Shown piece after piece: positions 1 to 64,000 of a stretch of 64,000 bases of DNA. A model generated the notes under the pieces. The model was not told the origin of the DNA and searched no databases. It saw only the letters and a list, made by a program, of their open reading frames with translations. Positions within the stretch are counted from its first letter, which is position 1, and each line of letters starts with the position of its first letter. A program made the translations under genes and the position numbers. Location: assembly GCF_000568815.1 (NCBI RefSeq), contig NZ_CP007201.1, positions 930,001-994,000 of the forward strand. Reading direction: 5' to 3'. This stretch comes from Sulfurospirillum multivorans DSM 12446. Lineage in GTDB: Bacteria > Campylobacterota > Campylobacteria > Campylobacterales > Sulfurospirillaceae.

Positions 1-1100
1 TTAACTATGCCGCACTTTCTCAAACCAAACCAGAAGGCAGCGTTGGGTACACCGGTGTTAGCGCTATCAAAGGTGAATTTGCGAAAGAGAGTGGTGCAAA
101 AGCGGCGTATACCGATCGTTCTTTAAACATCAACAAAACAGCGCGTGAACTTTTAAATGCAAAAGAGCCCAAAGTAAGATTGCTGTGGGTGGCCTGTAAA
201 AATGTCTTCTCACAAGATTTTGATCGCAATCAACTTATCCGTATGTTTCAACAACTTGACCTTGTGGTCGTTGCCGATCAGTTCTTTAATGAAACCGCAA
301 AATGGGCCGACATCGTCCTTCCTGTTGCCACACAGTTTGAAGAGTACGATGTGAACGTCTCTTACTGGCATTACTGGTTGAGCCTCAATGAGCAAGCAAT
401 CAAACCTCTTTTTGAAGTCAAATCCGACGTTGAGATTGCAGCACTGCTTTCTAAACATATGAATAAACTAGAAAAAGGTTCATGTACCTTCCCTCAAAGT
501 GTGGATACCAAAGTGATGACGATCAAAGAGTTTAACCCTGGCATCTACGAGCAATTTGGCATTAAATCATGGGAAGAGCTTAAAAATGGTCCCGTAAAAG
601 CCAAAGCGGTCATTCCGTATGCCGATGGCAAGTTTAAAACTCCAAGTGGTAAGTTTGAGTTTTATTCTGACAAAGCCTTGGAGCTTTTTGGTAATGCTTT
701 ACCTTCCTATGTTGAAGTGCGTAAACCGTACGATAAATTCCGCATGACATCACCTCATAGTAGATGGAGCTTGCACTCACAGTTCCAAAACTTAGAGTGG
801 ATGGAAGACATGCACCCTGAGCCGTATGTGTACATCAACCCAGATGATGCGGAAGCCAAAATGGTCAAAGAGGGCGACACGGTAGCGGTCTTTAACAAAC
901 AAGGACTCTTACGTGTGAAAGCCAAACTCACCGACAACGTTCAAGCCGGAACCGTTTTGATGTACGAGCAGTGGTATAACAACAACATTTACAACGTCAA
1001 TGAACTTGTCGATGACACCAGTTCAGACATGGGTGCGTTTAAAACGGGAGCTCCTGGAGTTGCCTTGCATGATACCTTTGTCAACTTTAGAAAACTATAA
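1..1100 (+). CDS. Molybdopterin oxidoreductase, catalytic subunit, C-terminal part
   Basis: The reading frame (codons in phase with position 3) is open from the left edge, so this is the last ~365 residues of a larger protein. It is the C-terminal half of a DMSO-reductase-family molybdopterin enzyme: the segment around ADIVLPVATQFEEYDV is the typical cofactor-binding region, and the final ~110 residues (from SRWSLHSQF through GDTVAVFNKQGLL) form the molydopterin dinucleotide-binding domain. The partner Fe-S subunit follows 12 bp after the stop. Enzymes of this type reduce or oxidise substrates such as DMSO, polysulfide, thiosulfate, tetrathionate or arsenate; the substrate cannot be told because the N-terminus with the Fe-S motif and Mo ligand is outside the window. 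No membrane-anchor gene follows, so the complex may be soluble in the periplasm or use another anchor. Confidence 0.9.
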   Translation, partial: NYAALSQTKPEGSVGYTGVSAIKGEFAKESGAKAAYTDRSLNINKTARELLNAKEPKVRLLWVACKNVFSQDFDRNQLIRMFQQLDLVVVADQFFNETAKWADIVLPVATQFEEYDVNVSYWHYWLSLNEQAIKPLFEVKSDVEIAALLSKHMNKLEKGSCTFPQSVDTKVMTIKEFNPGIYEQFGIKSWEELKNGPVKAKAVIPYADGKFKTPSGKFEFYSDKALELFGNALPSYVEVRKPYDKFRMTSPHSRWSLHSQFQNLEWMEDMHPEPYVYINPDDAEAKMVKEGDTVAVFNKQGLLRVKAKLTDNVQAGTVLMYEQWYNNNIYNVNELVDDTSSDMGAFKTGAPGVALHDTFVNFRKL

Positions 1101-1112
1101 CAGGAGATTGTG

Positions 1113-1751
1113 ATGCAAAAAGCTTTTTTAGTCGATGGCAGTATCTGTCTAGGATGTAATACGTGTGCAATGGCCTGTAAAAATCAGTATCATCAAGATG
1201 ATGGAATTTTATGGCGCAAAGTAAGGGAAATTGGGGCAGAAGATTATTTGATAGACAACAACAATATCTTGCCAGCCTTAACGTCGTATCAAAAAGCACC
1301 AAAAGTGCAGATGCCGATGGAGCGTTTCTATTTTTCATTGGCGTGTAACCATTGTGAAAATCCAGCATGCGTGGCGATTTGTCCTGTGGGTGCGCATACG
1401 AAAGACCCTGAAACGGGCATTTGTAAACATGACCAAACGATCTGTATTGGCTGTGGAGGATGCGTTAAAGCGTGTCCGTTTGGTGCTTCAAAGTTCAATA
1501 CCAAAATGGGACAAGCCGAGAAGTGCAGTATGTGTTGGGAAAGGCAAGCCGATGGCAAAACAACGGCGTGTGTTCAGTCCTGTCCTGTAGGCGCGATCGC
1601 GATTATCGATCTTCACGATCCAAAATACAAAGAGTATGCGAATGCTGCGCCGATTGGCATTGATTATGCGATTAATGCGGAGACGAAACCGAGCACACGC
1701 TTCATTCATCCATCCATGCCCAAAGAGGTTTACAGACTTCCAAAAGGATAA
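1113..1751 (+). CDS. 4Fe-4S ferredoxin-type electron-transfer subunit (DmsB/PsrB-like)
   Basis: 212 residues. Four cysteine clusters are visible: CLGCNTCAMACK near the N-terminus, CNHCENPACVAIC, CIGCGGCVKACP, and a later CSMCWERQADG...CVQSCP pair. This is the pattern of the four-cluster subunit that passes electrons to molybdopterin enzymes (DmsB, PsrB, NrfC family). I chose the ATG at 1113 because AGGAG lies 6 bases before it; a GTG sits one codon upstream. It directly follows the catalytic subunit and must be its partner. There is no twin-arginine signal, so export would occur by hitch-hiking with the catalytic subunit, as is known for this family. Confidence 0.92.
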   Translation: MQKAFLVDGSICLGCNTCAMACKNQYHQDDGILWRKVREIGAEDYLIDNNNILPALTSYQKAPKVQMPMERFYFSLACNHCENPACVAICPVGAHTKDPETGICKHDQTICIGCGGCVKACPFGASKFNTKMGQAEKCSMCWERQADGKTTACVQSCPVGAIAIIDLHDPKYKEYANAAPIGIDYAINAETKPSTRFIHPSMPKEVYRLPKG

Positions 1752-1755
1752 TCTT

Positions 1756-2118
1756 ATGAAAACAACACTGCGATTGATTTTGAGTCTTTGTGGTGTTTTT
1801 CTTTCACTCGCTTGGGGGCAAATTGCCCCAAGCACTTGTAGTTTTGGCGATCCTCGTTTTGAAGAGCTTTCCCATCAAAACGTTGTGCTCATCGAGCCCA
1901 AAAACTACGTGGTGGGCGAAGAAAACTTCGTTATAATACAGCTCGAAAAGCCAGAACTTCCCTCAGGCTACATGGTGAGTGTTTTTGTCGATACGATCAC
2001 ATCACCCAAGAGTGAGCCTGAAGTGCAAGGATGGTACCCAAAAACGAATATAAAGCCTTTAAAAGAGGGATTTTACGAGCTGTCGGTTCGCGTGAACCTG
2101 ATGTATAAGGGAAGCTGA
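1756..2118 (+). CDS. Small exported protein of unknown function, probably frameshifted
   Basis: 120 residues as read, beginning with a clear Sec signal peptide (MKTTLRLILSLCGVFLSLAWG). I do not recognise the mature domain, which is rich in beta-type sequence. It starts 4 bp after the Fe-S subunit and is surely in that operon. The end looks broken. After the stop at 2116-2118 a different frame continues with convincing coding sequence: a C-x-x-C pair (GCKSCKYKDSFYRKE) running to a stop at 2205-2207, which would overlap the next gene's GTG start by a few bases as operon genes often do. One missing G in the G3 run at 2109-2111 would join the two parts into a ~150-residue protein. It could be a real mutation or a sequencing error. 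Confidence 0.7.
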   Translation: MKTTLRLILSLCGVFLSLAWGQIAPSTCSFGDPRFEELSHQNVVLIEPKNYVVGEENFVIIQLEKPELPSGYMVSVFVDTITSPKSEPEVQGWYPKTNIKPLKEGFYELSVRVNLMYKGS

Positions 2119-2199
2119 GGCGGTATTTTGGTTGCAAGTCTTGCAAATACAAAGATTCGTTTTACCGCAAAGAAACCGAAATGATAAGGAGCATCAAAC

Positions 2200-2892
2200 G
2201 TGGATAAACTTTTTTTGGAACGATTGAAGACGCTCACTATTCTCTATGCCGAAGATGAAGAGGGCATCCGTAAAAACATTGCCGCATCGCTTCGCTACTA
2301 TACCAAAGAGGTCATCGAAGCGGAGAATGGCAAAATTGCTTTAGAGCTCTACAGACGTGAAAAACCTGATATTGTACTGACTGATATTTTAATGCCCGTG
2401 ATGAACGGCGTGGATCTGGTACGAGAGATTCGTAAAACCGATGAAGAGACACCTTTGGTCATTATCTCGGCGCACACCGATAGGGAGTATCTGCTCAAAG
2501 TCGTCGATCTGCATTTAGAGCAGTACATCATCAAACCAGTCAATCTTAACGGTCTTTTAGAAGCGCTTGCACGCTGTTTGAAACGCATTTCCCAAACGCA
2601 TACGATTGTCTATGAACTTCCCTGTGGCTACTCGTACGATGTCGATCATAAATTGCTGAGCTATGAAGGTGAGACCATTCATCTCAATAAAAAAGAGGCG
2701 GGATTTTTGGAGTTACTGCTGCATAATAAACAACGCATTGTCACCTACGATGAGTTGCAAGCCCATGTCTGGCAAGATGATGTAATGACCGATAGCGCGC
2801 TTCGTTCACTCGTGCGCAATTTACGCAAGAAATTACCGAAAGATTTTATTACCAATTTATCAGGGGTTGGGTACCGATTTGAGATGTGCTAG
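2200..2892 (+). CDS. Response regulator, OmpR/PhoB type
   Basis: 230 residues. The receiver domain (about 10-125) has the acidic pocket E18-D19, phospho-acceptor D62 (LTDILMP), S90 and K112 (YIIKP). The C-terminal ~100 residues are a winged-helix DNA-binding domain (YDELQAHVWQ, SALRSLVRNLRKKL, GVGYRF). The start is GTG at 2200 with AAGGA upstream. The next two genes, a periplasmic binding protein and a histidine kinase, overlap end to start, so this is one signalling operon. The target may be the upstream molybdoenzyme operon, an inference from position only. Confidence 0.93.
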   Translation: MDKLFLERLKTLTILYAEDEEGIRKNIAASLRYYTKEVIEAENGKIALELYRREKPDIVLTDILMPVMNGVDLVREIRKTDEETPLVIISAHTDREYLLKVVDLHLEQYIIKPVNLNGLLEALARCLKRISQTHTIVYELPCGYSYDVDHKLLSYEGETIHLNKKEAGFLELLLHNKQRIVTYDELQAHVWQDDVMTDSALRSLVRNLRKKLPKDFITNLSGVGYRFEMC

Positions 2893-4549
2893 ACTTTTTC
2901 TTTTACTGTTTGTGTATGTAACTTTTGGCAATGCACAGGAGTGGAAAAACCCTTTTTACTACCGCAGTGATGATACTGCTTCAGTTCTGATAAATGAGCG
3001 CGTCAAGGGCTCGCACATTAAAGTTTTTTTACCCACTATGCCTTATTTGTACGTTTCAAAACTGGTCAATGGTACACTGGTTCGCTCTAGCGGAAATCAT
3101 GAAGGGTGGGAGTATATGATGGCAACATCGTATACGAAGATAGACGATCTCACCTATGAATTTTCCCTGCGCAAAGGGGTTCTGTTTCAAGATGGAACAC
3201 CGTTTAATGCAGACTCGGTGGTGGAAAATTTTGCCTATTTTATGCAAGACCCTGTGGTCTATTCGGATATTCATAAACGACTCAAAGGTGTAACCAAAGT
3301 CGATGAGCATACCATTCGCATTCATCTGTATAAACCCTATGGACTGCTTTTTAGCGATCTCACTTCCATCAATCTTTACACATCTGCCTATCTCAAACGT
3401 TACGGTTGGAGTACCAAAGAGGGCTCTACATGTAACAGCATGCAAGCTCCAGGTCCGTATGGATTAGGGCCTTATATTTTAAAGCAAGGGTACGCAACTG
3501 GGCGGTTTCAAACGCCTATTTTAGAGCTTAAAGCCAATCCTAATTATTATGAAATTGGGTTGCCATACATCGAAAATGTGACGATCTATACCGAACTAAC
3601 CTCCACGCAATCGGTCAGTATGGCGTTGGAAGAAGAGCGATTGGATATTACGCCCATTCCGTTCAATAAAAAAGTAGAAACGGTGCTTTCCAAATACGCA
3701 AGGCTCTACACCAAACCCTCAACGCACAGCATCTCGGTCTATTTTAATATGCTCAAACCAAACAGCAAACTCCAAGATCAAAACGTACGCATCGCGCTCA
3801 ATAAAGCGCTCAATCAAGCCAATCTGCTCAATTTTGTCTATAAAAAAGAGGGCGAGTTAGCCCCCACGGAAGCTTCGGTGAATTATCGCTCCGTAAAACT
3901 GGCTACAGAAAACCTGCAAACTTGGGGTGAGCGTGCGCGCCAAAACCCTGAAGAGGAAAAAGAACTCAAGAGAATTTTAAATGGATTGGAACTTGATGTC
4001 ATCACGATGGATCGCTTTATGTTTTTGTGGCGGGGGATTGAATATCAGCTTAAAAAGTACGGTGTGACACTGCATTACACGACCACGCCGAATGAAAAAG
4101 AGATCTACGAGCAACTGCTTACCAATAGGGAATCCCCTAAAAAATGGGATATTTTGACATGGGGCAATGATGACTGGATCAGTCATAACCCGTGGACGGC
4201 GTTTTTTGCGTACCGCATCTCCGATAAATGGTCGGCGATCGAGAAAGACGATCTGATGCAAGAGTACATTGAGCACTTCTTCGATGTCGAATTTCAAAGT
4301 CCTGCCTTTGATGAGGTCGTTTCTAAAATTGTCAAGCGTGCGTATGAAAAGGCGTATATGCTTTTTGTACCCTCTCCAAACATCGTGTTAGCCGTAAATA
4401 AAGAGGTCTCGTATGAGCCTTCATCGGTTTTATTGATGCCTCTGTGGAAGGCAAAATTGACGAAATATCACTGGTCGATCAGGGGCAATGCGGCGTATCC
4501 AAAAGAGCGTGAAGCTCCCATGTTACCATTAAGGTTTAATTATGATTAA
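2879..4549 (+). CDS. Periplasmic solute-binding protein, SBP family 5 (peptide/nickel type)
   Basis: About 556 residues. It resembles the DppA/NikA/OppA family: an N-terminal export signal (LFLLLFVYVTFGNA), then LTYEFSLRKGVLFQDGTPF, followed by DSVVENFAYF, which is the classic family signature. There is no ABC permease or ATPase nearby. The gene overlaps the response-regulator gene in front (by 14 bp if the TTG at 2879 is the start; a TTG at 2867 is also possible) and the kinase gene behind by 8 bp. This suggests that the protein acts as a sensing subunit for the kinase rather than in transport. Ligand unknown. Confidence 0.85.
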   Translation: MRCARLFLLLFVYVTFGNAQEWKNPFYYRSDDTASVLINERVKGSHIKVFLPTMPYLYVSKLVNGTLVRSSGNHEGWEYMMATSYTKIDDLTYEFSLRKGVLFQDGTPFNADSVVENFAYFMQDPVVYSDIHKRLKGVTKVDEHTIRIHLYKPYGLLFSDLTSINLYTSAYLKRYGWSTKEGSTCNSMQAPGPYGLGPYILKQGYATGRFQTPILELKANPNYYEIGLPYIENVTIYTELTSTQSVSMALEEERLDITPIPFNKKVETVLSKYARLYTKPSTHSISVYFNMLKPNSKLQDQNVRIALNKALNQANLLNFVYKKEGELAPTEASVNYRSVKLATENLQTWGERARQNPEEEKELKRILNGLELDVITMDRFMFLWRGIEYQLKKYGVTLHYTTTPNEKEIYEQLLTNRESPKKWDILTWGNDDWISHNPWTAFFAYRISDKWSAIEKDDLMQEYIEHFFDVEFQSPAFDEVVSKIVKRAYEKAYMLFVPSPNIVLAVNKEVSYEPSSVLLMPLWKAKLTKYHWSIRGNAAYPKEREAPMLPLRFNYD

Positions 4550-6206
4550 GTATCTCTCCATGCGCTATAAATTTTTTCTGATGGCATCTTTGGGCATTTG
4601 TGCGATTGTCACGCTCTCTTTTTTAGCCTTTGACATTACCAACAAAGGTGTGGTCAATGTCAACAATGTTTTTGAAGGCTCCAAGCGGGTTCAGACGATA
4701 CAGCAGACCTATATTTTGCCACTGTTTAAGCTTCGCGAACAATCGCTCTCACTGATTATGGCGCCCAATGAAGACCTACGCAAAGATATTCTCACTAAAA
4801 TCAATGAGATGCACCTTCAAATGGAAACACCCTTTAGCAAACTTCCTGCACAAGTGTATTCTCAATGGAAAAACTACGTCGGATTGATCTTAGCCAATCA
4901 AGCCTACCTCAAAGAGGATTTTGAAGAGGGGGCGTTTATTAATGCCAACACAGCGGAGCGCGACCAGTTTTATGCACTTATGGATTCACTCGAAGTGTTG
5001 CAACAAAATGAGCTCACCCACTCGTCTGAAACGTACTCAAAAGCCAATCGTGAGGCGATCAATTCGCGCTATTTTATTGCGGTTTGGTTGATTATTATCG
5101 TGCTTTTGACCTTTATGTTTGGCTTTTTTATTGCTAAAAATATTGTCGATTCTATTTTACATGTAAGACGTGGACTGAGAGAATTTTTTGACTACTTGAA
5201 GTCGCCTTCCACCGAAGAGGCGACGCGCATTCACATTCCGCTGACCAATAAAGATGAGTTGGGCGATATGGCGAGGCAGATCAACCAGAACATCGAGATC
5301 ATTCAAGCCAATTTAGAGCAAGACAGCAAACTCATCGAAGATGCAACGAATGTCGTGGAAGACCTCAAACTAGGGAATCTAAACCGAAGACTCGTGGCTT
5401 CGGGTAACTCCGATCAGCTCAATTTACTCAAAGCTGTGATGAATGAGATGCTGGATAATTTGGAGCTGCGCATTCAACAAGAGATCGATGAGCGCACCCG
5501 TCAAGAACAGCTGTTGATTCAGCAAAGCAAACTCGCCGCGATGGGCAATATGATCGGTAATATCGCGCATCAATGGAGACAACCCTTAGGTGAAATCAAT
5601 GCGCTTTTGATGATCATTCAAGTGAGACAACACTTTGATGACTTTAATGAAGCGTTCTTAACAGAGAAAATTGATGAGTGTAACCGCATCACGGCGTACA
5701 TGTCCAACACGATCAGCGATTTTCAAAATTTCTTTAAACCCTCCAAAGACAAAGAGATTTTTGAGATCAATGATGCGTGTGAGCGGGCGAGCTCTATCAT
5801 CCAAGCCTCGCTTCGCTACCACTCGATCGAGTTTTCGTTTGAAGCAAGCGAAACGATTCAGGTGCTTGGCTATCCCAACGAATTTGCCCAAGCACTTTTG
5901 AATATTCTCTCCAATGCCAAAGATGTTCTCACGGATAGGCAGATTGAAAATCCGTTCATTCACATGAGCGTAAAAAACGGCGAAAAATACACGCTGATTA
6001 AGATCGAAGACAACGGTGGAGGCATTTCAAAAGAGCATTTTGAGCGTATTTTTGAGCCTTACTTTACCACTAAACATGCTAAACAAGGTACGGGAATTGG
6101 ACTTTATATGACTAAGATGATCATCGAAAACAATATGAATGGCATCGTAACGGTTAAAAATACCGAGCATGGCGCGCTTTTTACGATCAAGATAAAGCAT
6201 CATTAA
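4542..6206 (+). CDS. Membrane sensor histidine kinase
   Basis: 554 residues. A first membrane helix lies at about 12-30 and a second at about 175-200 (YFIAVWLIIIVLLTFMFGFF), enclosing a helical periplasmic region; a HAMP-type linker follows. The phospho-acceptor is H343 in IAHQWRQPLGEINALL. The ATPase domain has an N box (FAQALLNILSNAKD), then EDNGGGI and GTGIGLYMTKMI. The H-x-W-R-Q-P-L variant is common in Campylobacterota kinases. The ATG overlaps the end of the binding-protein gene, so the kinase is co-translated with a likely periplasmic sensory partner and with the response regulator. A TTACATGTAA copy lies inside at 5157-5166. Confidence 0.92.
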   Translation: MIKYLSMRYKFFLMASLGICAIVTLSFLAFDITNKGVVNVNNVFEGSKRVQTIQQTYILPLFKLREQSLSLIMAPNEDLRKDILTKINEMHLQMETPFSKLPAQVYSQWKNYVGLILANQAYLKEDFEEGAFINANTAERDQFYALMDSLEVLQQNELTHSSETYSKANREAINSRYFIAVWLIIIVLLTFMFGFFIAKNIVDSILHVRRGLREFFDYLKSPSTEEATRIHIPLTNKDELGDMARQINQNIEIIQANLEQDSKLIEDATNVVEDLKLGNLNRRLVASGNSDQLNLLKAVMNEMLDNLELRIQQEIDERTRQEQLLIQQSKLAAMGNMIGNIAHQWRQPLGEINALLMIIQVRQHFDDFNEAFLTEKIDECNRITAYMSNTISDFQNFFKPSKDKEIFEINDACERASSIIQASLRYHSIEFSFEASETIQVLGYPNEFAQALLNILSNAKDVLTDRQIENPFIHMSVKNGEKYTLIKIEDNGGGISKEHFERIFEPYFTTKHAKQGTGIGLYMTKMIIENNMNGIVTVKNTEHGALFTIKIKHH

Positions 6207-6301
6207 CTTAAAAAGATGAATTAACTTCTCTTTTTCATCTCAGCCACATTTTTTTGCCACTTTTTTTCACTACTATTCTCGAAACATTCAAGGAGTCGTA
6301 G

Positions 6302-6592
6302 ATGAAAATTATCTCAAAATCACTTATTATTGCCACCACGTTGGCGATCAGTGCTCAAGCAAACCCACTGTATACCAAATGTGTTGCCTGTCATGGAGCC
6401 GCGGGTGAGAAAGCTGCTTTAAACAAAAGTTTGATTATCAAAGAGATGAGCAAGGCGGATTTCATAAGTGCCATGAAAGGCTATAAAGATGGCAGTTATG
6501 GCAAAGATCAAAAAGCGTTGATGAAAGCGCAAGTAGCAGCTCTAAACGATACTCAGATCGAAGAGATTGCCTCTTTTATCACGAAAAAATAG
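6302..6592 (+). CDS. Small monoheme cytochrome c
   Basis: 96 residues: a Sec signal peptide (to about residue 20), then one heme motif CVACH at 27-31 and methionines downstream that could be the distal ligand. The size and fold match the c553-type soluble cytochromes of Campylobacterota. It starts 12 bp before the Rieske gene and is probably co-transcribed with the bc1 complex, for which it could be a periplasmic electron acceptor. AAGGAG precedes the ATG. Confidence 0.88.
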   Translation: MKIISKSLIIATTLAISAQANPLYTKCVACHGAAGEKAALNKSLIIKEMSKADFISAMKGYKDGSYGKDQKALMKAQVAALNDTQIEEIASFITKK

Positions 6593-6603
6593 TGGTCTTT
6601 ACG

Positions 6604-7110
6604 ATGGCAACGTGTCAAAAAAGACGTGATTTTATCGGAATGGCACTCACAGGCGTTACGGCTGTGGGTGGTGTTTGTGCATTGGGTGCTATGAAAAAGA
6701 GTTGGGACCCACTCCCAAGTGTCCAATCAGCTGGTTTCGTCACCGTCGATGTTTCTACGATAGAAGAAGGCGAGGCGCGCAGTTTTGCGTGGCGCGGGAA
6801 GCCTATCTTTGTGTTACGTAAAAGTGCGGATACGCCAAAAAATGCAAAGCGCGATGTGGTCATTGGTGAAAAAGTCTTTACATTGGTCATTGGCTTGTGT
6901 ACCCATCTTGGTTGTATCCCTTCGTATGATGCGAAGCAAAAAAGTTTTATTTGCGCCTGTCACGGTGGCGTTTTTGATGCGAGTGGCATCAATACGTTTG
7001 GCCCGCCACCTCGTCCTTTGGATATTCCTCCCTTTAAAATTGCAGGTGAAACACTTGTCTTAGGTGAAGAAGGCGAAGAGTACAAAAAATTAACCGCGAA
7101 AAAAGCGTAG
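6604..7110 (+). CDS. petA: Rieske iron-sulfur subunit of cytochrome bc1 complex
   Basis: 168 residues from the ATG at 6604. The N-terminus has a twin-arginine-like signal anchor (KRRDFIGMALTGV) followed by a hydrophobic stretch. The Rieske ligands are CTHLGC and CACHGG, with the usual GPPPRPL proline loop after them. It is the first of three bc1 genes in standard order. The complex oxidises menaquinol and reduces cytochrome c at the periplasmic face. Confidence 0.96.
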   Translation: MATCQKRRDFIGMALTGVTAVGGVCALGAMKKSWDPLPSVQSAGFVTVDVSTIEEGEARSFAWRGKPIFVLRKSADTPKNAKRDVVIGEKVFTLVIGLCTHLGCIPSYDAKQKSFICACHGGVFDASGINTFGPPPRPLDIPPFKIAGETLVLGEEGEEYKKLTAKKA

Positions 7111-7119
7111 GAGTAGGGC

Positions 7120-8370
7120 ATGGCAGAAATACGAAAAAGCGAAGGCTTGATAGACTGGCTCGATCAACGTTTAGCAGTTAAAGCCTTTATGCGCGTGATG
7201 ATGACCGAATACTGGATACCCAAAAATATCAATTTCCTCTGGGCAATGGGTGTGGTTTTGGTGGTTCTTTTTGGCGTGTTATTGGTAACGGGACTACTTT
7301 TATTGATGTACTACAAACCTGACATTAATCTCGCGTTTGATAGTGTAAATTACACGATTATGCAAGAGGTCGAGTACGGTTGGTTGTGGCGCCACATGCA
7401 CGGCGTTGCGGCATCTGCGACATTTCTTATCATCTATATTCACCTTTTTACGGGCATTTATTATGGCTCTTACAAAAAAGGGCGTGAGATGATCTGGCTC
7501 ACAGGCATGGTGCTGTTTATCGCCTTTTCCGCAGAAGCCTTTAGTGGCTATATGCTTCCTTGGGGGCAGATGAGTTACTGGGCGGCGCAAGTCATTACCA
7601 ATCTTTTTAGCGGTATTCCTGTTATTGGGGATGATGTGGTCATCTGGATACGCGGTGATTATGTGGTGGCAGATGCGACGTTGACGCGCTTTTTTATGCT
7701 GCATGTGGTGTTGCTTCCTTTGGTGATTATCGTCGTGATTGCGGTGCATTTTTACTCACTTCGCTTTCCGCATGTGAATAATCAAGAGTCTGAAGTTTTG
7801 AACTTTGAGATTGAGTCCAACAAGTTTTTAGAAGGGCGCAAAAAAGAGTCTAAAGTCGTGCCATTCTGGCCTGTTTTCCTCTCCAAAGATTTCTTTGTCG
7901 TCGGCTTTTTTATGACGATTTTCTTTGCATTGGTCTGTTATCAGTTCGATTTTGCGATGGACCCGATCAATTTTGAGCCTGCAAACTCGATGAAAACGCC
8001 TGCGCATATCTACCCTGAGTGGTATTTTTTATGGAACTATGAGGTACTTCGAGGCTTTTTCTTTGACATTGGTGGTATGGCGGCGATGGACATTGGGTTG
8101 ATTGCGTTTGTGATCGCCAACATTGTCTTTATGATCTTGCCATTTTTAGATCGCAATCCGATGAACACTGCCCCTGCGCACAAACGCCCCGTGTTTAAAT
8201 ACTGGTTTTGGCTTTTAGTGATCGATATGATCGTGCTCACGGTCTATGGCAAGCTTCCTCCCACTGGTGTGAATGCGTGGGTGGGTTTTGTGGCTGCGGT
8301 TGTTTTCTTAGGGCTGTTTATCGCCCTTCCATTCATTACCAAGCACGAAGCCAAAGGAGATGCACAATGA
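7120..8370 (+). CDS. petB: Cytochrome b subunit of bc1 complex
   Basis: 416 residues with eight or more membrane helices. Paired heme-ligand histidines are visible in WRHMHGV and YIHLF, and in FMLHVV and AVHFYS; the quinol-site motif PEWY is present (YPEWYFLWNYEVLRG). It therefore combines the cytochrome b6-like and subunit IV-like parts in one chain, as in proteobacterial bc1. The start lies 9 bp after the Rieske stop, and the stop overlaps the ATG of the next gene (ATGA), showing tight coupling. Confidence 0.97.
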   Translation: MAEIRKSEGLIDWLDQRLAVKAFMRVMMTEYWIPKNINFLWAMGVVLVVLFGVLLVTGLLLLMYYKPDINLAFDSVNYTIMQEVEYGWLWRHMHGVAASATFLIIYIHLFTGIYYGSYKKGREMIWLTGMVLFIAFSAEAFSGYMLPWGQMSYWAAQVITNLFSGIPVIGDDVVIWIRGDYVVADATLTRFFMLHVVLLPLVIIVVIAVHFYSLRFPHVNNQESEVLNFEIESNKFLEGRKKESKVVPFWPVFLSKDFFVVGFFMTIFFALVCYQFDFAMDPINFEPANSMKTPAHIYPEWYFLWNYEVLRGFFFDIGGMAAMDIGLIAFVIANIVFMILPFLDRNPMNTAPAHKRPVFKYWFWLLVIDMIVLTVYGKLPPTGVNAWVGFVAAVVFLGLFIALPFITKHEAKGDAQ

Positions 8371-9221
8371 GAGAGATCAAAATTTTAGCCATTGTGCTTT
8401 TCTTTACCGCCGTGACCTATTGGGGTGTGGAGCCGTATGCGCATTCGCAAATGCACCCGCATGTTGCACCTGCTGACTTTAGTTTTAAAGACATAGAGCC
8501 TTTACATGTAAACGGAAATATCGAAAACGGTCAAGTGCTGGTCGAAGCCAATTGCATTGCGTGTCATAGCATTAAAACTCTAGGTCTGGAAGCGCCTATG
8601 AGCGTTGAAGATGCGGCGAGTGCCTATGGTGTCGTGCCTCCAGATCTCAGTCATGCGGGAGTAATTTACGATAAAAATTACCTCGCAGGCTTTTTAAAAG
8701 ACCCTGTGGGTGCGACCAAACTTTCGCATAAATTTGGGGATGCAAAACCGTATGCGATGCCTAGTTACAGCTTTTTAAGCGAGCAAGAGATTGCTGATAT
8801 TGTGGCGTATCTTAAAAATAGTGTCGCTACAAAGGCGTCCGATAAAACGGTCTTTGAAGAGGCGTGTGGCAGATGCCATAGCATGAAGTACGATGGACTT
8901 AAAGCCCAAACGCCTGCATCTTCGCTCAAAAGTTATTTAGGTGCGGAAGCTCCTGATGTGTCGATGATGATTCGCTCCAAAAAAGCGGAATATCTGAGCA
9001 CGTTTATCAACGAACCGCTCAAAATGGTTGAGGGCATTGCCATGCCTCGTGTGGGACTCACCGAAGCGTCTCAAGATCAAGTGATCAACTACATGGAAAG
9101 TGTGGGAGACCGCAAAAAAGCGGAGCGTGAAAGCCTTGGCTTGAAGCTCATTGGATTTATGGCTATTTTTACCCTAATAGCGTATCTGTGGAAAGTTCAA
9201 ATTTGGAAAGAGGTGGAGTAA
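8367..9221 (+). CDS. petC: Diheme cytochrome c subunit of bc1 complex
   Basis: 284 residues. Two heme c sites are seen: CIACH in the first half and CGRCH in the second. The N-terminus has an uncleaved-looking hydrophobic segment and the C-terminus a membrane helix (GFMAIFTLIAYLW). The diheme form in place of monoheme cytochrome c1 is characteristic of Campylobacterota. The ATG at 8367 overlaps the petB stop. A TTACATGTAA copy sits inside the gene at 8502-8511, read as Leu-His-Val. The stop codon lies in the loop of a terminator hairpin. Confidence 0.95.
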   Translation: MREIKILAIVLFFTAVTYWGVEPYAHSQMHPHVAPADFSFKDIEPLHVNGNIENGQVLVEANCIACHSIKTLGLEAPMSVEDAASAYGVVPPDLSHAGVIYDKNYLAGFLKDPVGATKLSHKFGDAKPYAMPSYSFLSEQEIADIVAYLKNSVATKASDKTVFEEACGRCHSMKYDGLKAQTPASSLKSYLGAEAPDVSMMIRSKKAEYLSTFINEPLKMVEGIAMPRVGLTEASQDQVINYMESVGDRKKAERESLGLKLIGFMAIFTLIAYLWKVQIWKEVE

Positions 9222-9236
9222 TCCACCCCTTTTTTT
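9211..9236 (+). terminator. Rho-independent terminator of the bc1 operon
   Basis: GGTGGA, loop GTAA, TCCACC, then a T-rich run. The petC stop codon is in the loop region, so the hairpin overlaps the gene end. Confidence 0.85.
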
Positions 9237-9256
9237 CGTGTTAACTTAAAGGTAGA

Positions 9257-10855
9257 ATGATGTTAAAAACAATTAAAGCTAAAACTATTTTTACGCTCTT
9301 TGTTGCAACGCTTGGTACGCTTGGTATTTTATTTTTTTTAATATCGTATGACTTTGAAAAATTGGCTAAAAGTCAATTTAAAACCTCTTCAACGATGCTC
9401 TCTTCTGCCTTTTTTCAAACCATCAAAGAGAGTATGAACTCCGGCGATCCACAAGTAATCGCAACTACCATTCAAAATGCGGCATCTATTTCGGGTGTAA
9501 CGCAACTGAAAGTGTATAAAAGTCCATCGGTTAAAGAGCTTTTTGCAAGCCCGAAAGATGAGCCGATTCCTGCAAAATTAGAGCCGCTTTTACACCAACA
9601 CACAGAGTTTTTTGAAGAGTTTAAAGAAAAAGATCAAGAGTACATACGCATAGCGCTTCCTCTCAAAGCCGAAGTATCGTGTCTTAGCTGCCATGCCAAT
9701 GCGAAAGAAAATGATGTTTTAGGTGTGAGCGAACTGATTATCTCGACACAAACATCTAAAGAGAGTATTTTTCGTGCCAAACTGCGCATTGTCTTTTTTA
9801 TGGCATTAGCGGTAGCCCTTATCTTGATAAGTTTTTCGCTCTTTTTTAAAAAAGAGATTTTTGGTGTCATTGAAACGTTACGGTTGATGGTTTATAACGT
9901 GGCAAAAGGTGATTGTGATTTAACAAAACGCCTTGAGATTAAGCAGTACGATGAACTAGGGGTTGTTTCATCGCTTATCAATGAGTTCTTATCCAAAATA
10001 CAAACGACACTTCACGATGTTAAAATAAGCTCCTCCCTCAATCAAGAGTCTGCCCAAGCCTTAAGAACGATTGCATCTTCTGTTGTTGAAAAGATTGCTT
10101 CGCAAATTGATGCGATTGCGCAAGTTCACCGTTCCATCATGGCAATACGCAGTGAAACAAATGAGTCGTATTCCCTCTCTCAAATAAGCTCTACGAATCT
10201 ACAAGAAGCACGAAAATCGCTCGGTCAGCTCTTTTGTGAGCTTGAAGCTTCCGTTGCAGCTATACAGTATGATAGTGAGCACGAAAGTGCATTAGCCGAT
10301 AAAATGACACAATTAACCACGCATGCCACACAGATCAAAACGGTTTTAGAGACGATTGAAGAGATTGCGTCGCAAACCAATCTGCTCTCTTTAAATGCGG
10401 CGATTGAGGCAGCGCGTGCGGGTGAGCATGGAAGAGGATTTGCCGTGGTGGCAGATGAAGTGCGTAAGTTGGCAGAGAAGACTCAAAAAAGCCTCGAAGA
10501 GATCAGTCTTGTCGTGCATGCTATTACCACAGGTATTTTGGAAATTAGCGCTGAAATTCAAAAGAGCTCTGAAAATGCCACAGCTATCTCGCTAAACTCT
10601 CAAACGTTGATTGATGAGGCAAAGAAGTCTGATGCAAAGCTTTTGTTGGCAACCCATAATGCAGACGAGACCATGCAAAAAAATAGCCAAACACTGCATC
10701 ATCTTGAAGCCTTGGTTGATGTGGCACACACCATGGTTCACCTCGCAGAGGAGACTCAAGAGACAACGCTCGGTTTACAAACCATTTGCACGGAGCAAGC
10801 AAAGAAGAGTGATGATTTAAAAAGCATGCTTCAAGCCTTTCGTACCCAAAAATAA
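9257..10855 (+). CDS. Methyl-accepting chemotaxis protein with a heme c motif in its sensor domain
   Basis: 532 residues. A first membrane helix lies at about 10-28, followed by a periplasmic domain of ~150 residues that carries SCLSCHAN, with C142, C145 and H146 making a complete c-type heme site. A second helix follows at about 172-195, then a HAMP-like region and a cytoplasmic signalling domain with the conserved hairpin [19 protein letters not shown]. The periplasmic part resembles the DUF3365/Tll0287-like heme sensor group. Such a receptor could sense redox state or a gas ligand; its place 35 bp behind the bc1 operon fits energy taxis. Ligand and redox role are inferred. Confidence 0.9.
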
Positions 10856-10859
10856 TCTC

Positions 10860-10902
10860 AACTCTCTTCCTTTTTTAGCCGAAGAGAGTTCTCCTTTTCT
10901 TT
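10860..10902 (+). terminator. Terminator after the heme chemoreceptor
   Basis: A 10-bp stem (AACTCTCTTC with GAAGAGAGTT) around a loop of about 11 bases, then a pyrimidine-rich run. Confidence 0.8.
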
Positions 10903-11144
10903 CCTGTTTTTTCGTCAAATTAACGCTGTTTACCTGCGATTATTTTGCTCTTTTTTTTATTTAAAATTTTCCTTGAAGCTTCAAATTAATTCTTAATACA
11001 ACGGGCAAATTAAAGGTTTAGACAGATGGGTTTATGCGTCTGTCTGGATGCGTTTAAGCGCAGGGCGTAGCGCATCGTTTTTGGCATAAATTAACGTCAT
11101 AACCATTTTACATGTAAAGTGGTTTTATCTTCAAGGAGAAACAT
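10903..11144 (+). promoter_or_regulatory. Long structured leader region of the major porin gene
   Basis: About 240 bases with no gene. It contains a perfect palindrome TTGAAGCTTCAA (10973-10984), an inverted repeat AGACAGA/TCTGTCT (11020-11045), a second one GATGCG/CGCATC just after it, and a TTACATGTAA copy (11108-11117) inside a 22-base hairpin directly before the ribosome-binding site. A highly expressed porin with a folded 5' leader is plausible; I did not find a clear -35/-10 pair. Confidence 0.45.
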
Positions 11145-12344
11145 ATGAAATTGGCAAATCTTAGTGTGGCAGCGCTGTGTCTTGCAGGACTTAGCACCTG
11201 TTCTTTTGGTGCCGATACCTTAGCGGATGCTTTCAAAGAGGGCAAAATCAGTGGTGAACTCAAAGCATTTTACTGGGATCGCGACCGCAATCCTTCTATC
11301 AATTCAGCTTCCATCTTCAACACGGGCGTCGTACTTGGTTACACCACATGCTCATACAATGGCTTTAGCCTTGGCTTAACAGGGCAAGCCAACAGTGCGC
11401 CATTTGCAAGTGGCACGGCTAAAACGCAGTTTGGTTGGGATGAGTACGGCTCAGGTGCACAACTTTCCGAAGCCTATTTAGCGTACAGTGCGGGCAAAAC
11501 CACCGTTCAAGTCGGACGCATGTTTTTAAATACACCACTTATCGCTTCTTTGGGCAATCGTATCGTTAAAGAGGCATTTGAAGGTGCAAACATCGTCAAT
11601 ACCGATCTTCCCAACACAACATTAACCGCAGCCTACGTGCAAAAATTCCAAGCGCAAACCGATGGAGCGGGCAACATCGGCAAATTTACCACCTATAATA
11701 ATCCTTACGGGGTCTCACCACTCTTGGAAGATGGTGCATACACCCTCGTTGCGGTCAATAAAAGCATCACAGGATTAACCTTAACCGCGGCGTATGCGGA
11801 AGACTTGGAAACCAACGGAGCGATGGCGTACGCAGAAGCGGCGTACAGTGTTGCCGTGAATGCTTTTATCTACGGCTTGAGCGCACAATACTACTACAGC
11901 GACAAAGAGGTCACGGGGAGCAAAGATGCTGATCTTTACGGCTTAAAAGCAAACCTAGGGTATGGCGCACTCAGTGGTTATGTCGCGTACACAACTGTGA
12001 GCAAAGATGCTACCGTGACACCGGGCATTGGTTGGGGCGCAGACCTTGCGTATACAGGAACCATCATTCTCTCCAGCAGTTACCCTGCCAATACCGATGC
12101 TTATGCCATCGGGCTTGGCTACGCGTTTACGCCTACGACAACGCTTGGGACAAGTTATACGATAACCGATGATGATGACCTCTCGTATGGCAAAGCATCG
12201 TATGTTTCACTCACGGGCAATTACGCCTTTGATGGCGCGCTCAAGGGGCTCAGTTTCCTTGTGATGTACGATAAAGAGTACCGTGATTTAGCAGGGGCTC
12301 AAGACAAAGATGAGTTTAGATTTAGTGCCAGTTATAAGTTCTAA
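11145..12344 (+). CDS. Major outer-membrane porin, Campylobacter type
   Basis: 399 residues with a Sec signal peptide (cleavage near FGA-DT). The mature start LADAFKEGKISGELKAFYW, the alternating hydrophobic strands, and the terminal aromatic strand EFRFSASYKF are typical of the Campylobacterota major porin family. It provides the main diffusion channel for small polar solutes. The gene stands alone with a good ribosome-binding site (AAGGAG) and a double-palindrome terminator behind it. Confidence 0.9.
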   Translation: MKLANLSVAALCLAGLSTCSFGADTLADAFKEGKISGELKAFYWDRDRNPSINSASIFNTGVVLGYTTCSYNGFSLGLTGQANSAPFASGTAKTQFGWDEYGSGAQLSEAYLAYSAGKTTVQVGRMFLNTPLIASLGNRIVKEAFEGANIVNTDLPNTTLTAAYVQKFQAQTDGAGNIGKFTTYNNPYGVSPLLEDGAYTLVAVNKSITGLTLTAAYAEDLETNGAMAYAEAAYSVAVNAFIYGLSAQYYYSDKEVTGSKDADLYGLKANLGYGALSGYVAYTTVSKDATVTPGIGWGADLAYTGTIILSSSYPANTDAYAIGLGYAFTPTTTLGTSYTITDDDDLSYGKASYVSLTGNYAFDGALKGLSFLVMYDKEYRDLAGAQDKDEFRFSASYKF

Positions 12345-12354
12345 AACGCCTCAG

Positions 12355-12390
12355 CGCTTTTACATGTAAGCTTACATGTAAAAGCGTTTT
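12355..12390. terminator. Bidirectional terminator built from two TTACATGTAA copies
   Basis: A perfect 32-base inverted repeat (12355-12386) whose arms each contain one TTACATGTAA (12360-12369 and 12372-12381) joined by GC. It is flanked by A-rich and T-rich tracts and lies between the convergent porin gene and REC-EAL gene, so it can serve both. Confidence 0.8.
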
Positions 12391-14379
12391 CTAAAACATT
12401 TCAGGTCTTCCAAAGTGGTAGCCTTGGGAGAAATCAACGCCTATGTCGCGTACCATCTCGTAAATGGCTTCGCTCTCGACAAACTCTGCGACGGTGGTGA
12501 GATTCTGTTTTTTGGCAAACAGCACGATGGTTTCAACGATGTGTTGGCTGGCGGTGTTGTGTTTAATATTTTTAATCAAACTTCCATCGATTTTAAGAAT
12601 ATCAGGCTCGTACGAAAGCAGTCGCTCAAAGTTAGAATACCCCGTTCCAAAGTCATCAATCGCGATCTTAACGCCCCTTGCTTTCACCCTTTGAATAAAA
12701 TGTTTAATCAGAAAAAAGTCTTTAATATCTTCACTCTCTAAGAGCTCAAAAATGACACGATGCGCCTCGCTCTCATGCTTAATCAAAAGGTGTTCAATAT
12801 AATCCGTGATTTCATCGCGCTCAATGTCATGCACGGAGAGGTTGATGGAGATCGCAACATCGGGGACTTTCAGTAGTGCTTCAAACGAGTTATCCAAAAC
12901 GATCTTGGTGATTTTGGAGTAGTAGCGTCCTTTTTTGGCGATTTCTAAAAAATAAAATGGTGTTAAAAGCTGCCCCTCTTCGGTCACAAGGCGTACTAAG
13001 GATTCGTATTTTTCAACTTTTTGAGTGGTGTTATTGACGATGGGCTGGAAGTACGAGATGATTTTACGATTGTCAATCGCGGTCTTAATCATATGAATCG
13101 TCTCAATATTTTTAAGCGCATTTTCATACTCAATGCCGGAGAGCCCATCGGCGTAGATAATGGATTGTTTGTTTTGGATCGCATTTTCGATGCCAATTTT
13201 GGCATCTTCAAAGATTTTGAAAATGCCATACGTAAAGCTACAAATCACAGAGATGTCGTATTCAACGGTATCGACTTTGACGATATATTCTTTGACATTG
13301 GCTAAAAATTGCTCTAAAACAGCGTGGATCTCCTCTTTACTTGCCTTGCAGTTACGTCGATTGATCGCAAAGGCGTACAAGCCATTTTCAAGGTGATACA
13401 CCCTTTGAAATCCCCAACGATTGGGCATAAGATAGAGCATGTTTTTACCAAAAGCCATTTCGATTTTTTCAACGCTGGCTTTGTCATAAAACTTCTCTAA
13501 GATGGTGTAGTCTTCGATTTGCACCAAGATCAGCACGGAAAGACGGTTCGCTTCTAAAAAGTCGAAAAGTTGCTTTTTATCGCTCATGATCGCGGTAATG
13601 TCATGGCGCAACGAGATGTACTCTTCCACCTCACCATCAGGATTTAATATGGGCTGAATGGTTGTCTTGACATAGTAAGTATCACCGTTTTTAGCGCGGT
13701 TTTTCACGATGCCTTGCCATGTTTTTTTCTCATCCTTAATCGTTTTCCAAAGATCCCTAAAAGCCGTTTTGGGCATATCGGGATGACGAATGATATTGTG
13801 CGATCTGCCTATCAGCTCCTCTTTGGTGTACCCAGAAATTTGGCAAAATTTATCATTGACAAAGGTGATGACCCCTTTAGGGTCGGATTTAGAGATGATG
13901 GAGCTGAGATTGGTGATGTTTTCATACTGTTTGAGCAGAAGAACATTTTTGGCATTTTCATACCGAAGGTGAATTTTTTCGATCACCTTGTGCAACGTTT
14001 GGATCAGTTGCGAGATATTTAGAGGCTTGAGCAGGTACCCATCCACGCCCGCTTCAATGGTTTGGGTGAGAAAGTTTGACTCATGGTGAGCAGAGAGAAC
14101 GATGATCGCCACGTCAGCGCTGATGGTGCGAATGCTCTGTATCAGCTCAATGCCATTCATGCGTGGCATCGTAATGTCTGTGATGACAATGTCGATCTTT
14201 GCGTGCGAATCGGCATACAGACGTGCGCCTTCCTCTCCGTCTTCGCCTACAATAACGGTGTCAAAAAATTCTGAAAAAAGACTGGTCGCCGCATTTCTTG
14301 CTTGTGGATCATCTTCAATGTAAAGAAGCGTCATCCCCCGACTCATCTGCTTCAACGATGCTATTTGCTTGCGCTCCAT
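12391..14379 (-). CDS. Response regulator with PAS, degenerate GGDEF and EAL domains
   Basis: 662 residues. Order: receiver (about 15-130, phospho-acceptor in VITDITMPRMNG), PAS with its PAC segment (about 150-265), a GGDEF-like region (about 280-410) that lacks a recognisable GG(D/E)EF motif, and an EAL domain (about 425-660) with ESLVRL and DDFGTGYSNFERL. The EAL residues seem intact, so c-di-GMP hydrolysis is plausible; the GGDEF part is probably not a cyclase. The start overlaps the 3' end of the decarboxylase gene by 65 bp; internal ATGs at 14346 and 14334 are alternative starts and would shorten the overlap to 32 or 20 bp. Confidence 0.88.
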   Translation of the reverse strand: MERKQIASLKQMSRGMTLLYIEDDPQARNAATSLFSEFFDTVIVGEDGEEGARLYADSHAKIDIVITDITMPRMNGIELIQSIRTISADVAIIVLSAHHESNFLTQTIEAGVDGYLLKPLNISQLIQTLHKVIEKIHLRYENAKNVLLLKQYENITNLSSIISKSDPKGVITFVNDKFCQISGYTKEELIGRSHNIIRHPDMPKTAFRDLWKTIKDEKKTWQGIVKNRAKNGDTYYVKTTIQPILNPDGEVEEYISLRHDITAIMSDKKQLFDFLEANRLSVLILVQIEDYTILEKFYDKASVEKIEMAFGKNMLYLMPNRWGFQRVYHLENGLYAFAINRRNCKASKEEIHAVLEQFLANVKEYIVKVDTVEYDISVICSFTYGIFKIFEDAKIGIENAIQNKQSIIYADGLSGIEYENALKNIETIHMIKTAIDNRKIISYFQPIVNNTTQKVEKYESLVRLVTEEGQLLTPFYFLEIAKKGRYYSKITKIVLDNSFEALLKVPDVAISINLSVHDIERDEITDYIEHLLIKHESEAHRVIFELLESEDIKDFFLIKHFIQRVKARGVKIAIDDFGTGYSNFERLLSYEPDILKIDGSLIKNIKHNTASQHIVETIVLFAKKQNLTTVAEFVESEAIYEMVRDIGVDFSQGYHFGRPEMF

Positions 14380-15205
14380 AGCGTATTCCCCCTATTGGTT
14401 GCCCGAATTTGACAGGACCTGTATTGCCAAGGTCGAGATCGATGGACTCTTTTTCAAAAAGCATAACAATGGTAGACCCCATTTCAAAATGACCAAGTTC
14501 ATCTCCTTTTGAGAGCGAAAGATCGTCATAACGATAACATTGTTGAAGGCTTGATTTGGCATTTGTCTGAATGTTGGCATCAAATGTAAACGCCATTTTG
14601 CCCACATTTAAAGCACCAACGAAGATCATGTAAAAAAGTCTATTCTCTTTGGTGTAACATTCTAGCACAACACGCTCGTTTTCGATGAAAAGTCCATCAA
14701 TTTTACGAAGCCATGTGAAGTTTACGGGGTAAAGCTTCCCAGGAATGTGCACCGCTTTGGCAATTCGCATATCAATAGGAACGTGGTAACGGTGATAATC
14801 ACGCGGCGAGAGGTAGAAGTTGACAAACGCTCCTCCATCCAAGCGCGCTTTTTTATCTTTTGCGATGTAATCGCCCAAAAGGCGTCTCACATCGTAGCTA
14901 AATCCTTTAATTTGTAACGCAAGATGCTCTTCAATACTTCCAAAAGCGCTCACACAACTATCGCAAGGCGAGATCACTGTTTTTTCACTGATGTTAAAAA
15001 GGCGACGCGTTTTAAAACGTCTGGTAAAAAGCGCATTCAAACTCTTGTACGAAGATGCTTCTTCAAATTCCGTCAAATCCACCTTCATCATCGCCGTATA
15101 CGACTGGTTGATGATGCGTTGCAGTGAGCTTGGAAACTCTTTAGACGCGAAAACGCCAAAAAGACGAGACGCAATAGAACTCTTAAAGTTAGGGTAACGT
15201 TGCAT
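14315..15205 (-). CDS. psd: Phosphatidylserine decarboxylase proenzyme
   Basis: 296 residues from the ATG at 15205. The family motif F-x-x-F-F/N is seen as LNALFTRRFK, a substrate-site YLSPRDYHRYH is present, and the self-cleavage site is the G-S of FEMGSTIVML, where Ser becomes the pyruvoyl group. The enzyme makes phosphatidylethanolamine at the inner membrane. A longer frame reaches a GTG at 15310, but that would run into the divergent helicase gene, and the shorter start fits the known length in relatives. The usual LGST box is MGST here. Confidence 0.9.
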   Translation of the reverse strand: MQRYPNFKSSIASRLFGVFASKEFPSSLQRIINQSYTAMMKVDLTEFEEASSYKSLNALFTRRFKTRRLFNISEKTVISPCDSCVSAFGSIEEHLALQIKGFSYDVRRLLGDYIAKDKKARLDGGAFVNFYLSPRDYHRYHVPIDMRIAKAVHIPGKLYPVNFTWLRKIDGLFIENERVVLECYTKENRLFYMIFVGALNVGKMAFTFDANIQTNAKSSLQQCYRYDDLSLSKGDELGHFEMGSTIVMLFEKESIDLDLGNTGPVKFGQPIGGIRYGAQANSIVEADESGDDASLH

Positions 15206-15297
15206 GAGACTCTTTCGATTTTTTTCGTAGATTTCTTTAAAGGATTGATTATACCCAATCAATACGTTTCTTGCAAAAAATGTGATATATTTGCGCC

Positions 15298-16689
15298 ATG
15301 AAAACAACACAAACCCACTCTTTTGAGCAACTGATCACCAATGCGGACATGTTAGCCAACCTCTCACAGCTTGGCTACACCACCATGACGCCCATCCAAG
15401 AGGCATCCTTAGCGCACATCATCGCAGGGCGCGACATCGTCGCCAAAGCCAAAACAGGCAGTGGCAAAACTGCCGCGTTTGGACTGCCACTGCTTTTAGC
15501 TTTACATGTAAACTCCATGCACATCCAATCGGTCGTACTTTGCCCCACGCGTGAACTTGCCGAACAAGTCTCTGCGGAGCTCAGACGTTTGGCTCGGTTT
15601 GCCCATAACATCAAGATCGTCACGCTGTGTGGTGGTGCTCGTTTTGTACCACAGTGCATCAACCTAGAGCATGGCGCACACATCGTCGTCGGCACACCTG
15701 GGCGCATTTTGCAACATTTGCAAGAAAAAACCATCAACTTTGAGCACATCAAAACGCTCGTACTCGATGAAGCCGATCGCATGCTTGACATGGGCTTTTA
15801 CGAAGACATTGAGAAGATCATCGCCAAGATGCCACAAAAACGTCAAACCTTGCTTTTCTCTGCAACCTTCCCCAAAGAGATCGAGCGCATGTGCAATGAA
15901 GTGCAAAATGACGCTTTACATGTAAGCATTGAAGAAGAGGCAACCACGTCTCCGAACATCACACAAATCTGCTACACCGTCGAGCCACGCGAAAAAGAAG
16001 CGGCACTCAAAGGCGTTTTACTGGAAAGCGATGCCAAGTCGGTCATCATCTTTTGCAAAACCAAAATAGGCGTCGCAGAGCTTCAAGGTTACCTTTTAGA
16101 TGAAGGCTTTGATGTGCTTTCTTTACATGGCGACTTAGAGCAGATAGACCGTGATGAGCACCTGCTTCTCTTTGCCAACGGCAGTTCCCAAATCCTCGTA
16201 GCGACTGATCTTGCCTCACGTGGACTGGATGTCAAAGATGTCGAGATGGTCATCAACTACGAACTACCTCAAACGATGGAAATCTACACACACAGAATTG
16301 GTCGAACAGGACGCATGGAAAAAGAGGGCATGGCCGTGAGTTTTGTCACGCCAAGAGAAGAGGGCTTTTTTGAAGAACTTACCGAGTCCAATTTCGCCTT
16401 TACATGTAAAAGCATCAGCGACCTAAATCCAACCCTCTCAAAGCCAAAAAAAGCCCTCTACATCACACTTTGCATCGACGCAGGCAAAAAGCATAAAATG
16501 CGCGCAGGCGACATACTAGGAACGCTGACCAAAGACTTAGGACTGGAAGCTGGCGTTATCGGTAAAATCGACATCTTAGAGAAATTTTCCTACGTCGCCA
16601 TAGCGCGCGAATACGCTGATAAAGCGTTTGATGGGCTTTGTGCTACTACGATTAAAAATAGACGGTTTAAGATTTGGAAGTTGGGATAA
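15298..16689 (+). CDS. dbpA: DEAD-box ATP-dependent RNA helicase, DbpA type
   Basis: 463 residues. Helicase motifs in order: Q motif (MTPIQEASL), Walker A AKTGSGKTAAF, PTRELAE, DEAD (VLDEADRMLD), SAT (LFSATFP), then HRIGRTGR. The last ~75 residues (KHKMRAGDILGTLTKDLG to the end) are the DbpA RNA-binding domain, which targets hairpin 92 of 23S rRNA in known members, so a role in large-subunit assembly is likely. The gene holds three TTACATGTAA copies (15502, 15916, 16400), read as LHV, LHV and FTCK. Confidence 0.93.
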   Translation: MKTTQTHSFEQLITNADMLANLSQLGYTTMTPIQEASLAHIIAGRDIVAKAKTGSGKTAAFGLPLLLALHVNSMHIQSVVLCPTRELAEQVSAELRRLARFAHNIKIVTLCGGARFVPQCINLEHGAHIVVGTPGRILQHLQEKTINFEHIKTLVLDEADRMLDMGFYEDIEKIIAKMPQKRQTLLFSATFPKEIERMCNEVQNDALHVSIEEEATTSPNITQICYTVEPREKEAALKGVLLESDAKSVIIFCKTKIGVAELQGYLLDEGFDVLSLHGDLEQIDRDEHLLLFANGSSQILVATDLASRGLDVKDVEMVINYELPQTMEIYTHRIGRTGRMEKEGMAVSFVTPREEGFFEELTESNFAFTCKSISDLNPTLSKPKKALYITLCIDAGKKHKMRAGDILGTLTKDLGLEAGVIGKIDILEKFSYVAIAREYADKAFDGLCATTIKNRRFKIWKLG

Positions 16690-16797
16690 AAATAGTATTT
16701 TTTAAAATATATATAAAATTTGTTAAAAATTTACAAAAATAAGCTTTATTTTGTTTTTATAGTGATATTATACAAGTAATAAAACGAGGAGTTACTC

Positions 16798-18069
16798 ATG
16801 TTAGTACAATTTAGTGTTGATAATTATCGCTCGATTAAAGACAAAGTCACTTTGAGTATGATGACCTCCACTAAAGATAAAGAACGATGCTTTAAAATTC
16901 GAAATTATGAGTTACTCAATAGTGCGGTTATTTATGGTGCAAACGCAAGTGGGAAAAGCAATGTTTTGAGTGCTATGTCATTTATGAAAAATGTTGTTCT
17001 TAATAAAATGAAAGTCATTCAATCAACAGATACACTTCCGCATGATCCTTTTAAACTGAATACTGCAACACAAGATGCTTCAAGCACCTTTGAGATTATC
17101 TTTTTTATTGGCACGGCTAAATACCGTTACGGTTTTGAAATGGATACTACAACGGTTTATGCTGAATGGCTCTATGCCGATGAAAAAGGAAAAGAAGCAA
17201 AACTGTTTTACAGAGAAGCCGATGAAGAAGAATATGTCAATCCTTCTTTTAAAGAGGGGTATCAATTTTTTGACAAAAAAAATTTAAAAATTAATATTTC
17301 AAAAAATCAACTCTTTCTTTGGAAATGTGACCAAAATGATGGTGAAATTTCTAAAAGTATTTTGAATTGGTTCAAGTATATTAATATCATCAATGGTATT
17401 AGTCATGATGGATATATTAATTATACGATGCAACAAATGGAACATGAGGATTTTAGAACTGAAATCATTAAGTTTGTAAAGACGGCAGATATTGGTCTTG
17501 AAGATATTCAATTGGAAGAAACGGATATTCCCAAAGATATGTTAGAAAAATTAATGGCATTAGAAAAATTAAAAGAAAACAATATAGAGGTTATTAATTT
17601 TAAGCAAGTCGCTATCAATACCTACCATAGAAAATTTGATGAACAAAACAATGCAGTTGGGAGAGAAGTTTTTGAGCTGGATAAAGAAGAGTCTTTAGGT
17701 ACGCGTAAATTTTTTAAAATGTCAGCACCGATTTTAAATACCTTACAAGAAGGCAAAATTTTAGCGATTGATGAACTTGATGCAAGTTTACATCCAATGC
17801 TTACGATGCACCTCATTAAACTTTTTCATGACCCAAAAGTGAACACAAAGAATGCCCAATTGATTTTCACAACGCATGATACCAACCTTTTAAAGCCACA
17901 TTTGTTTAGACGAGATCAAATTTGGTTTACGGAAAAAGACGTGTATGGTTCTACTCATCTGAATGCGTTAGCAGAGTTTAAAGATGTACGAAAAGACGCA
18001 GATTTTGAGAAAGAGTACATTCAAGGAAAATACGGAGCCATCCCGTATCTTGGAAAGTTTGAGTTTTAG
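16798..18069 (+). CDS. AAA family ATPase, RloA/AbiL-type
   Basis: 423 residues. The N-terminus VQFSVDNYRSIKDKV is typical of SMC-like/OLD-like AAA_15/AAA_21 ATPases. Walker A is GANASGKSN (47-55), Walker B is ILAIDELDASLHP, and a switch motif FTTHDTNLL follows. No nuclease domain is fused. The RloB-like gene starts 2 bp after its stop. The pair matches RloA-RloB, first described as restriction-linked genes in Campylobacter and related to the AbiL abortive-infection system. A role in phage defence is inference. The stretch is visibly more AT-rich than its neighbours and has no TTACATGTAA, consistent with transfer. Confidence 0.82.
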   Translation: MLVQFSVDNYRSIKDKVTLSMMTSTKDKERCFKIRNYELLNSAVIYGANASGKSNVLSAMSFMKNVVLNKMKVIQSTDTLPHDPFKLNTATQDASSTFEIIFFIGTAKYRYGFEMDTTTVYAEWLYADEKGKEAKLFYREADEEEYVNPSFKEGYQFFDKKNLKINISKNQLFLWKCDQNDGEISKSILNWFKYINIINGISHDGYINYTMQQMEHEDFRTEIIKFVKTADIGLEDIQLEETDIPKDMLEKLMALEKLKENNIEVINFKQVAINTYHRKFDEQNNAVGREVFELDKEESLGTRKFFKMSAPILNTLQEGKILAIDELDASLHPMLTMHLIKLFHDPKVNTKNAQLIFTTHDTNLLKPHLFRRDQIWFTEKDVYGSTHLNALAEFKDVRKDADFEKEYIQGKYGAIPYLGKFEF

Positions 18070-18071
18070 CT

Positions 18072-18812
18072 ATGAGAAGAAAAGATAAAGAGGCTGAACA
18101 AGCACGAAAAAGAGAGCAAACCAAACAGGAATTAAAACGTACAATTGCAACGAAAGAGCAAATTCCTGACATTATCATAGCTTGTGAAGATGAGGCTTCT
18201 GCACCTACTTATTTTAAAGCACTTATTGGACAGTTAAGAGAGTCACGAAAAATTACACCAGACTCTTTTGTCATTGCAAAACATACTAATACCCATCCTA
18301 CAGGAATTTTGGAAGATTTAAAAAAGCATCGATGTAAATTTAGTGGTAAAAGCTATAAAGATTTTAAACACAAATGGATTGTGATCGATAGAGATAAAGA
18401 ACACGTGAATGGCGGAGGACATAGTCCCGAAGATTTTAACAGTGCATTAGCCCAAGCTAAAAGTTTAAAAGTTGATGTGGCTTATTCTAACGATGCGTTT
18501 GAATTGTGGTATTTACTTCATTTTAACCCTCGTGAAACAGCCATTTTAAGAGATGAGCTTTTAACACAAGTGATAGAAAAATTGCAAGCTCGAAATGAGT
18601 CTAAATTTGGACAACTTGATAAAGATACCATTAAACAAGCTGTTTTTACAAAACTTATTTTTGATGAACTTCAGGCTTTGCAAGAAACTGCCATTAAAAA
18701 TGCAGAAAGATTAATGGCATCTTATGAAGTAGCTCATAATCCAGAAAATGATAATCCCTCAACGACAGTACATGTATTAGTGAAATTGTTAAATAGTTTA
18801 TGGATAGAATAA
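18072..18812 (+). CDS. RloB-like protein, partner of the AAA ATPase
   Basis: 246 residues. A basic charged N-terminus is followed by IIIACEDEASAPTYFKAL with a conserved glutamate, then WIVIDRDKEH with a D-x-D pair, and AYSNDAFELWYLLHFN. This is the RloB pattern, a TOPRIM-like nuclease fold in family descriptions. The tight spacing to the ATPase gene indicates one operon. In the AbiL-type model the ATPase senses infection and this protein cuts nucleic acid; that is not shown here. Confidence 0.82.
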   Translation: MRRKDKEAEQARKREQTKQELKRTIATKEQIPDIIIACEDEASAPTYFKALIGQLRESRKITPDSFVIAKHTNTHPTGILEDLKKHRCKFSGKSYKDFKHKWIVIDRDKEHVNGGGHSPEDFNSALAQAKSLKVDVAYSNDAFELWYLLHFNPRETAILRDELLTQVIEKLQARNESKFGQLDKDTIKQAVFTKLIFDELQALQETAIKNAERLMASYEVAHNPENDNPSTTVHVLVKLLNSLWIE

Positions 18813-18828
18813 ATTTGCGGATATATTT

Positions 18829-18860
18829 AATGCCTAAAAAGGCTATATTTAGGCATTTTT
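18829..18860 (+). terminator. Terminator after the RloA/RloB pair
   Basis: A 10-bp perfect stem AATGCCTAAA / TTTAGGCATT with a 9-base loop, followed by T-rich sequence. Confidence 0.85.
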
Positions 18861-18907
18861 ACGCTTTTTATCCTTAATAATTGTGGATATTTTTGCGCTC
18901 TTAAATC

Positions 18908-19519
18908 TTAACTTCTCACCACCTTCAACCAATTATAAATCGTAGCCTTCGAGACATTTAAAACCGAGCAGATATACCCCACGACATTACGAATGGCGAA
19001 GATGCCTTCACTCTCTAAGAAAACTACCAACTCTTTTTTATCGTCATTTGAAAGACCTGATAGGGCGATGTTTTTACTGCTTAAGTACTTCTCTATCGTT
19101 TCATCCGTATGTTCTCTCCAACTTTGCGAAAAAAGCACGGAAGGTTTGGGTGCGGAGTCGTTTACATGTAAAAAGCCTTTGAGCGACTCGAAGAGCGTTT
19201 CGATGGGCTCTGTATTGTAGTTGATGCAGATCATCCCGATGGGTTTTTCGTCCGCGTCTCGCACGATGATGCTGACGGCTTTGAGGCGTTTGCCTTCACT
19301 ACTGGTTTTATCGTATGGTCCGACCCAGTTTTCTTTAATACTGTTTAGATCTTTAAGCTCACTCAGCATCGCATCGCCGACACGGCGTTTGGAGAAGGCA
19401 TTGACGATGTGGACGAGTTTTTTGGCTTCCAAGTCGTGCATGACGACTTCAACATTGGGGTAAAACAGTTTTCCGAGGGCGTCGCATAGGGCAACATAAG
19501 ATTTGAGCTCTTTTTTCAT
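18908..19519 (-). CDS. YheO-type PAS/HTH transcriptional regulator
   Basis: 203 residues from the ATG at 19519. The N-terminal ~110 residues are a YheO-like PAS domain (VEVVMHDLEAKKLVHIVN, IGMICINYN), and the C-terminus is a helix-turn-helix of the DauR class (AIRNVVGYICSVLNVSKATIYNWL). DauR regulators respond to D-amino-acid-like ligands in E. coli; the ligand here is unknown. It is divergent from a dehydrogenase gene and the space between them holds an operator-like palindrome, so it probably controls that gene. It contains one TTACATGTAA (19162-19171). Confidence 0.85.
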   Translation of the reverse strand: MKKELKSYVALCDALGKLFYPNVEVVMHDLEAKKLVHIVNAFSKRRVGDAMLSELKDLNSIKENWVGPYDKTSSEGKRLKAVSIIVRDADEKPIGMICINYNTEPIETLFESLKGFLHVNDSAPKPSVLFSQSWREHTDETIEKYLSSKNIALSGLSNDDKKELVVFLESEGIFAIRNVVGYICSVLNVSKATIYNWLKVVRS

Positions 19520-19553
19520 GTCAAAATCATAACACAACTTTTGCAAAATTGTC

Positions 19554-19582
19554 TTGATAAAGAGTCTAATTTAGACTATAAT
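19554..19582 (+). promoter_or_regulatory. Sigma70 promoter with overlapping operator palindrome
   Basis: TTGATA (19554-19559), a 17-base spacer, and TATAAT (19577-19582) form a near-consensus promoter for the dehydrogenase gene. In the spacer, touching the -10 box, is a perfect inverted repeat AGTCTAA-T-TTAGACT (19563-19577), placed where a bound protein would block RNA polymerase. The divergent YheO-type regulator is the obvious candidate. Confidence 0.8.
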
Positions 19583-19608
19583 TCTAAAAACTACCACAAG
19601 GAATGAAC

Positions 19609-20460
19609 ATGGCAATCGGTTTTATAGGACTTGGAAATTTAGGCTCAGCCATCGCAAAACGCTTAACGAGCATGGGAGAAGAGGTCATCGTTTGGAATCG
19701 TACAACGTCCAAAGCAGAGGCCAAAGGGTTTGTGTGTGAAAGCTCACCCAAAGCACTCTTGGAGAAGTGTGACACGGTGCTCATGTGTCTGTTTGACTCA
19801 GATGGAGTCCGAAATGTTTTAACGATGGAAAACGGACTTTTAAGCGCAACGCTTAAAGGCAAAACCATCATCGATCTTTCGACCAACCATTTCAACGATG
19901 TCATTGAGTTTCATGCCATGGTTGAAAAGCAGGGTGGAAATTACCTCGAATCGCCTGTTTTAGGCAGTGTTGTTCCTGCGAGTAAAGGTGAGTTGACCGC
20001 GGTGTGTGCTGGCAAAGAGAGCACCTTTCTTACATGTAAACCACTTCTTGAAAAATTTGCCTCTACGATTTTCCATCTCAAAGAGGTGGGATTTGCGGCG
20101 AAGATGAAGCTTATCAACAACCTCTGTCTTGGCTCATTTATGGCGACGATTGCCGAGTGTACGGCGCTTGGAGAAGCGTGTGGCATCGATAAAAAAGAGC
20201 TTTTAGAGATTTTGGGCGCAGGGGGCGGAAAGTCACTCGTACTCGCGGCTAAAACACAAAAGCTCATCGATGAGGACTTTAGCCCGCATTTTAGCACCGC
20301 GGCGATCACGAAAGATTTACACTGTCTGCAAGACTTGGCGTACAGCTTGAACCGTCCGCTTTACACGGCAAGTGTCACCAAAGAGCTCTTTTCCAAAATG
20401 AAAATGATGGGCAAAGGCGACGAGGACTTTAGTTCTATTTACCAACTTTTTAAAGCGTGA
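19609..20460 (+). CDS. NAD(P)-dependent beta-hydroxyacid dehydrogenase
   Basis: 283 residues. An N-terminal Rossmann domain with GFIGLGNLGSAIAKRL and a later GFAAKMKLINNLCLG, with the conserved catalytic lysine, place it in the 3-hydroxyisobutyrate / glyoxylate reductase family. The substrate (glyoxylate, succinic or malonic semialdehyde, or another) cannot be told. The ATG at 19609 is chosen because AAGGA lies 6 bases before it; the ATG at 19603 would touch that site. It is probably controlled by the divergent regulator. One TTACATGTAA lies at 20030-20039, read as LTCK. Confidence 0.9.
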   Translation: MAIGFIGLGNLGSAIAKRLTSMGEEVIVWNRTTSKAEAKGFVCESSPKALLEKCDTVLMCLFDSDGVRNVLTMENGLLSATLKGKTIIDLSTNHFNDVIEFHAMVEKQGGNYLESPVLGSVVPASKGELTAVCAGKESTFLTCKPLLEKFASTIFHLKEVGFAAKMKLINNLCLGSFMATIAECTALGEACGIDKKELLEILGAGGGKSLVLAAKTQKLIDEDFSPHFSTAAITKDLHCLQDLAYSLNRPLYTASVTKELFSKMKMMGKGDEDFSSIYQLFKA

Positions 20461-20467
20461 CAAAAAT

Positions 20468-20498
20468 AGGGCACTTAAAGGTAAAGTGCCCTTTACTT
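20468..20498 (+). terminator. Terminator after the dehydrogenase gene
   Basis: Stem AGGGCACTT / AAGTGCCCT (9 bp, 7-base loop) followed by TTACTTTAT. The bases from here to 20709 hold no gene; they are AT-rich and should carry the formate dehydrogenase promoter, which I could not pin down. Confidence 0.8.
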
Positions 20499-20709
20499 TA
20501 TCGTTAGACCCATTCTCCCTTTTCTCCCCCTTTTTACTGATAGTATCTCCTCGCCACTAAGTTTAAATAAAATTAATCTTAATTTAATAATTTAACTTGT
20601 AATCTTTCGGCTTTCAAAATTTATTGAAGAGCTTACCCGAAAAAACTGTCATTTTTTGGGGTGAACTCTTAAAATAATGCAGAGTTCAAAATACGAAAGG
20701 AGATGCTAG

Positions 20710-20907
20710 ATGAACGAAAGCAGACGTGGCTTTGTTAAAAAAGCTGCTCTTGTAAGTGCGGTCGCAACCGTAGGTGTTGTGGGTGTACAGGCAAGTGCTT
20801 CTGGGACAAAAGGTACGAATGGCGTGGTAAAGGGAAAATCACCAAAAAAAGAGATTACCTATACCAAAACAGCGAATTGGGACGAGTATTATAAAGCGGC
20901 CCTCTAA
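20710..20907 (+). CDS. Small twin-arginine protein of the formate dehydrogenase region
   Basis: 65 residues: a twin-arginine signal (ESRRGFVKKAALVSAVATVG) and a short basic mature part ending in TANWDEYYKAAL. It matches the family described as formate dehydrogenase region TAT target proteins, found in front of fdhA in Campylobacterota. Its function is not established; a role in cofactor loading, export or complex assembly has been supposed. Good ribosome-binding site (AAAGGAG). Confidence 0.85.
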   Translation: MNESRRGFVKKAALVSAVATVGVVGVQASASGTKGTNGVVKGKSPKKEITYTKTANWDEYYKAAL

Positions 20908-20927
20908 CATCAAGGAGACATAGCGTT

Positions 20928-23789
20928 ATGGAAAACACAACAGCGCGTGCTCTAAACACGACCGTAGGTCGTAGATCATTTTTGAAAATGGCAGCATTGG
21001 GAAGCGTCTTTGGCGCAACATCAAGCTTTGCCAGTGAGAAAGTGACAAGAGCCGCAACAGAGGAAGAGGTCAAAGACCCGTTTCCTGGAAGCAAAAAAAT
21101 TAAGACCATCTGTACATCGTGTTCAGTCGGTTGTGGTGTGATCGCAGAAGTTCACAACGGTGTTTGGGTTCGTCAAGAAGTTGCTCAGGATCACCCAATT
21201 AGCCTTGGTGGACACTGTTGTAAGGGTGCTGATATGATCGATATGGTCAGATCAGAAGTGCGCCTCAAGTATCCAATGGAAAAAGTTAATGGTCAGTGGA
21301 AACGTCTCTCTTGGGATGAAGCGCTGAATCGCATTGCGAAAAAATTGAGTGAACTTAAGAAAAAAGATGGCGCTGATGCCGTTCAGTTCTTAGGCTCTGC
21401 CAAAATGAGCAATGAACAAGCCTACTACTTTAGAAAATTTGCCGCGTTTTTTGGTACAAACAATATAGATCACCAAGCACGAATTTGACACAGCTCCTCA
21501 GTCGCCGGTGTGGCGAATACATTAGGATATGGGTCAATGACAAACTCGTTTGGAGACATCCAAAATGCAAAATCTATCTTTATTATTGGTTGTAATCCAG
21601 CCGTTAATCACCCTGTAGGTTTTGGTCATATTTTAAAAGCAAAAGAGAGAAATAACGCAAAAATTATCGTTATTGATCCACGCTTCACAAAAAGTGCTGC
21701 AAAAGCAGACTATTTTGCACAAATTCGCCCCGGCACAGACATCCCTTTTGTCTATGGTATGCTACATATCATTTTTAAAAATGGTTGGGAAGATAAAAAA
21801 TACATCGAAGATCGCGTGTATGGTATGGATGAAATCAGAGCAGAAGCTGCCAAATGGACACCTCAAGTTGTTGCGGATGTTACAGGCGTTAGTGCAGAAA
21901 CTCTCATCGAAATCACAACCGTTTATGCGAAAAACTCTCCTGGTACGCTTCTTTGGGCAATGGGTTTAACCCAACACACCATCGGTACAGGAAACACACG
22001 TATTGCTCCTATTCTTCAAATGGCACTGGGCTATATGGGAAAAGCAGGTGGTGGTACGAACATTCTTAGAGGTCACGACAACGTTCAAGGTGCAACCGAT
22101 ATGGGATGTTTATCGGACACACTTCCTGGCTATTACGGTTTGGTGGAAGGCTCATGGAAATACTACGCACGCATGTGGGGTGTGGAGTATGACTACATCA
22201 AATCACAGTTTAAAGATGCTTCATGGATGGGAAAACCAGGCTTTACGTTAGCACGTTGGTGGGCAGGCGTTCTCGCTGGAAAACCGGGTGAAGATGCGAT
22301 TGAAAATGCAGGAACCAATCTTAAAGCGCTTGTCGTTATGGGCTGTGGCATCACGTCAACCTCTCAAAATCTTAAAATCCAACAAGGTCTTGATAACCTA
22401 GAACTTTTGGTCATTGCCGATCCGTTTGTGAACGAAGCAGCAATTTTGACCAATCGAAAAGACAATCTTTTCATCTTGCCTTCCGCGACACAGTTTGAAA
22501 GCAGTGGTACCGTTTCAGCAACCAACCGAAGTGCGCAGTGGCGTTCTAAAGTGGTGGAGCCTCTTTATGAGAGCAAGCCTGATCAAGAGATTATGTTTGA
22601 ACTTGCCAAGCGTTTAGGGTTTTATGAAGAGTACACCCGTTCGATGATGATGAACCTCAAAAGCGATGGTTATCTTGAAATGACACTTAATAAAAAAACA
22701 TTCCAGTGGCCTGAAGATGCGACGATTGAGATTTCGCGAACCCTTAGAACCATTGGTATGATGGGTTGGACACCTGAACGTATTAAAAAACACACCGATA
22801 ACTGGCATCTGTTTGATGAAATCACGGGTGCAGGAAAAGGCGAGATGAAGGGCGAGTATTACGGTCTTCCATGGCCATGCTGGAGTGTAAAACACGGCGG
22901 TACACCAAACCTTTATAACGTCGATGTGCCTGTAAGCGAAGGCGGTATGGGCTTTAGAAATAACTTTGGTTTGGAAAAAGATGGCGTGAGCCTGCTTGCG
23001 GGTAATGGTTCAGCGCCACTAGATTCAAAAGTCAATGGCGGATACCCTGAAATTACCAAAGAGAACATCGAAAAACTCATTGGAAGAACGCTTAGTGCCT
23101 CTGAAAAAGATCTTTGTGGTGCGAACTGGAAAACATGTACGAGTGGTAAATTGGTTGATTTAGCACTTGAAGCTGGATTGACACCTTATGGAAATGCTAA
23201 GGCGCGCGCCGTTGTTTGGACGTTCCCTGATCGCATTCCACTTCACCGTGAGCCACTCTATTCTCCACGTCCTGATTTGGTTGAAAAATACCCAACGTAT
23301 GCGGACAAGCAGAACCATTTCCGTGTGACCACAAAGTATGCAACGATACAAAAAGAGAAAGACTACACCAAAGAGTTCCCGATCGTCATGACAACCGGTC
23401 GTTTGGTTACGATGATGGGTGCTGGTTTGGAAAACAGAGCCTCAAAATACATTTGTGCCTTAACGCCAGAGATGTTCTGCGACATTCATCCTGATTTGGC
23501 AGGCAAAAACGGCATCCAAAACGGTCACATGATGTGGGTACACTCTCCAGCAGGTACCAAAATCAAAGTAAAGGCGAAGTATTCGTACACCGTTTTACCG
23601 AATATGGTCTTTTTACCGTTCCACTTCGGAGGCTTTATGCAAGGTGTGGACATGACGGGCAATTTCCCAGCAGGAACGAAGCCTTATGCCAGCGGTGAAT
23701 GTGCCAATACGGTTGTGAGTTATGGGTATGACATCATTACGCAGATTCCTGCATCTAAAGCGGGTTTATGCCGCGTAGAGAAAGCGTAG
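20928..23789 (+). CDS. fdhA: Formate dehydrogenase catalytic subunit, selenocysteine-containing
   Basis: 953 residues if the TGA at 21486-21488 is read as selenocysteine (Sec187). The N-terminus is a twin-arginine signal (GRRSFLKMAALGSVFG), followed by the [4Fe-4S] motif CTSCSVGCG...HCCKG. The residues just before the TGA (NIDHQARI) and after it (HSSSVAGVANT) are the conserved flanks of the active-site Cys/Sec in formate dehydrogenases, where the residue binds molybdenum or tungsten. The frame continues unbroken to 23789 and ends in a typical dinucleotide-binding domain. It oxidises formate in the periplasm and passes electrons through FdhB and FdhC to menaquinone. Without Sec insertion the product would stop at 186 residues. 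Confidence 0.95.
21486..21525 (+). promoter_or_regulatory. SECIS-like hairpin directing selenocysteine insertion
   Basis: Directly after the TGA, a stem TCGCC / GGCGA (21502-21506 with 21512-21516) closes a GGTGT loop. The loop begins 18 bases after the UGA, the same spacing and a very similar loop (GGUCU) to the E. coli fdhF SECIS element that SelB recognises. Confidence 0.8.
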
Positions 23790-23799
23790 GGGGCACATG

Positions 23800-24402
23800 A
23801 TGGAAAACGCTAGAATGAAATTTTACTGCGATGAGAGCAGATGTATTGAGTGTGATGGATGCAGCATTGCTTGTGCGGAAGCGCATGAGTTGCCTGCTGG
23901 AATTGCACGCAGAAAAGTGATTACGATTCATGAGGGAATTCCTGGAAAAGAGGTCTCTACTTCGATTGCATGTATGCACTGTACGGACGCTCCATGTGAG
24001 CAGGTTTGCCCCGTAGATTGTTTCTACATTCGCGAAGACGGTGTGGTGCTTCATGATAAAGAGAAGTGTATCGGTTGTGGATACTGCTTATACGCATGCC
24101 CATTTGGTGCACCTCAGTTTCCACGAGAGGGTATTTTTGGCTCAAAAGGTGCGATGGATAAATGTACGATGTGTGCAGGAGGTCCACTTGCGACCAATTC
24201 ACATCATGAATTTGAACTGTATGGTCAAAACCGTATTGCTGAGGGAAAAGTTCCTGTATGTGCAGCGATGTGTTCAACCAAAGCACTTTTAGTCGGTGAT
24301 GCGCAGTCCGTGTCCAATGTCATCAGAGAGCGTGTTACGGCTCGTGGCGGAAAAGGTATAAACTCATCGTACGGATGGGATAAAGCCTATAAAAACCAAT
24401 GA
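23800..24402 (+). CDS. fdhB: Formate dehydrogenase iron-sulfur subunit
   Basis: 200 residues. Four ferredoxin-type cysteine groups: CIECDGCSIAC, CMHCTDAPCEQVC, CIGCGYCLYAC, and CTMC...CAAMC. It carries electrons from FdhA to the membrane cytochrome b. The ATG at 23800 follows an ATG at 23797; GGGGG lies upstream. The spacing to fdhA is 10 bp, and its stop overlaps the following frame (ATGA). Confidence 0.95.
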   Translation: MENARMKFYCDESRCIECDGCSIACAEAHELPAGIARRKVITIHEGIPGKEVSTSIACMHCTDAPCEQVCPVDCFYIREDGVVLHDKEKCIGCGYCLYACPFGAPQFPREGIFGSKGAMDKCTMCAGGPLATNSHHEFELYGQNRIAEGKVPVCAAMCSTKALLVGDAQSVSNVIRERVTARGGKGINSSYGWDKAYKNQ

Positions 24403-24413
24403 AAGGAATAGCA

Positions 24414-25313
24414 ATGAGAAAGTATTTTTACGCACTCATTGCGCTCCTAAGTTTGGCTACGGTGGCATTGGCTACCAATAGTCAAATCTGGGGTGAAATG
24501 CGTATACAAAATATTTTAGGGTACGGACAAGAAGAGAGCTTAAAATTAGGCGCTTGGTTTACTTTATTGCAAAGCAAATACTTTGCATGGGTGTTTTTAG
24601 GGGTACTGATCGGTGTTCCGACCGTCTTTTTCTTACACTATAAAATTATAGGACAAAAAGTATTTCCACACAGTCATAATAAACATTATGCCTTTAATCT
24701 GTTCCATAGAACGGTTCACCAAATCGCGGCAGTTAGCTTTTTGGTGATTATCCCCACAGGATTTATTATCGTGTTTGGTGATTTCTTTGGGGGTGGTACA
24801 CTTGTGAGAATGGCAAAAAACCTTCATGGAATTTTCACCATTCCGTTTGCCATTGTCATTATTCCCATGGCACTTATGTGGATTAAAGAGGCGATTTTTA
24901 ATCTGGAAGATATTAAATGGTTCATGATCTTAGGAGGGTATCTCTCTAAAGAAAAACGCATCATCAACGCAACCCAATTTAACGCAGGTCAAAAGATGTG
25001 GTATTGGGTCTGTATTTTGGGTGGTTTAGTCATGATTTTAAGTGGTGCGATGATGTTCTTTATGGACTTTAAAATCGAGATGTTGCATAACCTTACGGGT
25101 TTGAGCCACATTGATATGTTAAGAGCTTCTGCTATTATCCATAATGTTATGGGCTTTATTTTAGTAGCTGTCTTCTTTACGCATATTTATATGGCAGCGG
25201 TTGCGATTAAGGGTGCCATTCACAGCATCATCACGGGTTACGTCGAAGAAGAGGAAGTCAAATTCCTTCACAATGCGTGGTATAAAAAGCTTAAGGAAAA
25301 AGGCAAGTTTTAG
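24414..25313 (+). CDS. fdhC: Formate dehydrogenase cytochrome b subunit (membrane anchor)
   Basis: 299 residues with an N-terminal export-like segment, about four to five membrane helices, and heme-ligand histidines in FHRTVHQIAAVS, NLHGIFT and IIHNVMGFILVAVFFTHIY. This is the FdnI-like gamma subunit that reduces menaquinone. ATG 24414 is preceded by AAGGA with proper spacing; an ATG at 24399 overlapping the fdhB stop is possible but lacks that site. Confidence 0.92.
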   Translation: MRKYFYALIALLSLATVALATNSQIWGEMRIQNILGYGQEESLKLGAWFTLLQSKYFAWVFLGVLIGVPTVFFLHYKIIGQKVFPHSHNKHYAFNLFHRTVHQIAAVSFLVIIPTGFIIVFGDFFGGGTLVRMAKNLHGIFTIPFAIVIIPMALMWIKEAIFNLEDIKWFMILGGYLSKEKRIINATQFNAGQKMWYWVCILGGLVMILSGAMMFFMDFKIEMLHNLTGLSHIDMLRASAIIHNVMGFILVAVFFTHIYMAAVAIKGAIHSIITGYVEEEEVKFLHNAWYKKLKEKGKF

Positions 25314-25319
25314 TCTTTA

Positions 25320-25347
25320 CATGTAAGGAGAAATCTCTCCTTACATG
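25320..25347 (+). terminator. Terminator of the formate dehydrogenase operon
   Basis: A perfect 12-bp stem (arms 25320-25331 and 25336-25347) with a 4-base loop. The left arm includes part of the TTACATGTAA copy at 25317-25326. Confidence 0.75.
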
Positions 25348-25377
25348 CCTTCAAACGCTTTACATGTAAAACCTCTT

Positions 25378-25406
25378 TTGCGATTTTCAAACTTCTGTGC
25401 TATACT
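25378..25406 (+). promoter_or_regulatory. Sigma70 promoter of the leu leader
   Basis: TTGCGA (25378-25383), 17-base spacer, TATACT (25401-25406), with a TG two bases before the -10 box. It lies 28 bases ahead of the leader-peptide ATG. Confidence 0.75.
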
Positions 25407-25434
25407 TTTGTCAAATTTTCTTAAAGGAGAACCG

Positions 25435-25536
25435 ATGGCAACTTTTATATCCCATCACACCATACACCAACCTCAGAGCATAGCGCAATTTTCTAACGCA
25501 TCACTCGTCGTCGTCCTCCTCCTGAAGCTCCGTTAA
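25435..25536 (+). CDS. Leader peptide with Val-Val-Val-Leu-Leu-Leu run, leuA attenuator
   Basis: 33 residues with a good ribosome-binding site (AAAGGAG, 6-7 bases before ATG). Near the end the codons are GTC GTC GTC CTC CTC CTG, giving SLVVVLLLKLR and then stop; isoleucines occur earlier. It lies between a strong promoter and leuA. This is the design of a transcription-attenuation leader (as in leu and ilv operons of enterobacteria): ribosome stalling at scarce Val/Leu tRNAs would favour an antiterminator. It is likely an untransported regulatory peptide with no other role. Confidence 0.82.
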   Translation: MATFISHHTIHQPQSIAQFSNASLVVVLLLKLR

Positions 25537-25715
25537 CACTTCACACTCACCCCTTTATTTTCACTGTTGATTTTTAAATTGGCTTTTTAGCCCTGAGGAT
25601 ACCTCTACCTAATTAGCACAATTTTATTCATTTTCATTGCTGTTTTTCTTGCCATGACGCAAGATTTTTCTGCCTATATGAGCTATTGGCTCATTCATAA
25701 CTTAAGGATATTTCT
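25537..25715 (+). promoter_or_regulatory. Attenuator region of leuA
   Basis: After the leader peptide the RNA can form several hairpins: GGCT-TTTT-AGCC near 25580-25595, a terminator-like TCTTGC / GCAAGA followed by five T (25647-25669), and ATGAGC-TATTG-GCTCAT (25678-25694) just before the leuA ribosome-binding site (TAAGGA). The middle one is the best candidate for the attenuating terminator. The exact antiterminator pairing needs folding software. Confidence 0.55.
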
Positions 25716-27041
25716 ATGCAAAATACAGACATGACACAAACGTTTAAAAAATACAAACCGTACCCCTTAGTTCCTTTATCTCACAGAGAGTGGGCAAGTA
25801 ACGTTATTACAGGTGCTCCCATTTGGGTTAGTACCGATCTTCGAGACGGCAATCAAGCCCTTGTAGCGCCGATGAATGCGACCAAAAAATTGGCGTATTT
25901 TCAAAAATTGGTTGCGATGGGATTTAAAGAGATCGAGATCGCGTATCCGAGCGCTTCTCAAACGGATTTTGACTTTTGTCGAACGTTGATTGAGCAAAAT
26001 TTAATCCCTGAGGATGTTAGGGTTGCAGTCTTAATGCCTTCCATCGAAAAACACATTAGAAAAACGTTTGAAGCGTTGAATGGTGCCAAAAAAGTAACGA
26101 TGCACCTTTACAATCCAACGGCAGACAATCAGCGAAAAATTGTGTTTGACAAAAGCAAAGCGGAGATTATCGCTTTAGCGGTTGAAGGCACACGCATCAT
26201 CAAAGAAGAGGCGGCAAAATTTAAAGGTGATGTGATGTTTCAGTATTCACCCGAGAGCTTTTCACAAACCGAGTTGGAGTTTGCACGCGATGTGGTCAAT
26301 GCGGTTATCAGCGAGTGGATGCCAACGAAAAATGCGCCCATGGTTATCAATTTGCCCAACACCTTAGAGGCATGCACACCCAACATCTATGCCGATAGAA
26401 TCGAGTGGATGAGCAAACAGATGTTAGAACGTGACGCGGTAATATTGAGCGTTCATCCGCACAATGACAGAGGCACGGCGGTTGCGAGCGCGGAAATGGC
26501 GATCTTAGCAGGAGCACAAAGGGTTGAGGGCACGCTTTTGGGAAATGGCGAGAGAGCGGGTAATGTTGACTTGGTTACGATGGCGTTCAATCTTTACTCT
26601 CAGGGAATCGATCCGATGTTAGATATTTACAATATCGATACGATTTTGCAGGAGATCATCACATTGACACACAGTACCATTCCTCCCCGTCACCCTTATG
26701 TAGGTTCTATGATTTACACGGCTTTTTCGGGCACGCATCAGGACGCAATAAAGAAGGGTATGGAGTATCAAAAGGTGGTGTTAGATGGCTATTGGCACGT
26801 CCCGTACTTGATCATCGATCCAAAGGATATTAAGCGGGATTACCGTGATGTGGTGCGCATCAATTCGCAATCGGGCAAAAGCGGCGTGGCGTATGTGCTC
26901 AAAGAGTTTTACGGCATCGAAACGACGAAAACGATGCAAATTGAAATTGCTTTAGAAGTGCAAAAGTTGTGTGATGAAAAAGGAATCGAGGTGAATGCCG
27001 AAGAAATTTTCAAAGTATTTCGCCAAATGTGTAAGCTTTAG
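25716..27041 (+). CDS. leuA: 2-isopropylmalate synthase, fungal/actinobacterial type, without C-terminal regulatory domain
   Basis: 441 residues. N-terminus KYKPYPLVPLSHREW followed by the catalytic DLRDGNQAL, later VHPHNDRGTAVA with metal-binding histidines, and GTLLGNGERAGNVD. This is the TIM-barrel plus linker of the LeuA type found in Mycobacterium and yeast. Those enzymes run to ~570-640 residues because of a LeuA dimer domain that binds leucine; here the chain stops soon after the linker. It makes 2-isopropylmalate from acetyl-CoA and 2-oxoisovalerate. A related condensing reaction cannot be excluded. An ATG at 25731 is an alternative start. Confidence 0.88.
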   Translation: MQNTDMTQTFKKYKPYPLVPLSHREWASNVITGAPIWVSTDLRDGNQALVAPMNATKKLAYFQKLVAMGFKEIEIAYPSASQTDFDFCRTLIEQNLIPEDVRVAVLMPSIEKHIRKTFEALNGAKKVTMHLYNPTADNQRKIVFDKSKAEIIALAVEGTRIIKEEAAKFKGDVMFQYSPESFSQTELEFARDVVNAVISEWMPTKNAPMVINLPNTLEACTPNIYADRIEWMSKQMLERDAVILSVHPHNDRGTAVASAEMAILAGAQRVEGTLLGNGERAGNVDLVTMAFNLYSQGIDPMLDIYNIDTILQEIITLTHSTIPPRHPYVGSMIYTAFSGTHQDAIKKGMEYQKVVLDGYWHVPYLIIDPKDIKRDYRDVVRINSQSGKSGVAYVLKEFYGIETTKTMQIEIALEVQKLCDEKGIEVNAEEIFKVFRQMCKL

Positions 27042-27127
27042 AGCTTTACATGTAAAGATTTTGAGGCGCATCAAAGTAAAATTTGACGTGTTGTATTAGA
27101 ATATACGAAGAAGATCAAGGAGTTAAG

Positions 27128-27823
27128 ATGAAAGCATGTGTACTCTCCGTTCAAGTGGGACGTGCGAAAACTTATGGTGATACACGATCGAAAGATTTTT
27201 TGGAAAAAGAGTGGGTTAGTGCCTCGTTTAAAGAAGTCAGCCAAGTCCCTCTTTTTGCAAGTTTTAGTGGGTTAGCTGGCGATGAAGTCGCCGATAAAAT
27301 GCACCATGGCGGAATCGATAAAGCCATCTTTGCCAACAGCTATGAAAACTATGCGCATTGGGCTTCATTTTTAGAAGTTGAGTCTTTACCTTATGGTGCT
27401 TTAGCGGAAAATCTAACGATACAAGGCTTGCACGAAAGCAATGTATCGTTAGGAGATATTCATCAGATAGGTACAGCTATTTTGCAAGTCTCACAGCCGC
27501 GAAAACCGTGTTGGAAAATTTCGCGAAGATGGAATCATAAAGCCTTTACCAATGAGATTTTCACCAGTGGATTTACGGGATGGTACTATAAAGTGTTACA
27601 AGAAGGCATCATAGGATCTAACAATGACGTGCGGGTGATTCTGCAAAAAAAGACGCCTCAAATTTCTATTTTGGAGGCAAATAACGCTTTTAGAGAGCCT
27701 GAAAAATATAGACAAATCCTTGAGACTATTTTAAATATACCTTCTCTTGCGAGTTCTTATCAAGAAAGTGTTGTAAAACGGCTCAATAATGAGAGTAACC
27801 TTGGGTATATGAAAACGGAATAA
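27128..27823 (+). CDS. MOSC domain protein, YiiM-like
   Basis: 231 residues. The MOSC core is seen in GDEVADKMHHGGIDKAIFANSYENYAHW and in LQVSQPRKPCWKI with the conserved cysteine that is thought to take part in cofactor or sulfur chemistry. YiiM relatives reduce N-hydroxylated bases with a molybdenum cofactor. The ATG at 27128 has AAGGAG upstream; a longer frame starts at 27083 without support. A TTACATGTAA copy lies at 27046-27055 between leuA and this gene. Confidence 0.85.
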   Translation: MKACVLSVQVGRAKTYGDTRSKDFLEKEWVSASFKEVSQVPLFASFSGLAGDEVADKMHHGGIDKAIFANSYENYAHWASFLEVESLPYGALAENLTIQGLHESNVSLGDIHQIGTAILQVSQPRKPCWKISRRWNHKAFTNEIFTSGFTGWYYKVLQEGIIGSNNDVRVILQKKTPQISILEANNAFREPEKYRQILETILNIPSLASSYQESVVKRLNNESNLGYMKTE

Positions 27824-27881
27824 GCCCTAAAAGGCACTCTGTGATAAAATGACTCTATTATTTCACTCTGAAGGCTCTGTT

Positions 27882-28499
27882 ATGATAAGCGTAGAATTTC
27901 TGATCACATCATTGATTGTGGTGCTGATTCCTGGTACGGGTGTTTTGTTTACCATTTCAACAGGATTGGCGCAAGGTCGAAAAGCCAGTGTGTATGCTGC
28001 CCTTGGGTGCACAGCAGGCATTGTGCCGCATCTTTTAGCAACGATTTTTGGGCTTGCTGCCATTATGCACACGAGTGCTCTGGCGTTTGAAGTCTTGAAA
28101 ATTGCAGGTGTTATGTATCTGTTTTATCTGGCATACATGACATGGAAGGACAAAAGTGGTTTTGAAGCTCAAGCTATTTCTACGCGTTCTAGTGCGCTCT
28201 CTTTGGCGACCAAAGCGTTTTTGCTGAACATTCTCAATCCCAAATTGACCATCTTCTTTTTGGCATTTTTACCACAATTTGTCTCGCCTGAAACGACATC
28301 ACCACTGGGTGATATGGTAATGTTAAGTGCGGTGTTTATGCTGATGACATTTGTGGTGTTTGTGATCTACGGTCTTTTAGCGCATGGGTTTCGTCAAAGC
28401 GTGATGGAATCACACCGTGTTCAAACATGGTTACGCCGTGGTTTTGCACTGACCTTTGCAGGACTTGGTCTACAGTTGGCGTCTTCAACGCAGAAGTAA
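27882..28499 (+). CDS. LysE/RhtB-family amino acid exporter
   Basis: 205 residues with about six membrane helices. The N-terminus EFLITSLIVVLIPGTGVLFTIS with its P-G-x-x motif, followed by GRKASVYAALGCTAGIVPH, is the LysE/RhtB signature. Substrate unknown. ATG 27882 is preferred to an upstream ATG at 27849 because the signature begins right after it. Confidence 0.88.
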   Translation: MISVEFLITSLIVVLIPGTGVLFTISTGLAQGRKASVYAALGCTAGIVPHLLATIFGLAAIMHTSALAFEVLKIAGVMYLFYLAYMTWKDKSGFEAQAISTRSSALSLATKAFLLNILNPKLTIFFLAFLPQFVSPETTSPLGDMVMLSAVFMLMTFVVFVIYGLLAHGFRQSVMESHRVQTWLRRGFALTFAGLGLQLASSTQK

Positions 28500-28514
28500 A
28501 ACGGTTCGAGGTTT

Positions 28515-30719
28515 TTAGATCGCGTAGTTGATGGCGTCTTTGAGGCTATCGCGAATGGCTAGAAAGTCCTCTTTGGCGTTGAGGAAAAGATCGACGATTT
28601 GCGGGTCAAAATGTTTCCCACGTTCGTGCTCAAAAAATTCAAAAACAGCCGCGTCTTCCCATGCTTTTTTGTAACAGCGATCATGACTCAGGGCATCAAA
28701 AACATCGGCAACGGCAACGATGCGAGCGTAGAGATGAATGTCTCTTCCTTTGAGATTGAGCGGGTAGCCCGTTCCATCGTACTTTTCATGATGCTCTTTC
28801 GCGATGATGGCTGCTGCTTGAAGCAGTGGGCGTGTGGAGTTTTGCAAAATCGTGAAACCCAACATTGCGTGAGTACGCATAATCTCCCACTCTTCCTCAT
28901 TTAAAGAACCTGGTTTTTGCAAAATCGAATCAGGAATACCCACTTTGCCGATGTCGTGCATCGGAGAAGCAGAGCCGATGAGGTCGGACTCTTTTTTATC
29001 CAGACCGTATTTTAGCGCCAAAAGGCGAGAGTAAGCGGCGACGCGTCTGACGTGATTGCCGGTCTCTTTGCTACGACTCTCCGCGATCTCGCCCATACGG
29101 TAAATAACCTCTTGCTGGGTCGCTTCAAGCTCTTCATGTAGGTTGATAATTTCGGTGATGTCGCGTCGAATTGCCATGTATTCAAGTGGAATACGGTACT
29201 TGTTGAAAATGGGTAAAATTGTGGAGTAAAACCAAGCGGCATTGCCATCTTTGCGCTGATTTTTAAAGACGCCGCGCCAGACTTTTCCTTTTTTTAGGGT
29301 TCTCCACAAATCGGTAAAAACTTCGTTAGGTGTGTCTTTGTGTCGGATAATGTTGTGATTTTTTCCAATAACTTCTTCTTCGCAAAAGCCTGTTGTTTTA
29401 TAAAAATTTTCATTGGCGAAGGTGATGTTACCTTCCAAATTGGTACGGGTTAGGATGGTACTTTCATTGATGGCATGTTCGTATTGTTTAAACATGTGGT
29501 ACGCATCTTCAAAGTTTTTTTCCGAAATTTTGAGTTGCGTTTGAAGTGAATCATGAATCTCATGTACGCTACTAATGTCGGTTCGAATGCTGATAAATTC
29601 GACAATATTCCCCTTGTGATCGATGATAGGATTGATCACGGCATTGACCCAATAGGCTGAGCCATCTTTGCGCCTATTTTTGACCACGCCTTCCCACTTT
29701 TCACCCTTTAAGATCGTCTCCCACATCTGTTTGAAAATTTCTTTAGGCATACTTGGATGACGCACGATGCTATGGGGTTGCCCGATGAGCTCTTCATAAC
29801 GATAGCCTGAGATGTGACAAAATTTATCATTGACATAGGTGATGATGCCCTCTTTGTTGGTTTTTGAGACAATGGTACTTCGATCAACCGCATTTTTATA
29901 TTCTTGCAAGAGTATTTTTTGATAGCTATTTTCTTTGGTTTTACGCTCAAATTCGATCCAAAAATCGACTTTTAACAGGAGCTCTTCTTCAATAAATGGC
30001 TTATGAAAAAACTCATTCGCCCCTTGTTTGATAAGGTTTCTAATAGTGTTAGCATCGTAATGCTCTGTGAGGATAAAAATGGGAATATGCATGCTTTGTT
30101 TCATGTTCCGAAACTGCACCAGCAACGACTCTTTTATAGCGCTTGAAGCCGAAAAATCTAAGATAATCAGATCAAACGCGGTGACATCCAGAAGCTTTTG
30201 AGCCTGCGTGCTATCTTGAGCAATCTCAACATCGTAATGATGCGGTCGTAAAATGGTTTGAATGTACTGTGCACTTATGGGTGAGGCATCCACCACCAAA
30301 ATGGAATAAATGGTGTTGTACAAAAGCGCTTTCATTGTTTTATGAATCTCTTTAATCATAACAGGCAGTGGAGAAGTTTTGCAAAGTGAACCCAAAACAC
30401 CATACCGTGACCACTCTTCATAGTGGTTTGTTTTGGCGTCAGAAGTGTAAATAAAAATTTTATGGTTTTCAAAAATATGCAGATTTTGCAGAATCATCTC
30501 ACCTTCACCATCCGGAAGTGTGAGATCTAAAATAATGAGGTCAAACGAGGAAAATGTCAGAAGTTCAATTGCGGCGTGTAGTGTGTCTGCATGGCGCACA
30601 GGATACCCCAGCGCTTCGAGTGATCTTTGCAGCATTTTTGAAAACATTTTGGAGGGGTCGATAAGAAGAATTGAGCCGATCTTTGGCTCTCCCAAAGTAC
30701 TGTTTAGGGCAATGGTCAT
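28515..30719 (-). CDS. HD-GYP cyclic-di-GMP phosphodiesterase with two receiver and two PAS domains
   Basis: 734 residues. Two receiver domains in tandem (about 15-130 and 140-260, with LIILDLTLPDGEG and LIILDFSASS), two PAS-PAC units (about 280-390 and 410-520), then a complete HD-GYP domain with HDIGK and HHEKYDGTGYP. The second receiver keeps its Asp but in an atypical context. The enzyme should linearise c-di-GMP. Single gene; its start is followed upstream by the terminator of the chemoreceptor gene. Confidence 0.92.
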   Translation of the reverse strand: MTIALNSTLGEPKIGSILLIDPSKMFSKMLQRSLEALGYPVRHADTLHAAIELLTFSSFDLIILDLTLPDGEGEMILQNLHIFENHKIFIYTSDAKTNHYEEWSRYGVLGSLCKTSPLPVMIKEIHKTMKALLYNTIYSILVVDASPISAQYIQTILRPHHYDVEIAQDSTQAQKLLDVTAFDLIILDFSASSAIKESLLVQFRNMKQSMHIPIFILTEHYDANTIRNLIKQGANEFFHKPFIEEELLLKVDFWIEFERKTKENSYQKILLQEYKNAVDRSTIVSKTNKEGIITYVNDKFCHISGYRYEELIGQPHSIVRHPSMPKEIFKQMWETILKGEKWEGVVKNRRKDGSAYWVNAVINPIIDHKGNIVEFISIRTDISSVHEIHDSLQTQLKISEKNFEDAYHMFKQYEHAINESTILTRTNLEGNITFANENFYKTTGFCEEEVIGKNHNIIRHKDTPNEVFTDLWRTLKKGKVWRGVFKNQRKDGNAAWFYSTILPIFNKYRIPLEYMAIRRDITEIINLHEELEATQQEVIYRMGEIAESRSKETGNHVRRVAAYSRLLALKYGLDKKESDLIGSASPMHDIGKVGIPDSILQKPGSLNEEEWEIMRTHAMLGFTILQNSTRPLLQAAAIIAKEHHEKYDGTGYPLNLKGRDIHLYARIVAVADVFDALSHDRCYKKAWEDAAVFEFFEHERGKHFDPQIVDLFLNAKEDFLAIRDSLKDAINYAI

Positions 30720-30786
30720 GCAAATTCCTCATAAAGCGTTAAATGAAGGGTTAATTATACAGAAATGAAAGTTTATTCTGCTGATA

Positions 30787-30828
30787 TTTTACATGTAAAG
30801 AGCAATTTTCCCCTCTTTACATGTAAAA
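30787..30828. terminator. Terminator built from two TTACATGTAA copies
   Basis: A perfect 16-bp inverted repeat (30787-30802 with 30813-30828) around a 10-base loop. Each arm holds one TTACATGTAA (30789-30798 and 30817-30826). It follows the chemoreceptor stop on the minus strand. Confidence 0.8.
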
Positions 30829-30844
30829 AGACGCGAAGGCTTTT

Positions 30845-32452
30845 TTACTGAAATTGCCCCAGCTTAAGATTGAGGTTTTCCGCCAACTTCGAGAGATGAT
30901 CCGCCGCACTTGCGATCTCTTCCACACTTCTGGCATTTTCACTCGTAATGGAATTAATGTTAGTCACAAGGTCCACAATCTTATCGGTATCTTGAGCAAT
31001 CTTATTGGAATTATTGGCACTAATCGTAACCGACTTCACACTCTCATCCATCACCGAAGTGGTGCTGATAATCGTCTCTTCCACATTGGTAGAAACCCCT
31101 GCTAATCGTCTTACATTTTGAGCATTCTTGGTCATCTTATCCGAAGAGTTCACAATGGACTGGACAATGATATTAATCGTCGCATTGATCTCTGTCAGTG
31201 AGGTTTGGGTTCGCTCTGCTAACTTTCGCACTTCATCGGCAACCACCGCAAAACCACGCCCATGATCTCCTGCACGCGCCGCTTCAATCGCCGCATTAAG
31301 AGCCAATAAATTGGTTTGATCCGCAATATCCGAAATCACTGTTAAGATTTGTTTGACTTGTTCGGCATCTCTGCTCATCTGCTCTAATTGTGATGCTAAA
31401 GCTGTTTCTGCTTCACTCGCCAGCTCGACTTCATCTTTGAGCATGATGACCTCTTTCTTAGCTGACTCTAGTTTATCGCCTGCTAGAGCAATACTTTTTT
31501 TCATCTCTTCCGATAAAATAGCGGTTTCTTGCACAAACTTCTTAATGGTGACAATCTCTTCAATCGTATTGTTAACAATGACCGTACTGTTTTCAGCATT
31601 TCTACCTATTTGCATACTGGTGGTACTGAGCTCATGCGAAACCGAAGCATTCTCACTTGAAGAGCGCTTGACATCATCAATGATCGTTTCTAAGGTATCC
31701 ACCAAACTATTAAAGCTATTGACGATCTCTTGAATCTCATTGTTTTTACCGTATTTGATTCTAAATTTAAGCTCTTTATTTTGTACAAAACCTGAGATGC
31801 CATCACGTATCAGTGATACACCGTGCATAATGTTGTTGCGGATGACAATGCCTATGATAACCATAGCAATGGCGATAAGCAAAGAGAGACTTATCATGAT
31901 GGTACTAGCACTATTTTTCTCGATAACGGCATTTTTAGCATCTTTATCTGCTAAGAGTTGGTTATATTGCATGTGTTCATCAATAGCTTGCATCATATTT
32001 TGTGCAATTGTTTGATTTGCTATATTTAATGCTTTTGCTTCAGAGTTTTTATTTGCATTGGAAAGAGCAAAGAATTTTTCTATAAACGTAGAATAGTGTG
32101 CAAAATACTCCTTTTCTTTTTCATATAACTCTTTATCTTTATCATCTGAAACAAGTGATTCATAATTTTTGAACTCTTTTTCAAACTCCGCTTTGTATTT
32201 TCGGTATTGTTCTTCTAGTTTTTTCATTTCATTCATATCTTCAGTACCAAGATGCTGCCAAATAGTAAGTCGAATGCGATACATGGTTTTTTGTAAATGG
32301 CTCATTAAGATAACGCTAGGTAATGAATTCACATTACATGTATTCGTCTCTTCATAAACTTTATCCATTTTATTTAAACCAATACTAAAGACAGCAAAAA
32401 TTCCTAAAATAGCAATGCTTAGCATTGTTATCAACTGTTTGGATAGACTCAT
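30845..32452 (-). CDS. Methyl-accepting chemotaxis protein with four-helix-bundle sensor
   Basis: 535 residues. A membrane helix lies at 8-25, a mostly helical periplasmic domain of ~165 residues resembles the 4HB_MCP fold ([24 protein letters not shown]), a second helix sits near 190-208, then HAMP, and a signalling hairpin [19 protein letters not shown]. No CheR-docking pentapeptide is seen at the end. Ligand unknown. Confidence 0.92.
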
Positions 32453-32814
32453 AGTAACTCCTTTGAAATGTTCAATCTATGGTATTAAGGATTTTTAAAT
32501 AAAATTGATATGAGAAAAGTGTCGTTAAAGCTACAATCTTGCCCCCATTGTATTTAACCTGAAGATATTTCATAAATGCACTAAAATAACAAACCTAACA
32601 ATTTGGTAAAATGCCATATTGAGATGGATTTGCCCTCTGTTCCTTGGTAATTCTTTTAGGAATAACTAATAATAAAAAATTAATATTCTGAGCATTGTAA
32701 GCCAATAAAAGAAATACTGCAAAGTCCTATAGGACATTGAAGCAAACGTGTTATCAAAGTAAACTCACAAAAAAGTCGCCTGTGTTAGGTACTGTTTTGA
32801 AAGAGCAGAGAATT
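32453..32814. other. Gene-free stretch upstream of the chemoreceptor and small regulator
   Basis: About 360 AT-rich bases between divergent genes. The only clear structure is the perfect palindrome GTCCTATAGGAC at 32724-32735, 79 bases before the ATG of the small helix-turn-helix gene, a possible operator. No further gene is supported. Confidence 0.4.
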
Positions 32815-33015
32815 ATGTGTCACTATGATGTTGAAGAAATACATGCTCAAATACGCCATAATGTAAAGCTATTGAGGGAAATGAAGGGAAAGAGTCAGCT
32901 TGAAATGGCGCTTGCTATCGGACACTCATCAGCAGCATTTTATGCCAAGGCAGAACTTGGTATTCAGCGTAAGAAATTCAATGTTGAGCATTTGGTAAAA
33001 TTGCGAATGTTTTAG
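32815..33015 (+). pseudogene. Small XRE-type helix-turn-helix regulator, frameshifted near its end
   Basis: As read it has 66 residues: EIHAQIRHNVKLLREMKGKSQLEMALAIGHSSAAFYAKAELG, a Cro/C1-type helix-turn-helix. The frame ends with LRMF and stop. In the next frame the expected continuation is present: IANVLEVDIRDFF, closing at a TAG at 33054-33056, directly at the terminator. One missing A in the run at 32997-33000 (GTAAAATTG) explains this. Restored, the protein would have about 80 residues, the normal size for this class. It may be a true mutation or a homopolymer sequencing error. Confidence 0.7.
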
Positions 33016-33051
33016 AAGTGGATATTCGGGATTTTTTCAATAATTCAAGAG

Positions 33052-33079
33052 AGTAGGGCTTTACATGTAAAGCCCTACT
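33052..33079. terminator. Bidirectional terminator centred on TTACATGTAA
   Basis: A perfect 28-bp palindrome (AGTAGGGCTTT at the left, mirrored at the right) with TTACATGTAA at 33061-33070 in its centre. It lies between the convergent regulator gene and yebC. Confidence 0.75.
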
Positions 33080-33082
33080 ATG

Positions 33083-33793
33083 TTAACCAATGTTTGTATA
33101 AACAGCCTGTACGTCATCATCATCTTCGATTTTTTCGATGATTTTATCGACATCGACCATCTGCTCTTCGCTGAAGCTCACAGGATTGTTGGCGATGCGT
33201 TCCAAGTTGGCTTTGGTAAGGACAATGCCAAGGCGATCAAAGGCGGCATTGAGCGTTCCAAAGTTGGTGTAATCGGCATACACCAACACAACCCCATCTT
33301 CTTCCTCGATCTCTTCAAGTCCCGCGTCGATGAGTTCAAGTTCTAGCTCTTCGATGTCCATGTCTGCTGTTTTGGCAAACTCAAAAACCGCTTTGCGAGA
33401 GAACATAAATTCGAGTGAGCCATTATTGACCATCTCGCCGCCTGCTTTTTTAAACGCGCTTTTGATGTTCGCAACGCTACGTGTATTGTTGTCCGTTGCA
33501 CACTCCACAAAAAAGAGTGAACCGTGCGGTCCTTTGCCTTCAAAGGTGACTTCACTCAGGGTTTGTGCATCTTTGCCAAGGGCTCGTTTAATTGCCGCAT
33601 CGATGTTGTCTTTAGGCATATTTTCCGCTTTGGCGTTGAGGATCGCTGTTCTGAGTTTTGCATTGCTCTCAGGGTCTCCACCGCCTTCTTTTGCCGCCAT
33701 CATAATGGTTCGGCCAAGTCTTGGAAATACGCGTGACATATTTCCCCATCGTTTCATTTTTGATGCTTTTCGGTATTCAAACGCTCTTCCCAT
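33083..33793 (-). CDS. YebC/PmpR family protein
   Basis: 236 residues starting [23 protein letters not shown], the variant N-terminus seen in Campylobacterota and Bacteroidota. [19 protein letters not shown] is the family core. Members act as transcription regulators, and recent work on the family links some to translation of proline-rich stretches. The start at 33793 is chosen over an ATG three codons upstream because the family begins with MGR. Confidence 0.92.
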
Positions 33794-33914
33794 AGGGGTC
33801 AATTCCTTGTGTCATGTTCTTAATAGTGCATTATTATAGCTTGTTTAACCCTTGTTTAAAATAAGAGATTTTTCTATAATCTATCAGCAATTCACACATT
33901 CAAAGGATGGTACG

Positions 33915-34511
33915 ATGGAAAATCTTAAAAAAATTTATAAAAAACATGGCTTCGAGCTGATTTGTGTTCCCACGCAAGAAGAAGCGCTGAGTGTCGCGAT
34001 GAGTTTTATTAAGCCGCACATGAGCATCGGATTTGGCGGATCGACGACGGTCAAACAAATTGGGCTGTATGACTATGTTACTTCTCGTAAGGACATTACA
34101 CTTTTTAATCAGTACGAAGCGGGCATCAGCATGGAAGAAAATAGCGATCGAAGGCATAAAGGTATTCTCGCAGATCTTTACATCACGAGTACCAATGCCC
34201 TGACGAAAAATGGGGAGCTTGTCAATGCCGATGGCAGTGGAAACAGGGTTGCAGCGCAGATTTTTGGGCCTAAAAAAGTGCTGATTATCGCAGGCATCAA
34301 TAAGTTGGTTGCAAACGTGGAAGAGGGCTTTGCGCGCATTCGCGATGTGGCAAGTCCTAAGAACATTGAGCGTATGAATAACCTTGCCATCAGTATGGGA
34401 AAAGAGCCACGCCATAACATGAGTAACATCGGTCGAAAATTTGCCTACATCAACGGTGATGACGAAGGGCGAACGACGATTATTTTAGTGGATGAAGCGC
34501 TTGGCTATTAA
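33915..34511 (+). CDS. LUD domain protein (LutC/YkgG-like)
   Basis: 198 residues. The pattern SIGFGGSTTVKQIGLYDYV, DLYITSTNALTKNGELVNADGSGNRVAAQIFGPKKVLIIAGINKLV is that of LUD (lactate utilisation, DUF162) proteins. LutC is a component of an Fe-S lactate oxidation system, but the LutA and LutB partners are not here, so the role is open. ATG 33915 has AAAGGA upstream. Confidence 0.88.
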   Translation: MENLKKIYKKHGFELICVPTQEEALSVAMSFIKPHMSIGFGGSTTVKQIGLYDYVTSRKDITLFNQYEAGISMEENSDRRHKGILADLYITSTNALTKNGELVNADGSGNRVAAQIFGPKKVLIIAGINKLVANVEEGFARIRDVASPKNIERMNNLAISMGKEPRHNMSNIGRKFAYINGDDEGRTTIILVDEALGY

Positions 34512-34692
34512 AATGCTTCGCAGGGAAACACTTTACATGTAAAGAGGTAATGGTGTGACTTTTTTAGATTCTCCAAGGAAATTTGCATTAAAGTAAAAGT
34601 ATAAGAAGTTTATGGAGCCTTGGTCGTTAAAATAAGACTAACGGGGCTTCATAAGCCTTTGGTGTAATATCAAATTTCATAAGGAGCAATGG
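34512..34692 (+). promoter_or_regulatory. Upstream region of the TRAP-TAXI binding-protein gene
   Basis: Holds a TTACATGTAA copy (34533-34542) and an imperfect inverted repeat TATGGAGCC / GGCTTCATA between about 34612 and 34656, which could be a folded leader or a regulator site. AAGGAG precedes the ATG. Confidence 0.4.
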
Positions 34693-35634
34693 ATGAAGAA
34701 ATCACTTTTAGTAGGTGCAGTAGCCGTATGTTTGAGCGTTTCCGTGTATGCGGCAGAGTTTATCAACGTTTTGACGGGTGGAACGAGTGGGATTTATTAT
34801 CCTCTGGGTGTCGCACTTTCGCAGATGTATGCCAAAGCGATTCCCGATTCTAAAACAGCGGTTCAAGCAACCAAGGCGAGTGTCGAAAACCTCAACCTTC
34901 TCCAAGCAGGACGCGGTGAAGTAGGCATCTCTTTAGGTGATTCCTTCTCCGATGCGTACAAAGGCGATGCAGATGCCGGCTTTAAAGCGCCACTTAGCAA
35001 GCTTCGTACCATTTCAGCCCTTTATCCCAACTACATTCACTTTGTCGCTGCCGCGGATTCTGGCATCAAGTCATTTGCTGACATCAAAGGCAAACGCATC
35101 TCTGTCGGTGCTCCAAAATCGGGTACCGCTTTGAATTCTAAAAAGATTTTAGAAGCAGCAGGCATTGACTACAAAGACTTTTCAAGAGTCGAGTACCTCT
35201 CGTATGCAGAATCCGTTGAACTCATGAAAAACAGACAACTGGATGTTACACTGCTTTCCTCTGGTGCTGGTGTAGCAGCACTTCGCGATCTTGCGACGTC
35301 TCAAAAAGTCGTTTTCTTGACGATTCCTGAGGAAATTGTCACAAAAATTGGTGATCCAGCGTACCAAGTTGGCATCATTCCTGCCAATACGTATGAAGGT
35401 CAAACAGAGGATGTTAAAACTGTTTCCGTTCAAAATTTCCTTGTCACACATGCTGGCGTTTCAGAGCAAACAGTTTATACGATGACCAAAACCATGTTTG
35501 AAAACCTAGACCAAATGGTCGCAGCGCACGCCGCAGCAAAAGGTATTAAACTCGAAAATGCTGCAAAAAATCCTCCTGCACCCTTGCATCCAGGAGCTGC
35601 GCGGTACTACAAAGAAGTGGGTATTTTAAAATAG
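34693..35634 (+). CDS. TAXI-family TRAP transporter solute-binding protein
   Basis: 313 residues with a Sec signal peptide ending near VYAAE. The mature N-terminus INVLTGGTSGIYYPLGVALSQMY is the TAXI signature. It captures a substrate in the periplasm, probably a small organic acid; identity unknown. The fused permease and the DUF1850 protein follow, which completes a standard TRAP-TAXI set. Hairpins after its stop may keep its expression above that of the permease. Confidence 0.92.
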   Translation: MKKSLLVGAVAVCLSVSVYAAEFINVLTGGTSGIYYPLGVALSQMYAKAIPDSKTAVQATKASVENLNLLQAGRGEVGISLGDSFSDAYKGDADAGFKAPLSKLRTISALYPNYIHFVAAADSGIKSFADIKGKRISVGAPKSGTALNSKKILEAAGIDYKDFSRVEYLSYAESVELMKNRQLDVTLLSSGAGVAALRDLATSQKVVFLTIPEEIVTKIGDPAYQVGIIPANTYEGQTEDVKTVSVQNFLVTHAGVSEQTVYTMTKTMFENLDQMVAAHAAAKGIKLENAAKNPPAPLHPGAARYYKEVGILK

Positions 35635-35766
35635 ACTTTTTATAAAACTCATTTTATAAAAAGGTAAAGCACTAAAGGTGCGTGGGCATTTCGTCTTGCA
35701 AAACGCAGTGTTAACGTAGTCTTTTCACAGAAACTTCGTTTTGAGCTTTGCTTTAAAGACGTGTAA

Positions 35767-35826
35767 AGAGTTCTGTAAGAACTCTACAAAAAAAGAGGAA
35801 GCTCTGAAGTAATAGAGCTTCCTTTA
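35767..35826 (+). terminator. Two tandem hairpins between binding protein and permease genes
   Basis: AGAGTTC-TGTAA-GAACTCT (35767-35785) followed by A-rich sequence, then AGGAAGCTCT / AGAGCTTCCT (35796-35823) followed by TTACTT. They can act as partial terminators or RNA stabilisers within the transporter operon. Confidence 0.65.
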
Positions 35827-35852
35827 CTTAACACATTGTGAAGGAATTAAGT

Positions 35853-37922
35853 ATGTCAGCCTTAGTAAACGAGGAAGTGCACGAAGAGGCTTCCGATTTT
35901 GAAGAGCACGGACACCAGCGTCAGCTGATAGGCTGGGCATCCCGCTTGGTGGTGTTTGGAGCACTCTGCTTTTCTGCGTATCAGATCTCTGTTGCGGCGT
36001 TTCACCCGTTTTCCAGTTTGATTATTAGAGCGTTACATGTAAGCTTTTTGATGCTTTTAATTTTTATGCTTTACCCTGCGCGAAAAAAGGGTCGAAAAGA
36101 GCAAAGTATCCCGTGGTACGATATTTTGCTCTCTTTACTAGGGTTTTCAGTTGGGTTTTATCATCTTTTCTTTGAAGCCGATTTGATTGAGCGCTCGGGT
36201 GATCCAACGACGGCAGATTTGGTGGTAGCCACGCTCGCCTCCGTCCTTATTTTTGAAGCAGCACGTCGTGTGGTAGGCTGGGCATTGCCAATTGTATGTT
36301 CGCTTTTTTTAGCCTACGGCTTTTTTGGGCAATATTTACCCCTTTCCATCGCGCATCGAGGATTTGGGTTTGACCAAATCGTAGGGCAACTTTACCTTGG
36401 AAGTGATGGTGTTTTAGGGATACCAACGCTTGTCTCTGCTACGTACATCTTTTTGTTCATTCTGTTTGGAACGTTTTTGGAACATGCAGGCATGATTCGC
36501 CTCTTTAACGCCCTTGCCCTTGGTCTAGTAGGTCGCGCGCAAGGAGGTCCCGCTAAAGTTGCGGTCATCTCTTCAGGTCTTATGGGAACCATCTCAGGCT
36601 CAGGCGTCGCCAATGTTTTAACCGTTGGTCAATTTACGATTCCGTTGATGAAGCGCTTTGGCTATACGCCCGTTTTTGCAGGGGCTGTTGAAGCGACTTC
36701 ATCGATGGGCGGGCAGATTATGCCCCCTGTTATGGGCGCAGTGGCGTTTATTATGGCGGAGACGCTCAATGTGGCATACTCCGATATTGTTAAAGCGGCG
36801 ATTATTCCAGCGACGCTTTACTATGCTACGGCTTTTTGGATGGTACATCTTGAAGCAGGGCGCTTAAAGCTTTTAGGTATTCCTGCGGATCAATGTCCTA
36901 ATGTCTGGAACGAGCTCAAAATGAGTTGGTATCTAGCGCTTCCGTTGGTGGCATTAGTGTACATGCTGTTTCATGGGTTCACCCCAATGTTTGCAGGAAT
37001 GATGGGCTTAACTTTAACCTCGGTCTTGATTTTAGGAGCCGCGTTGGCGGCACGCATCTCTCATACAGCCGTGCGGTATGTGTTTTGGTTTGCGATAGCC
37101 CTCAGCGCTTCCTCCTTTTTAGAGTGGGGCATTGTTCCTGTTTTAGGCGTCATTGTGCTGTTAGTCGCTCTTAATTTTATGGTTCAAGGCGGGCGTGATA
37201 CGCTAAGAACCATGAAAACAGCACTGGTTGATGGAGCAAAACAAGCACTTGGCGTGGGAATTGCGTGTGCGATCGTAGGTGTCATCATCGGCGTTTTAAC
37301 GCTCACAGGCGCGGCATCCAATTTTGCAGGGTTTATCCTTGAAGTGGGAGAGACCAGCCTTTTCCTCTCACTGTTTTTAACCATGATTGTGTGTATTATC
37401 TTAGGTATGGGAATTCCGACTATTCCTAACTACATCATCACCAGCTCCATTGCTGCCCCTGCACTTTTGAAGCTAGGCGTTCCTCTTATCGTAAGCCATA
37501 TGTTTGTTTTTTACTTTGGTATTATGGCTGACCTTACACCGCCTGTTGCCCTTGCCGCCTTTGCCGCAGCTTCTATCGCTAAAGCTTCTGCGATGAAGAT
37601 AGGCTTTAAAGCGACGCAAATCGCTATAGCAGGGTTTGTGGTGCCTTATATGGCGGTGTATGATCCTGCATTAATGCTTCAAGGCGATCCTACATGGACG
37701 GCAGTTGTGTACATTGTGTTCAAAGCACTGCTTGCCATTTTCTTATGGGGTTGCTCTGCCATTGGGTATTTGTGGACGCCCCTTCAGATGATTGAACGCA
37801 TTATTGCCGCGTGTGTGGCAGCTCTTTTAGTCGTTGCTTTACCGATCACCGATGAAATTGGACTGTCCTTAGGCATGCTTTTCATTGCATGGAATGGATG
37901 GAAAAGATATAAATCGAAATGA
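35853..37922 (+). CDS. TRAP transporter permease, fused 4TM/12TM subunits
   Basis: 689 residues with well over twelve membrane helices. The C-terminal large-subunit part has GLMGTISGSGVANVLTVGQFTIP and ILGMGIPTIPNYIITSS, typical of DctM-like TAXI permeases; the N-terminal ~190 residues correspond to the small subunit. Uptake would be driven by an ion gradient. The stop overlaps the start of the DUF1850 gene (ATGA). One TTACATGTAA lies at 36033-36042 in a membrane helix (ALHVSF). Confidence 0.93.
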   Translation: MSALVNEEVHEEASDFEEHGHQRQLIGWASRLVVFGALCFSAYQISVAAFHPFSSLIIRALHVSFLMLLIFMLYPARKKGRKEQSIPWYDILLSLLGFSVGFYHLFFEADLIERSGDPTTADLVVATLASVLIFEAARRVVGWALPIVCSLFLAYGFFGQYLPLSIAHRGFGFDQIVGQLYLGSDGVLGIPTLVSATYIFLFILFGTFLEHAGMIRLFNALALGLVGRAQGGPAKVAVISSGLMGTISGSGVANVLTVGQFTIPLMKRFGYTPVFAGAVEATSSMGGQIMPPVMGAVAFIMAETLNVAYSDIVKAAIIPATLYYATAFWMVHLEAGRLKLLGIPADQCPNVWNELKMSWYLALPLVALVYMLFHGFTPMFAGMMGLTLTSVLILGAALAARISHTAVRYVFWFAIALSASSFLEWGIVPVLGVIVLLVALNFMVQGGRDTLRTMKTALVDGAKQALGVGIACAIVGVIIGVLTLTGAASNFAGFILEVGETSLFLSLFLTMIVCIILGMGIPTIPNYIITSSIAAPALLKLGVPLIVSHMFVFYFGIMADLTPPVALAAFAAASIAKASAMKIGFKATQIAIAGFVVPYMAVYDPALMLQGDPTWTAVVYIVFKALLAIFLWGCSAIGYLWTPLQMIERIIAACVAALLVVALPITDEIGLSLGMLFIAWNGWKRYKSK

Positions 37923-38296
37923 TCGCGTTATGTATGAGTTCAGGAGCAATAACCGTGAGCTTGTTCCTAAACTCGTTTACCCTTGCTTGGATGCACTCGG
38001 TTGAAAAAATTCGATGGGAAGAGCAGTGGCAAATCGAGGGGAAATCCTTACATGTAATGCGTGCTAGCGTGCGCGGAAGTGGTGCAGGGATGGAACCTCC
38101 ACCTGATGCCGTGTTTAAAGAAGGTGCTTGGCACTACACGCCTCATGTACCTCCACTTCAAGAGCTTCGTTTGGCGCATTCGCCTTTTACAACGGAGTAT
38201 GAGCTCTGTTTTGATGGCAGATGCACACCGCTTAATGAGTTCTTTATATCACTTCCCCCAATCGACACTATTGTTCTTGAAGCCTGCGAACGCTAG
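37919..38296 (+). CDS. DUF1850 protein associated with TRAP-TAXI transporters
   Basis: 125 residues: a hydrophobic N-terminus, FTLAWMHSVEKIRWEEQWQI and GAGMEPPPDAVF, the DUF1850 hallmarks. The gene overlaps the permease stop by 4 bp. DUF1850 genes are repeatedly found next to TAXI permeases; the function is unknown. Contains TTACATGTAA at 38048-38057. Confidence 0.85.
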   Translation: MIALCMSSGAITVSLFLNSFTLAWMHSVEKIRWEEQWQIEGKSLHVMRASVRGSGAGMEPPPDAVFKEGAWHYTPHVPPLQELRLAHSPFTTEYELCFDGRCTPLNEFFISLPPIDTIVLEACER

Positions 38297-38335
38297 AATA
38301 GCGCCATTATTTTCTTACATGTAAGGTTTTTCCTC

Positions 38336-39169
38336 TTGAAATCAGAATTCAAAAATTACAGTTATATTTTCTTAGGTTCGCTCTTCTTGAGCTTTGGCGT
38401 GGTGGCTCTGTTTATTCCCAATGCGTTGGTAACGGGTGGCACATCGGGTATGGCGCTTTTAGGGCATTACCTTTTTAAACTGCCTGTGGGTGTGCTTATG
38501 ATCGCGATTAATGTCCCACTGCTTTTCTTGGGCACCAAATACTTTGGCAAGCATTTTACCCTTCGTAGTATCATCGCGATTGGGTTTACCTCTGTGTGTA
38601 TTGACTTCATGGTTGAATTCTTACATGTAAACGCTCTCAGTCACGATGTGATTTTAGCGTCGATCTTTGGTGGTATTGCGGTTGGTATTGGTTTAGGATT
38701 TATTTTAAGTGGTCATGCTTCCGCTGGAGGCTCAACTATCATCGCCAAAATCGTCGCGTCAAAAACGAGCATCAAAGCCTCTTCGGTAATGCTTTTTATC
38801 GATATGCTCGTGATCCTTGCGATTGCATTTATTTCTCAAAACATTGACTTAGCGCTTTGGAGTTTGGTGAGCATTTACATTAGTGCTAAAAGTATCGATA
38901 TGTTTTTAACGCGCGGCCCTTCTAAAAAAGTGGTGCACATCGTCTCTGCAAAAATCGAAGAACTCTGTGCTCAAATCGTGCCACTACTAGGGAAAAACGG
39001 AACGATTGTTGAGGGGAACGGCATTTTTGAGCATGAAAACAAACGCATGATCTTTTTGGTGGTCGAAAATCGTAAAATCCCAATGCTTAAAGAGCTAATC
39101 CAAACGGTGGATAAAGAGGCGTTTATGGTGGTGATGGAAGCTTCTGAACTCTTAGGTCGTGGGCATTAA
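38336..39169 (+). CDS. YitT family membrane protein (DUF161/DUF2179)
   Basis: 277 residues. Five to six membrane helices occupy the first ~195 residues (FLSFGVVALFIPNALVTGGTSGMALL), followed by a soluble C-terminal DUF2179 domain (KKVVHIVSAKIEELCAQI). The start is a TTG at 38336. Function unknown. Its TAA overlaps the stop codon of the convergent porin-like gene (39166-39169). Confidence 0.85.
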   Translation: MKSEFKNYSYIFLGSLFLSFGVVALFIPNALVTGGTSGMALLGHYLFKLPVGVLMIAINVPLLFLGTKYFGKHFTLRSIIAIGFTSVCIDFMVEFLHVNALSHDVILASIFGGIAVGIGLGFILSGHASAGGSTIIAKIVASKTSIKASSVMLFIDMLVILAIAFISQNIDLALWSLVSIYISAKSIDMFLTRGPSKKVVHIVSAKIEELCAQIVPLLGKNGTIVEGNGIFEHENKRMIFLVVENRKIPMLKELIQTVDKEAFMVVMEASELLGRGH

Positions 39170-39948
39170 AACTTACTTTTGAAGTTGATGATAAACTGAT
39201 CGTTTTCTTTATCTAGGCCTGTTTTATCATACGAAACGCCTAGATTGAGTCCTTTGGCAATTTCATTGACTTGAAAGTTACTGTAGACTCCCGTGTAAGA
39301 GAGATTTGTTTGCGCTTCACTGGCAACAACATAGCGAGAGCCTAGCGTAATGTCTTTGCGCGGCGAGTAGTTTAGATCGACCGCGTAGGCTTCTGTATTG
39401 GGTGTGTAGTTGTTGGAACTGAGCACGGAAGAGGTTGGTAAAAGCTGATCTTTTCCATCCAAAGCACCACTGGCACTGTGACTGCCTTCAAGCACCTTTG
39501 AATAAGCAATATAACTTCCAAAATTTTCATAATTCACCTGCGCTTTAACCCCAAATGCATTGGTCGTTTCAATACCACTTTGCTCAACACTTTGACGATA
39601 CGTATCTGCGTAGTAGTTCGCACTGAGTCGATAGCCAAACTCTTCAGCCTTCCCATCGTACAGCGCTTCTGAGTAGTAGATAGTGTTATCGGTACTACTT
39701 TGGCGGGTTTCGGTTGCAAACGATTGGGTGGCAACTTCAAGTCGTATGCCTTCAATGGGAGCCGTTTTGTAGTGAAAAAGAATTTTTTGAGTTTTGGTGC
39801 TCGAAAAGGGGCTCTCTTCGTCGCTTGCTTCATTGTAATTGGCATTGACTTTGTGCGTTAGATTGCCATCTAGGAGTGCATCCATCAGCGAATCAGCGGC
39901 AAAGAGTGTTTGGGATACAAAGATGAGAAGGAGGGTAAGTTTTTTCAT
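39166..39948 (-). CDS. Short porin-like outer-membrane protein
   Basis: 260 residues with a signal peptide (to about FAADS). The mature start DSLMDALLDGNLTHKVNANY parallels that of the major porin at 11.1 kb, and the chain ends in a typical aromatic strand (DQFIINFKSKF). It is roughly two thirds of the major porin's length, so it would form a smaller barrel or is a reduced paralogue. No transport partner is adjacent. Confidence 0.75.
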   Translation of the reverse strand: MKKLTLLLIFVSQTLFAADSLMDALLDGNLTHKVNANYNEASDEESPFSSTKTQKILFHYKTAPIEGIRLEVATQSFATETRQSSTDNTIYYSEALYDGKAEEFGYRLSANYYADTYRQSVEQSGIETTNAFGVKAQVNYENFGSYIAYSKVLEGSHSASGALDGKDQLLPTSSVLSSNNYTPNTEAYAVDLNYSPRKDITLGSRYVVASEAQTNLSYTGVYSNFQVNEIAKGLNLGVSYDKTGLDKENDQFIINFKSKF

Positions 39949-39963
39949 GATATTTGAAAGCGT

Positions 39964-39995
39964 AAAGCCACCGAAATGGCTTTACATGTAAAGCA
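39964..39995 (-). terminator. Terminator of the groESL operon
   Basis: AAAGCCA / TGGCTTT (39964-39983) and an overlapping palindrome GCTTTACATGTAAAGC (39980-39995) lie just after the groEL stop on the minus strand; they are mutually exclusive folds. Confidence 0.6.
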
Positions 39996-40006
39996 GGAGG
40001 GAATGA

Positions 40007-41662
<1,656 letters not shown>

Positions 41663-41673
41663 TTATTGATTGA

Positions 41674-41940
41674 TTATAAAACGCCAAGAATGTCGTCGAT
41701 AGTCATCACCACGTAGGTTTTGCCATCAAGCGTAAGCTCTGTGCCTGCATATTTTGCAAAGACAACCTTGTCACCAACACTTACAAGTCCTTTTTCTTCA
41801 ACTTTAGGACTGACTGCTCTAACAATACCGCTAAGAGGTTTTTCTTTGGCATTGTCAGGAATGATAATACCTGATGCTGTTTTCGTAGCTTCTTCGACTC
41901 TTTCAAGAAGTACACGTTTTCCAAGTGGTTTAAAAGTCAT
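41674..41940 (-). CDS. groES: Co-chaperonin GroES (10 kDa)
   Basis: 88 residues. [33 protein letters not shown] contains the mobile loop that binds GroEL. First gene of the operon; the CIRCE operator and a sigma70 promoter lie upstream. Confidence 0.97.
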
Positions 41941-41964
41941 TTGTATGTCCTTTTGACTAAAATT

Positions 41965-41991
41965 TTAGCACTCGTTTGTTTCGAGTGACAA
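41965..41991 (-). promoter_or_regulatory. CIRCE element (HrcA operator) of groESL
   Basis: TTAGCACTC, 9 bases, GAGTGACAA: the known CIRCE form TTAGCACTC-N9-GAGTGCTAA with two mismatches in the second arm. It lies between the promoter and groES, so HrcA would repress until heat stress. Confidence 0.9.
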
Positions 41992-41992
41992 A

Positions 41993-42021
41993 ATTTTACA
42001 CAAATACCGCTCAAAAGTCAA
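41993..42021 (-). promoter_or_regulatory. Sigma70 promoter of groESL
   Basis: On the minus strand TTGACT (42021-42016), 17-base spacer, TAAAAT (41998-41993). It is directly upstream of CIRCE. Confidence 0.8.
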
Positions 42022-42125
42022 GAAAAAAGCGGTAAAAGTTTAGTCTGATATACTCAATGTTTTCAACTTTTTTTCATGTTTCACGAAAGATGCCATAATT
42101 AACCAAAGTATAAGTTTTATGACTA

Positions 42126-42131
42126 TATAAT
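42126..42131 (+). promoter_or_regulatory. -10 box of the tRNA-Met gene
   Basis: TATAAT, 19 bases before the mature tRNA end; no good -35 box, as is usual in Campylobacterota. Confidence 0.6.
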
Positions 42132-42150
42132 GCCAACCTCTTTTAACCAT

Positions 42151-42227
42151 GTCAAGGTAGCTCAGCTGGTTAGAGCGCTGGTCTCATAAGCCGGAGGTCG
42201 AGGGTTCGAGTCCCTCTCTTGACACCA
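42151..42227 (+). tRNA. tRNA-Met (anticodon CAT)
   Basis: 77 bases including an encoded CCA. The acceptor stem pairs GTCAAGG with TCTTGAC; the D arm, the anticodon loop CTCATAA and the T arm GGGTTCGAGTCCC are all present. A CAT anticodon could also be tRNA-Ile2 (modified C), which cannot be told by eye. Its 3' end is the attachment site of the island that follows. Confidence 0.92.
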
Positions 42228-42242
42228 TTTTAAAGCAAATAA
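42183..42242 (+). repeat. attL: left 60-bp direct repeat at the tRNA 3' end
   Basis: Begins at CTCATAAG in the anticodon loop of tRNA-Met and extends 15 bases past the CCA. The same 60 bases recur at 51670-51729 with one mismatch (C at 42218, T at 51705). Such repeats arise when a tyrosine recombinase inserts an element into a tRNA gene. Confidence 0.85.
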
Positions 42243-42348
42243 ACCTCACAAATTGGGATTTTCCCAAAATACAATCAATATATCTTTTTTAATGTTGTTA
42301 TATTTTGTTATAGTTTTTAATCATTCAAATTTGAAAAAAAGTTTGAAT

Positions 42349-42951
42349 ATGAAAAATATCTATCTTCGTAAAAATATTTTCTATTATCGTAAATCAATCC
42401 CAAAAAACTTAAAAAAATTTTTCCAAAATAAAGTTCTTTATATTCGCACACTAAGTACTAAATCTAAGACTTTAGCTCTAAAGTATGCTAAGATATTAAA
42501 TCAAAAATTTAATGCTATTAAAGAGGTTTATTTTATGTCATTTGATATTAACTTAATTCATCAACTTGTTGAGGAGTTTCATAATACACTTTTAGAAGAT
42601 ACTGAAAAGGATTTATATAGTATTAAAAACCCTGAAGATACTTTATTTGCTTTAGGTTTAGAAGATAATATTAAACAATTACAAAACGAATATGAAGATG
42701 GGATTTATGATAAAAACGAAATTCAAACAATATTAAATAAAATAAGTTATAAACCAAATAACGACGAAATAAACGAAATAGGTAAAATTCTATTAAGTAG
42801 TAAAATAAACCATTTAAAAACAATTAACAACAAGATAGATAATAGTTATTATAATAAACCAAAACCAATAATAAAAAAAGTTGTTGCTGGAATAGAAACA
42901 AATAAACCATATAGAAATGTAAAATCAACTTTTGAACGATTTAAAAAATAG
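42349..42951 (+). pseudogene. Tyrosine recombinase (integrase), N-terminal half, cut by an IS
   Basis: 200 residues from the ATG at 42349: NIYLRKNIFYYRKSIPKNL is an N-terminal Arm/SAM-like region of phage-type integrases that begin beside their tRNA site. The frame stops at the left end of an IS (TAG formed with its first base). The rest of the protein is at 43865-44767. With the IS and one TA removed the two halves fall in the same frame but one TAA codon remains at the junction. A longer frame starts at 42253 but overlaps poor sequence. Confidence 0.8.
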
Positions 42952-43001
42952 ACATCTTGCAAAACTCAAATAAAAGGCACTAAAAATGCTTGGCAAGAGG
43001 C

Positions 43002-43463
43002 ATGAAAAAATATGAACAAATGCAAAAGCGTAAACCCAAAGATTTTAAGCGCCATATTGGCGTTAATGAAGAGACATTTAACGCAATGATAGAGGTGTTT
43101 AGGCAATACGATGAGAATCGTAAAAAAGGATTAGGTGTAGGAGGGAGGAGATCTCTTTCACCAGAAAATAAAGTACTTTTGATGCTTGGCTATTATCGTG
43201 AGTATCGCACCCTTGAACATATTGGATTTGATTATGGTGTGAGTGAATCAACGGCTTCAAGGATTGTATGTGAAGTAGAAGAAGTGTTGATTAAGTCTGG
43301 TAGATTTTCATTGCCAAGCAAGAGAGAACTCTATAAAAGTGATGTTGCCCTCTCTTTTGTTGTCATTGATGCGACAGAAACGCCTTGTCAAAGACCCAAA
43401 AAAAGCAAAGAGAGTACTACTCAGGTAAGCAAAAGCGTCATACCCTTAAAGGACAGATTGTGA
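43002..43463 (+). CDS. IS5-family transposase, first frame (OrfA)
   Basis: 153 residues from the ATG at 43002. HIGVNEETFNAMIEVF and YREYRTLEHIGFDYGVSESTASRIV form the N-terminal helix-turn-helix region of DDE_Tnp_4-like transposases. The first catalytic Asp is in VVIDATETP. Past the A7 run at about 43401-43407 (CCCAAAAAAAGC) the frame loses similarity, and the second frame takes over by a -1 shift. Confidence 0.82.
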   Translation: MKKYEQMQKRKPKDFKRHIGVNEETFNAMIEVFRQYDENRKKGLGVGGRRSLSPENKVLLMLGYYREYRTLEHIGFDYGVSESTASRIVCEVEEVLIKSGRFSLPSKRELYKSDVALSFVVIDATETPCQRPKKSKESTTQVSKSVIPLKDRL

Positions 43464-43849
43464 TTGATAAAGAGGAGAGGATTATGTGTGTGCATACCGC
43501 TAAAGGTACGACACATGATTTTAGACTGTTTCAAGAATCTAATCTCCCCTTGATGCCCAAGACCTGTGTTTATGTTGATTTGGGATATCTGGGTATTGCC
43601 AAAGAACATAGCCATTGTCAAATTCCCCATAAAGCCTCCAAACTTCATCCTTTGAGTGAGGAGCAAAAAGAGGAAAACAGACAAAAAGCAAGTGCTAGAA
43701 TATGTGTTGAACATGTGAATGCTAAAATCAAAACATTTCAGATACTCACCCAAAAATACAGAAACAGAAGAAAACGATTCAATCTACGCTTTAATTTGAT
43801 ATGTGGATTAATCAACTTTGACCGTGGTTTTGCTGTGGAATACAAATGA
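43385..43849 (+). CDS. IS5-family transposase, second frame (OrfB)
   Basis: Read after a -1 slip at the A7 run, so the true fusion joins PKK to QREYYSGKQKRHTLKG. The second Asp is in YVDLGYLGI and the Glu in ICVEHVNAKIK, completing the D-D-E triad. Complete and possibly active. Confidence 0.82.
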   Translation: MSKTQKKQREYYSGKQKRHTLKGQIVIDKEERIMCVHTAKGTTHDFRLFQESNLPLMPKTCVYVDLGYLGIAKEHSHCQIPHKASKLHPLSEEQKEENRQKASARICVEHVNAKIKTFQILTQKYRNRRKRFNLRFNLICGLINFDRGFAVEYK

Positions 43850-43864
43850 GTTTTGCAAGATGTC

Positions 43865-44767
43865 TAATATCATAAAAAAACATATAATTGGAGTTTGGAT
43901 AATGAACAATTAGGCAATAGAGCTCTAAATCTTTTAGATTTGTATTTTAAAGACAAAAATTTAATGGATATTGAATTCGATGATTTAGAAGATTTTAGAG
44001 ACATTTTGTTGGAAATACCAAAAAGATTAACAACTTATAATTTTTTTAAAGGTAAAGATTTAGATTTTATTTTGGAAAATAATGATGATTACGATAAGTT
44101 AGATAATACAACTATTAACAATTATATAGAAAAAGTTAATCTATATTTTAGTTATATGCACAAATTAAAGTACATAATAGGTGAAGATTTTATTATTCCA
44201 ACTTATGACGAAAATGGAAAAAATAGAGAACCTTATACCTATGAAGAAGTTTCTAAAATCTTTGATTTAATGAAAAATGACACTTTAGAAAATAGATTTA
44301 TTACATATATAGCTGCTTACCAGGGAATGCGATTAAAGGAAATAACACAATTACAAAAAGAGGATATTGTTAAGATTGGAGATATTTTTTGTATTAGTAT
44401 AAATACAAAAGAAGATAAAACAACTAAAACTAAAAAAAGTGTAAGAACAATACCTATCCATAATAAGTTGTTGGAATTTGGATTATTAGAATTTGTAAAT
44501 TCTAAGGATAAAGAATTATTTACAATATCAAATAAAAATTTTAGTTCCTATTTTAGAAAATATTACAAATCTTTAATAAATGACGAAAAAACCTTTTATT
44601 GTTTAAGACATTTGGTTATAGATATTTTTAAACAAAGTGATTGCAAAATAGAACATTACCAAGCTTTTGTTGGACATAGTCAAGGAAAAGACACTATTAC
44701 TATGGATTATGGAAATCCATTTAATGTTAAACTATTAGCTAAATTATTACAATTTATAGATTATTGA
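43865..44767 (+). pseudogene. Tyrosine recombinase (integrase), C-terminal half
   Basis: The 290 residues starting at 43895 carry the catalytic domain: first Arg in AAYQGMRLKEI, a lysine-rich beta turn, YCLRHLVID where the usual H-x-x-R is Y-C-L-R, FVGHSQG with the second His, and the tyrosine nucleophile in ITMDYG. This half lies in phase with the N-terminal half once the IS is removed. It lacks its own start signal, so the recombinase is probably inactive. Confidence 0.8.
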
Positions 44768-45080
44768 TTAAAACTCCAACCCCCAAACTAAAATCCATAT
44801 TTTCAACAATCATGGATTTTTGATTTTTTAGTAGTTCCAATTTCAAATCGATTTTTTCAATAGGATAAGAAGAAAGAAATTTATCTTTTTTGATAAATCT
44901 TTCTCTATCATTTTTAAGTTCACTTTGAACAATAACAAGAGCTTTAAGTTCTTTTGATAATTCACTTATAAGTGCATTATTCTTTTCACATTGAAGTAAA
45001 TAGCCCTTTTGTAATCTAATAGCACTTAGTTCATTACTAAGAGCTATTAGGCTTTTAAATGGATTGATATTATCTATCAC
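44754..45080 (-). CDS. Small coiled-coil protein of the island, unknown
   Basis: 108 residues, helical and charged (LSNELSAIRLQKGYLLQCEKN, SKELKALVIVQSELKNDRERF). I do not recognise a family. It overlaps the end of the recombinase gene (convergent) and the gene before it by 11 bp, so the two small genes form an operon. Accessory mobilization or regulation are possible, with nothing to decide. Confidence 0.6.
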   Translation of the reverse strand: MIDNINPFKSLIALSNELSAIRLQKGYLLQCEKNNALISELSKELKALVIVQSELKNDRERFIKKDKFLSSYPIEKIDLKLELLKNQKSMIVENMDFSLGVGVLINNL

Positions 45081-45288
45081 TATTTTTTTCTCTAAGTGAA
45101 GTTAAAAAATCTTGTTCCTGTAATCTTTTTTTATCCTCAAAAAATTGTAAAGTTTTTTCTAAATCCTCTAAAAATATTTGGTGTTGATGTTCTTCTAATT
45201 TTTGCAAAGCTTTTAAAAATCTCTTGATATTAGTTTCATCAATTCTATAATCAAACTTTTGTAATAAATCTATTATTAGTAAAATCAT
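45070..45288 (-). CDS. Small helical island protein, 5' end possibly cut by the IS3 element
   Basis: 72 residues from the ATG at 45288 (ILLIIDLLQKFDYRIDETN), strongly helical. The IS3 element begins 5 bases upstream of this ATG, so either the gene is just intact without its own promoter or its 5' part was removed. Family not recognised. Confidence 0.5.
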   Translation of the reverse strand: MILLIIDLLQKFDYRIDETNIKRFLKALQKLEEHQHQIFLEDLEKTLQFFEDKKRLQEQDFLTSLREKNSDR

Positions 45289-45322
45289 TTGTATGGAATG
45301 ACCCCAAATTTGTAGACACAAT

Positions 45323-46210
45323 TTAATTCTGCGAAGCCATATTTAATTTCTCATTATATCTTTTTTCAAATTCATTGGGTGAAATATAACCAAGATAACT
45401 ATGCCTTCTAGTTGAATTATAAAACATTTCGATGTAGTAAAATATGTCTGATTGTGCTTCTTCTCGTGTAATATAAATCTGCTTTTTGACACATTCACGC
45501 TTAAATGTTTTAAAAAAGCTCTCAGCAACTGCATTATCATAACAATTTCCTCGCCTGCTCATACTAGGGATAAGGTTGTATTTTTGGAGAAGTGCTTGCC
45601 ACTCGTATGAGCTATATTGTGAGCCTTGGTCTGAGTGTACAATCACTTCATGATGTGGTTTTTGTCTAAAGGTTGCCATTTCCAGGGCTTTTAGAGCCAA
45701 CCCAGTTGTCATGCGATGACTTGTTGCCCATCCTGCTATTTTTCTGCTAAAAAGATCTAATACAACTGCTAAATAAAACCATCCTTCGTATGTTTTGATA
45801 TAGGTTATATCTGTTACCCATGTGTGATTTGGCTCTTGAACATTGAAGCACTGTCCAAGATGGTTAGGATGCGCCACATGTCTTTTCCCTTTTTTGTAAC
45901 GAGGTTTTCTCTGCTTTACACCTGCACCAAAGAGTTTGGCTTCACCCATCAATCTTGCAACGCGTTTTTTATTAACACCAATACCTGATGCCACAAGATC
46001 TTTTGTAACAGTTCGATATCCATAAATACGCCCACTATGCTCATAAGCCTCTTTAATGTGGTGCAACACAACTTTATTAGCTATGTCACGCTTTGACTCT
46101 GGTTGTTTAGCCCATGCGTAATAACCACTAAAATGAACTTGCAAAGTTTTGCACATTCTTCTCACAGGATAGAGTGGCTCATACTCTTTGATAAAGGCGT
46201 ACTTTACTTT
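45323..46210 (-). CDS. IS3-family transposase OrfB
   Basis: The catalytic rve domain shows the DDE residues in WVTDITYIKTYEGW, VIVHSDQGSQYSS and NAVAESFFKTFKRE. An ATG-started frame covers 45323-46165; upstream codons (KYAFIKEYEPLYPVRRM) remain open to about 46210 where OrfA ends, so translation begins by a -1 slip near CAAAAGTAAAG at the end of OrfA, as usual in IS3 elements. Confidence 0.9.
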   Translation of the reverse strand, partial: KVKYAFIKEYEPLYPVRRMCKTLQVHFSGYYAWAKQPESKRDIANKVVLHHIKEAYEHSGRIYGYRTVTKDLVASGIGVNKKRVARLMGEAKLFGAGVKQRKPRYKKGKRHVAHPNHLGQCFNVQEPNHTWVTDITYIKTYEGWFYLAVVLDLFSRKIAGWATSHRMTTGLALKALEMATFRQKPHHEVIVHSDQGSQYSSYEWQALLQKYNLIPSMSRRGNCYDNAVAESFFKTFKRECVKKQIYITREEAQSDIFYYIEMFYNSTRRHSYLGYISPNEFEKRYNEKLNMASQN

Positions 46211-46488
46211 TGGTTTTTGGCAAAGTACGCTGCGGCCTTTTTTAGAATATCGCGCTCCTCTGTGACTCTTTTTAATTCTGCTTTGAGCTTTCTATTTTCC
46301 GATGACAAATCTTTGGAAGCTTGGTGTTGTGAGGTACTTTGCGGATTACTGTAGATTTTTATCCATGCTTTGAGCGAATCAGGATGCACTCCCAATCTTT
46401 GTGCAGTATCTTTAATGGGATAACCATTTTTGATAATTTGGTTGACAGCCTCTTGTTTGAACTCGTCTGTGTATAGTTTATTTGCCAT
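46204..46488 (-). CDS. IS3-family transposase OrfA
   Basis: 94 residues: helix-turn-helix (YTDEFKQEAVNQIIKNGYPIKDTAQRLGV) and a leucine-zipper-like C-terminus (LSSENRKLKAELKRVTEERDIL). Its end overlaps OrfB's frame. Confidence 0.9.
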   Translation of the reverse strand: MANKLYTDEFKQEAVNQIIKNGYPIKDTAQRLGVHPDSLKAWIKIYSNPQSTSQHQASKDLSSENRKLKAELKRVTEERDILKKAAAYFAKNQK

Positions 46489-46577
46489 GGAATGACTTTC
46501 TCCTCTTGGTATTTTATTTGGTCATTATCGACCAGATTAACAGTTTCAAGAGTGTCTAGTATTGTGGGGTCATTCCA

Positions 46578-47156
46578 TATATCTATATTCCATTGGGTGG
46601 AAATAAGAAATCGTCTTTAAGAACATATACAAATTTAATGGCAACTTTTGTAATAGGTGGATTCTGGCATGGAGCAGGATGGACATTTTTGTTTTGGGGT
46701 TTTCTGCATGGAATGGCTTTAGTAATTCATAGACTTTGGTCAAACCTTGGATTTAAGATGTGGACTTGGTTAGCTTGGTTAATTACATTTAACTTTGTAA
46801 ATGTAGCATGGATATTTTTTAGGGCTCGTGAGTGGGAAGATGCTATTAAGGTTTTGAGTTCTATGTTTAGTTTGAATAATGTTGTGTTGCCAAATTTTTT
46901 AGAATCAAAACTTCAATTTTTAAAATCATTTGAAATTATTTTTGGTGGATTTGTAGAAAATATTGGTGGAGATTATTTTACTCCTTTATGGTTTGTTTTG
47001 GCATTTGTTTTAGTTTTAGCTTTTAAAAATAGTATGTATTATTTAAATATTAAATTGAATAAAAAATATTTGATATTATCGATTTTCTTATTTTCTTATG
47101 CTTTTATAACTTCTTTAGTAAGTTCGTCAAATGTATTTTTATATTTTAATTTTTAG
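46578..47156 (+). pseudogene. MBOAT-family O-acyltransferase (AlgI-like), 5'-truncated
   Basis: 192 codons, open from the IS3 end. YIPLGGNKKSS is the conserved AlgI block, NLMATFVIGGFWHGAGWTF includes the catalytic His (WHG), and several membrane helices follow to the normal C-terminus. AlgI homologues have ~470-520 residues, so more than half is gone, removed beside the IS3 element. AlgI-like proteins carry acetyl groups over the membrane for polysaccharide O-acetylation; this copy should be dead. Confidence 0.82.
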
Positions 47157-47165
47157 GAATAAACT

Positions 47166-48674
47166 TTGAGTAATAAAAAATTTATAAAATATTTTATAAT
47201 AGTCTCTTTTCTAATTATTTCGTTTATTCCTATTTTAAATTTTATTATATTGGGTAAAGAGATAAAAAAAGAAAATATTTACACTCTTGATAATTTTGAA
47301 GCATACAGAAATTATATAATTTATAAAAAGTTTAATTATTCTATGAATCAAGCGCAAGTAATAGCAGGTAAAGATGATTTTTTATTTTTAGGTAATAATT
47401 ATGATAATGTTTTACATAAAACAAATGGAATCTATAAGCCTACAAATGAAGAGATTAATAATTGGACAAATAAATTAAAAGATTTACAAAAATGGTATGA
47501 AGAAAGAGGTATTAACTTCGTAATTGTAATTGCTCCTAATAAACACTCTATTTATAAGGAAAAATTGCCAAATTGGATGCAATATGATGGAAAAACGATT
47601 ACTGATAATATTGTTGAACAATCAAATTTAAAAGATATAAATATTTTAGATTTGAGGAATATAATAAGCAACAATAAAAAAGACAAATTACTATATTTTA
47701 AAACAGATACGCATTGGAATAATCTGGGAGCTTCAATAGCTTATTCAGAAACAATAAATTACATTAATAATAAATTTAATTTAAATCTTCAAAAACCTAA
47801 TTATACTATCAAAGATCAATTTGGACCTTCGGGAGATTTATCTTCTTTTTTGAAAATAAATACAATATTAGATGAAAAATATGAGAATTCATATATTTTA
47901 AACTTTGAGAATAATCAAGAAGTATGTCATGGGAATATTATTAAAAATAATGGAATATTAGAAAAATGTAATAATAAGTTAAATCCAATAATGGGAATAA
48001 ATGCTCAGCCTCAATATATAATAAATAAAAATATAAAAGACAATAAAAAACTTTTATTACTTTGTGATTCTTTTGGAACAGCTACTTCTGAATTATATAA
48101 TTTGACTTTTAATACTATTTGGAAATGGCATTATGGACAAATTAATGGAGAAAAATTATCAAACTTTGTAGAAGAAAATAAACCAGATCTAGTAATATAT
48201 CAAATAGTTGAAAGAGCTTTATATAATGATTCAATAGTTACATCTATACCTAATATTTCTCAAATATCTATTGATAACATTAATTTAGAAAACCAAATTT
48301 TTGATATTAAGCAAAATAATTATTTTAAAAATGAACAATTAGAGTTGGATTTTAAGAATGAGAATTATAATTTAAATGCAATAAATAGTGACCCCATAAT
48401 TATTTTAAATGAAACAAAAGCAAATTCTAAAAATGTGATTTTAAGTTATGAAATAAATTCAAATGTTGATACAACTTTTCAATTATTCTATAAAAAAGAT
48501 AATAATTCAAACTATAATGAAGCAGACTCATATCGAATTCTACTAAAAATAGGAAATAATAAAATAAATTTACTAATACCTTCTGAATATATTAATAATA
48601 ATTTAAGAGTTGATTTAGTTTCTAATATAGGAAATTATGAGATTAAAAAGTTTAAAATATATAGTAATAAATAG
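47166..48674 (+). CDS. AlgX/AlgJ-like SGNH-type acetyltransferase
   Basis: 502 residues with one N-terminal membrane helix (YFIIVSFLIISFIPILNFIIL). The catalytic domain matches ALGX/SGNH hydrolase-like proteins: FVIVIAPNKHSIYKEKLP, then KTDTHWNNLGA with the D-x-H pair, and a serine region LLLCDSFGTA. A long C-terminal extension is probably a binding domain. It follows the MBOAT remnant by 9 bp and must have been its partner. Extremely AT-rich codon use. Without the MBOAT the pathway should be broken unless another one helps. Confidence 0.82.
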   Translation: MSNKKFIKYFIIVSFLIISFIPILNFIILGKEIKKENIYTLDNFEAYRNYIIYKKFNYSMNQAQVIAGKDDFLFLGNNYDNVLHKTNGIYKPTNEEINNWTNKLKDLQKWYEERGINFVIVIAPNKHSIYKEKLPNWMQYDGKTITDNIVEQSNLKDINILDLRNIISNNKKDKLLYFKTDTHWNNLGASIAYSETINYINNKFNLNLQKPNYTIKDQFGPSGDLSSFLKINTILDEKYENSYILNFENNQEVCHGNIIKNNGILEKCNNKLNPIMGINAQPQYIINKNIKDNKKLLLLCDSFGTATSELYNLTFNTIWKWHYGQINGEKLSNFVEENKPDLVIYQIVERALYNDSIVTSIPNISQISIDNINLENQIFDIKQNNYFKNEQLELDFKNENYNLNAINSDPIIILNETKANSKNVILSYEINSNVDTTFQLFYKKDNNSNYNEADSYRILLKIGNNKINLLIPSEYINNNLRVDLVSNIGNYEIKKFKIYSNK

Positions 48675-48811
48675 AAATCATTTTATAGTTTGTAGAATTA
48701 ATATGAATTGATAAACTTTTCGCTTTCTTTCGCTTTCAAAAAAATCAAGTTTTCCCTCTTGATTTGATTAATTTTCAAACAAATTTTCAGATCGTTATTT
48801 TTCTTTTTGTA

Positions 48812-48892
48812 GTGGGTCGTCTTAGGCCCACTTCGCCATAAAATGGCTAATCACTTTCGTGATTGTTGGTTTAGGGTTACACCCTAAAAACC
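48812..48892. other. Ladder of four hairpins beside the relaxase gene, candidate oriT or structured RNA
   Basis: Within ~80 bases: GTGGG/CCCAC (48812-48831), GCCAT-AAA-ATGGC (48835-48847), AATCAC-TTTC-GTGATT (48849-48864), TTTAGGGT-TAC-ACCCTAAA (48870-48888). They lie in the 293-base gap between the AlgX-like gene and the relaxase stop, in much less AT-biased sequence than around it. Dense short hairpins by a mobilization gene suggest a transfer origin, a single-strand initiation site, or an RNA; the rest of the gap shows nothing. Confidence 0.45.
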
Positions 48893-48967
48893 CAAAGTTC
48901 GACATACCCACCTTAAAAAAAATAACTTGATTAGGTTTAGTAGTAAAAAATTTACTGATCTTTTTAA

Positions 48968-50380
48968 CTACCTTTCAAACTCAAAATTATGTTCTAATTT
49001 TCTTGTAAAATTTTGATAATCTTCCTCAAGATTTTTGTCTTTCAAATAGATTTTCAAATTATAGTTTTCTTCTTCTAATAGGTCTTTTTTATCAATCAAA
49101 TCTTTGATTTTGATATTCAATAAATCCAACTTCTTTAAATGTTCATTCAAAGATTGGTTATCCAATTTTGATTTTTCCAAATGACTTTTTAAAATAGAGT
49201 TTTCATTTTTCAACTTTTCAAGTTTTTCTAATTTCAGATCCAAGTTTGACACATTGTAAAAGTTATCAACTAATGATTTATAAAACTCATTTATGTTATT
49301 GATGTAATATTTATTATCTTTAGATTTTGTGGTGTTTTCTTTTAGGTATGTTTTGAAATAAGATTTTATTTCATTGGCATATTCTAAATCCTCTTGAATA
49401 ATTTGTTCTTCCCTTTGAACTTGATTTTTTAGTTCTTTGATTTTAGTATCAAGTTGTCTAAATTCTTCTCTTTTTGTTTGTTCTTCAAAAGAGAGATTTT
49501 TAATATTAAGAGATAACATTTTATAAATATTACTATCCTTTTTAAATTGAAGTCTTAACTCTTTTAGTTGATTTTTTTGACTATTTAGTAAAGTATATAA
49601 ATCTTTAATTTCTTGATTTTTTTGTAGCAGATCAGTTTGTAAAATCTTCAATTCTTGATTTTGCTTATGTAAAATAAAATCATTTCTTTTTTGATGTTTT
49701 AGTTTTGTTTGAAATTTTGATAATCCTCTTTTAAAATCTAATCCAACTTGATTGAAAGATTTTTGAGCTAGAGTTTGTAATTGTCTATAATCTTTTTTTC
49801 TAAAATTTGATAGGATTGCTTTCTTTGTTTCAAAATTATAATTATGCACTAAAAAATGCCCATGGAAATTATGATGAAGAACATTATCTTTATCAATATA
49901 ACCCTCATCTCTATGGATTGACATTTGAAGTGTATTCATTCCAAATTTAGCTTTTAAATCATTTATATATTGTTTAAAACCCTCATTTATATCAATTCCA
50001 AGGCTAAGATACTCTTTTGCCTTTTCTTCACTAATACCTACCTCAAATTCAATTAGGTGTTTGGTTTGATAATCTTCTCTATTTTCATTTTTTAATTGTT
50101 CAAGTCTTAGATTTTCCAAAGTATCAAAACTATTTTTCAGATCACTATAATTATTTGATTTTGTTTGTTGTGCGTAAAAGTTTCTTAGATTTTCTTCAAA
50201 AGTTCCACAAGAAACAACGATGTGAGAAAAGGTAATATTTTCATTTCCAAGACAATTACATTCTTCTAAAAGATGGGGTAAATCTTCCCCATCTTTTAAT
50301 CTTTCAACATTATGTTCATAACAAGAGCCTAAACTATTTTTTGAATGGCTAATTACATTTACTTGTACAAAATTACTCAT
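48968..50380 (-). CDS. Relaxase/mobilization protein, MobV-like, with long coiled coil
   Basis: 470 residues from the ATG at 50380. The N-terminal ~210 residues hold a HUH-type pattern: LQMSIHRDEG followed by HHNFHGHFLVHNYN, like the MOBV H-x-D-E...H-x-H motif. Residues ~230-465 are one long charged coiled coil. It would nick the island's oriT and pilot the strand. It overlaps the preceding gene by 8 bp (minus-strand operon). I see no T4SS gene in the island. Confidence 0.75.
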   Translation of the reverse strand: MSNFVQVNVISHSKNSLGSCYEHNVERLKDGEDLPHLLEECNCLGNENITFSHIVVSCGTFEENLRNFYAQQTKSNNYSDLKNSFDTLENLRLEQLKNENREDYQTKHLIEFEVGISEEKAKEYLSLGIDINEGFKQYINDLKAKFGMNTLQMSIHRDEGYIDKDNVLHHNFHGHFLVHNYNFETKKAILSNFRKKDYRQLQTLAQKSFNQVGLDFKRGLSKFQTKLKHQKRNDFILHKQNQELKILQTDLLQKNQEIKDLYTLLNSQKNQLKELRLQFKKDSNIYKMLSLNIKNLSFEEQTKREEFRQLDTKIKELKNQVQREEQIIQEDLEYANEIKSYFKTYLKENTTKSKDNKYYINNINEFYKSLVDNFYNVSNLDLKLEKLEKLKNENSILKSHLEKSKLDNQSLNEHLKKLDLLNIKIKDLIDKKDLLEEENYNLKIYLKDKNLEEDYQNFTRKLEHNFEFER

Positions 50381-51101
50381 CAATTAATCCTTCGTTTTTT
50401 AGTTCTCTTAAGTAAATTGAAATTTGTGTATTTCCTAATTTTTCATTATTTTGTTCTAAAATATTTTTTATGGTTTTAATTGTAATTTTTTCACTTTGTG
50501 CAACTAAATCTAAAGCATATTTTAGAACTAGAGTTTTTGAATCTTGATGTCTTTTTGCACCATTTATTTTATTTACTTCATCTCTTGTTTTGATGCCTTT
50601 TTCAACTTTGTGATCTAAATAGTATTTTTGATTATAAAGTTTTTCAATTTTTTTGATTTGGCTCATTCTATTGTAGTTTTTTTTACACCATTTCAAAATC
50701 TTTGAAATGTATTTTTTTAGTAAATCATTACTTATTAGATTTTCACCATATAAAGTAAATTCATAATTACTATGAAACTTTTTTACACTTTGTACATATA
50801 GTAAATACATCTCATTATTTAATTGTAATGCCATTTTATTAATTAATGCTAATTCTAAACCTATCCAATCTACTTTTGTGTTTTTATACATATAGGCATA
50901 GTTTTTAATAGTTTGCTTATCTTTCAAAGTTGGATTTTCAATCTCAACTAATTCATTGATTTTTACAACAAAGTTATCTTTGATAACTTTGTTTGATTTC
51001 ACTTTGTTTTTTATACTTATCATTGTGTAGGTTGTAAGTTTTTTATATAAGAGTCTTTTATATTGACTATATTCAATATTTATTTTTTTTAGTAAATCCA
51101 T
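50373..51101 (-). CDS. Unknown island protein with C-terminal winged-helix-like domain
   Basis: 242 residues, basic and Lys/Asn-rich. The end (ITIKTIKNILEQNNEKLGNTQISIYLRELKNEGLI) looks like a winged helix; the N-terminal ~180 residues are not recognised. It is the first gene of the relaxase operon, so a role as relaxosome accessory, replication or regulatory protein is plausible but unproven. Confidence 0.65.
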   Translation of the reverse strand: MDLLKKINIEYSQYKRLLYKKLTTYTMISIKNKVKSNKVIKDNFVVKINELVEIENPTLKDKQTIKNYAYMYKNTKVDWIGLELALINKMALQLNNEMYLLYVQSVKKFHSNYEFTLYGENLISNDLLKKYISKILKWCKKNYNRMSQIKKIEKLYNQKYYLDHKVEKGIKTRDEVNKINGAKRHQDSKTLVLKYALDLVAQSEKITIKTIKNILEQNNEKLGNTQISIYLRELKNEGLIDE

Positions 51102-51660
51102 TTTTAAATCCTTTTTTTCGTTTAAGATAAAAATGATTTTAGGTTAGAGTTTTTATTCAATTCGCTTTTAAACAAACTTTTTGAAAGAAATTTTTAGATT
51201 TATATATTTTCAATATATAAACTTTTCAATAGAAAGAATTTTCGTTTTTAAATCAAGGATATAAGAAGTTTAAGATAACATTTACAATGTTATCGTTCTT
51301 AGTTAAATTAAAAAAATTTAATTCAACTAATCACAATTTTTATTCTAAAGTAATTTTATCATTACAATAATATTCATATTTCATAACTATACACATACAC
51401 CTTTTATTTTAATAAATACAATAATTGATATTAAGATAGATATATAAAAATATAGATACTAATTAAGTAATCAAATATCCTTATTTTAGAAACGAAATAG
51501 TAATTTTTAAAGATAAAATAAAAGAATTTATATATTTTTTAATATGTTATAGTTTGTTATAGTTTTTTTTAAGTTTTATTTGCTATAATTCCACACGAAT
51601 TTTTGAAAATTGTTTCAAAAATCCCTTTTTAAAGGTTTCTTTAAAATGATGTTGTCGCCG
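51102..51660. other. AT-rich non-coding region at the right end of the island, with inverted repeats
   Basis: About 560 bases without a supported gene. Structures: perfect GATAACATT-TAC-AATGTTATC (51274-51294), an imperfect 12-bp repeat TTAGTTAAATTA / TAATTCAACTAA (51299-51330), and TATATA-rich repeats near 51200-51230. It must hold the minus-strand promoter of the relaxase operon and may hold a regulator site or the true oriT. Confidence 0.45.
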
Positions 51661-51669
51661 GAGTATGTA

Positions 51670-51729
51670 CTCATAAGCCGGAGGTCGAGGGTTCGAGTCC
51701 CTCTTTTGACACCATTTTAAAGCAAATAA
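51670..51729 (+). repeat. attR / internal attachment repeat (tRNA-Met 3' end copy)
   Basis: Repeats 60 bases of 42183-42242 with one difference. It restores only the 3' part of the tRNA (anticodon loop to CCA plus 15 bases), so it is not a tRNA gene. It marks the right end of the first island and the left end of a second one. Confidence 0.85.
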
Positions 51730-51802
51730 GCTTAAAAATATGACTCTATGTTATATTTTGTTATAGTTTTCAATTGTTCAAATTTTAATAAAAGTTTGAA
51801 GA

Positions 51803-51946
51803 ATGAAAAACATCTACTTAAGAAATAATATTTTTTACTATCGAAAATCAATTCCAATACAATTAAAAATCTTTTTTAAAAACAAATCCTTATATATACG
51901 CACATTAAGCACTAAATCAAGAGTTTTAGCATTAAAGTATGCTAAA
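51803..51946 (+). pseudogene. Second tyrosine recombinase, cut after ~48 codons by IS21
   Basis: NIYLRNNIFYYRKSIPIQL...LYIRTLSTKS is closely similar to the start of the integrase at 42349, and the upstream bases are similar too (ATATTTTGTTATAGTTTT). It sits at the same distance from its att repeat. The frame is broken at 51947 by the left end of the IS21-type element. This shows a second, related element in tandem at the same tRNA. Confidence 0.85.
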
Positions 51947-52071
51947 TGTCAGACGAAGTGCTAAACTCGTCAGTTGAAAATGTAATTTGAACGTTGCATT
52001 TTGATTTAAAACCTTAAGAAACCAAGTTAAATTGGTTAAACTCCATTTTCAAATTTCTGGAAAGGAGTTGA

Positions 52072-53184
52072 GTGTTAAAAAAAGGTGAAATTAAAATGAT
52101 AAAGAAGTTTTTAGCTGAGGGTTTGAGTAAGAGTGCCATTGCACGAAAGTTAGGTATTTCAAGAGATACCGTAAGGCGTTACGCCAATCTTCCTGATGAT
52201 TATGTTCCTCATATTAATCGACCTCCTGTCATCAATAGTGTTGATCCTTATCTACCGCATATTGCCAAGATGTTAGAGATGGCAGAAGCGACGAAAAGTG
52301 AAATCCCTTTAACGGTTATTTATGAAGAGATTAAGAAGCTAGGCTATGAGGGAAGTTTGCGTTGGTTGCAGCAAGTTATCCAAAGATATGAGTTAAGAAG
52401 TCGAGCCAAATTGGATGAACCTATCATTCGCTTTGAAACCAAACCTGCCCAACAGATGCAAGTCGATTGGATAGAGTTTCCAAAGGATAATTTATCAGCA
52501 TTTGTGGCAACGATGGGATATTCTAGGGCTTCGTATGTGGAATATGTCAATAATGAGAAGATAGAGACGCTCATTGGATGCCATATGAATGCCTTTAGCT
52601 ACTTTGGAGGTGTTCCAACGGAGTGTTTGTATGACAATATGAAAACGGTTATTTTAGGACGGAATAGTTATGGCAGAGGCAAACATAAACTCAATCCACT
52701 CTTTGAGGACTTTGCCAAACACTGTGGCTTTAGCATCAAAGTCTGCAAACCCTACCGTGCCAAGACCAAAGGAAAAGTAGAGAGATTTAACCATTATCTA
52801 CGGTATAACTTTCATAATGGATTGATAGTGAGACTTTCTATGAAGCATTATGCATTAACGCTGGATAATGCGAATGCAGAAGTGCTCAAATGGTTGGATA
52901 ATACCGCCAATAAACGCATCCACCAAACAACATTACAGATACCATTTGAATTATTAGCACAAGAGCAGCTGCAACTGCGTCCTGTGCCTAAAGCCTATCA
53001 AGGAATCCACCCTAAAGCTTTGATTGAAAGTGTAGCTAAAAAATATACGCCAATCAATTCATACCATGACATCGATAAGCTCTACATTCCCCATCGTGAC
53101 ATTCAATGCTACGATGAGTTTATCCCGATCGTTGCCAATATTATTCTTCCAGTTGGATTATACGGTGGTGCATTATGGAATTAA
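52072..53184 (+). CDS. istA: IS21-family transposase IstA
   Basis: 370 residues. N-terminal helix-turn-helix (MIKKFLAEGLSKSAIARKLGISRDTV), rve-type core with Asp in QMQVDWIEFP, Asp in CLYDNMKTV and Glu in KGKVERFNHYLR. GTG start with AAGGAG upstream. Shorter than the ~400-510 residues of many IstA proteins but with all catalytic residues. Overlaps istB by 10 bp. Confidence 0.92.
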   Translation: MLKKGEIKMIKKFLAEGLSKSAIARKLGISRDTVRRYANLPDDYVPHINRPPVINSVDPYLPHIAKMLEMAEATKSEIPLTVIYEEIKKLGYEGSLRWLQQVIQRYELRSRAKLDEPIIRFETKPAQQMQVDWIEFPKDNLSAFVATMGYSRASYVEYVNNEKIETLIGCHMNAFSYFGGVPTECLYDNMKTVILGRNSYGRGKHKLNPLFEDFAKHCGFSIKVCKPYRAKTKGKVERFNHYLRYNFHNGLIVRLSMKHYALTLDNANAEVLKWLDNTANKRIHQTTLQIPFELLAQEQLQLRPVPKAYQGIHPKALIESVAKKYTPINSYHDIDKLYIPHRDIQCYDEFIPIVANIILPVGLYGGALWN

Positions 53185-53993
53185 TTGTATCCATTGAAGC
53201 ACTCTGTAAAGAGCTGAATCTCTCCACCATTAGTACACACTATCATGAGATAGCAACAACAGCAGCCAAAGAGAATTGGCAGTATGTTCAGTTCCTTGAG
53301 GAACTCTTACGCCAAGAGGTGGATAATCGCTTAGGACGCTCCAAAAACACATTGACAAAGCTTGCAGGCTTCCCCGTTATTAAAACCCTAGAGCAATTTG
53401 ATTACACTTTCTCAGTAGGCGTAAACAGAAAACAGATTGAAGAGTTATCCAATCTCACCTTTGTAAAGAAGCATGAGAATATCATCCTCTTAGGTGAAAG
53501 CGGTGTGGGTAAAACCCATCTGGCTATTGCTCTAGCATTAAGAGCTGTACAACATCGCTACAAAGTGAGATTTACCACCATCAGTGAACTCTTAAGCAGT
53601 GCCAATAGAGCTAAAAAAGAGAAAAAATACGATAGCTTTCTCAAATCCATCACAAGCCCATCGGTTCTTGTTATCGATGAGATTGGATACTTTAATATGA
53701 GTAAAGAAGAAGCTAATCACTTTTTTCAAATTATCTCTAAACGCTATGAAAAAAGCTCCACCATCTTTACATCAAATTTGGTATTCAGTAAATGGGTTCA
53801 AGTATTTGCAGGGGATAAAATCGTTACAACAGCTATTTTAGATAGAGTATTACATCACTCACATATCATCAATATTCAAGGAGACAGTTACCGACTTAAA
53901 GAGAAAAAACTAACAGGAGTTTTACACTCAGAAATCTATAAGTTTGAAGCTAAATCTTCAAACCTAGAAGGTCAAAATTCAGAGGTGGTTTAA
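53175..53993 (+). CDS. istB: IS21-family helper ATPase IstB
   Basis: 272 residues. AAA+/DnaC-like: Walker A LLGESGVGKTHLAIAL, Walker B LVIDEIGYF, sensor IFTSNLVFSKW. It assists IstA in target capture. Confidence 0.93.
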   Translation: MELIVSIEALCKELNLSTISTHYHEIATTAAKENWQYVQFLEELLRQEVDNRLGRSKNTLTKLAGFPVIKTLEQFDYTFSVGVNRKQIEELSNLTFVKKHENIILLGESGVGKTHLAIALALRAVQHRYKVRFTTISELLSSANRAKKEKKYDSFLKSITSPSVLVIDEIGYFNMSKEEANHFFQIISKRYEKSSTIFTSNLVFSKWVQVFAGDKIVTTAILDRVLHHSHIINIQGDSYRLKEKKLTGVLHSEIYKFEAKSSNLEGQNSEVV

Positions 53994-54051
53994 GTTTCAA
54001 TTCGCAACTTTCTTACATTAAAAACTGACGACTTCTGCGCTTCGCTTGACA

Positions 54052-55905
54052 ACCGCTGCAGATACTGATCTTAAAACGGTTGCTTATACTCCTGGTGAAG
54101 CAGATGAAGTCTATCTTGTCACTAACCTTTCTGATCTTACCGATACTCTGGTTGGAACCGTTGAAGCTCCTATTACTTCTGAAGGAAGTGTTGTAATCCA
54201 AACAGGTGTATTGAACTTAGCCGATATCTCAGGTGCCGATGGTTGGGATGATCCTAAATTGGTCTCTGTCACGTATGAGGGTACGACGTATACGTTTGAT
54301 ACAACCCATACTTCCTTTACGATCGTAACGGATGCAGGAACGGTAACGATCGATAATCAAGGCGCATACACCTTTACGTCGTTAACCGATGTTGTAAATG
54401 ATGTAAGTGATAGCATTACTTACACGGTTAAAGACAGTGATGGCTCAACGGCACAAGCTCAGTTGATACTCACAACACTCGATAGCAGTGAAACGGTTGC
54501 GATCAGCGACACAGTAACGATTGTTTCTACAAGTGTAACGACACCTACAACAGGAACAGGGGCATGGAATGACAATGGCAATCGTGTAGATCTTGCAAAT
54601 GATAGTTTGTCGGTGAGACTCAACACCAATGATAGTGGATCAAATCAAACAGTAACTACAACATCACAATCCTTTACAGTTGCACAAACAGGAACCGTAA
54701 GCGTGACAGTTAGTAATATACAATCTGCAAATAATACTGGAGATTCCTTTACTGTAACCCTTGGTGATGGTACAACTGCAACGGTTACTGCCACTGTTTC
54801 TGGTTGGTGGAATCCTACAACTTCATGGACAGTGACGGGTAGCTCAAATGCTACATGGAACAGCTCTACAGGTACACTAACGTTTACCAATGTCAGTGCT
54901 GGTACTAAAACGATGACCGTTACAGCGTATAGATTGGATGCAACCTTCTCAAGCTTGACCTATCCTTCATCGACAACAATCACAACGACCAATGTTTGGG
55001 ATAGTGTTGGAACAGAGGCTGCAACGCTTGCGGCAGGTATTATTGCTATTACAGGTAATGTTCTTACTAATGACCTTTTAGGTTCCGAAGGTGCGACGAT
55101 TACACAAGTTGATGGAGCAACGGTCAGTGGCACGAGTGTAAGTATTACAGGAGACTATGGAACATTAGTGATCAATACTGAAACAGGAGCGTATACTTAC
55201 ACTTTAAATACCACTGCAAGCGCAGATGATGTTGATACCTTTACCTATACCCTTGCGCAAGCTGATGGTGATACGAGTACCGCAAACTTGACCTTTAACT
55301 TCGCAAGCAGCGTTGGAACAACAAGTACGGATGGTGCCGACACTTTGGTGGCTTCCAGCGATGCAGGTGTAACGCTTTATGGTGGAGAAGGTGATGACCA
55401 CTTAATCGGAGGAGCAGGCAATGACACACTTTATGGCGGTGCAGGTTCCGACACCTTAGAGGGTGATGCTGGAGATGACTACCTTGATGGTGGCGCAGGA
55501 AGCGATGCCTTGTATGGTGGTGCTGGCAATGACACCTTGGTGTACGATGCGAGCGACAGTATTATCGATGGTGGAGCGGATACCGATACGCTTCTTATCA
55601 ACACCGATGGCTCTGTAGACTTGAGCAATGTTGCAGCGATCGCAACGAGCATCGAAGTGGTAGACCTTACGCAAGCGAGTGTTGCGCTTACGATCAATCC
55701 AGCCGATGTCTTGAGTATCACTGATGATGCAAGCACCGTTCTTAAAGTCTTGGGTGGAAGTGATGATAGCATTTCAGGTACAGGCTGGACAGCTTCTTCA
55801 GACGCAACAGCGTTGGATGCAGGCTTTACACGTTACGAGAGTACCGCGGATAGTTCGATTAAAATCGACATCCAAAATACGATTGTTACCACCGACTTTA
55901 ATTAA
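54052..55905 (+). pseudogene. Type I-secreted RTX/VCBS adhesin, C-terminal fragment
   Basis: 618 codons open from the IS21 end. The first ~400 residues contain beta-rich cadherin/VCBS-like repeats (TYTFDTTHTSFTIVTDAGTV, then DDVDTFTYTLAQADGDTSTA). About residues 445-505 are calcium-binding RTX nonapeptides (GGAGNDTLYGGAGSDTL). The end is a T1SS secretion-signal region. LapA-type adhesins are thousands of residues long; the missing N-terminus would hold the retention module and the LapG cleavage site. It has no own start or promoter. Its TAA overlaps the ATG of the LapG-like gene (TAATG), so both were translationally coupled. Confidence 0.8.
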
Positions 55906-56540
55906 TGCTTTTTAAAGTCGTCCTAGGCTTCATGCTTTTACATGTAAGCCTTTTAGGAGGGGAGTTTAAACTCTCCTCCTCTTTTTTCTCCTCGCAACCT
56001 TCCCCAAAATCCAAAGCCATTTTCAAAGACTATGAGCGTTTTATGAACGAAACCAGCCCCAAATCTTTACATGTAAAGCTTGAAGCGGTGAACTTTTACG
56101 TCAATGCCTTTGTGGGTGCGTACGATGAACAGACCTATGGAAGAGACGAATACTGGGCAAGCCGAGGTGAGTTTTTGGCTCACGGCGGTGGGGATTGCGA
56201 AGATTATGTGATTACCAAGTTTTACACGCTAAGAGATTTGGGCGTGGATGCGAAAAAGATGGGTTTATGCGTGGTGAAAGATACCGATCGTGGGCTTTGG
56301 CACATGATCTTGTTGGTGTTTGCAACGCACAAAGAGGAGCCTTTGGTGCTCGATAACCTGAGCTTTAAAGTCATGCCACTGAGCAAGCGCTATGACATCG
56401 CCATCAAAGAGTGCATGAACGAAGAGGGCAGTGTCAAACTGCAAAACAACGCCTTTGTGGAAGATAGCACACACCGACCTTTTAAAAGTTACAAAGCGAT
56501 GTTGGATCGCACTTCTAAAGAGATTCTCTGGCAACACTAA
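55905..56540 (+). CDS. lapG: LapG-like periplasmic cysteine protease (BTLCP)
   Basis: 211 residues with an export signal (VVLGFMLLHVSLLGG). Catalytic Cys in GGGDCEDYVITKFY, His in LWHMILLV and Asp in PLVLDNL give the LapG triad, and the spacing fits bacterial transglutaminase-like cysteine proteases. In Pseudomonas LapG cuts the N-terminus of LapA and releases biofilm adhesin when c-di-GMP is low, under control of LapD. The gene is joined to the adhesin fragment by a TAATG overlap. No LapD is seen nearby. Contains two TTACATGTAA copies. Confidence 0.85.
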   Translation: MLFKVVLGFMLLHVSLLGGEFKLSSSFFSSQPSPKSKAIFKDYERFMNETSPKSLHVKLEAVNFYVNAFVGAYDEQTYGRDEYWASRGEFLAHGGGDCEDYVITKFYTLRDLGVDAKKMGLCVVKDTDRGLWHMILLVFATHKEEPLVLDNLSFKVMPLSKRYDIAIKECMNEEGSVKLQNNAFVEDSTHRPFKSYKAMLDRTSKEILWQH

Positions 56541-56631
56541 TCTTTACATGTAACGTCCACACGCGTTAAAGCAAGACTAAAGAATACTGCTTAATACATA
56601 GCCAAACAGGGCGCACAATCCACTCACTTCA

Positions 56632-56640
56632 TGCTATAAT
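56632..56640 (+). promoter_or_regulatory. Extended -10 promoter of the amidoligase operon
   Basis: TGCTATAAT without a clear -35 box, 46 bases before the ATG of the first gene; a TTACATGTAA copy follows at 56645-56654, near the expected transcription start. Confidence 0.65.
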
Positions 56641-56685
56641 ATTTTTACATGTAAAGATTTTTACTTTCTGTTTTAAAGGATTCGT

Positions 56686-59600
56686 ATGTCACTCAAAGTT
56701 GTTCTATCGCATAAAACAGAATACCACTATGACCGCTACGTAGCGCTCTCACCGCACATCATCCGTTTGCGCCCAGCACCGCACAGCAGGACGCCCATCG
56801 AGGCGTACTCGCTCAAAATAAAACCTGACAACCATTTTATCAACTGGCAGCAAGACCCGTTTGGCAATTACTTAGCACGCATCGTGTTTCCTGAAAAAAC
56901 GAAGGAGCTGTGCATCGATGTTGAGATCATCGCCGATCTCATTACGATCAATCCGTTTGATTTTTTTGTCGATGACTACGCCAGTGAGTTTCCTTTCTTT
57001 TACACCAAAGAGCTTCAAAAAGAGCTGATACCTTACCTCGAAGAGAGCGAAGATGGTGAGTTGTTGCGCTCTTTTGTACGCTCACTTGACTGTCAAAAAC
57101 GCCCCATCATTGACTTTTTGGTTTATCTCAATTCTGAAATCAATCGCTTCTTAAACTACACCATCAGGCTGGAACCAGGGGTTCAAAGTTGCGAAGTGAC
57201 CTTAGGCAATAAACTGGGCAGTTGTCGCGATTTCGCGTGGCTGTTCGTACAAGTGCTCCGTCATTTAGGGCTTGCGGCACGTTTTGTCTCTGGCTATTTG
57301 GTGCAACTCAAAGCCGATGTCACCTCACTCGATGGACCAAGTGGTCCTGAAGCGGACTTTACCGACCTTCACGCGTGGACAGAGGTGTATATCCCCGGAG
57401 CTGGCTGGGTTGGGTTGGATTCGACGAGTGGACTTTTTGCAGGCGAAGGGCACATACCGCTTGCTTGCACGCCTTCCTTTGAGAGTGCCTATGCGATAGA
57501 GGGTCTAAGTGATCAGTGCGAAACCGAATTTGTGTATGACAACACCGTCACACGCATTTTTGAGTCACCGCGCGTCACCAAACCGTACCGTGATGACCAA
57601 TGGAACGCTATTTATAACTTAGGCTTTGAAGTGGACAAAGCCTTAGAAGAGGGCGATGTGAGGCTTTCCATGGGTGGCGAGCCGACCTTTGTCTCCATCG
57701 ACGACATGGAAGGCGATGAGTGGAACACCACAGCCGATGGTGAGCACAAACGCGCCCTGGCCGACACCCTTTCACGAAAATTACTAAATTCATTTGCTAA
57801 AGGTGGCATGCTTCATTACGCCCAAGGTAAATGGTACCCCGGAGAGCCGCTTCCAAGATGGCAAACCTCCATCGTTTGGCGCAAAGATGACAAACCCATC
57901 TGGCACAATCCCGAGCTTTTTGCCGATATGAACGAGGCATATACCTACACCAACGAAGATGCCAAACGCTTTTTGTCCAAGCTTTCGCTCACCCTTGGCA
58001 TCAGCGATCAAAACATCGTCGAAGCTTACGAAGATCCGCTGTATTACATCGTCAAAGAGTCCGAACTGCCCATCGACATCGACCCGATAAAGTCTGATCT
58101 CTCTGATTCGTTAGAGCGAAGAACGATCGCTAAAGTACTCTCCCAAGGGCTCAATAAGCCTGTGGGTTACGTGCTTCCGCTCAATTATGGCGAACACGAA
58201 TGGATGACATCGACGTGGGAATTGCGCAGAGGATACGTCTATCTGAGTGCAGGAAATTCACCGATGGGACTCAGACTTCCTCTGAGTTCTTTGCCTGAAA
58301 AACCTAAAGATGCGTTGGCACTTCATCCTGAACCAGACCTTTTTGCCCCTTTTGCAGCGCTAGGCGAGTACTCTGAAGCGGCAAAAAGGCGTTGTGCATC
58401 AGCAGGGGAAGCGAGCATTGAAGCGACGCATCACCGTGAGAAGTTTGTACGCACCGCGTTGTGTACGGAAGTGCGCGATGGAAAGCTCTATGTTTTCCTT
58501 CCACCGCTCAACCACTCGGAGTCGTTTTTAGAGCTGATTGCAAGCATTGAAGCCGTGGCAGAATCTTTACATGTAAAGGTTGTTTTGGAAGGCTACGAGC
58601 CTGCGCATGATCTCAGACTCGATCGCATCAAAGTCACGCCAGACCCGGGCGTCATCGAAGTAAATATCCAACCTGCAACCTCATGGAAAATGCTCAGCGA
58701 TAATCTTCTGTTACTCTACAAAGACGCACGAGAGTCACGTTTGGGTACGGAAAAATTTATGCTGGACGGCAAACACACAGGCACAGGCGGGGGCAATCAC
58801 GTCACAATCGGAGCGCTCAAACCTGAGGACAGTCCACTGCTTCGCCGTCCCGATCTGCTTCGCAGTCTCATCACCTTTTGGCAACATCATCCGGGACTTT
58901 CGTACCTTTTCTCCGGTGCATTTATAGGCCCAACATCCCAAGCGCCTCGCGTGGATGAGGGCAGGGTGGAAAATCTGTATGAGCTTGAGATCGCTTTTTC
59001 GCAAATTGGCGAGGATGAAGAGGTACCGTTTTGGCTGACCGATCGCCTATTCCGTCATATGCTAACCGACATCACGGGCAACACGCACCGAAGCGAATTT
59101 TGCATCGACAAGCTTTATTCTCCCGATTCCAGTAGTGGAAGACTTGGCATCTTAGAACTTCGAGCGTTCGATATGCCTCCACACGCCCAAATGGCTCTGT
59201 TGCAGATGCTTTTGGTACGTACGTTAGTCGCCGTGTTTTGGAAAAAACCGTACAAACACAAATTGGTTCGTTGGGGCACACAGCTTCACGATAAATTTTT
59301 GCTAGAGCATTACGTCAAAGAAGACGTGCGCGACATCGTAGAATTTTTACAAGCGGAAGGCTATGCGTTTGAGTTAAACTGGTTCGATCCTTTCTTTGAG
59401 TTTCGTTTTCCGCTCTACGGTATGACGACGATTGAAAATATAAACTTAGAACTTCGCGCCGCCATTGAGCCGTGGAATGTATTGGGCGAAGAGAGCGGTT
59501 CGCAAGGCACAGCACGTTATGTGGACTCTTCGTTGGAGCGCGTGCAAGTCAAAGTCCAAAACTTTACACCGGAACGCTACACGCTTACATGTAACGCCGT

Positions 59601-60057
59601 GGCAATTCCTCTCGCCCCCACTGGCATGGAAGGCGAGTTTGTGGCAGGCGTGAAGTACAAAGCGTGGGAGCCGTACTCTGCTCTTCATCCGACCATCGGT
59701 GCGGACACGCCTTTGGTGTTTGATGTGGTCGACACATGGAACAAACGCTCTATCGGCGGTATGTCCTACTTTGTAGCCCATCCGGGTGGGCGTACTTACG
59801 ACACTTTCCCTGTAAACAGCTACGAAGCAGAATCACGTCGCATCAACCGTTTTTGGGACTTCAACCACACCCAAGGTGAGGCGGAGTACCAAAGCAGTTC
59901 CGTGGTCACGCAACATGCAAACTCAGCTGAGGGCAGTGAGCGCACGGTCGTGGTGCATAAACCCAAAGCACTCAAACAGTTTGTGTTTCAAGAACTGCCG
60001 ATCAGCAGTGAATTTCCACACACCTTAGATCTGAGACGAAAACGGAACACGAAATAG
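56686..60057 (+). CDS. Transglutaminase-like protein fused to a DUF2126 putative amidoligase
   Basis: 1,123 residues. About 1-290 is a bacterial transglutaminase module: N-terminal beta domain (VVLSHKTEYHYDRYVALSPH), then C~179 in GSCRDFAW, H~228 in DLHAWTEV and D~244 in VGLDSTSG. Residues ~310-1080 are the DUF2126 domain, described as a putative amidoligase of the glutamine synthetase/GCS-like superfamily (LSMGGEPTFVSIDDMEGDEW, GTGGGNHVTIGA). No signal peptide, so probably cytoplasmic. It starts the operon and its stop is 1 base from the next ATG. Expected chemistry is making and cutting a peptide or isopeptide bond; substrate unknown. Two TTACATGTAA copies inside (58567, 59585). Confidence 0.9.
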   Translation: MSLKVVLSHKTEYHYDRYVALSPHIIRLRPAPHSRTPIEAYSLKIKPDNHFINWQQDPFGNYLARIVFPEKTKELCIDVEIIADLITINPFDFFVDDYASEFPFFYTKELQKELIPYLEESEDGELLRSFVRSLDCQKRPIIDFLVYLNSEINRFLNYTIRLEPGVQSCEVTLGNKLGSCRDFAWLFVQVLRHLGLAARFVSGYLVQLKADVTSLDGPSGPEADFTDLHAWTEVYIPGAGWVGLDSTSGLFAGEGHIPLACTPSFESAYAIEGLSDQCETEFVYDNTVTRIFESPRVTKPYRDDQWNAIYNLGFEVDKALEEGDVRLSMGGEPTFVSIDDMEGDEWNTTADGEHKRALADTLSRKLLNSFAKGGMLHYAQGKWYPGEPLPRWQTSIVWRKDDKPIWHNPELFADMNEAYTYTNEDAKRFLSKLSLTLGISDQNIVEAYEDPLYYIVKESELPIDIDPIKSDLSDSLERRTIAKVLSQGLNKPVGYVLPLNYGEHEWMTSTWELRRGYVYLSAGNSPMGLRLPLSSLPEKPKDALALHPEPDLFAPFAALGEYSEAAKRRCASAGEASIEATHHREKFVRTALCTEVRDGKLYVFLPPLNHSESFLELIASIEAVAESLHVKVVLEGYEPAHDLRLDRIKVTPDPGVIEVNIQPATSWKMLSDNLLLLYKDARESRLGTEKFMLDGKHTGTGGGNHVTIGALKPEDSPLLRRPDLLRSLITFWQHHPGLSYLFSGAFIGPTSQAPRVDEGRVENLYELEIAFSQIGEDEEVPFWLTDRLFRHMLTDITGNTHRSEFCIDKLYSPDSSSGRLGILELRAFDMPPHAQMALLQMLLVRTLVAVFWKKPYKHKLVRWGTQLHDKFLLEHYVKEDVRDIVEFLQAEGYAFELNWFDPFFEFRFPLYGMTTIENINLELRAAIEPWNVLGEESGSQGTARYVDSSLERVQVKVQNFTPERYTLTCNAVAIPLAPTGMEGEFVAGVKYKAWEPYSALHPTIGADTPLVFDVVDTWNKRSIGGMSYFVAHPGGRTYDTFPVNSYEAESRRINRFWDFNHTQGEAEYQSSSVVTQHANSAEGSERTVVVHKPKALKQFVFQELPISSEFPHTLDLRRKRNTK

Positions 60058-62538
60058 ATGAATTTCTTAGATAATTACAGTTCAGCTTCCCAGTTTGATG
60101 AGATGCTCGATGATCAGTTTCGTGTCAGAGAGCACTGGCAACCGCTCCTTACGCGCCTTGAATCGATCAGCGCTGAAGAGCTCGCCAATAAACAAGCCGA
60201 AATCACATGGCATTTGGAAGATAACGGTGTGACGTACAACGTCTACAACGACCCAGAGGGCAATGGCAATCGTCCGTGGAGTTTAGACCCGATTCCGTTT
60301 GTCATCACCAAAACGGAGTGGAAAACGATCAAACAAGGGATCAAACAGCGCGCAAAACTGTTCAACTTGATCTTAAAAGACCTCTACGGCGAGCAGAAAC
60401 TGCTCAAAGAGAACATCATCCCTGCCGAGGTGATTTACGGGCACAAAGGATTCATTCCTGCCGTTCATTCCTTGGGATTGATGGAGGATTTTCAGCTTCA
60501 TTTTTACGCGCTTGATATGGCACGAGGGCCTGATGGCAAAATGTGGGTCATCAATGATCGCACCCAAGCGCCCTCAGGGCTTGGCTATGCCGTTGAAAAT
60601 CGTTTGACGATGAACATCGTCTCCAAAGACCTCTACCCCGAACACGAGATCAAAAAACTGCTTCCCTTCATCGATGAGTTTAAAAAGCTGTTGAAAAAAC
60701 TCTCTAAAGGTGACATCTCCAAAGCGGCACTGCTGACTCCTGGCCCTTTGAGCGAAACTTACTTTGAACATGCCTATTTGAGCTCTTTTTTGGAGATTAA
60801 CTTGGTTGAGGGCGATGATTTGCTCTCCAAAAATGGTGCTTTGTGGCTTAAAAGTTTGAGTGGGCTGAAGCCTATCAACACCCTGTTAAGACGTTTGGAT
60901 GACCGTTTTTGCGATCCGCTTGAACTTCGCAGTGACTCAAAATTGGGCGTTGCAGGCTTAGTCGATAGCTTAAGACAAGGTAATCTTGCGATGATCAACC
61001 CCATCGGCAGTGCGATTGTTGAAAACATCGGACTAAACCCTTTTATGGAGCGCATCTGTCACTATTTTTTAAACGAAGAGCTTTTACTGCCCCAAATCGC
61101 GACATGGTGGTGTGGGCAGAGCCATGAACTGGAGTATGTGCTAGAGCATTTTGACACGCTCATCATCAAAAAGATTGACCGTACCGAGGCGATTCAGACG
61201 CACTTGGTGAAAAAACTCTCTCATGAAATGAAGCAGCAACTTAAAAACAGCATCCTGCAAAACCCTCATCAGTACGTCGCTCAAGAGGAGATCAGCTTTT
61301 CAACGACTCCTTTTTACGCCAACGGGAGAATCGAGCCTCGCAACGCCGTTGTGCGCGCGTATGCCCTGAAAAAAAACGAGAACTACACGGTGATGAATGG
61401 AGGACTGGTGCGCGTTTCTGCCTCCAAAGATGCGCTTTTGGTCTCCTCACAAAAGGGTGGAACGAGTAAAGATTTGTGGATTTTGGGTGAAGATGACACG
61501 ATTGATATGAGCTCCATTTTTAACACATTGCCCTATGTTGATGTCTCGATTCACACGATGCCTACACGCAAAGCGGAAAACCTTTTTTGGTTGGGGCGCT
61601 ACCTTTGTCGTACCATCACAACCATACGACTCATTCGCTATGTGGTGAAAAAAATGACCAACTTTAGTCGCTACGAAGGGGCTTTGTCGCAGGAATCACA
61701 ACTGATTTTAGAAAAATCATTGACCCATTTAACGATGACCTATCCTGGCTTTTTAGATGAAAAAATTGTGCAAAATCGGATGAGTGAAATTGAGTCGCTT
61801 ATCAAAGACAAAAGCAAGCAAGGTGGTCTCTCCTTTACGATGGAGATGCTCTTTAGCGCGAATGTTTCCATCAAAAGCCTGCTTGCGATTGAGGCGTGGA
61901 AACTTTTTGATAAGATGCAAAAAGAGTGGAAAGTGTTTAATCGTAAAATCAACTCTCCGACACAGACGATTTTAAGCGAGCTCGATAAATTTTTGCTCTA
62001 CCTCGTTGCGTACAAAGAGTTGGTCGAAGAGAGCATGTACAAAGAGCAGGGGTTGATTTTGTATGACATCGGCTATAAGCTGGAGTCGGCGCTTTTGACG
62101 ATCTCCAAAGCGCGCTCGATGCTCTGTGTCAAACATGAAAAGTCCGCAAGCTACGACATCTTAGAAGGCATGCTCAATTCTTGTGAGAGCTTTAATGCGT
62201 ATAGAACGCAGTATAAAAGCTCACTCCAACTGGACAATGTATTGGAGTTTTTGATTCTCAGTCCGCAATTTCCAAAGTCGATTGCCTACATTACCAACGA
62301 GCTTTTGGAAGACATGAAAGCACTTCCGAAGAGTAAAAAATACCTGAGCAGCTACGAAGAGCCTGTGTTTCAAGCGTTTTCATCGCTTAAACTGACAACT
62401 GTGGCTGGCTTGATGCAGATAGAAGAGGGCGGAACGGTGTATCAAATACTCGATGAATTTTTAGCCAAACTGACAGCGCATTTTTCGCTCTGTTCGATGG
62501 AGCTTTCCAAAACCTATTTTTCACACTACGATGAGTAA
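60058..62538 (+). CDS. Circularly permuted ATP-grasp protein fused to an alpha-E domain
   Basis: 826 residues. The N-terminal ~470 residues are a circularly permuted ATP-grasp type 2 domain (VYNDPEGNGNRPWSLDPIP, KMWVINDRTQAPSGLGYA, PLNTLP-like region before 500). From ~500 to the end is an all-helical alpha-E domain starting RKAENLFWLGRYLCRTI. Alpha-E is named for a conserved E-R pair; here the place is C-R. The ATP-grasp part should activate a carboxylate as acyl phosphate and ligate an amine. In many bacteria the two domains are separate genes; here they are fused. Always paired with transglutaminase and DUF2126 genes. Confidence 0.9.
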   Translation: MNFLDNYSSASQFDEMLDDQFRVREHWQPLLTRLESISAEELANKQAEITWHLEDNGVTYNVYNDPEGNGNRPWSLDPIPFVITKTEWKTIKQGIKQRAKLFNLILKDLYGEQKLLKENIIPAEVIYGHKGFIPAVHSLGLMEDFQLHFYALDMARGPDGKMWVINDRTQAPSGLGYAVENRLTMNIVSKDLYPEHEIKKLLPFIDEFKKLLKKLSKGDISKAALLTPGPLSETYFEHAYLSSFLEINLVEGDDLLSKNGALWLKSLSGLKPINTLLRRLDDRFCDPLELRSDSKLGVAGLVDSLRQGNLAMINPIGSAIVENIGLNPFMERICHYFLNEELLLPQIATWWCGQSHELEYVLEHFDTLIIKKIDRTEAIQTHLVKKLSHEMKQQLKNSILQNPHQYVAQEEISFSTTPFYANGRIEPRNAVVRAYALKKNENYTVMNGGLVRVSASKDALLVSSQKGGTSKDLWILGEDDTIDMSSIFNTLPYVDVSIHTMPTRKAENLFWLGRYLCRTITTIRLIRYVVKKMTNFSRYEGALSQESQLILEKSLTHLTMTYPGFLDEKIVQNRMSEIESLIKDKSKQGGLSFTMEMLFSANVSIKSLLAIEAWKLFDKMQKEWKVFNRKINSPTQTILSELDKFLLYLVAYKELVEESMYKEQGLILYDIGYKLESALLTISKARSMLCVKHEKSASYDILEGMLNSCESFNAYRTQYKSSLQLDNVLEFLILSPQFPKSIAYITNELLEDMKALPKSKKYLSSYEEPVFQAFSSLKLTTVAGLMQIEEGGTVYQILDEFLAKLTAHFSLCSMELSKTYFSHYDE

Positions 62539-62541
62539 GCC

Positions 62542-63432
62542 ATGACCTATGAAATCTACCACAAAACCGCCTTCAAATACGAAAGTATCGTCACCTTTAG
62601 CCACAACATCGCCCGCCTCAAACCCAAAGACACGCCTTTTCAGCGTGTGATGGATTTTGGCATGGAGATCACGCCCATGCCGTATGAGCAAAGCGAATTT
62701 GATGACATGTTTGGCAACCACACGACGCACCTTTTAATACGCGAAGCGCATGAGTCACTCTCCGTCATCGGCAGTTCACGCGTTGATCTGGATGGCGATG
62801 CGATGCGTTTACATGTAAACAATCTTCGCGCACAAAGCACCTCGTACGAGGCGTCTTTAGGCTTGTTGCAACAGTTTGATCTGAACGATCTGGTTGCGAA
62901 GCCGTTTATGTTTGACTCAGCACTCATTCCTAAAGCCTCGCGTGGCATCGTCGAGTATGCGAAGCGTTCGTTTGCACCACAACGCAACCTTGTGGATGCT
63001 GCGCAGGAGTTTATGAACCGCATCTTTCAAGACTTCGCTTTTGTCGCAGGTTTTAGCGATGTGACCACGCCCATCGAGGAGATTTTCGAGGCGAAAAAAG
63101 GGGTTTGCCAAGATTTCGCACAGTTCGCCATCGCCGCCCTCCGCTCCATCGGTCTGCCTGCGAAATACATGAGTGGGTACATCGAAACTATCCCAGCAGC
63201 GGGCATGCCAAAACTCTTTGGCGCCGACGCATCGCACGCATGGTTTGCGCTCTACATTCCTCGCCTTGGTTGGATGGAGTTTGACCCAACCAATAACATC
63301 ATCCCTGAAGATCAACATATTTTACTAGGATCTGGTCGAGACTACAACGACGTCGCCCCACTTAAAGGTGTCGTATTAAGTAGCGGACAGAGCGAACTCT
63401 CTATCGAAGTGAATGTGCAAAAGATGGTGTAA
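62542..63432 (+). CDS. Transglutaminase-like cysteine peptidase
   Basis: 296 residues. N-terminal beta domain (YEIYHKTAFKYESIVTFSHN) and a core with Cys in KGVCQDFAQFA, His in DASHAWFALY and Asp in MEFDPTNN, an intact triad. No signal peptide. It follows the ATP-grasp gene by 3 bp. In this gene set such proteins are predicted peptidases or transferases acting on the product of the ligases. A TTACATGTAA lies at 62809-62818 (LHVN). Confidence 0.9.
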   Translation: MTYEIYHKTAFKYESIVTFSHNIARLKPKDTPFQRVMDFGMEITPMPYEQSEFDDMFGNHTTHLLIREAHESLSVIGSSRVDLDGDAMRLHVNNLRAQSTSYEASLGLLQQFDLNDLVAKPFMFDSALIPKASRGIVEYAKRSFAPQRNLVDAAQEFMNRIFQDFAFVAGFSDVTTPIEEIFEAKKGVCQDFAQFAIAALRSIGLPAKYMSGYIETIPAAGMPKLFGADASHAWFALYIPRLGWMEFDPTNNIIPEDQHILLGSGRDYNDVAPLKGVVLSSGQSELSIEVNVQKMV

Positions 63433-63462
63433 GAGTTTTACATGTAAAAAAGAATAGACAAG

Positions 63463-63501
63463 AATTGGAATACTCAATAAAAATTGAGTTCCAATTTTTT
63501 T
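63463..63501. terminator. Bidirectional terminator between convergent genes
   Basis: AATTGGAA-TA-CTCAAT pairs with ATTGAG-TTCCAATT with a 2-base bulge, followed by a T run on the plus strand and preceded by A-rich sequence. It closes the amidoligase operon and overlaps the end of the small membrane-protein gene. Confidence 0.8.
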
Positions 63502-63928
63502 ATTCTTCTGTTTTAAGTTTTTGTAAATCTGCAAAATATTTTTTTGTCAGTATAAAAAAGATTATAAATATTACACTATAAAATATAGTATTGTAAACAA
63601 TCCCAATTAGATTAAATCTTGGTAGTATATTTATAATCCACATTGAAGTAATTAAGATTGCAAATACAATGATTGAATATTTTGAACTTTCTTTAGGATG
63701 TTTGACATCAATATTTTTATTGATATAAGAAATTGAATATTTAACACCTATGAAGAAAAAAGCAATGTAAACAATATCCTTCAAAAGTATTAATAAACCT
63801 TTATCTAATGATGAACCTAAAAATTTATTGACAAAATATCCAGCCAGTAATCCAAAAAATGGAATGACAATAGAAGTCGTCAATATATGCGTAAAAACAA
63901 CACTAAAAACAGATTTTTCTTTTTTCAT
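63500..63928 (-). CDS. Small four-helix membrane protein, unknown
   Basis: 142 residues with about four hydrophobic helices (VVFTHILTTSIVIPFFGLLAG, GLLILLKDIVYIAFFFIGV, SIIVFAILITSMWIINIL, FYSVIFIIFFILT). No family recognised. AT-rich compared with the operon before it. A TTACATGTAA copy (63956-63965) lies upstream. Confidence 0.65.
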   Translation of the reverse strand: MKKEKSVFSVVFTHILTTSIVIPFFGLLAGYFVNKFLGSSLDKGLLILLKDIVYIAFFFIGVKYSISYINKNIDVKHPKESSKYSIIVFAILITSMWIINILPRFNLIGIVYNTIFYSVIFIIFFILTKKYFADLQKLKTEE

Positions 63929-64000
63929 ACTAGCTTCTTAACTCAAAACTTTATTTTACATGTAAGCCTTAAAGATTATTCTGTGCGGATTCGACTTTGA

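Follow-up and report, generated by a model that had tools for sequence, protein, structure and literature searches.

Organization of the locus and its target gene

The stretch of DNA analysed, referred to as the window, comprises 64,000 nucleotides and forms part of the 3,175,729-base chromosome of Sulfurospirillum multivorans DSM 12446. Within it, a cytochrome b561-type gene (24399-25313) is followed by a predicted promoter, a 33-codon open reading frame (ORF), a spacer of about 180 nt and leuA (Table 1). The named relatives in which LeuA is 94-98% identical are all members of Sulfurospirillum. A first-pass annotation of the DNA, made from the sequence alone, had described the promoter as near consensus; the elements TTGCGA-17-TATACT and the TG ahead of the -10 are present and the block CTGTGCTATACT is kept throughout the genus alignment, although the promoter scan taken by itself is at chance level, with 3 sites found versus 2.3 expected from shuffles. 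Transcription is expected to start at about 25412-25414.

The ribosome-binding site AAAGGAG lies 5' of the leader ATG, and the end of the frame is occupied by a run of control codons, CTC GTC GTC GTC CTC CTC CTG, the first of which had been missed previously. Leucine is encoded at codons 24, 28-30 and 32. With Leu and Val together accounting for 16% of codons here, the chance of six consecutive Leu/Val codons is about 1.7e-5 at any given position. Neither CTC nor GTC is notably rare, since they make up 15% and 23% of their respective codon families. None of the 4227 Rfam families matched the leader region at E<=1.

Table 1. Features of the leader region and the gene downstream, in window coordinates.
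Feature	Position	Strand	Basis or remarks
Predicted sigma70 promoter, extended -10 (TG-C-TATACT)	25378..25406	+	consensus scan; genus alignment
Leader peptide ORF, 33 codons, MATFISHHTIHQPQSIAQFSNASLVVVLLLKLR*	25435..25536	+	sequence; relatives; synonymous-site conservation
Antiterminator strand A1, CCUCAG (leader codons 13-14)	25471..25476	+	duplex energy, shuffles; 98.9% of alignment cells paired
Leader hairpin GAG..GCG-CAAUUUUCUAA-CGC..CUC	25476..25506	+	changes on both sides; folding model
Antiterminator strand A2, CAAUUU (leader codons 18-19)	25486..25491	+	duplex energy, shuffles, pairing count
Control codons 24-30 (Leu, Val x3, Leu x3)	25504..25524	+	sequence
Small hairpin UGAAG/CUUCA spanning the leader stop codon	25523..25543	+	94.7% of alignment cells paired
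Proposed attenuator terminator AAAUUG-GCU-UU-UUAG-(CCCU)-GAGG-AUA-CCUC-(UAC)-CUAA-UU-AGC-A-CAAUUU	25576..25624	+	consensus structure; then U-rich to about 25638
Distal hairpin CUUGC..GCAAG + UUUUU	25647..25669	+	in 13/16 relatives; terminator of the first-pass annotation
leuA, short type-2 2-isopropylmalate synthase, 441 aa	25716..27041	+	HMGL-like + IPMS_D2, no LeuA_dimer domain

The gene named earlier as the target, leuA, is a short, second paralogue. Its product matches the yeast/PRK03739-type 2-isopropylmalate synthase up to position 431 of 550, whereas its match to NF042434, the Leptospira LeuA2 subfamily, falls far below the cut-off. The main LeuA is encoded elsewhere in the same genome and is a full-length, bacterial-type enzyme of 519 aa that includes LeuA_dimer. 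The missing LeuA_dimer domain suggests that the 441-aa LeuA may be insensitive to leucine. The main leuA has a leader of its own, MNSVDIGIMKSIKNLPKIEIKNALLQNLLCF, which by eye is not alike to that of the short leuA. In this main leader (G000:C1 near 2364500, L002), the terminal Leu codons lead directly into CCCC and a T-rich stretch, no obvious hairpin terminator was seen, and in several species a 5' hairpin, GAGGTAAA..TTTACCTC, lies ahead of the ribosome-binding site. The 400 nt upstream of the acetohydroxyacid synthase gene of the same genome contained no obvious branched-chain leader.

Conservation of the leader in Sulfurospirillum and its wider distribution

The leader frame, with its ribosome-binding site, is found as a single copy directly 5' of the gene in all 17 Sulfurospirillum genomes with the short leuA, and is absent from the 7 Sulfurospirillum genomes without it as well as from 20 further genomes of the same family. 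In the alignment of 15 species, which are close relatives, the Val/Leu content of the run is retained in every one and the order of residues varies, giving SLVVVLLLKLR, SVLVVLLLKLR, SLLVVLLKKLR and SLVVVLLSKLR. Across the same species, 7 of 12 fourfold-degenerate sites are invariant in the leader versus 7 of 104 in leuA, and conserved residues keep one and the same codon in 13 of 22 cases versus 50 of 290. Such invariance implies selection on the nucleotide sequence too, around codons 13, 17, 20, 26-28 and 32, and, as judged from the alignment, the constraint is one on RNA or codon choice. The case that the leader exceeds chance is carried by this conservation, that is, by the linkage to the short leuA and by the synonymous sites.

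Among 299 genomes sampled from the order, 82 contained this leuA type. Under a fixed rule for leaders (an ATG, a ribosome-binding site and at least five Leu/Val among the last 12 residues), 24 of the 71 loci outside the genus at which the upstream DNA was read carried one, compared with about 0.4 in shuffles. These leaders, which belong to several Campylobacterota families, are Leu-only in character, as in NRALLLRLLLSL and KSLLLLSLFLLRL, and have a Leu run in common but not their sequence. In the closest relative beyond the 17 genomes (L041; LeuA 75% identical), the leader contains FLLSLLLQLQ. Since the related leaders are Leu-only, the valine triplet is probably a Sulfurospirillum addition. 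The idea that a leader accompanies only those leuA genes that lack the feedback domain was rejected: the full-length LeuA of family f7 has a leader in 13 of 13 cases, and 12 of 17 truncated leuA genes of family f9 have none by the same rule.

Predicted competing RNA structures

In the consensus fold, the candidate terminator is a three-part hairpin with an A/U-rich stem base. Its pairs are formed in 97.6% of alignment cells, as against 32-62% after sliding the partners, and its helix has an energy of -11 to -15 kcal/mol. Because these pairs hardly vary, covariation neither proves nor disproves the terminator; the terminator scan of the window did not flag it because its hairpin loop is above the limit of the scan. 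L018, the most divergent species, has the stem rebuilt as ten uninterrupted pairs.

The 5' arm of this hairpin is also complementary to RNA within the leader frame. A1 pairs with CUGAGG (25593-25598) and A2 with AAAUUG (25576-25581), the two pairings being nested and together complementing the arm. For all but one of the 15 species, the resulting duplex has an energy of -15 to -22 kcal/mol, and the antiterminator strand is the best match among all upstream segments; when either strand was shuffled, 0-18 of 2000 trials matched this energy in the three species tested. In L016, CCUCAGAGC pairs gaplessly with GCUCUGAGG. The exception is L018, the only species in which the A2 pairing is broken, where the duplex is weak (-7.9 kcal/mol) and about one third of shuffles reach the same energy. 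In one metagenome-assembled genome (L037, 1550-1850), a deletion seems to have removed the promoter together with the last part of the gene before it, and CUGAGG is changed to CAGAGG; the attenuator may have been lost naturally there, or the assembly may be faulty.

A predicted leader hairpin, with CAAUUUUCUAA in its loop, sequesters the antiterminator strand, and its 3' arm lies under the ribosome when the control codons are being read. As for the compensatory changes proposed earlier as a check, two pairs in the outer stem of this hairpin have both partners altered in three sequences, of which two also carry the Val/Leu swap at codons 24-25; among the terminator and antiterminator pairs of the 15 close relatives there were no double changes.

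Ribosome position and the proposed mechanism

The influence of the ribosome was modelled by masking a 31-nt footprint at each codon in turn and folding the nascent RNA to just before the 3' arm of the terminator, the scan being an equilibrium folding of the partial transcript. Without a ribosome, the median antiterminator probability was 0.06. It fell to 0.00 for P-site positions at codons 8-19, rose to 0.96-0.99 at codons 23-29, was still 0.67 at codon 33 and dropped to 0.17 once the stop was reached. The folding model frees the antiterminator strand mainly when the ribosome is on the Val/Leu codons, a pattern seen in 14 of 15 species, and a stall at Val or at Leu has the same modelled outcome. 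When the whole leader is folded at equilibrium, the terminator dominates in most species despite a stalled ribosome (mean T 0.74), from which it follows that the switch must be kinetic, with the antiterminator trapped.

Taken together, these features make it likely that the leader is a ribosome-mediated transcription attenuator governed by the supply of valyl- and leucyl-tRNA. RNA polymerase would initiate at about 25412 and a ribosome would begin to translate the leader. With charged Val- or Leu-tRNA scarce, the ribosome would stall at codons 24-30 and mask the 3' arm of the leader hairpin, leaving CCUCAG...CAAUUU (codons 13-19) single-stranded behind it and able to pair with the emerging AAAUUG...CUGAGG; the terminator could then not form and, as proposed, leuA would be transcribed. 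With Val and Leu plentiful, the ribosome would reach the stop codon and leave, the leader hairpin would refold, and formation of the terminator would end transcription before leuA. The Val/Leu leader-peptide attenuator suggested in the first-pass annotation is well supported by comparative evidence. From this evidence, the attenuator is judged to be real and conserved and is most likely of the transcriptional type, and it very probably turns the short leuA on when Val or Leu runs short.

Alternative explanations

The hairpin originally regarded as the terminator, located further downstream, exists together with its U run. It is a weak one of 6 pairs, and comparable numbers of such sites arise in shuffles. 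Val/Leu sensing might operate as above with transcription stopping at this distal hairpin, the upstream helix serving as a pause or accessory element. Of 16 relatives, 13 have the distal hairpin, and its spacing is constant: it follows a conserved CCTCT by 41 nt, or by 189 nt where an insert is present. Its closing pair shows a G-C to U-A exchange among relatives. It is, however, missing from three of the 16 relatives compared (L034, L015 and L018) that retain the leader, while the upstream helix is universal, and no upstream strand was seen that would compete with it; such an arrangement is considered unlikely. The distal hairpin is thus probably not the attenuator terminator, a role for which the conserved hairpin at 25576-25624 and the antiterminator that matches it are more convincing; the distal one may act as a backup (second) terminator or a processing site. 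Several species also carry inserts resembling repeats in the spacer 5' of leuA; these are about 100-150 nt long, contain inverted repeats and lie between the terminator and leuA in L033, L035, L036 and L015 and after the distal hairpin in L011 and L017.

Termination could instead depend on Rho, which would load on the C-rich, G-poor CACTTCACACTCACCCC past the stop codon once ribosomes leave and would be blocked by a stalled one. The composition of the RNA 3' of the leader stop would suit this, as would the main leuA leader with its CCCC-T runs past the stop and no obvious hairpin terminator; the Rho model nevertheless leaves the conserved terminator and antiterminator pairings and the synonymous conservation of codons 13-20 unexplained, and we regard it as distinctly improbable. 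Translational control is less probable again; here a Shine-Dalgarno sequence would be held in a duplex with the run of Leu codons, or with the 5' end, until a stalled ribosome released it. Such control would resemble the actinobacterial LEU element, in which a leader frame with Leu codons lies 5' of leuA and these codons pair with the leuA Shine-Dalgarno sequence in a pseudoknot (PMC1262725). Both systems share complementarity between Leu codons and a Shine-Dalgarno sequence, which here is that of CTC CTC to the leader AAGGAG. In the minimum-energy fold, the Shine-Dalgarno region of leuA is paired with the 5' end. The locus studied here differs in its terminator-like hairpin and long spacer; the leuA site is about 180 nt past the leader, a distance that speaks against such a pseudoknot, and repeat inserts intervene in several leader-bearing species. 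A functional small protein, rather than a regulatory leader, as the product of the ORF would agree with the conservation of the 33-aa sequence in the genus, but is hardly credible given that codon conservation exceeds the needs of protein-coding constraint and that only the Leu run is common to the leaders of other families.

Relation to known systems

The transcriptional attenuator favoured here can be compared with several leaders. In the textbook trp and leu attenuators, the RNA strand that is freed lies downstream of the stalled ribosome. E. coli leuL (leuABCD) combines a leader peptide with competing hairpins to control leuA and has Leu codons only, whereas in Sulfurospirillum the freed strand would lie upstream of the ribosome, inside the frame already translated, and the codons are those of Val and Leu. 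Mixed Val/Leu control codons are also found in E. coli ivbL (ilvBN), which governs acetohydroxyacid synthase, while the target here is isopropylmalate synthase.

The first-pass annotation had supposed that there was little or no description of such control in this phylum. This is incorrect, as the 2013 prediction of LeuL in Campylobacter jejuni and Ribo-seq data from 2025 precede it. According to the 2013 report, LeuL leaders were predicted for C. jejuni and for the majority of those Epsilonproteobacteria that have leucine genes, and the C. jejuni leuL RNA stops shortly 3' of its stop codon (PMC3847290); translation initiation of C. jejuni LeuL has since been mapped by Ribo-seq (PMC11955535). 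LeuL and the leader described here are alike in being short ORFs with terminal Leu codons that lie 5' of a 2-isopropylmalate synthase gene in the same phylum, and the main leuA of Sulfurospirillum carries a leader of the LeuL kind. The 33-aa leader falls within the LeuL size class (20-35 aa, several Leu near the C-terminus) but precedes the short leuA, and it is unlike LeuL in its leuA subfamily, its combination of Val and Leu codons, its unrelated sequence and its assignable terminator and antiterminator. A partial literature search covering main texts gave no description of a leader before the short leuA; neither the leader at this leuA copy nor its combination of codons and arrangement of the RNA seems to have been described before. 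A second isopropylmalate synthase without the allosteric domain, beside a full-length one, is known as LeuA2 from Leptospira, where it is superoxide-induced (PMC12345160); both organisms thus have a domain-less second LeuA, from different subfamilies.

Neighbouring genes

A trans-aconitate-methyltransferase-like gene lies within about 30 nt 3' of the short leuA in 9 of the 17 genomes (L033:3334-4095, with equivalents in G004, G005, G006, G007, G011, G012, G014 and G017), and is absent from the 7 Sulfurospirillum genomes without the short leuA and from the genome to which the window belongs. In three genomes of family f17 (L114-L116), a leader-controlled LeuA is fused with a related methyltransferase domain in a protein of 682 aa. 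Isopropylmalate or a relative is possibly methylated by the neighbouring enzyme. A broader reading, to which we give little weight, combines a mirrored attenuator, its freed strand behind the ribosome in the translated frame, with joint sensing of Val and Leu and with a synthase that lacks the feedback domain and that, in related genomes, has a trans-aconitate-methyltransferase-like enzyme encoded after it or fused to it. If this were true, the operon might make or modify isopropylmalate, for example as a methyl ester, during branched-chain shortage, beyond only making more leucine.

Two genes 3' of leuA, the window contains a LysE-type exporter gene (27849-28499). Many relatives keep such a gene close to their short leuA, and a MOSC-domain gene frequently lies between the two. 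At 20928-23789, a formate-dehydrogenase-like protein is, by eye, encoded as two in-frame ORFs split by a TGA after DHQARI, which is probably a selenocysteine codon.

Implications

With the proposed attenuator, leader-peptide attenuation in Campylobacterota would reach beyond the main leucine operon and include a second leuA type, and the control codons change from Leu-only to mixed Val and Leu within one phylum. An enzyme apparently without leucine feedback inhibition would be controlled at the RNA level, so that attenuation can be tested directly in this group.
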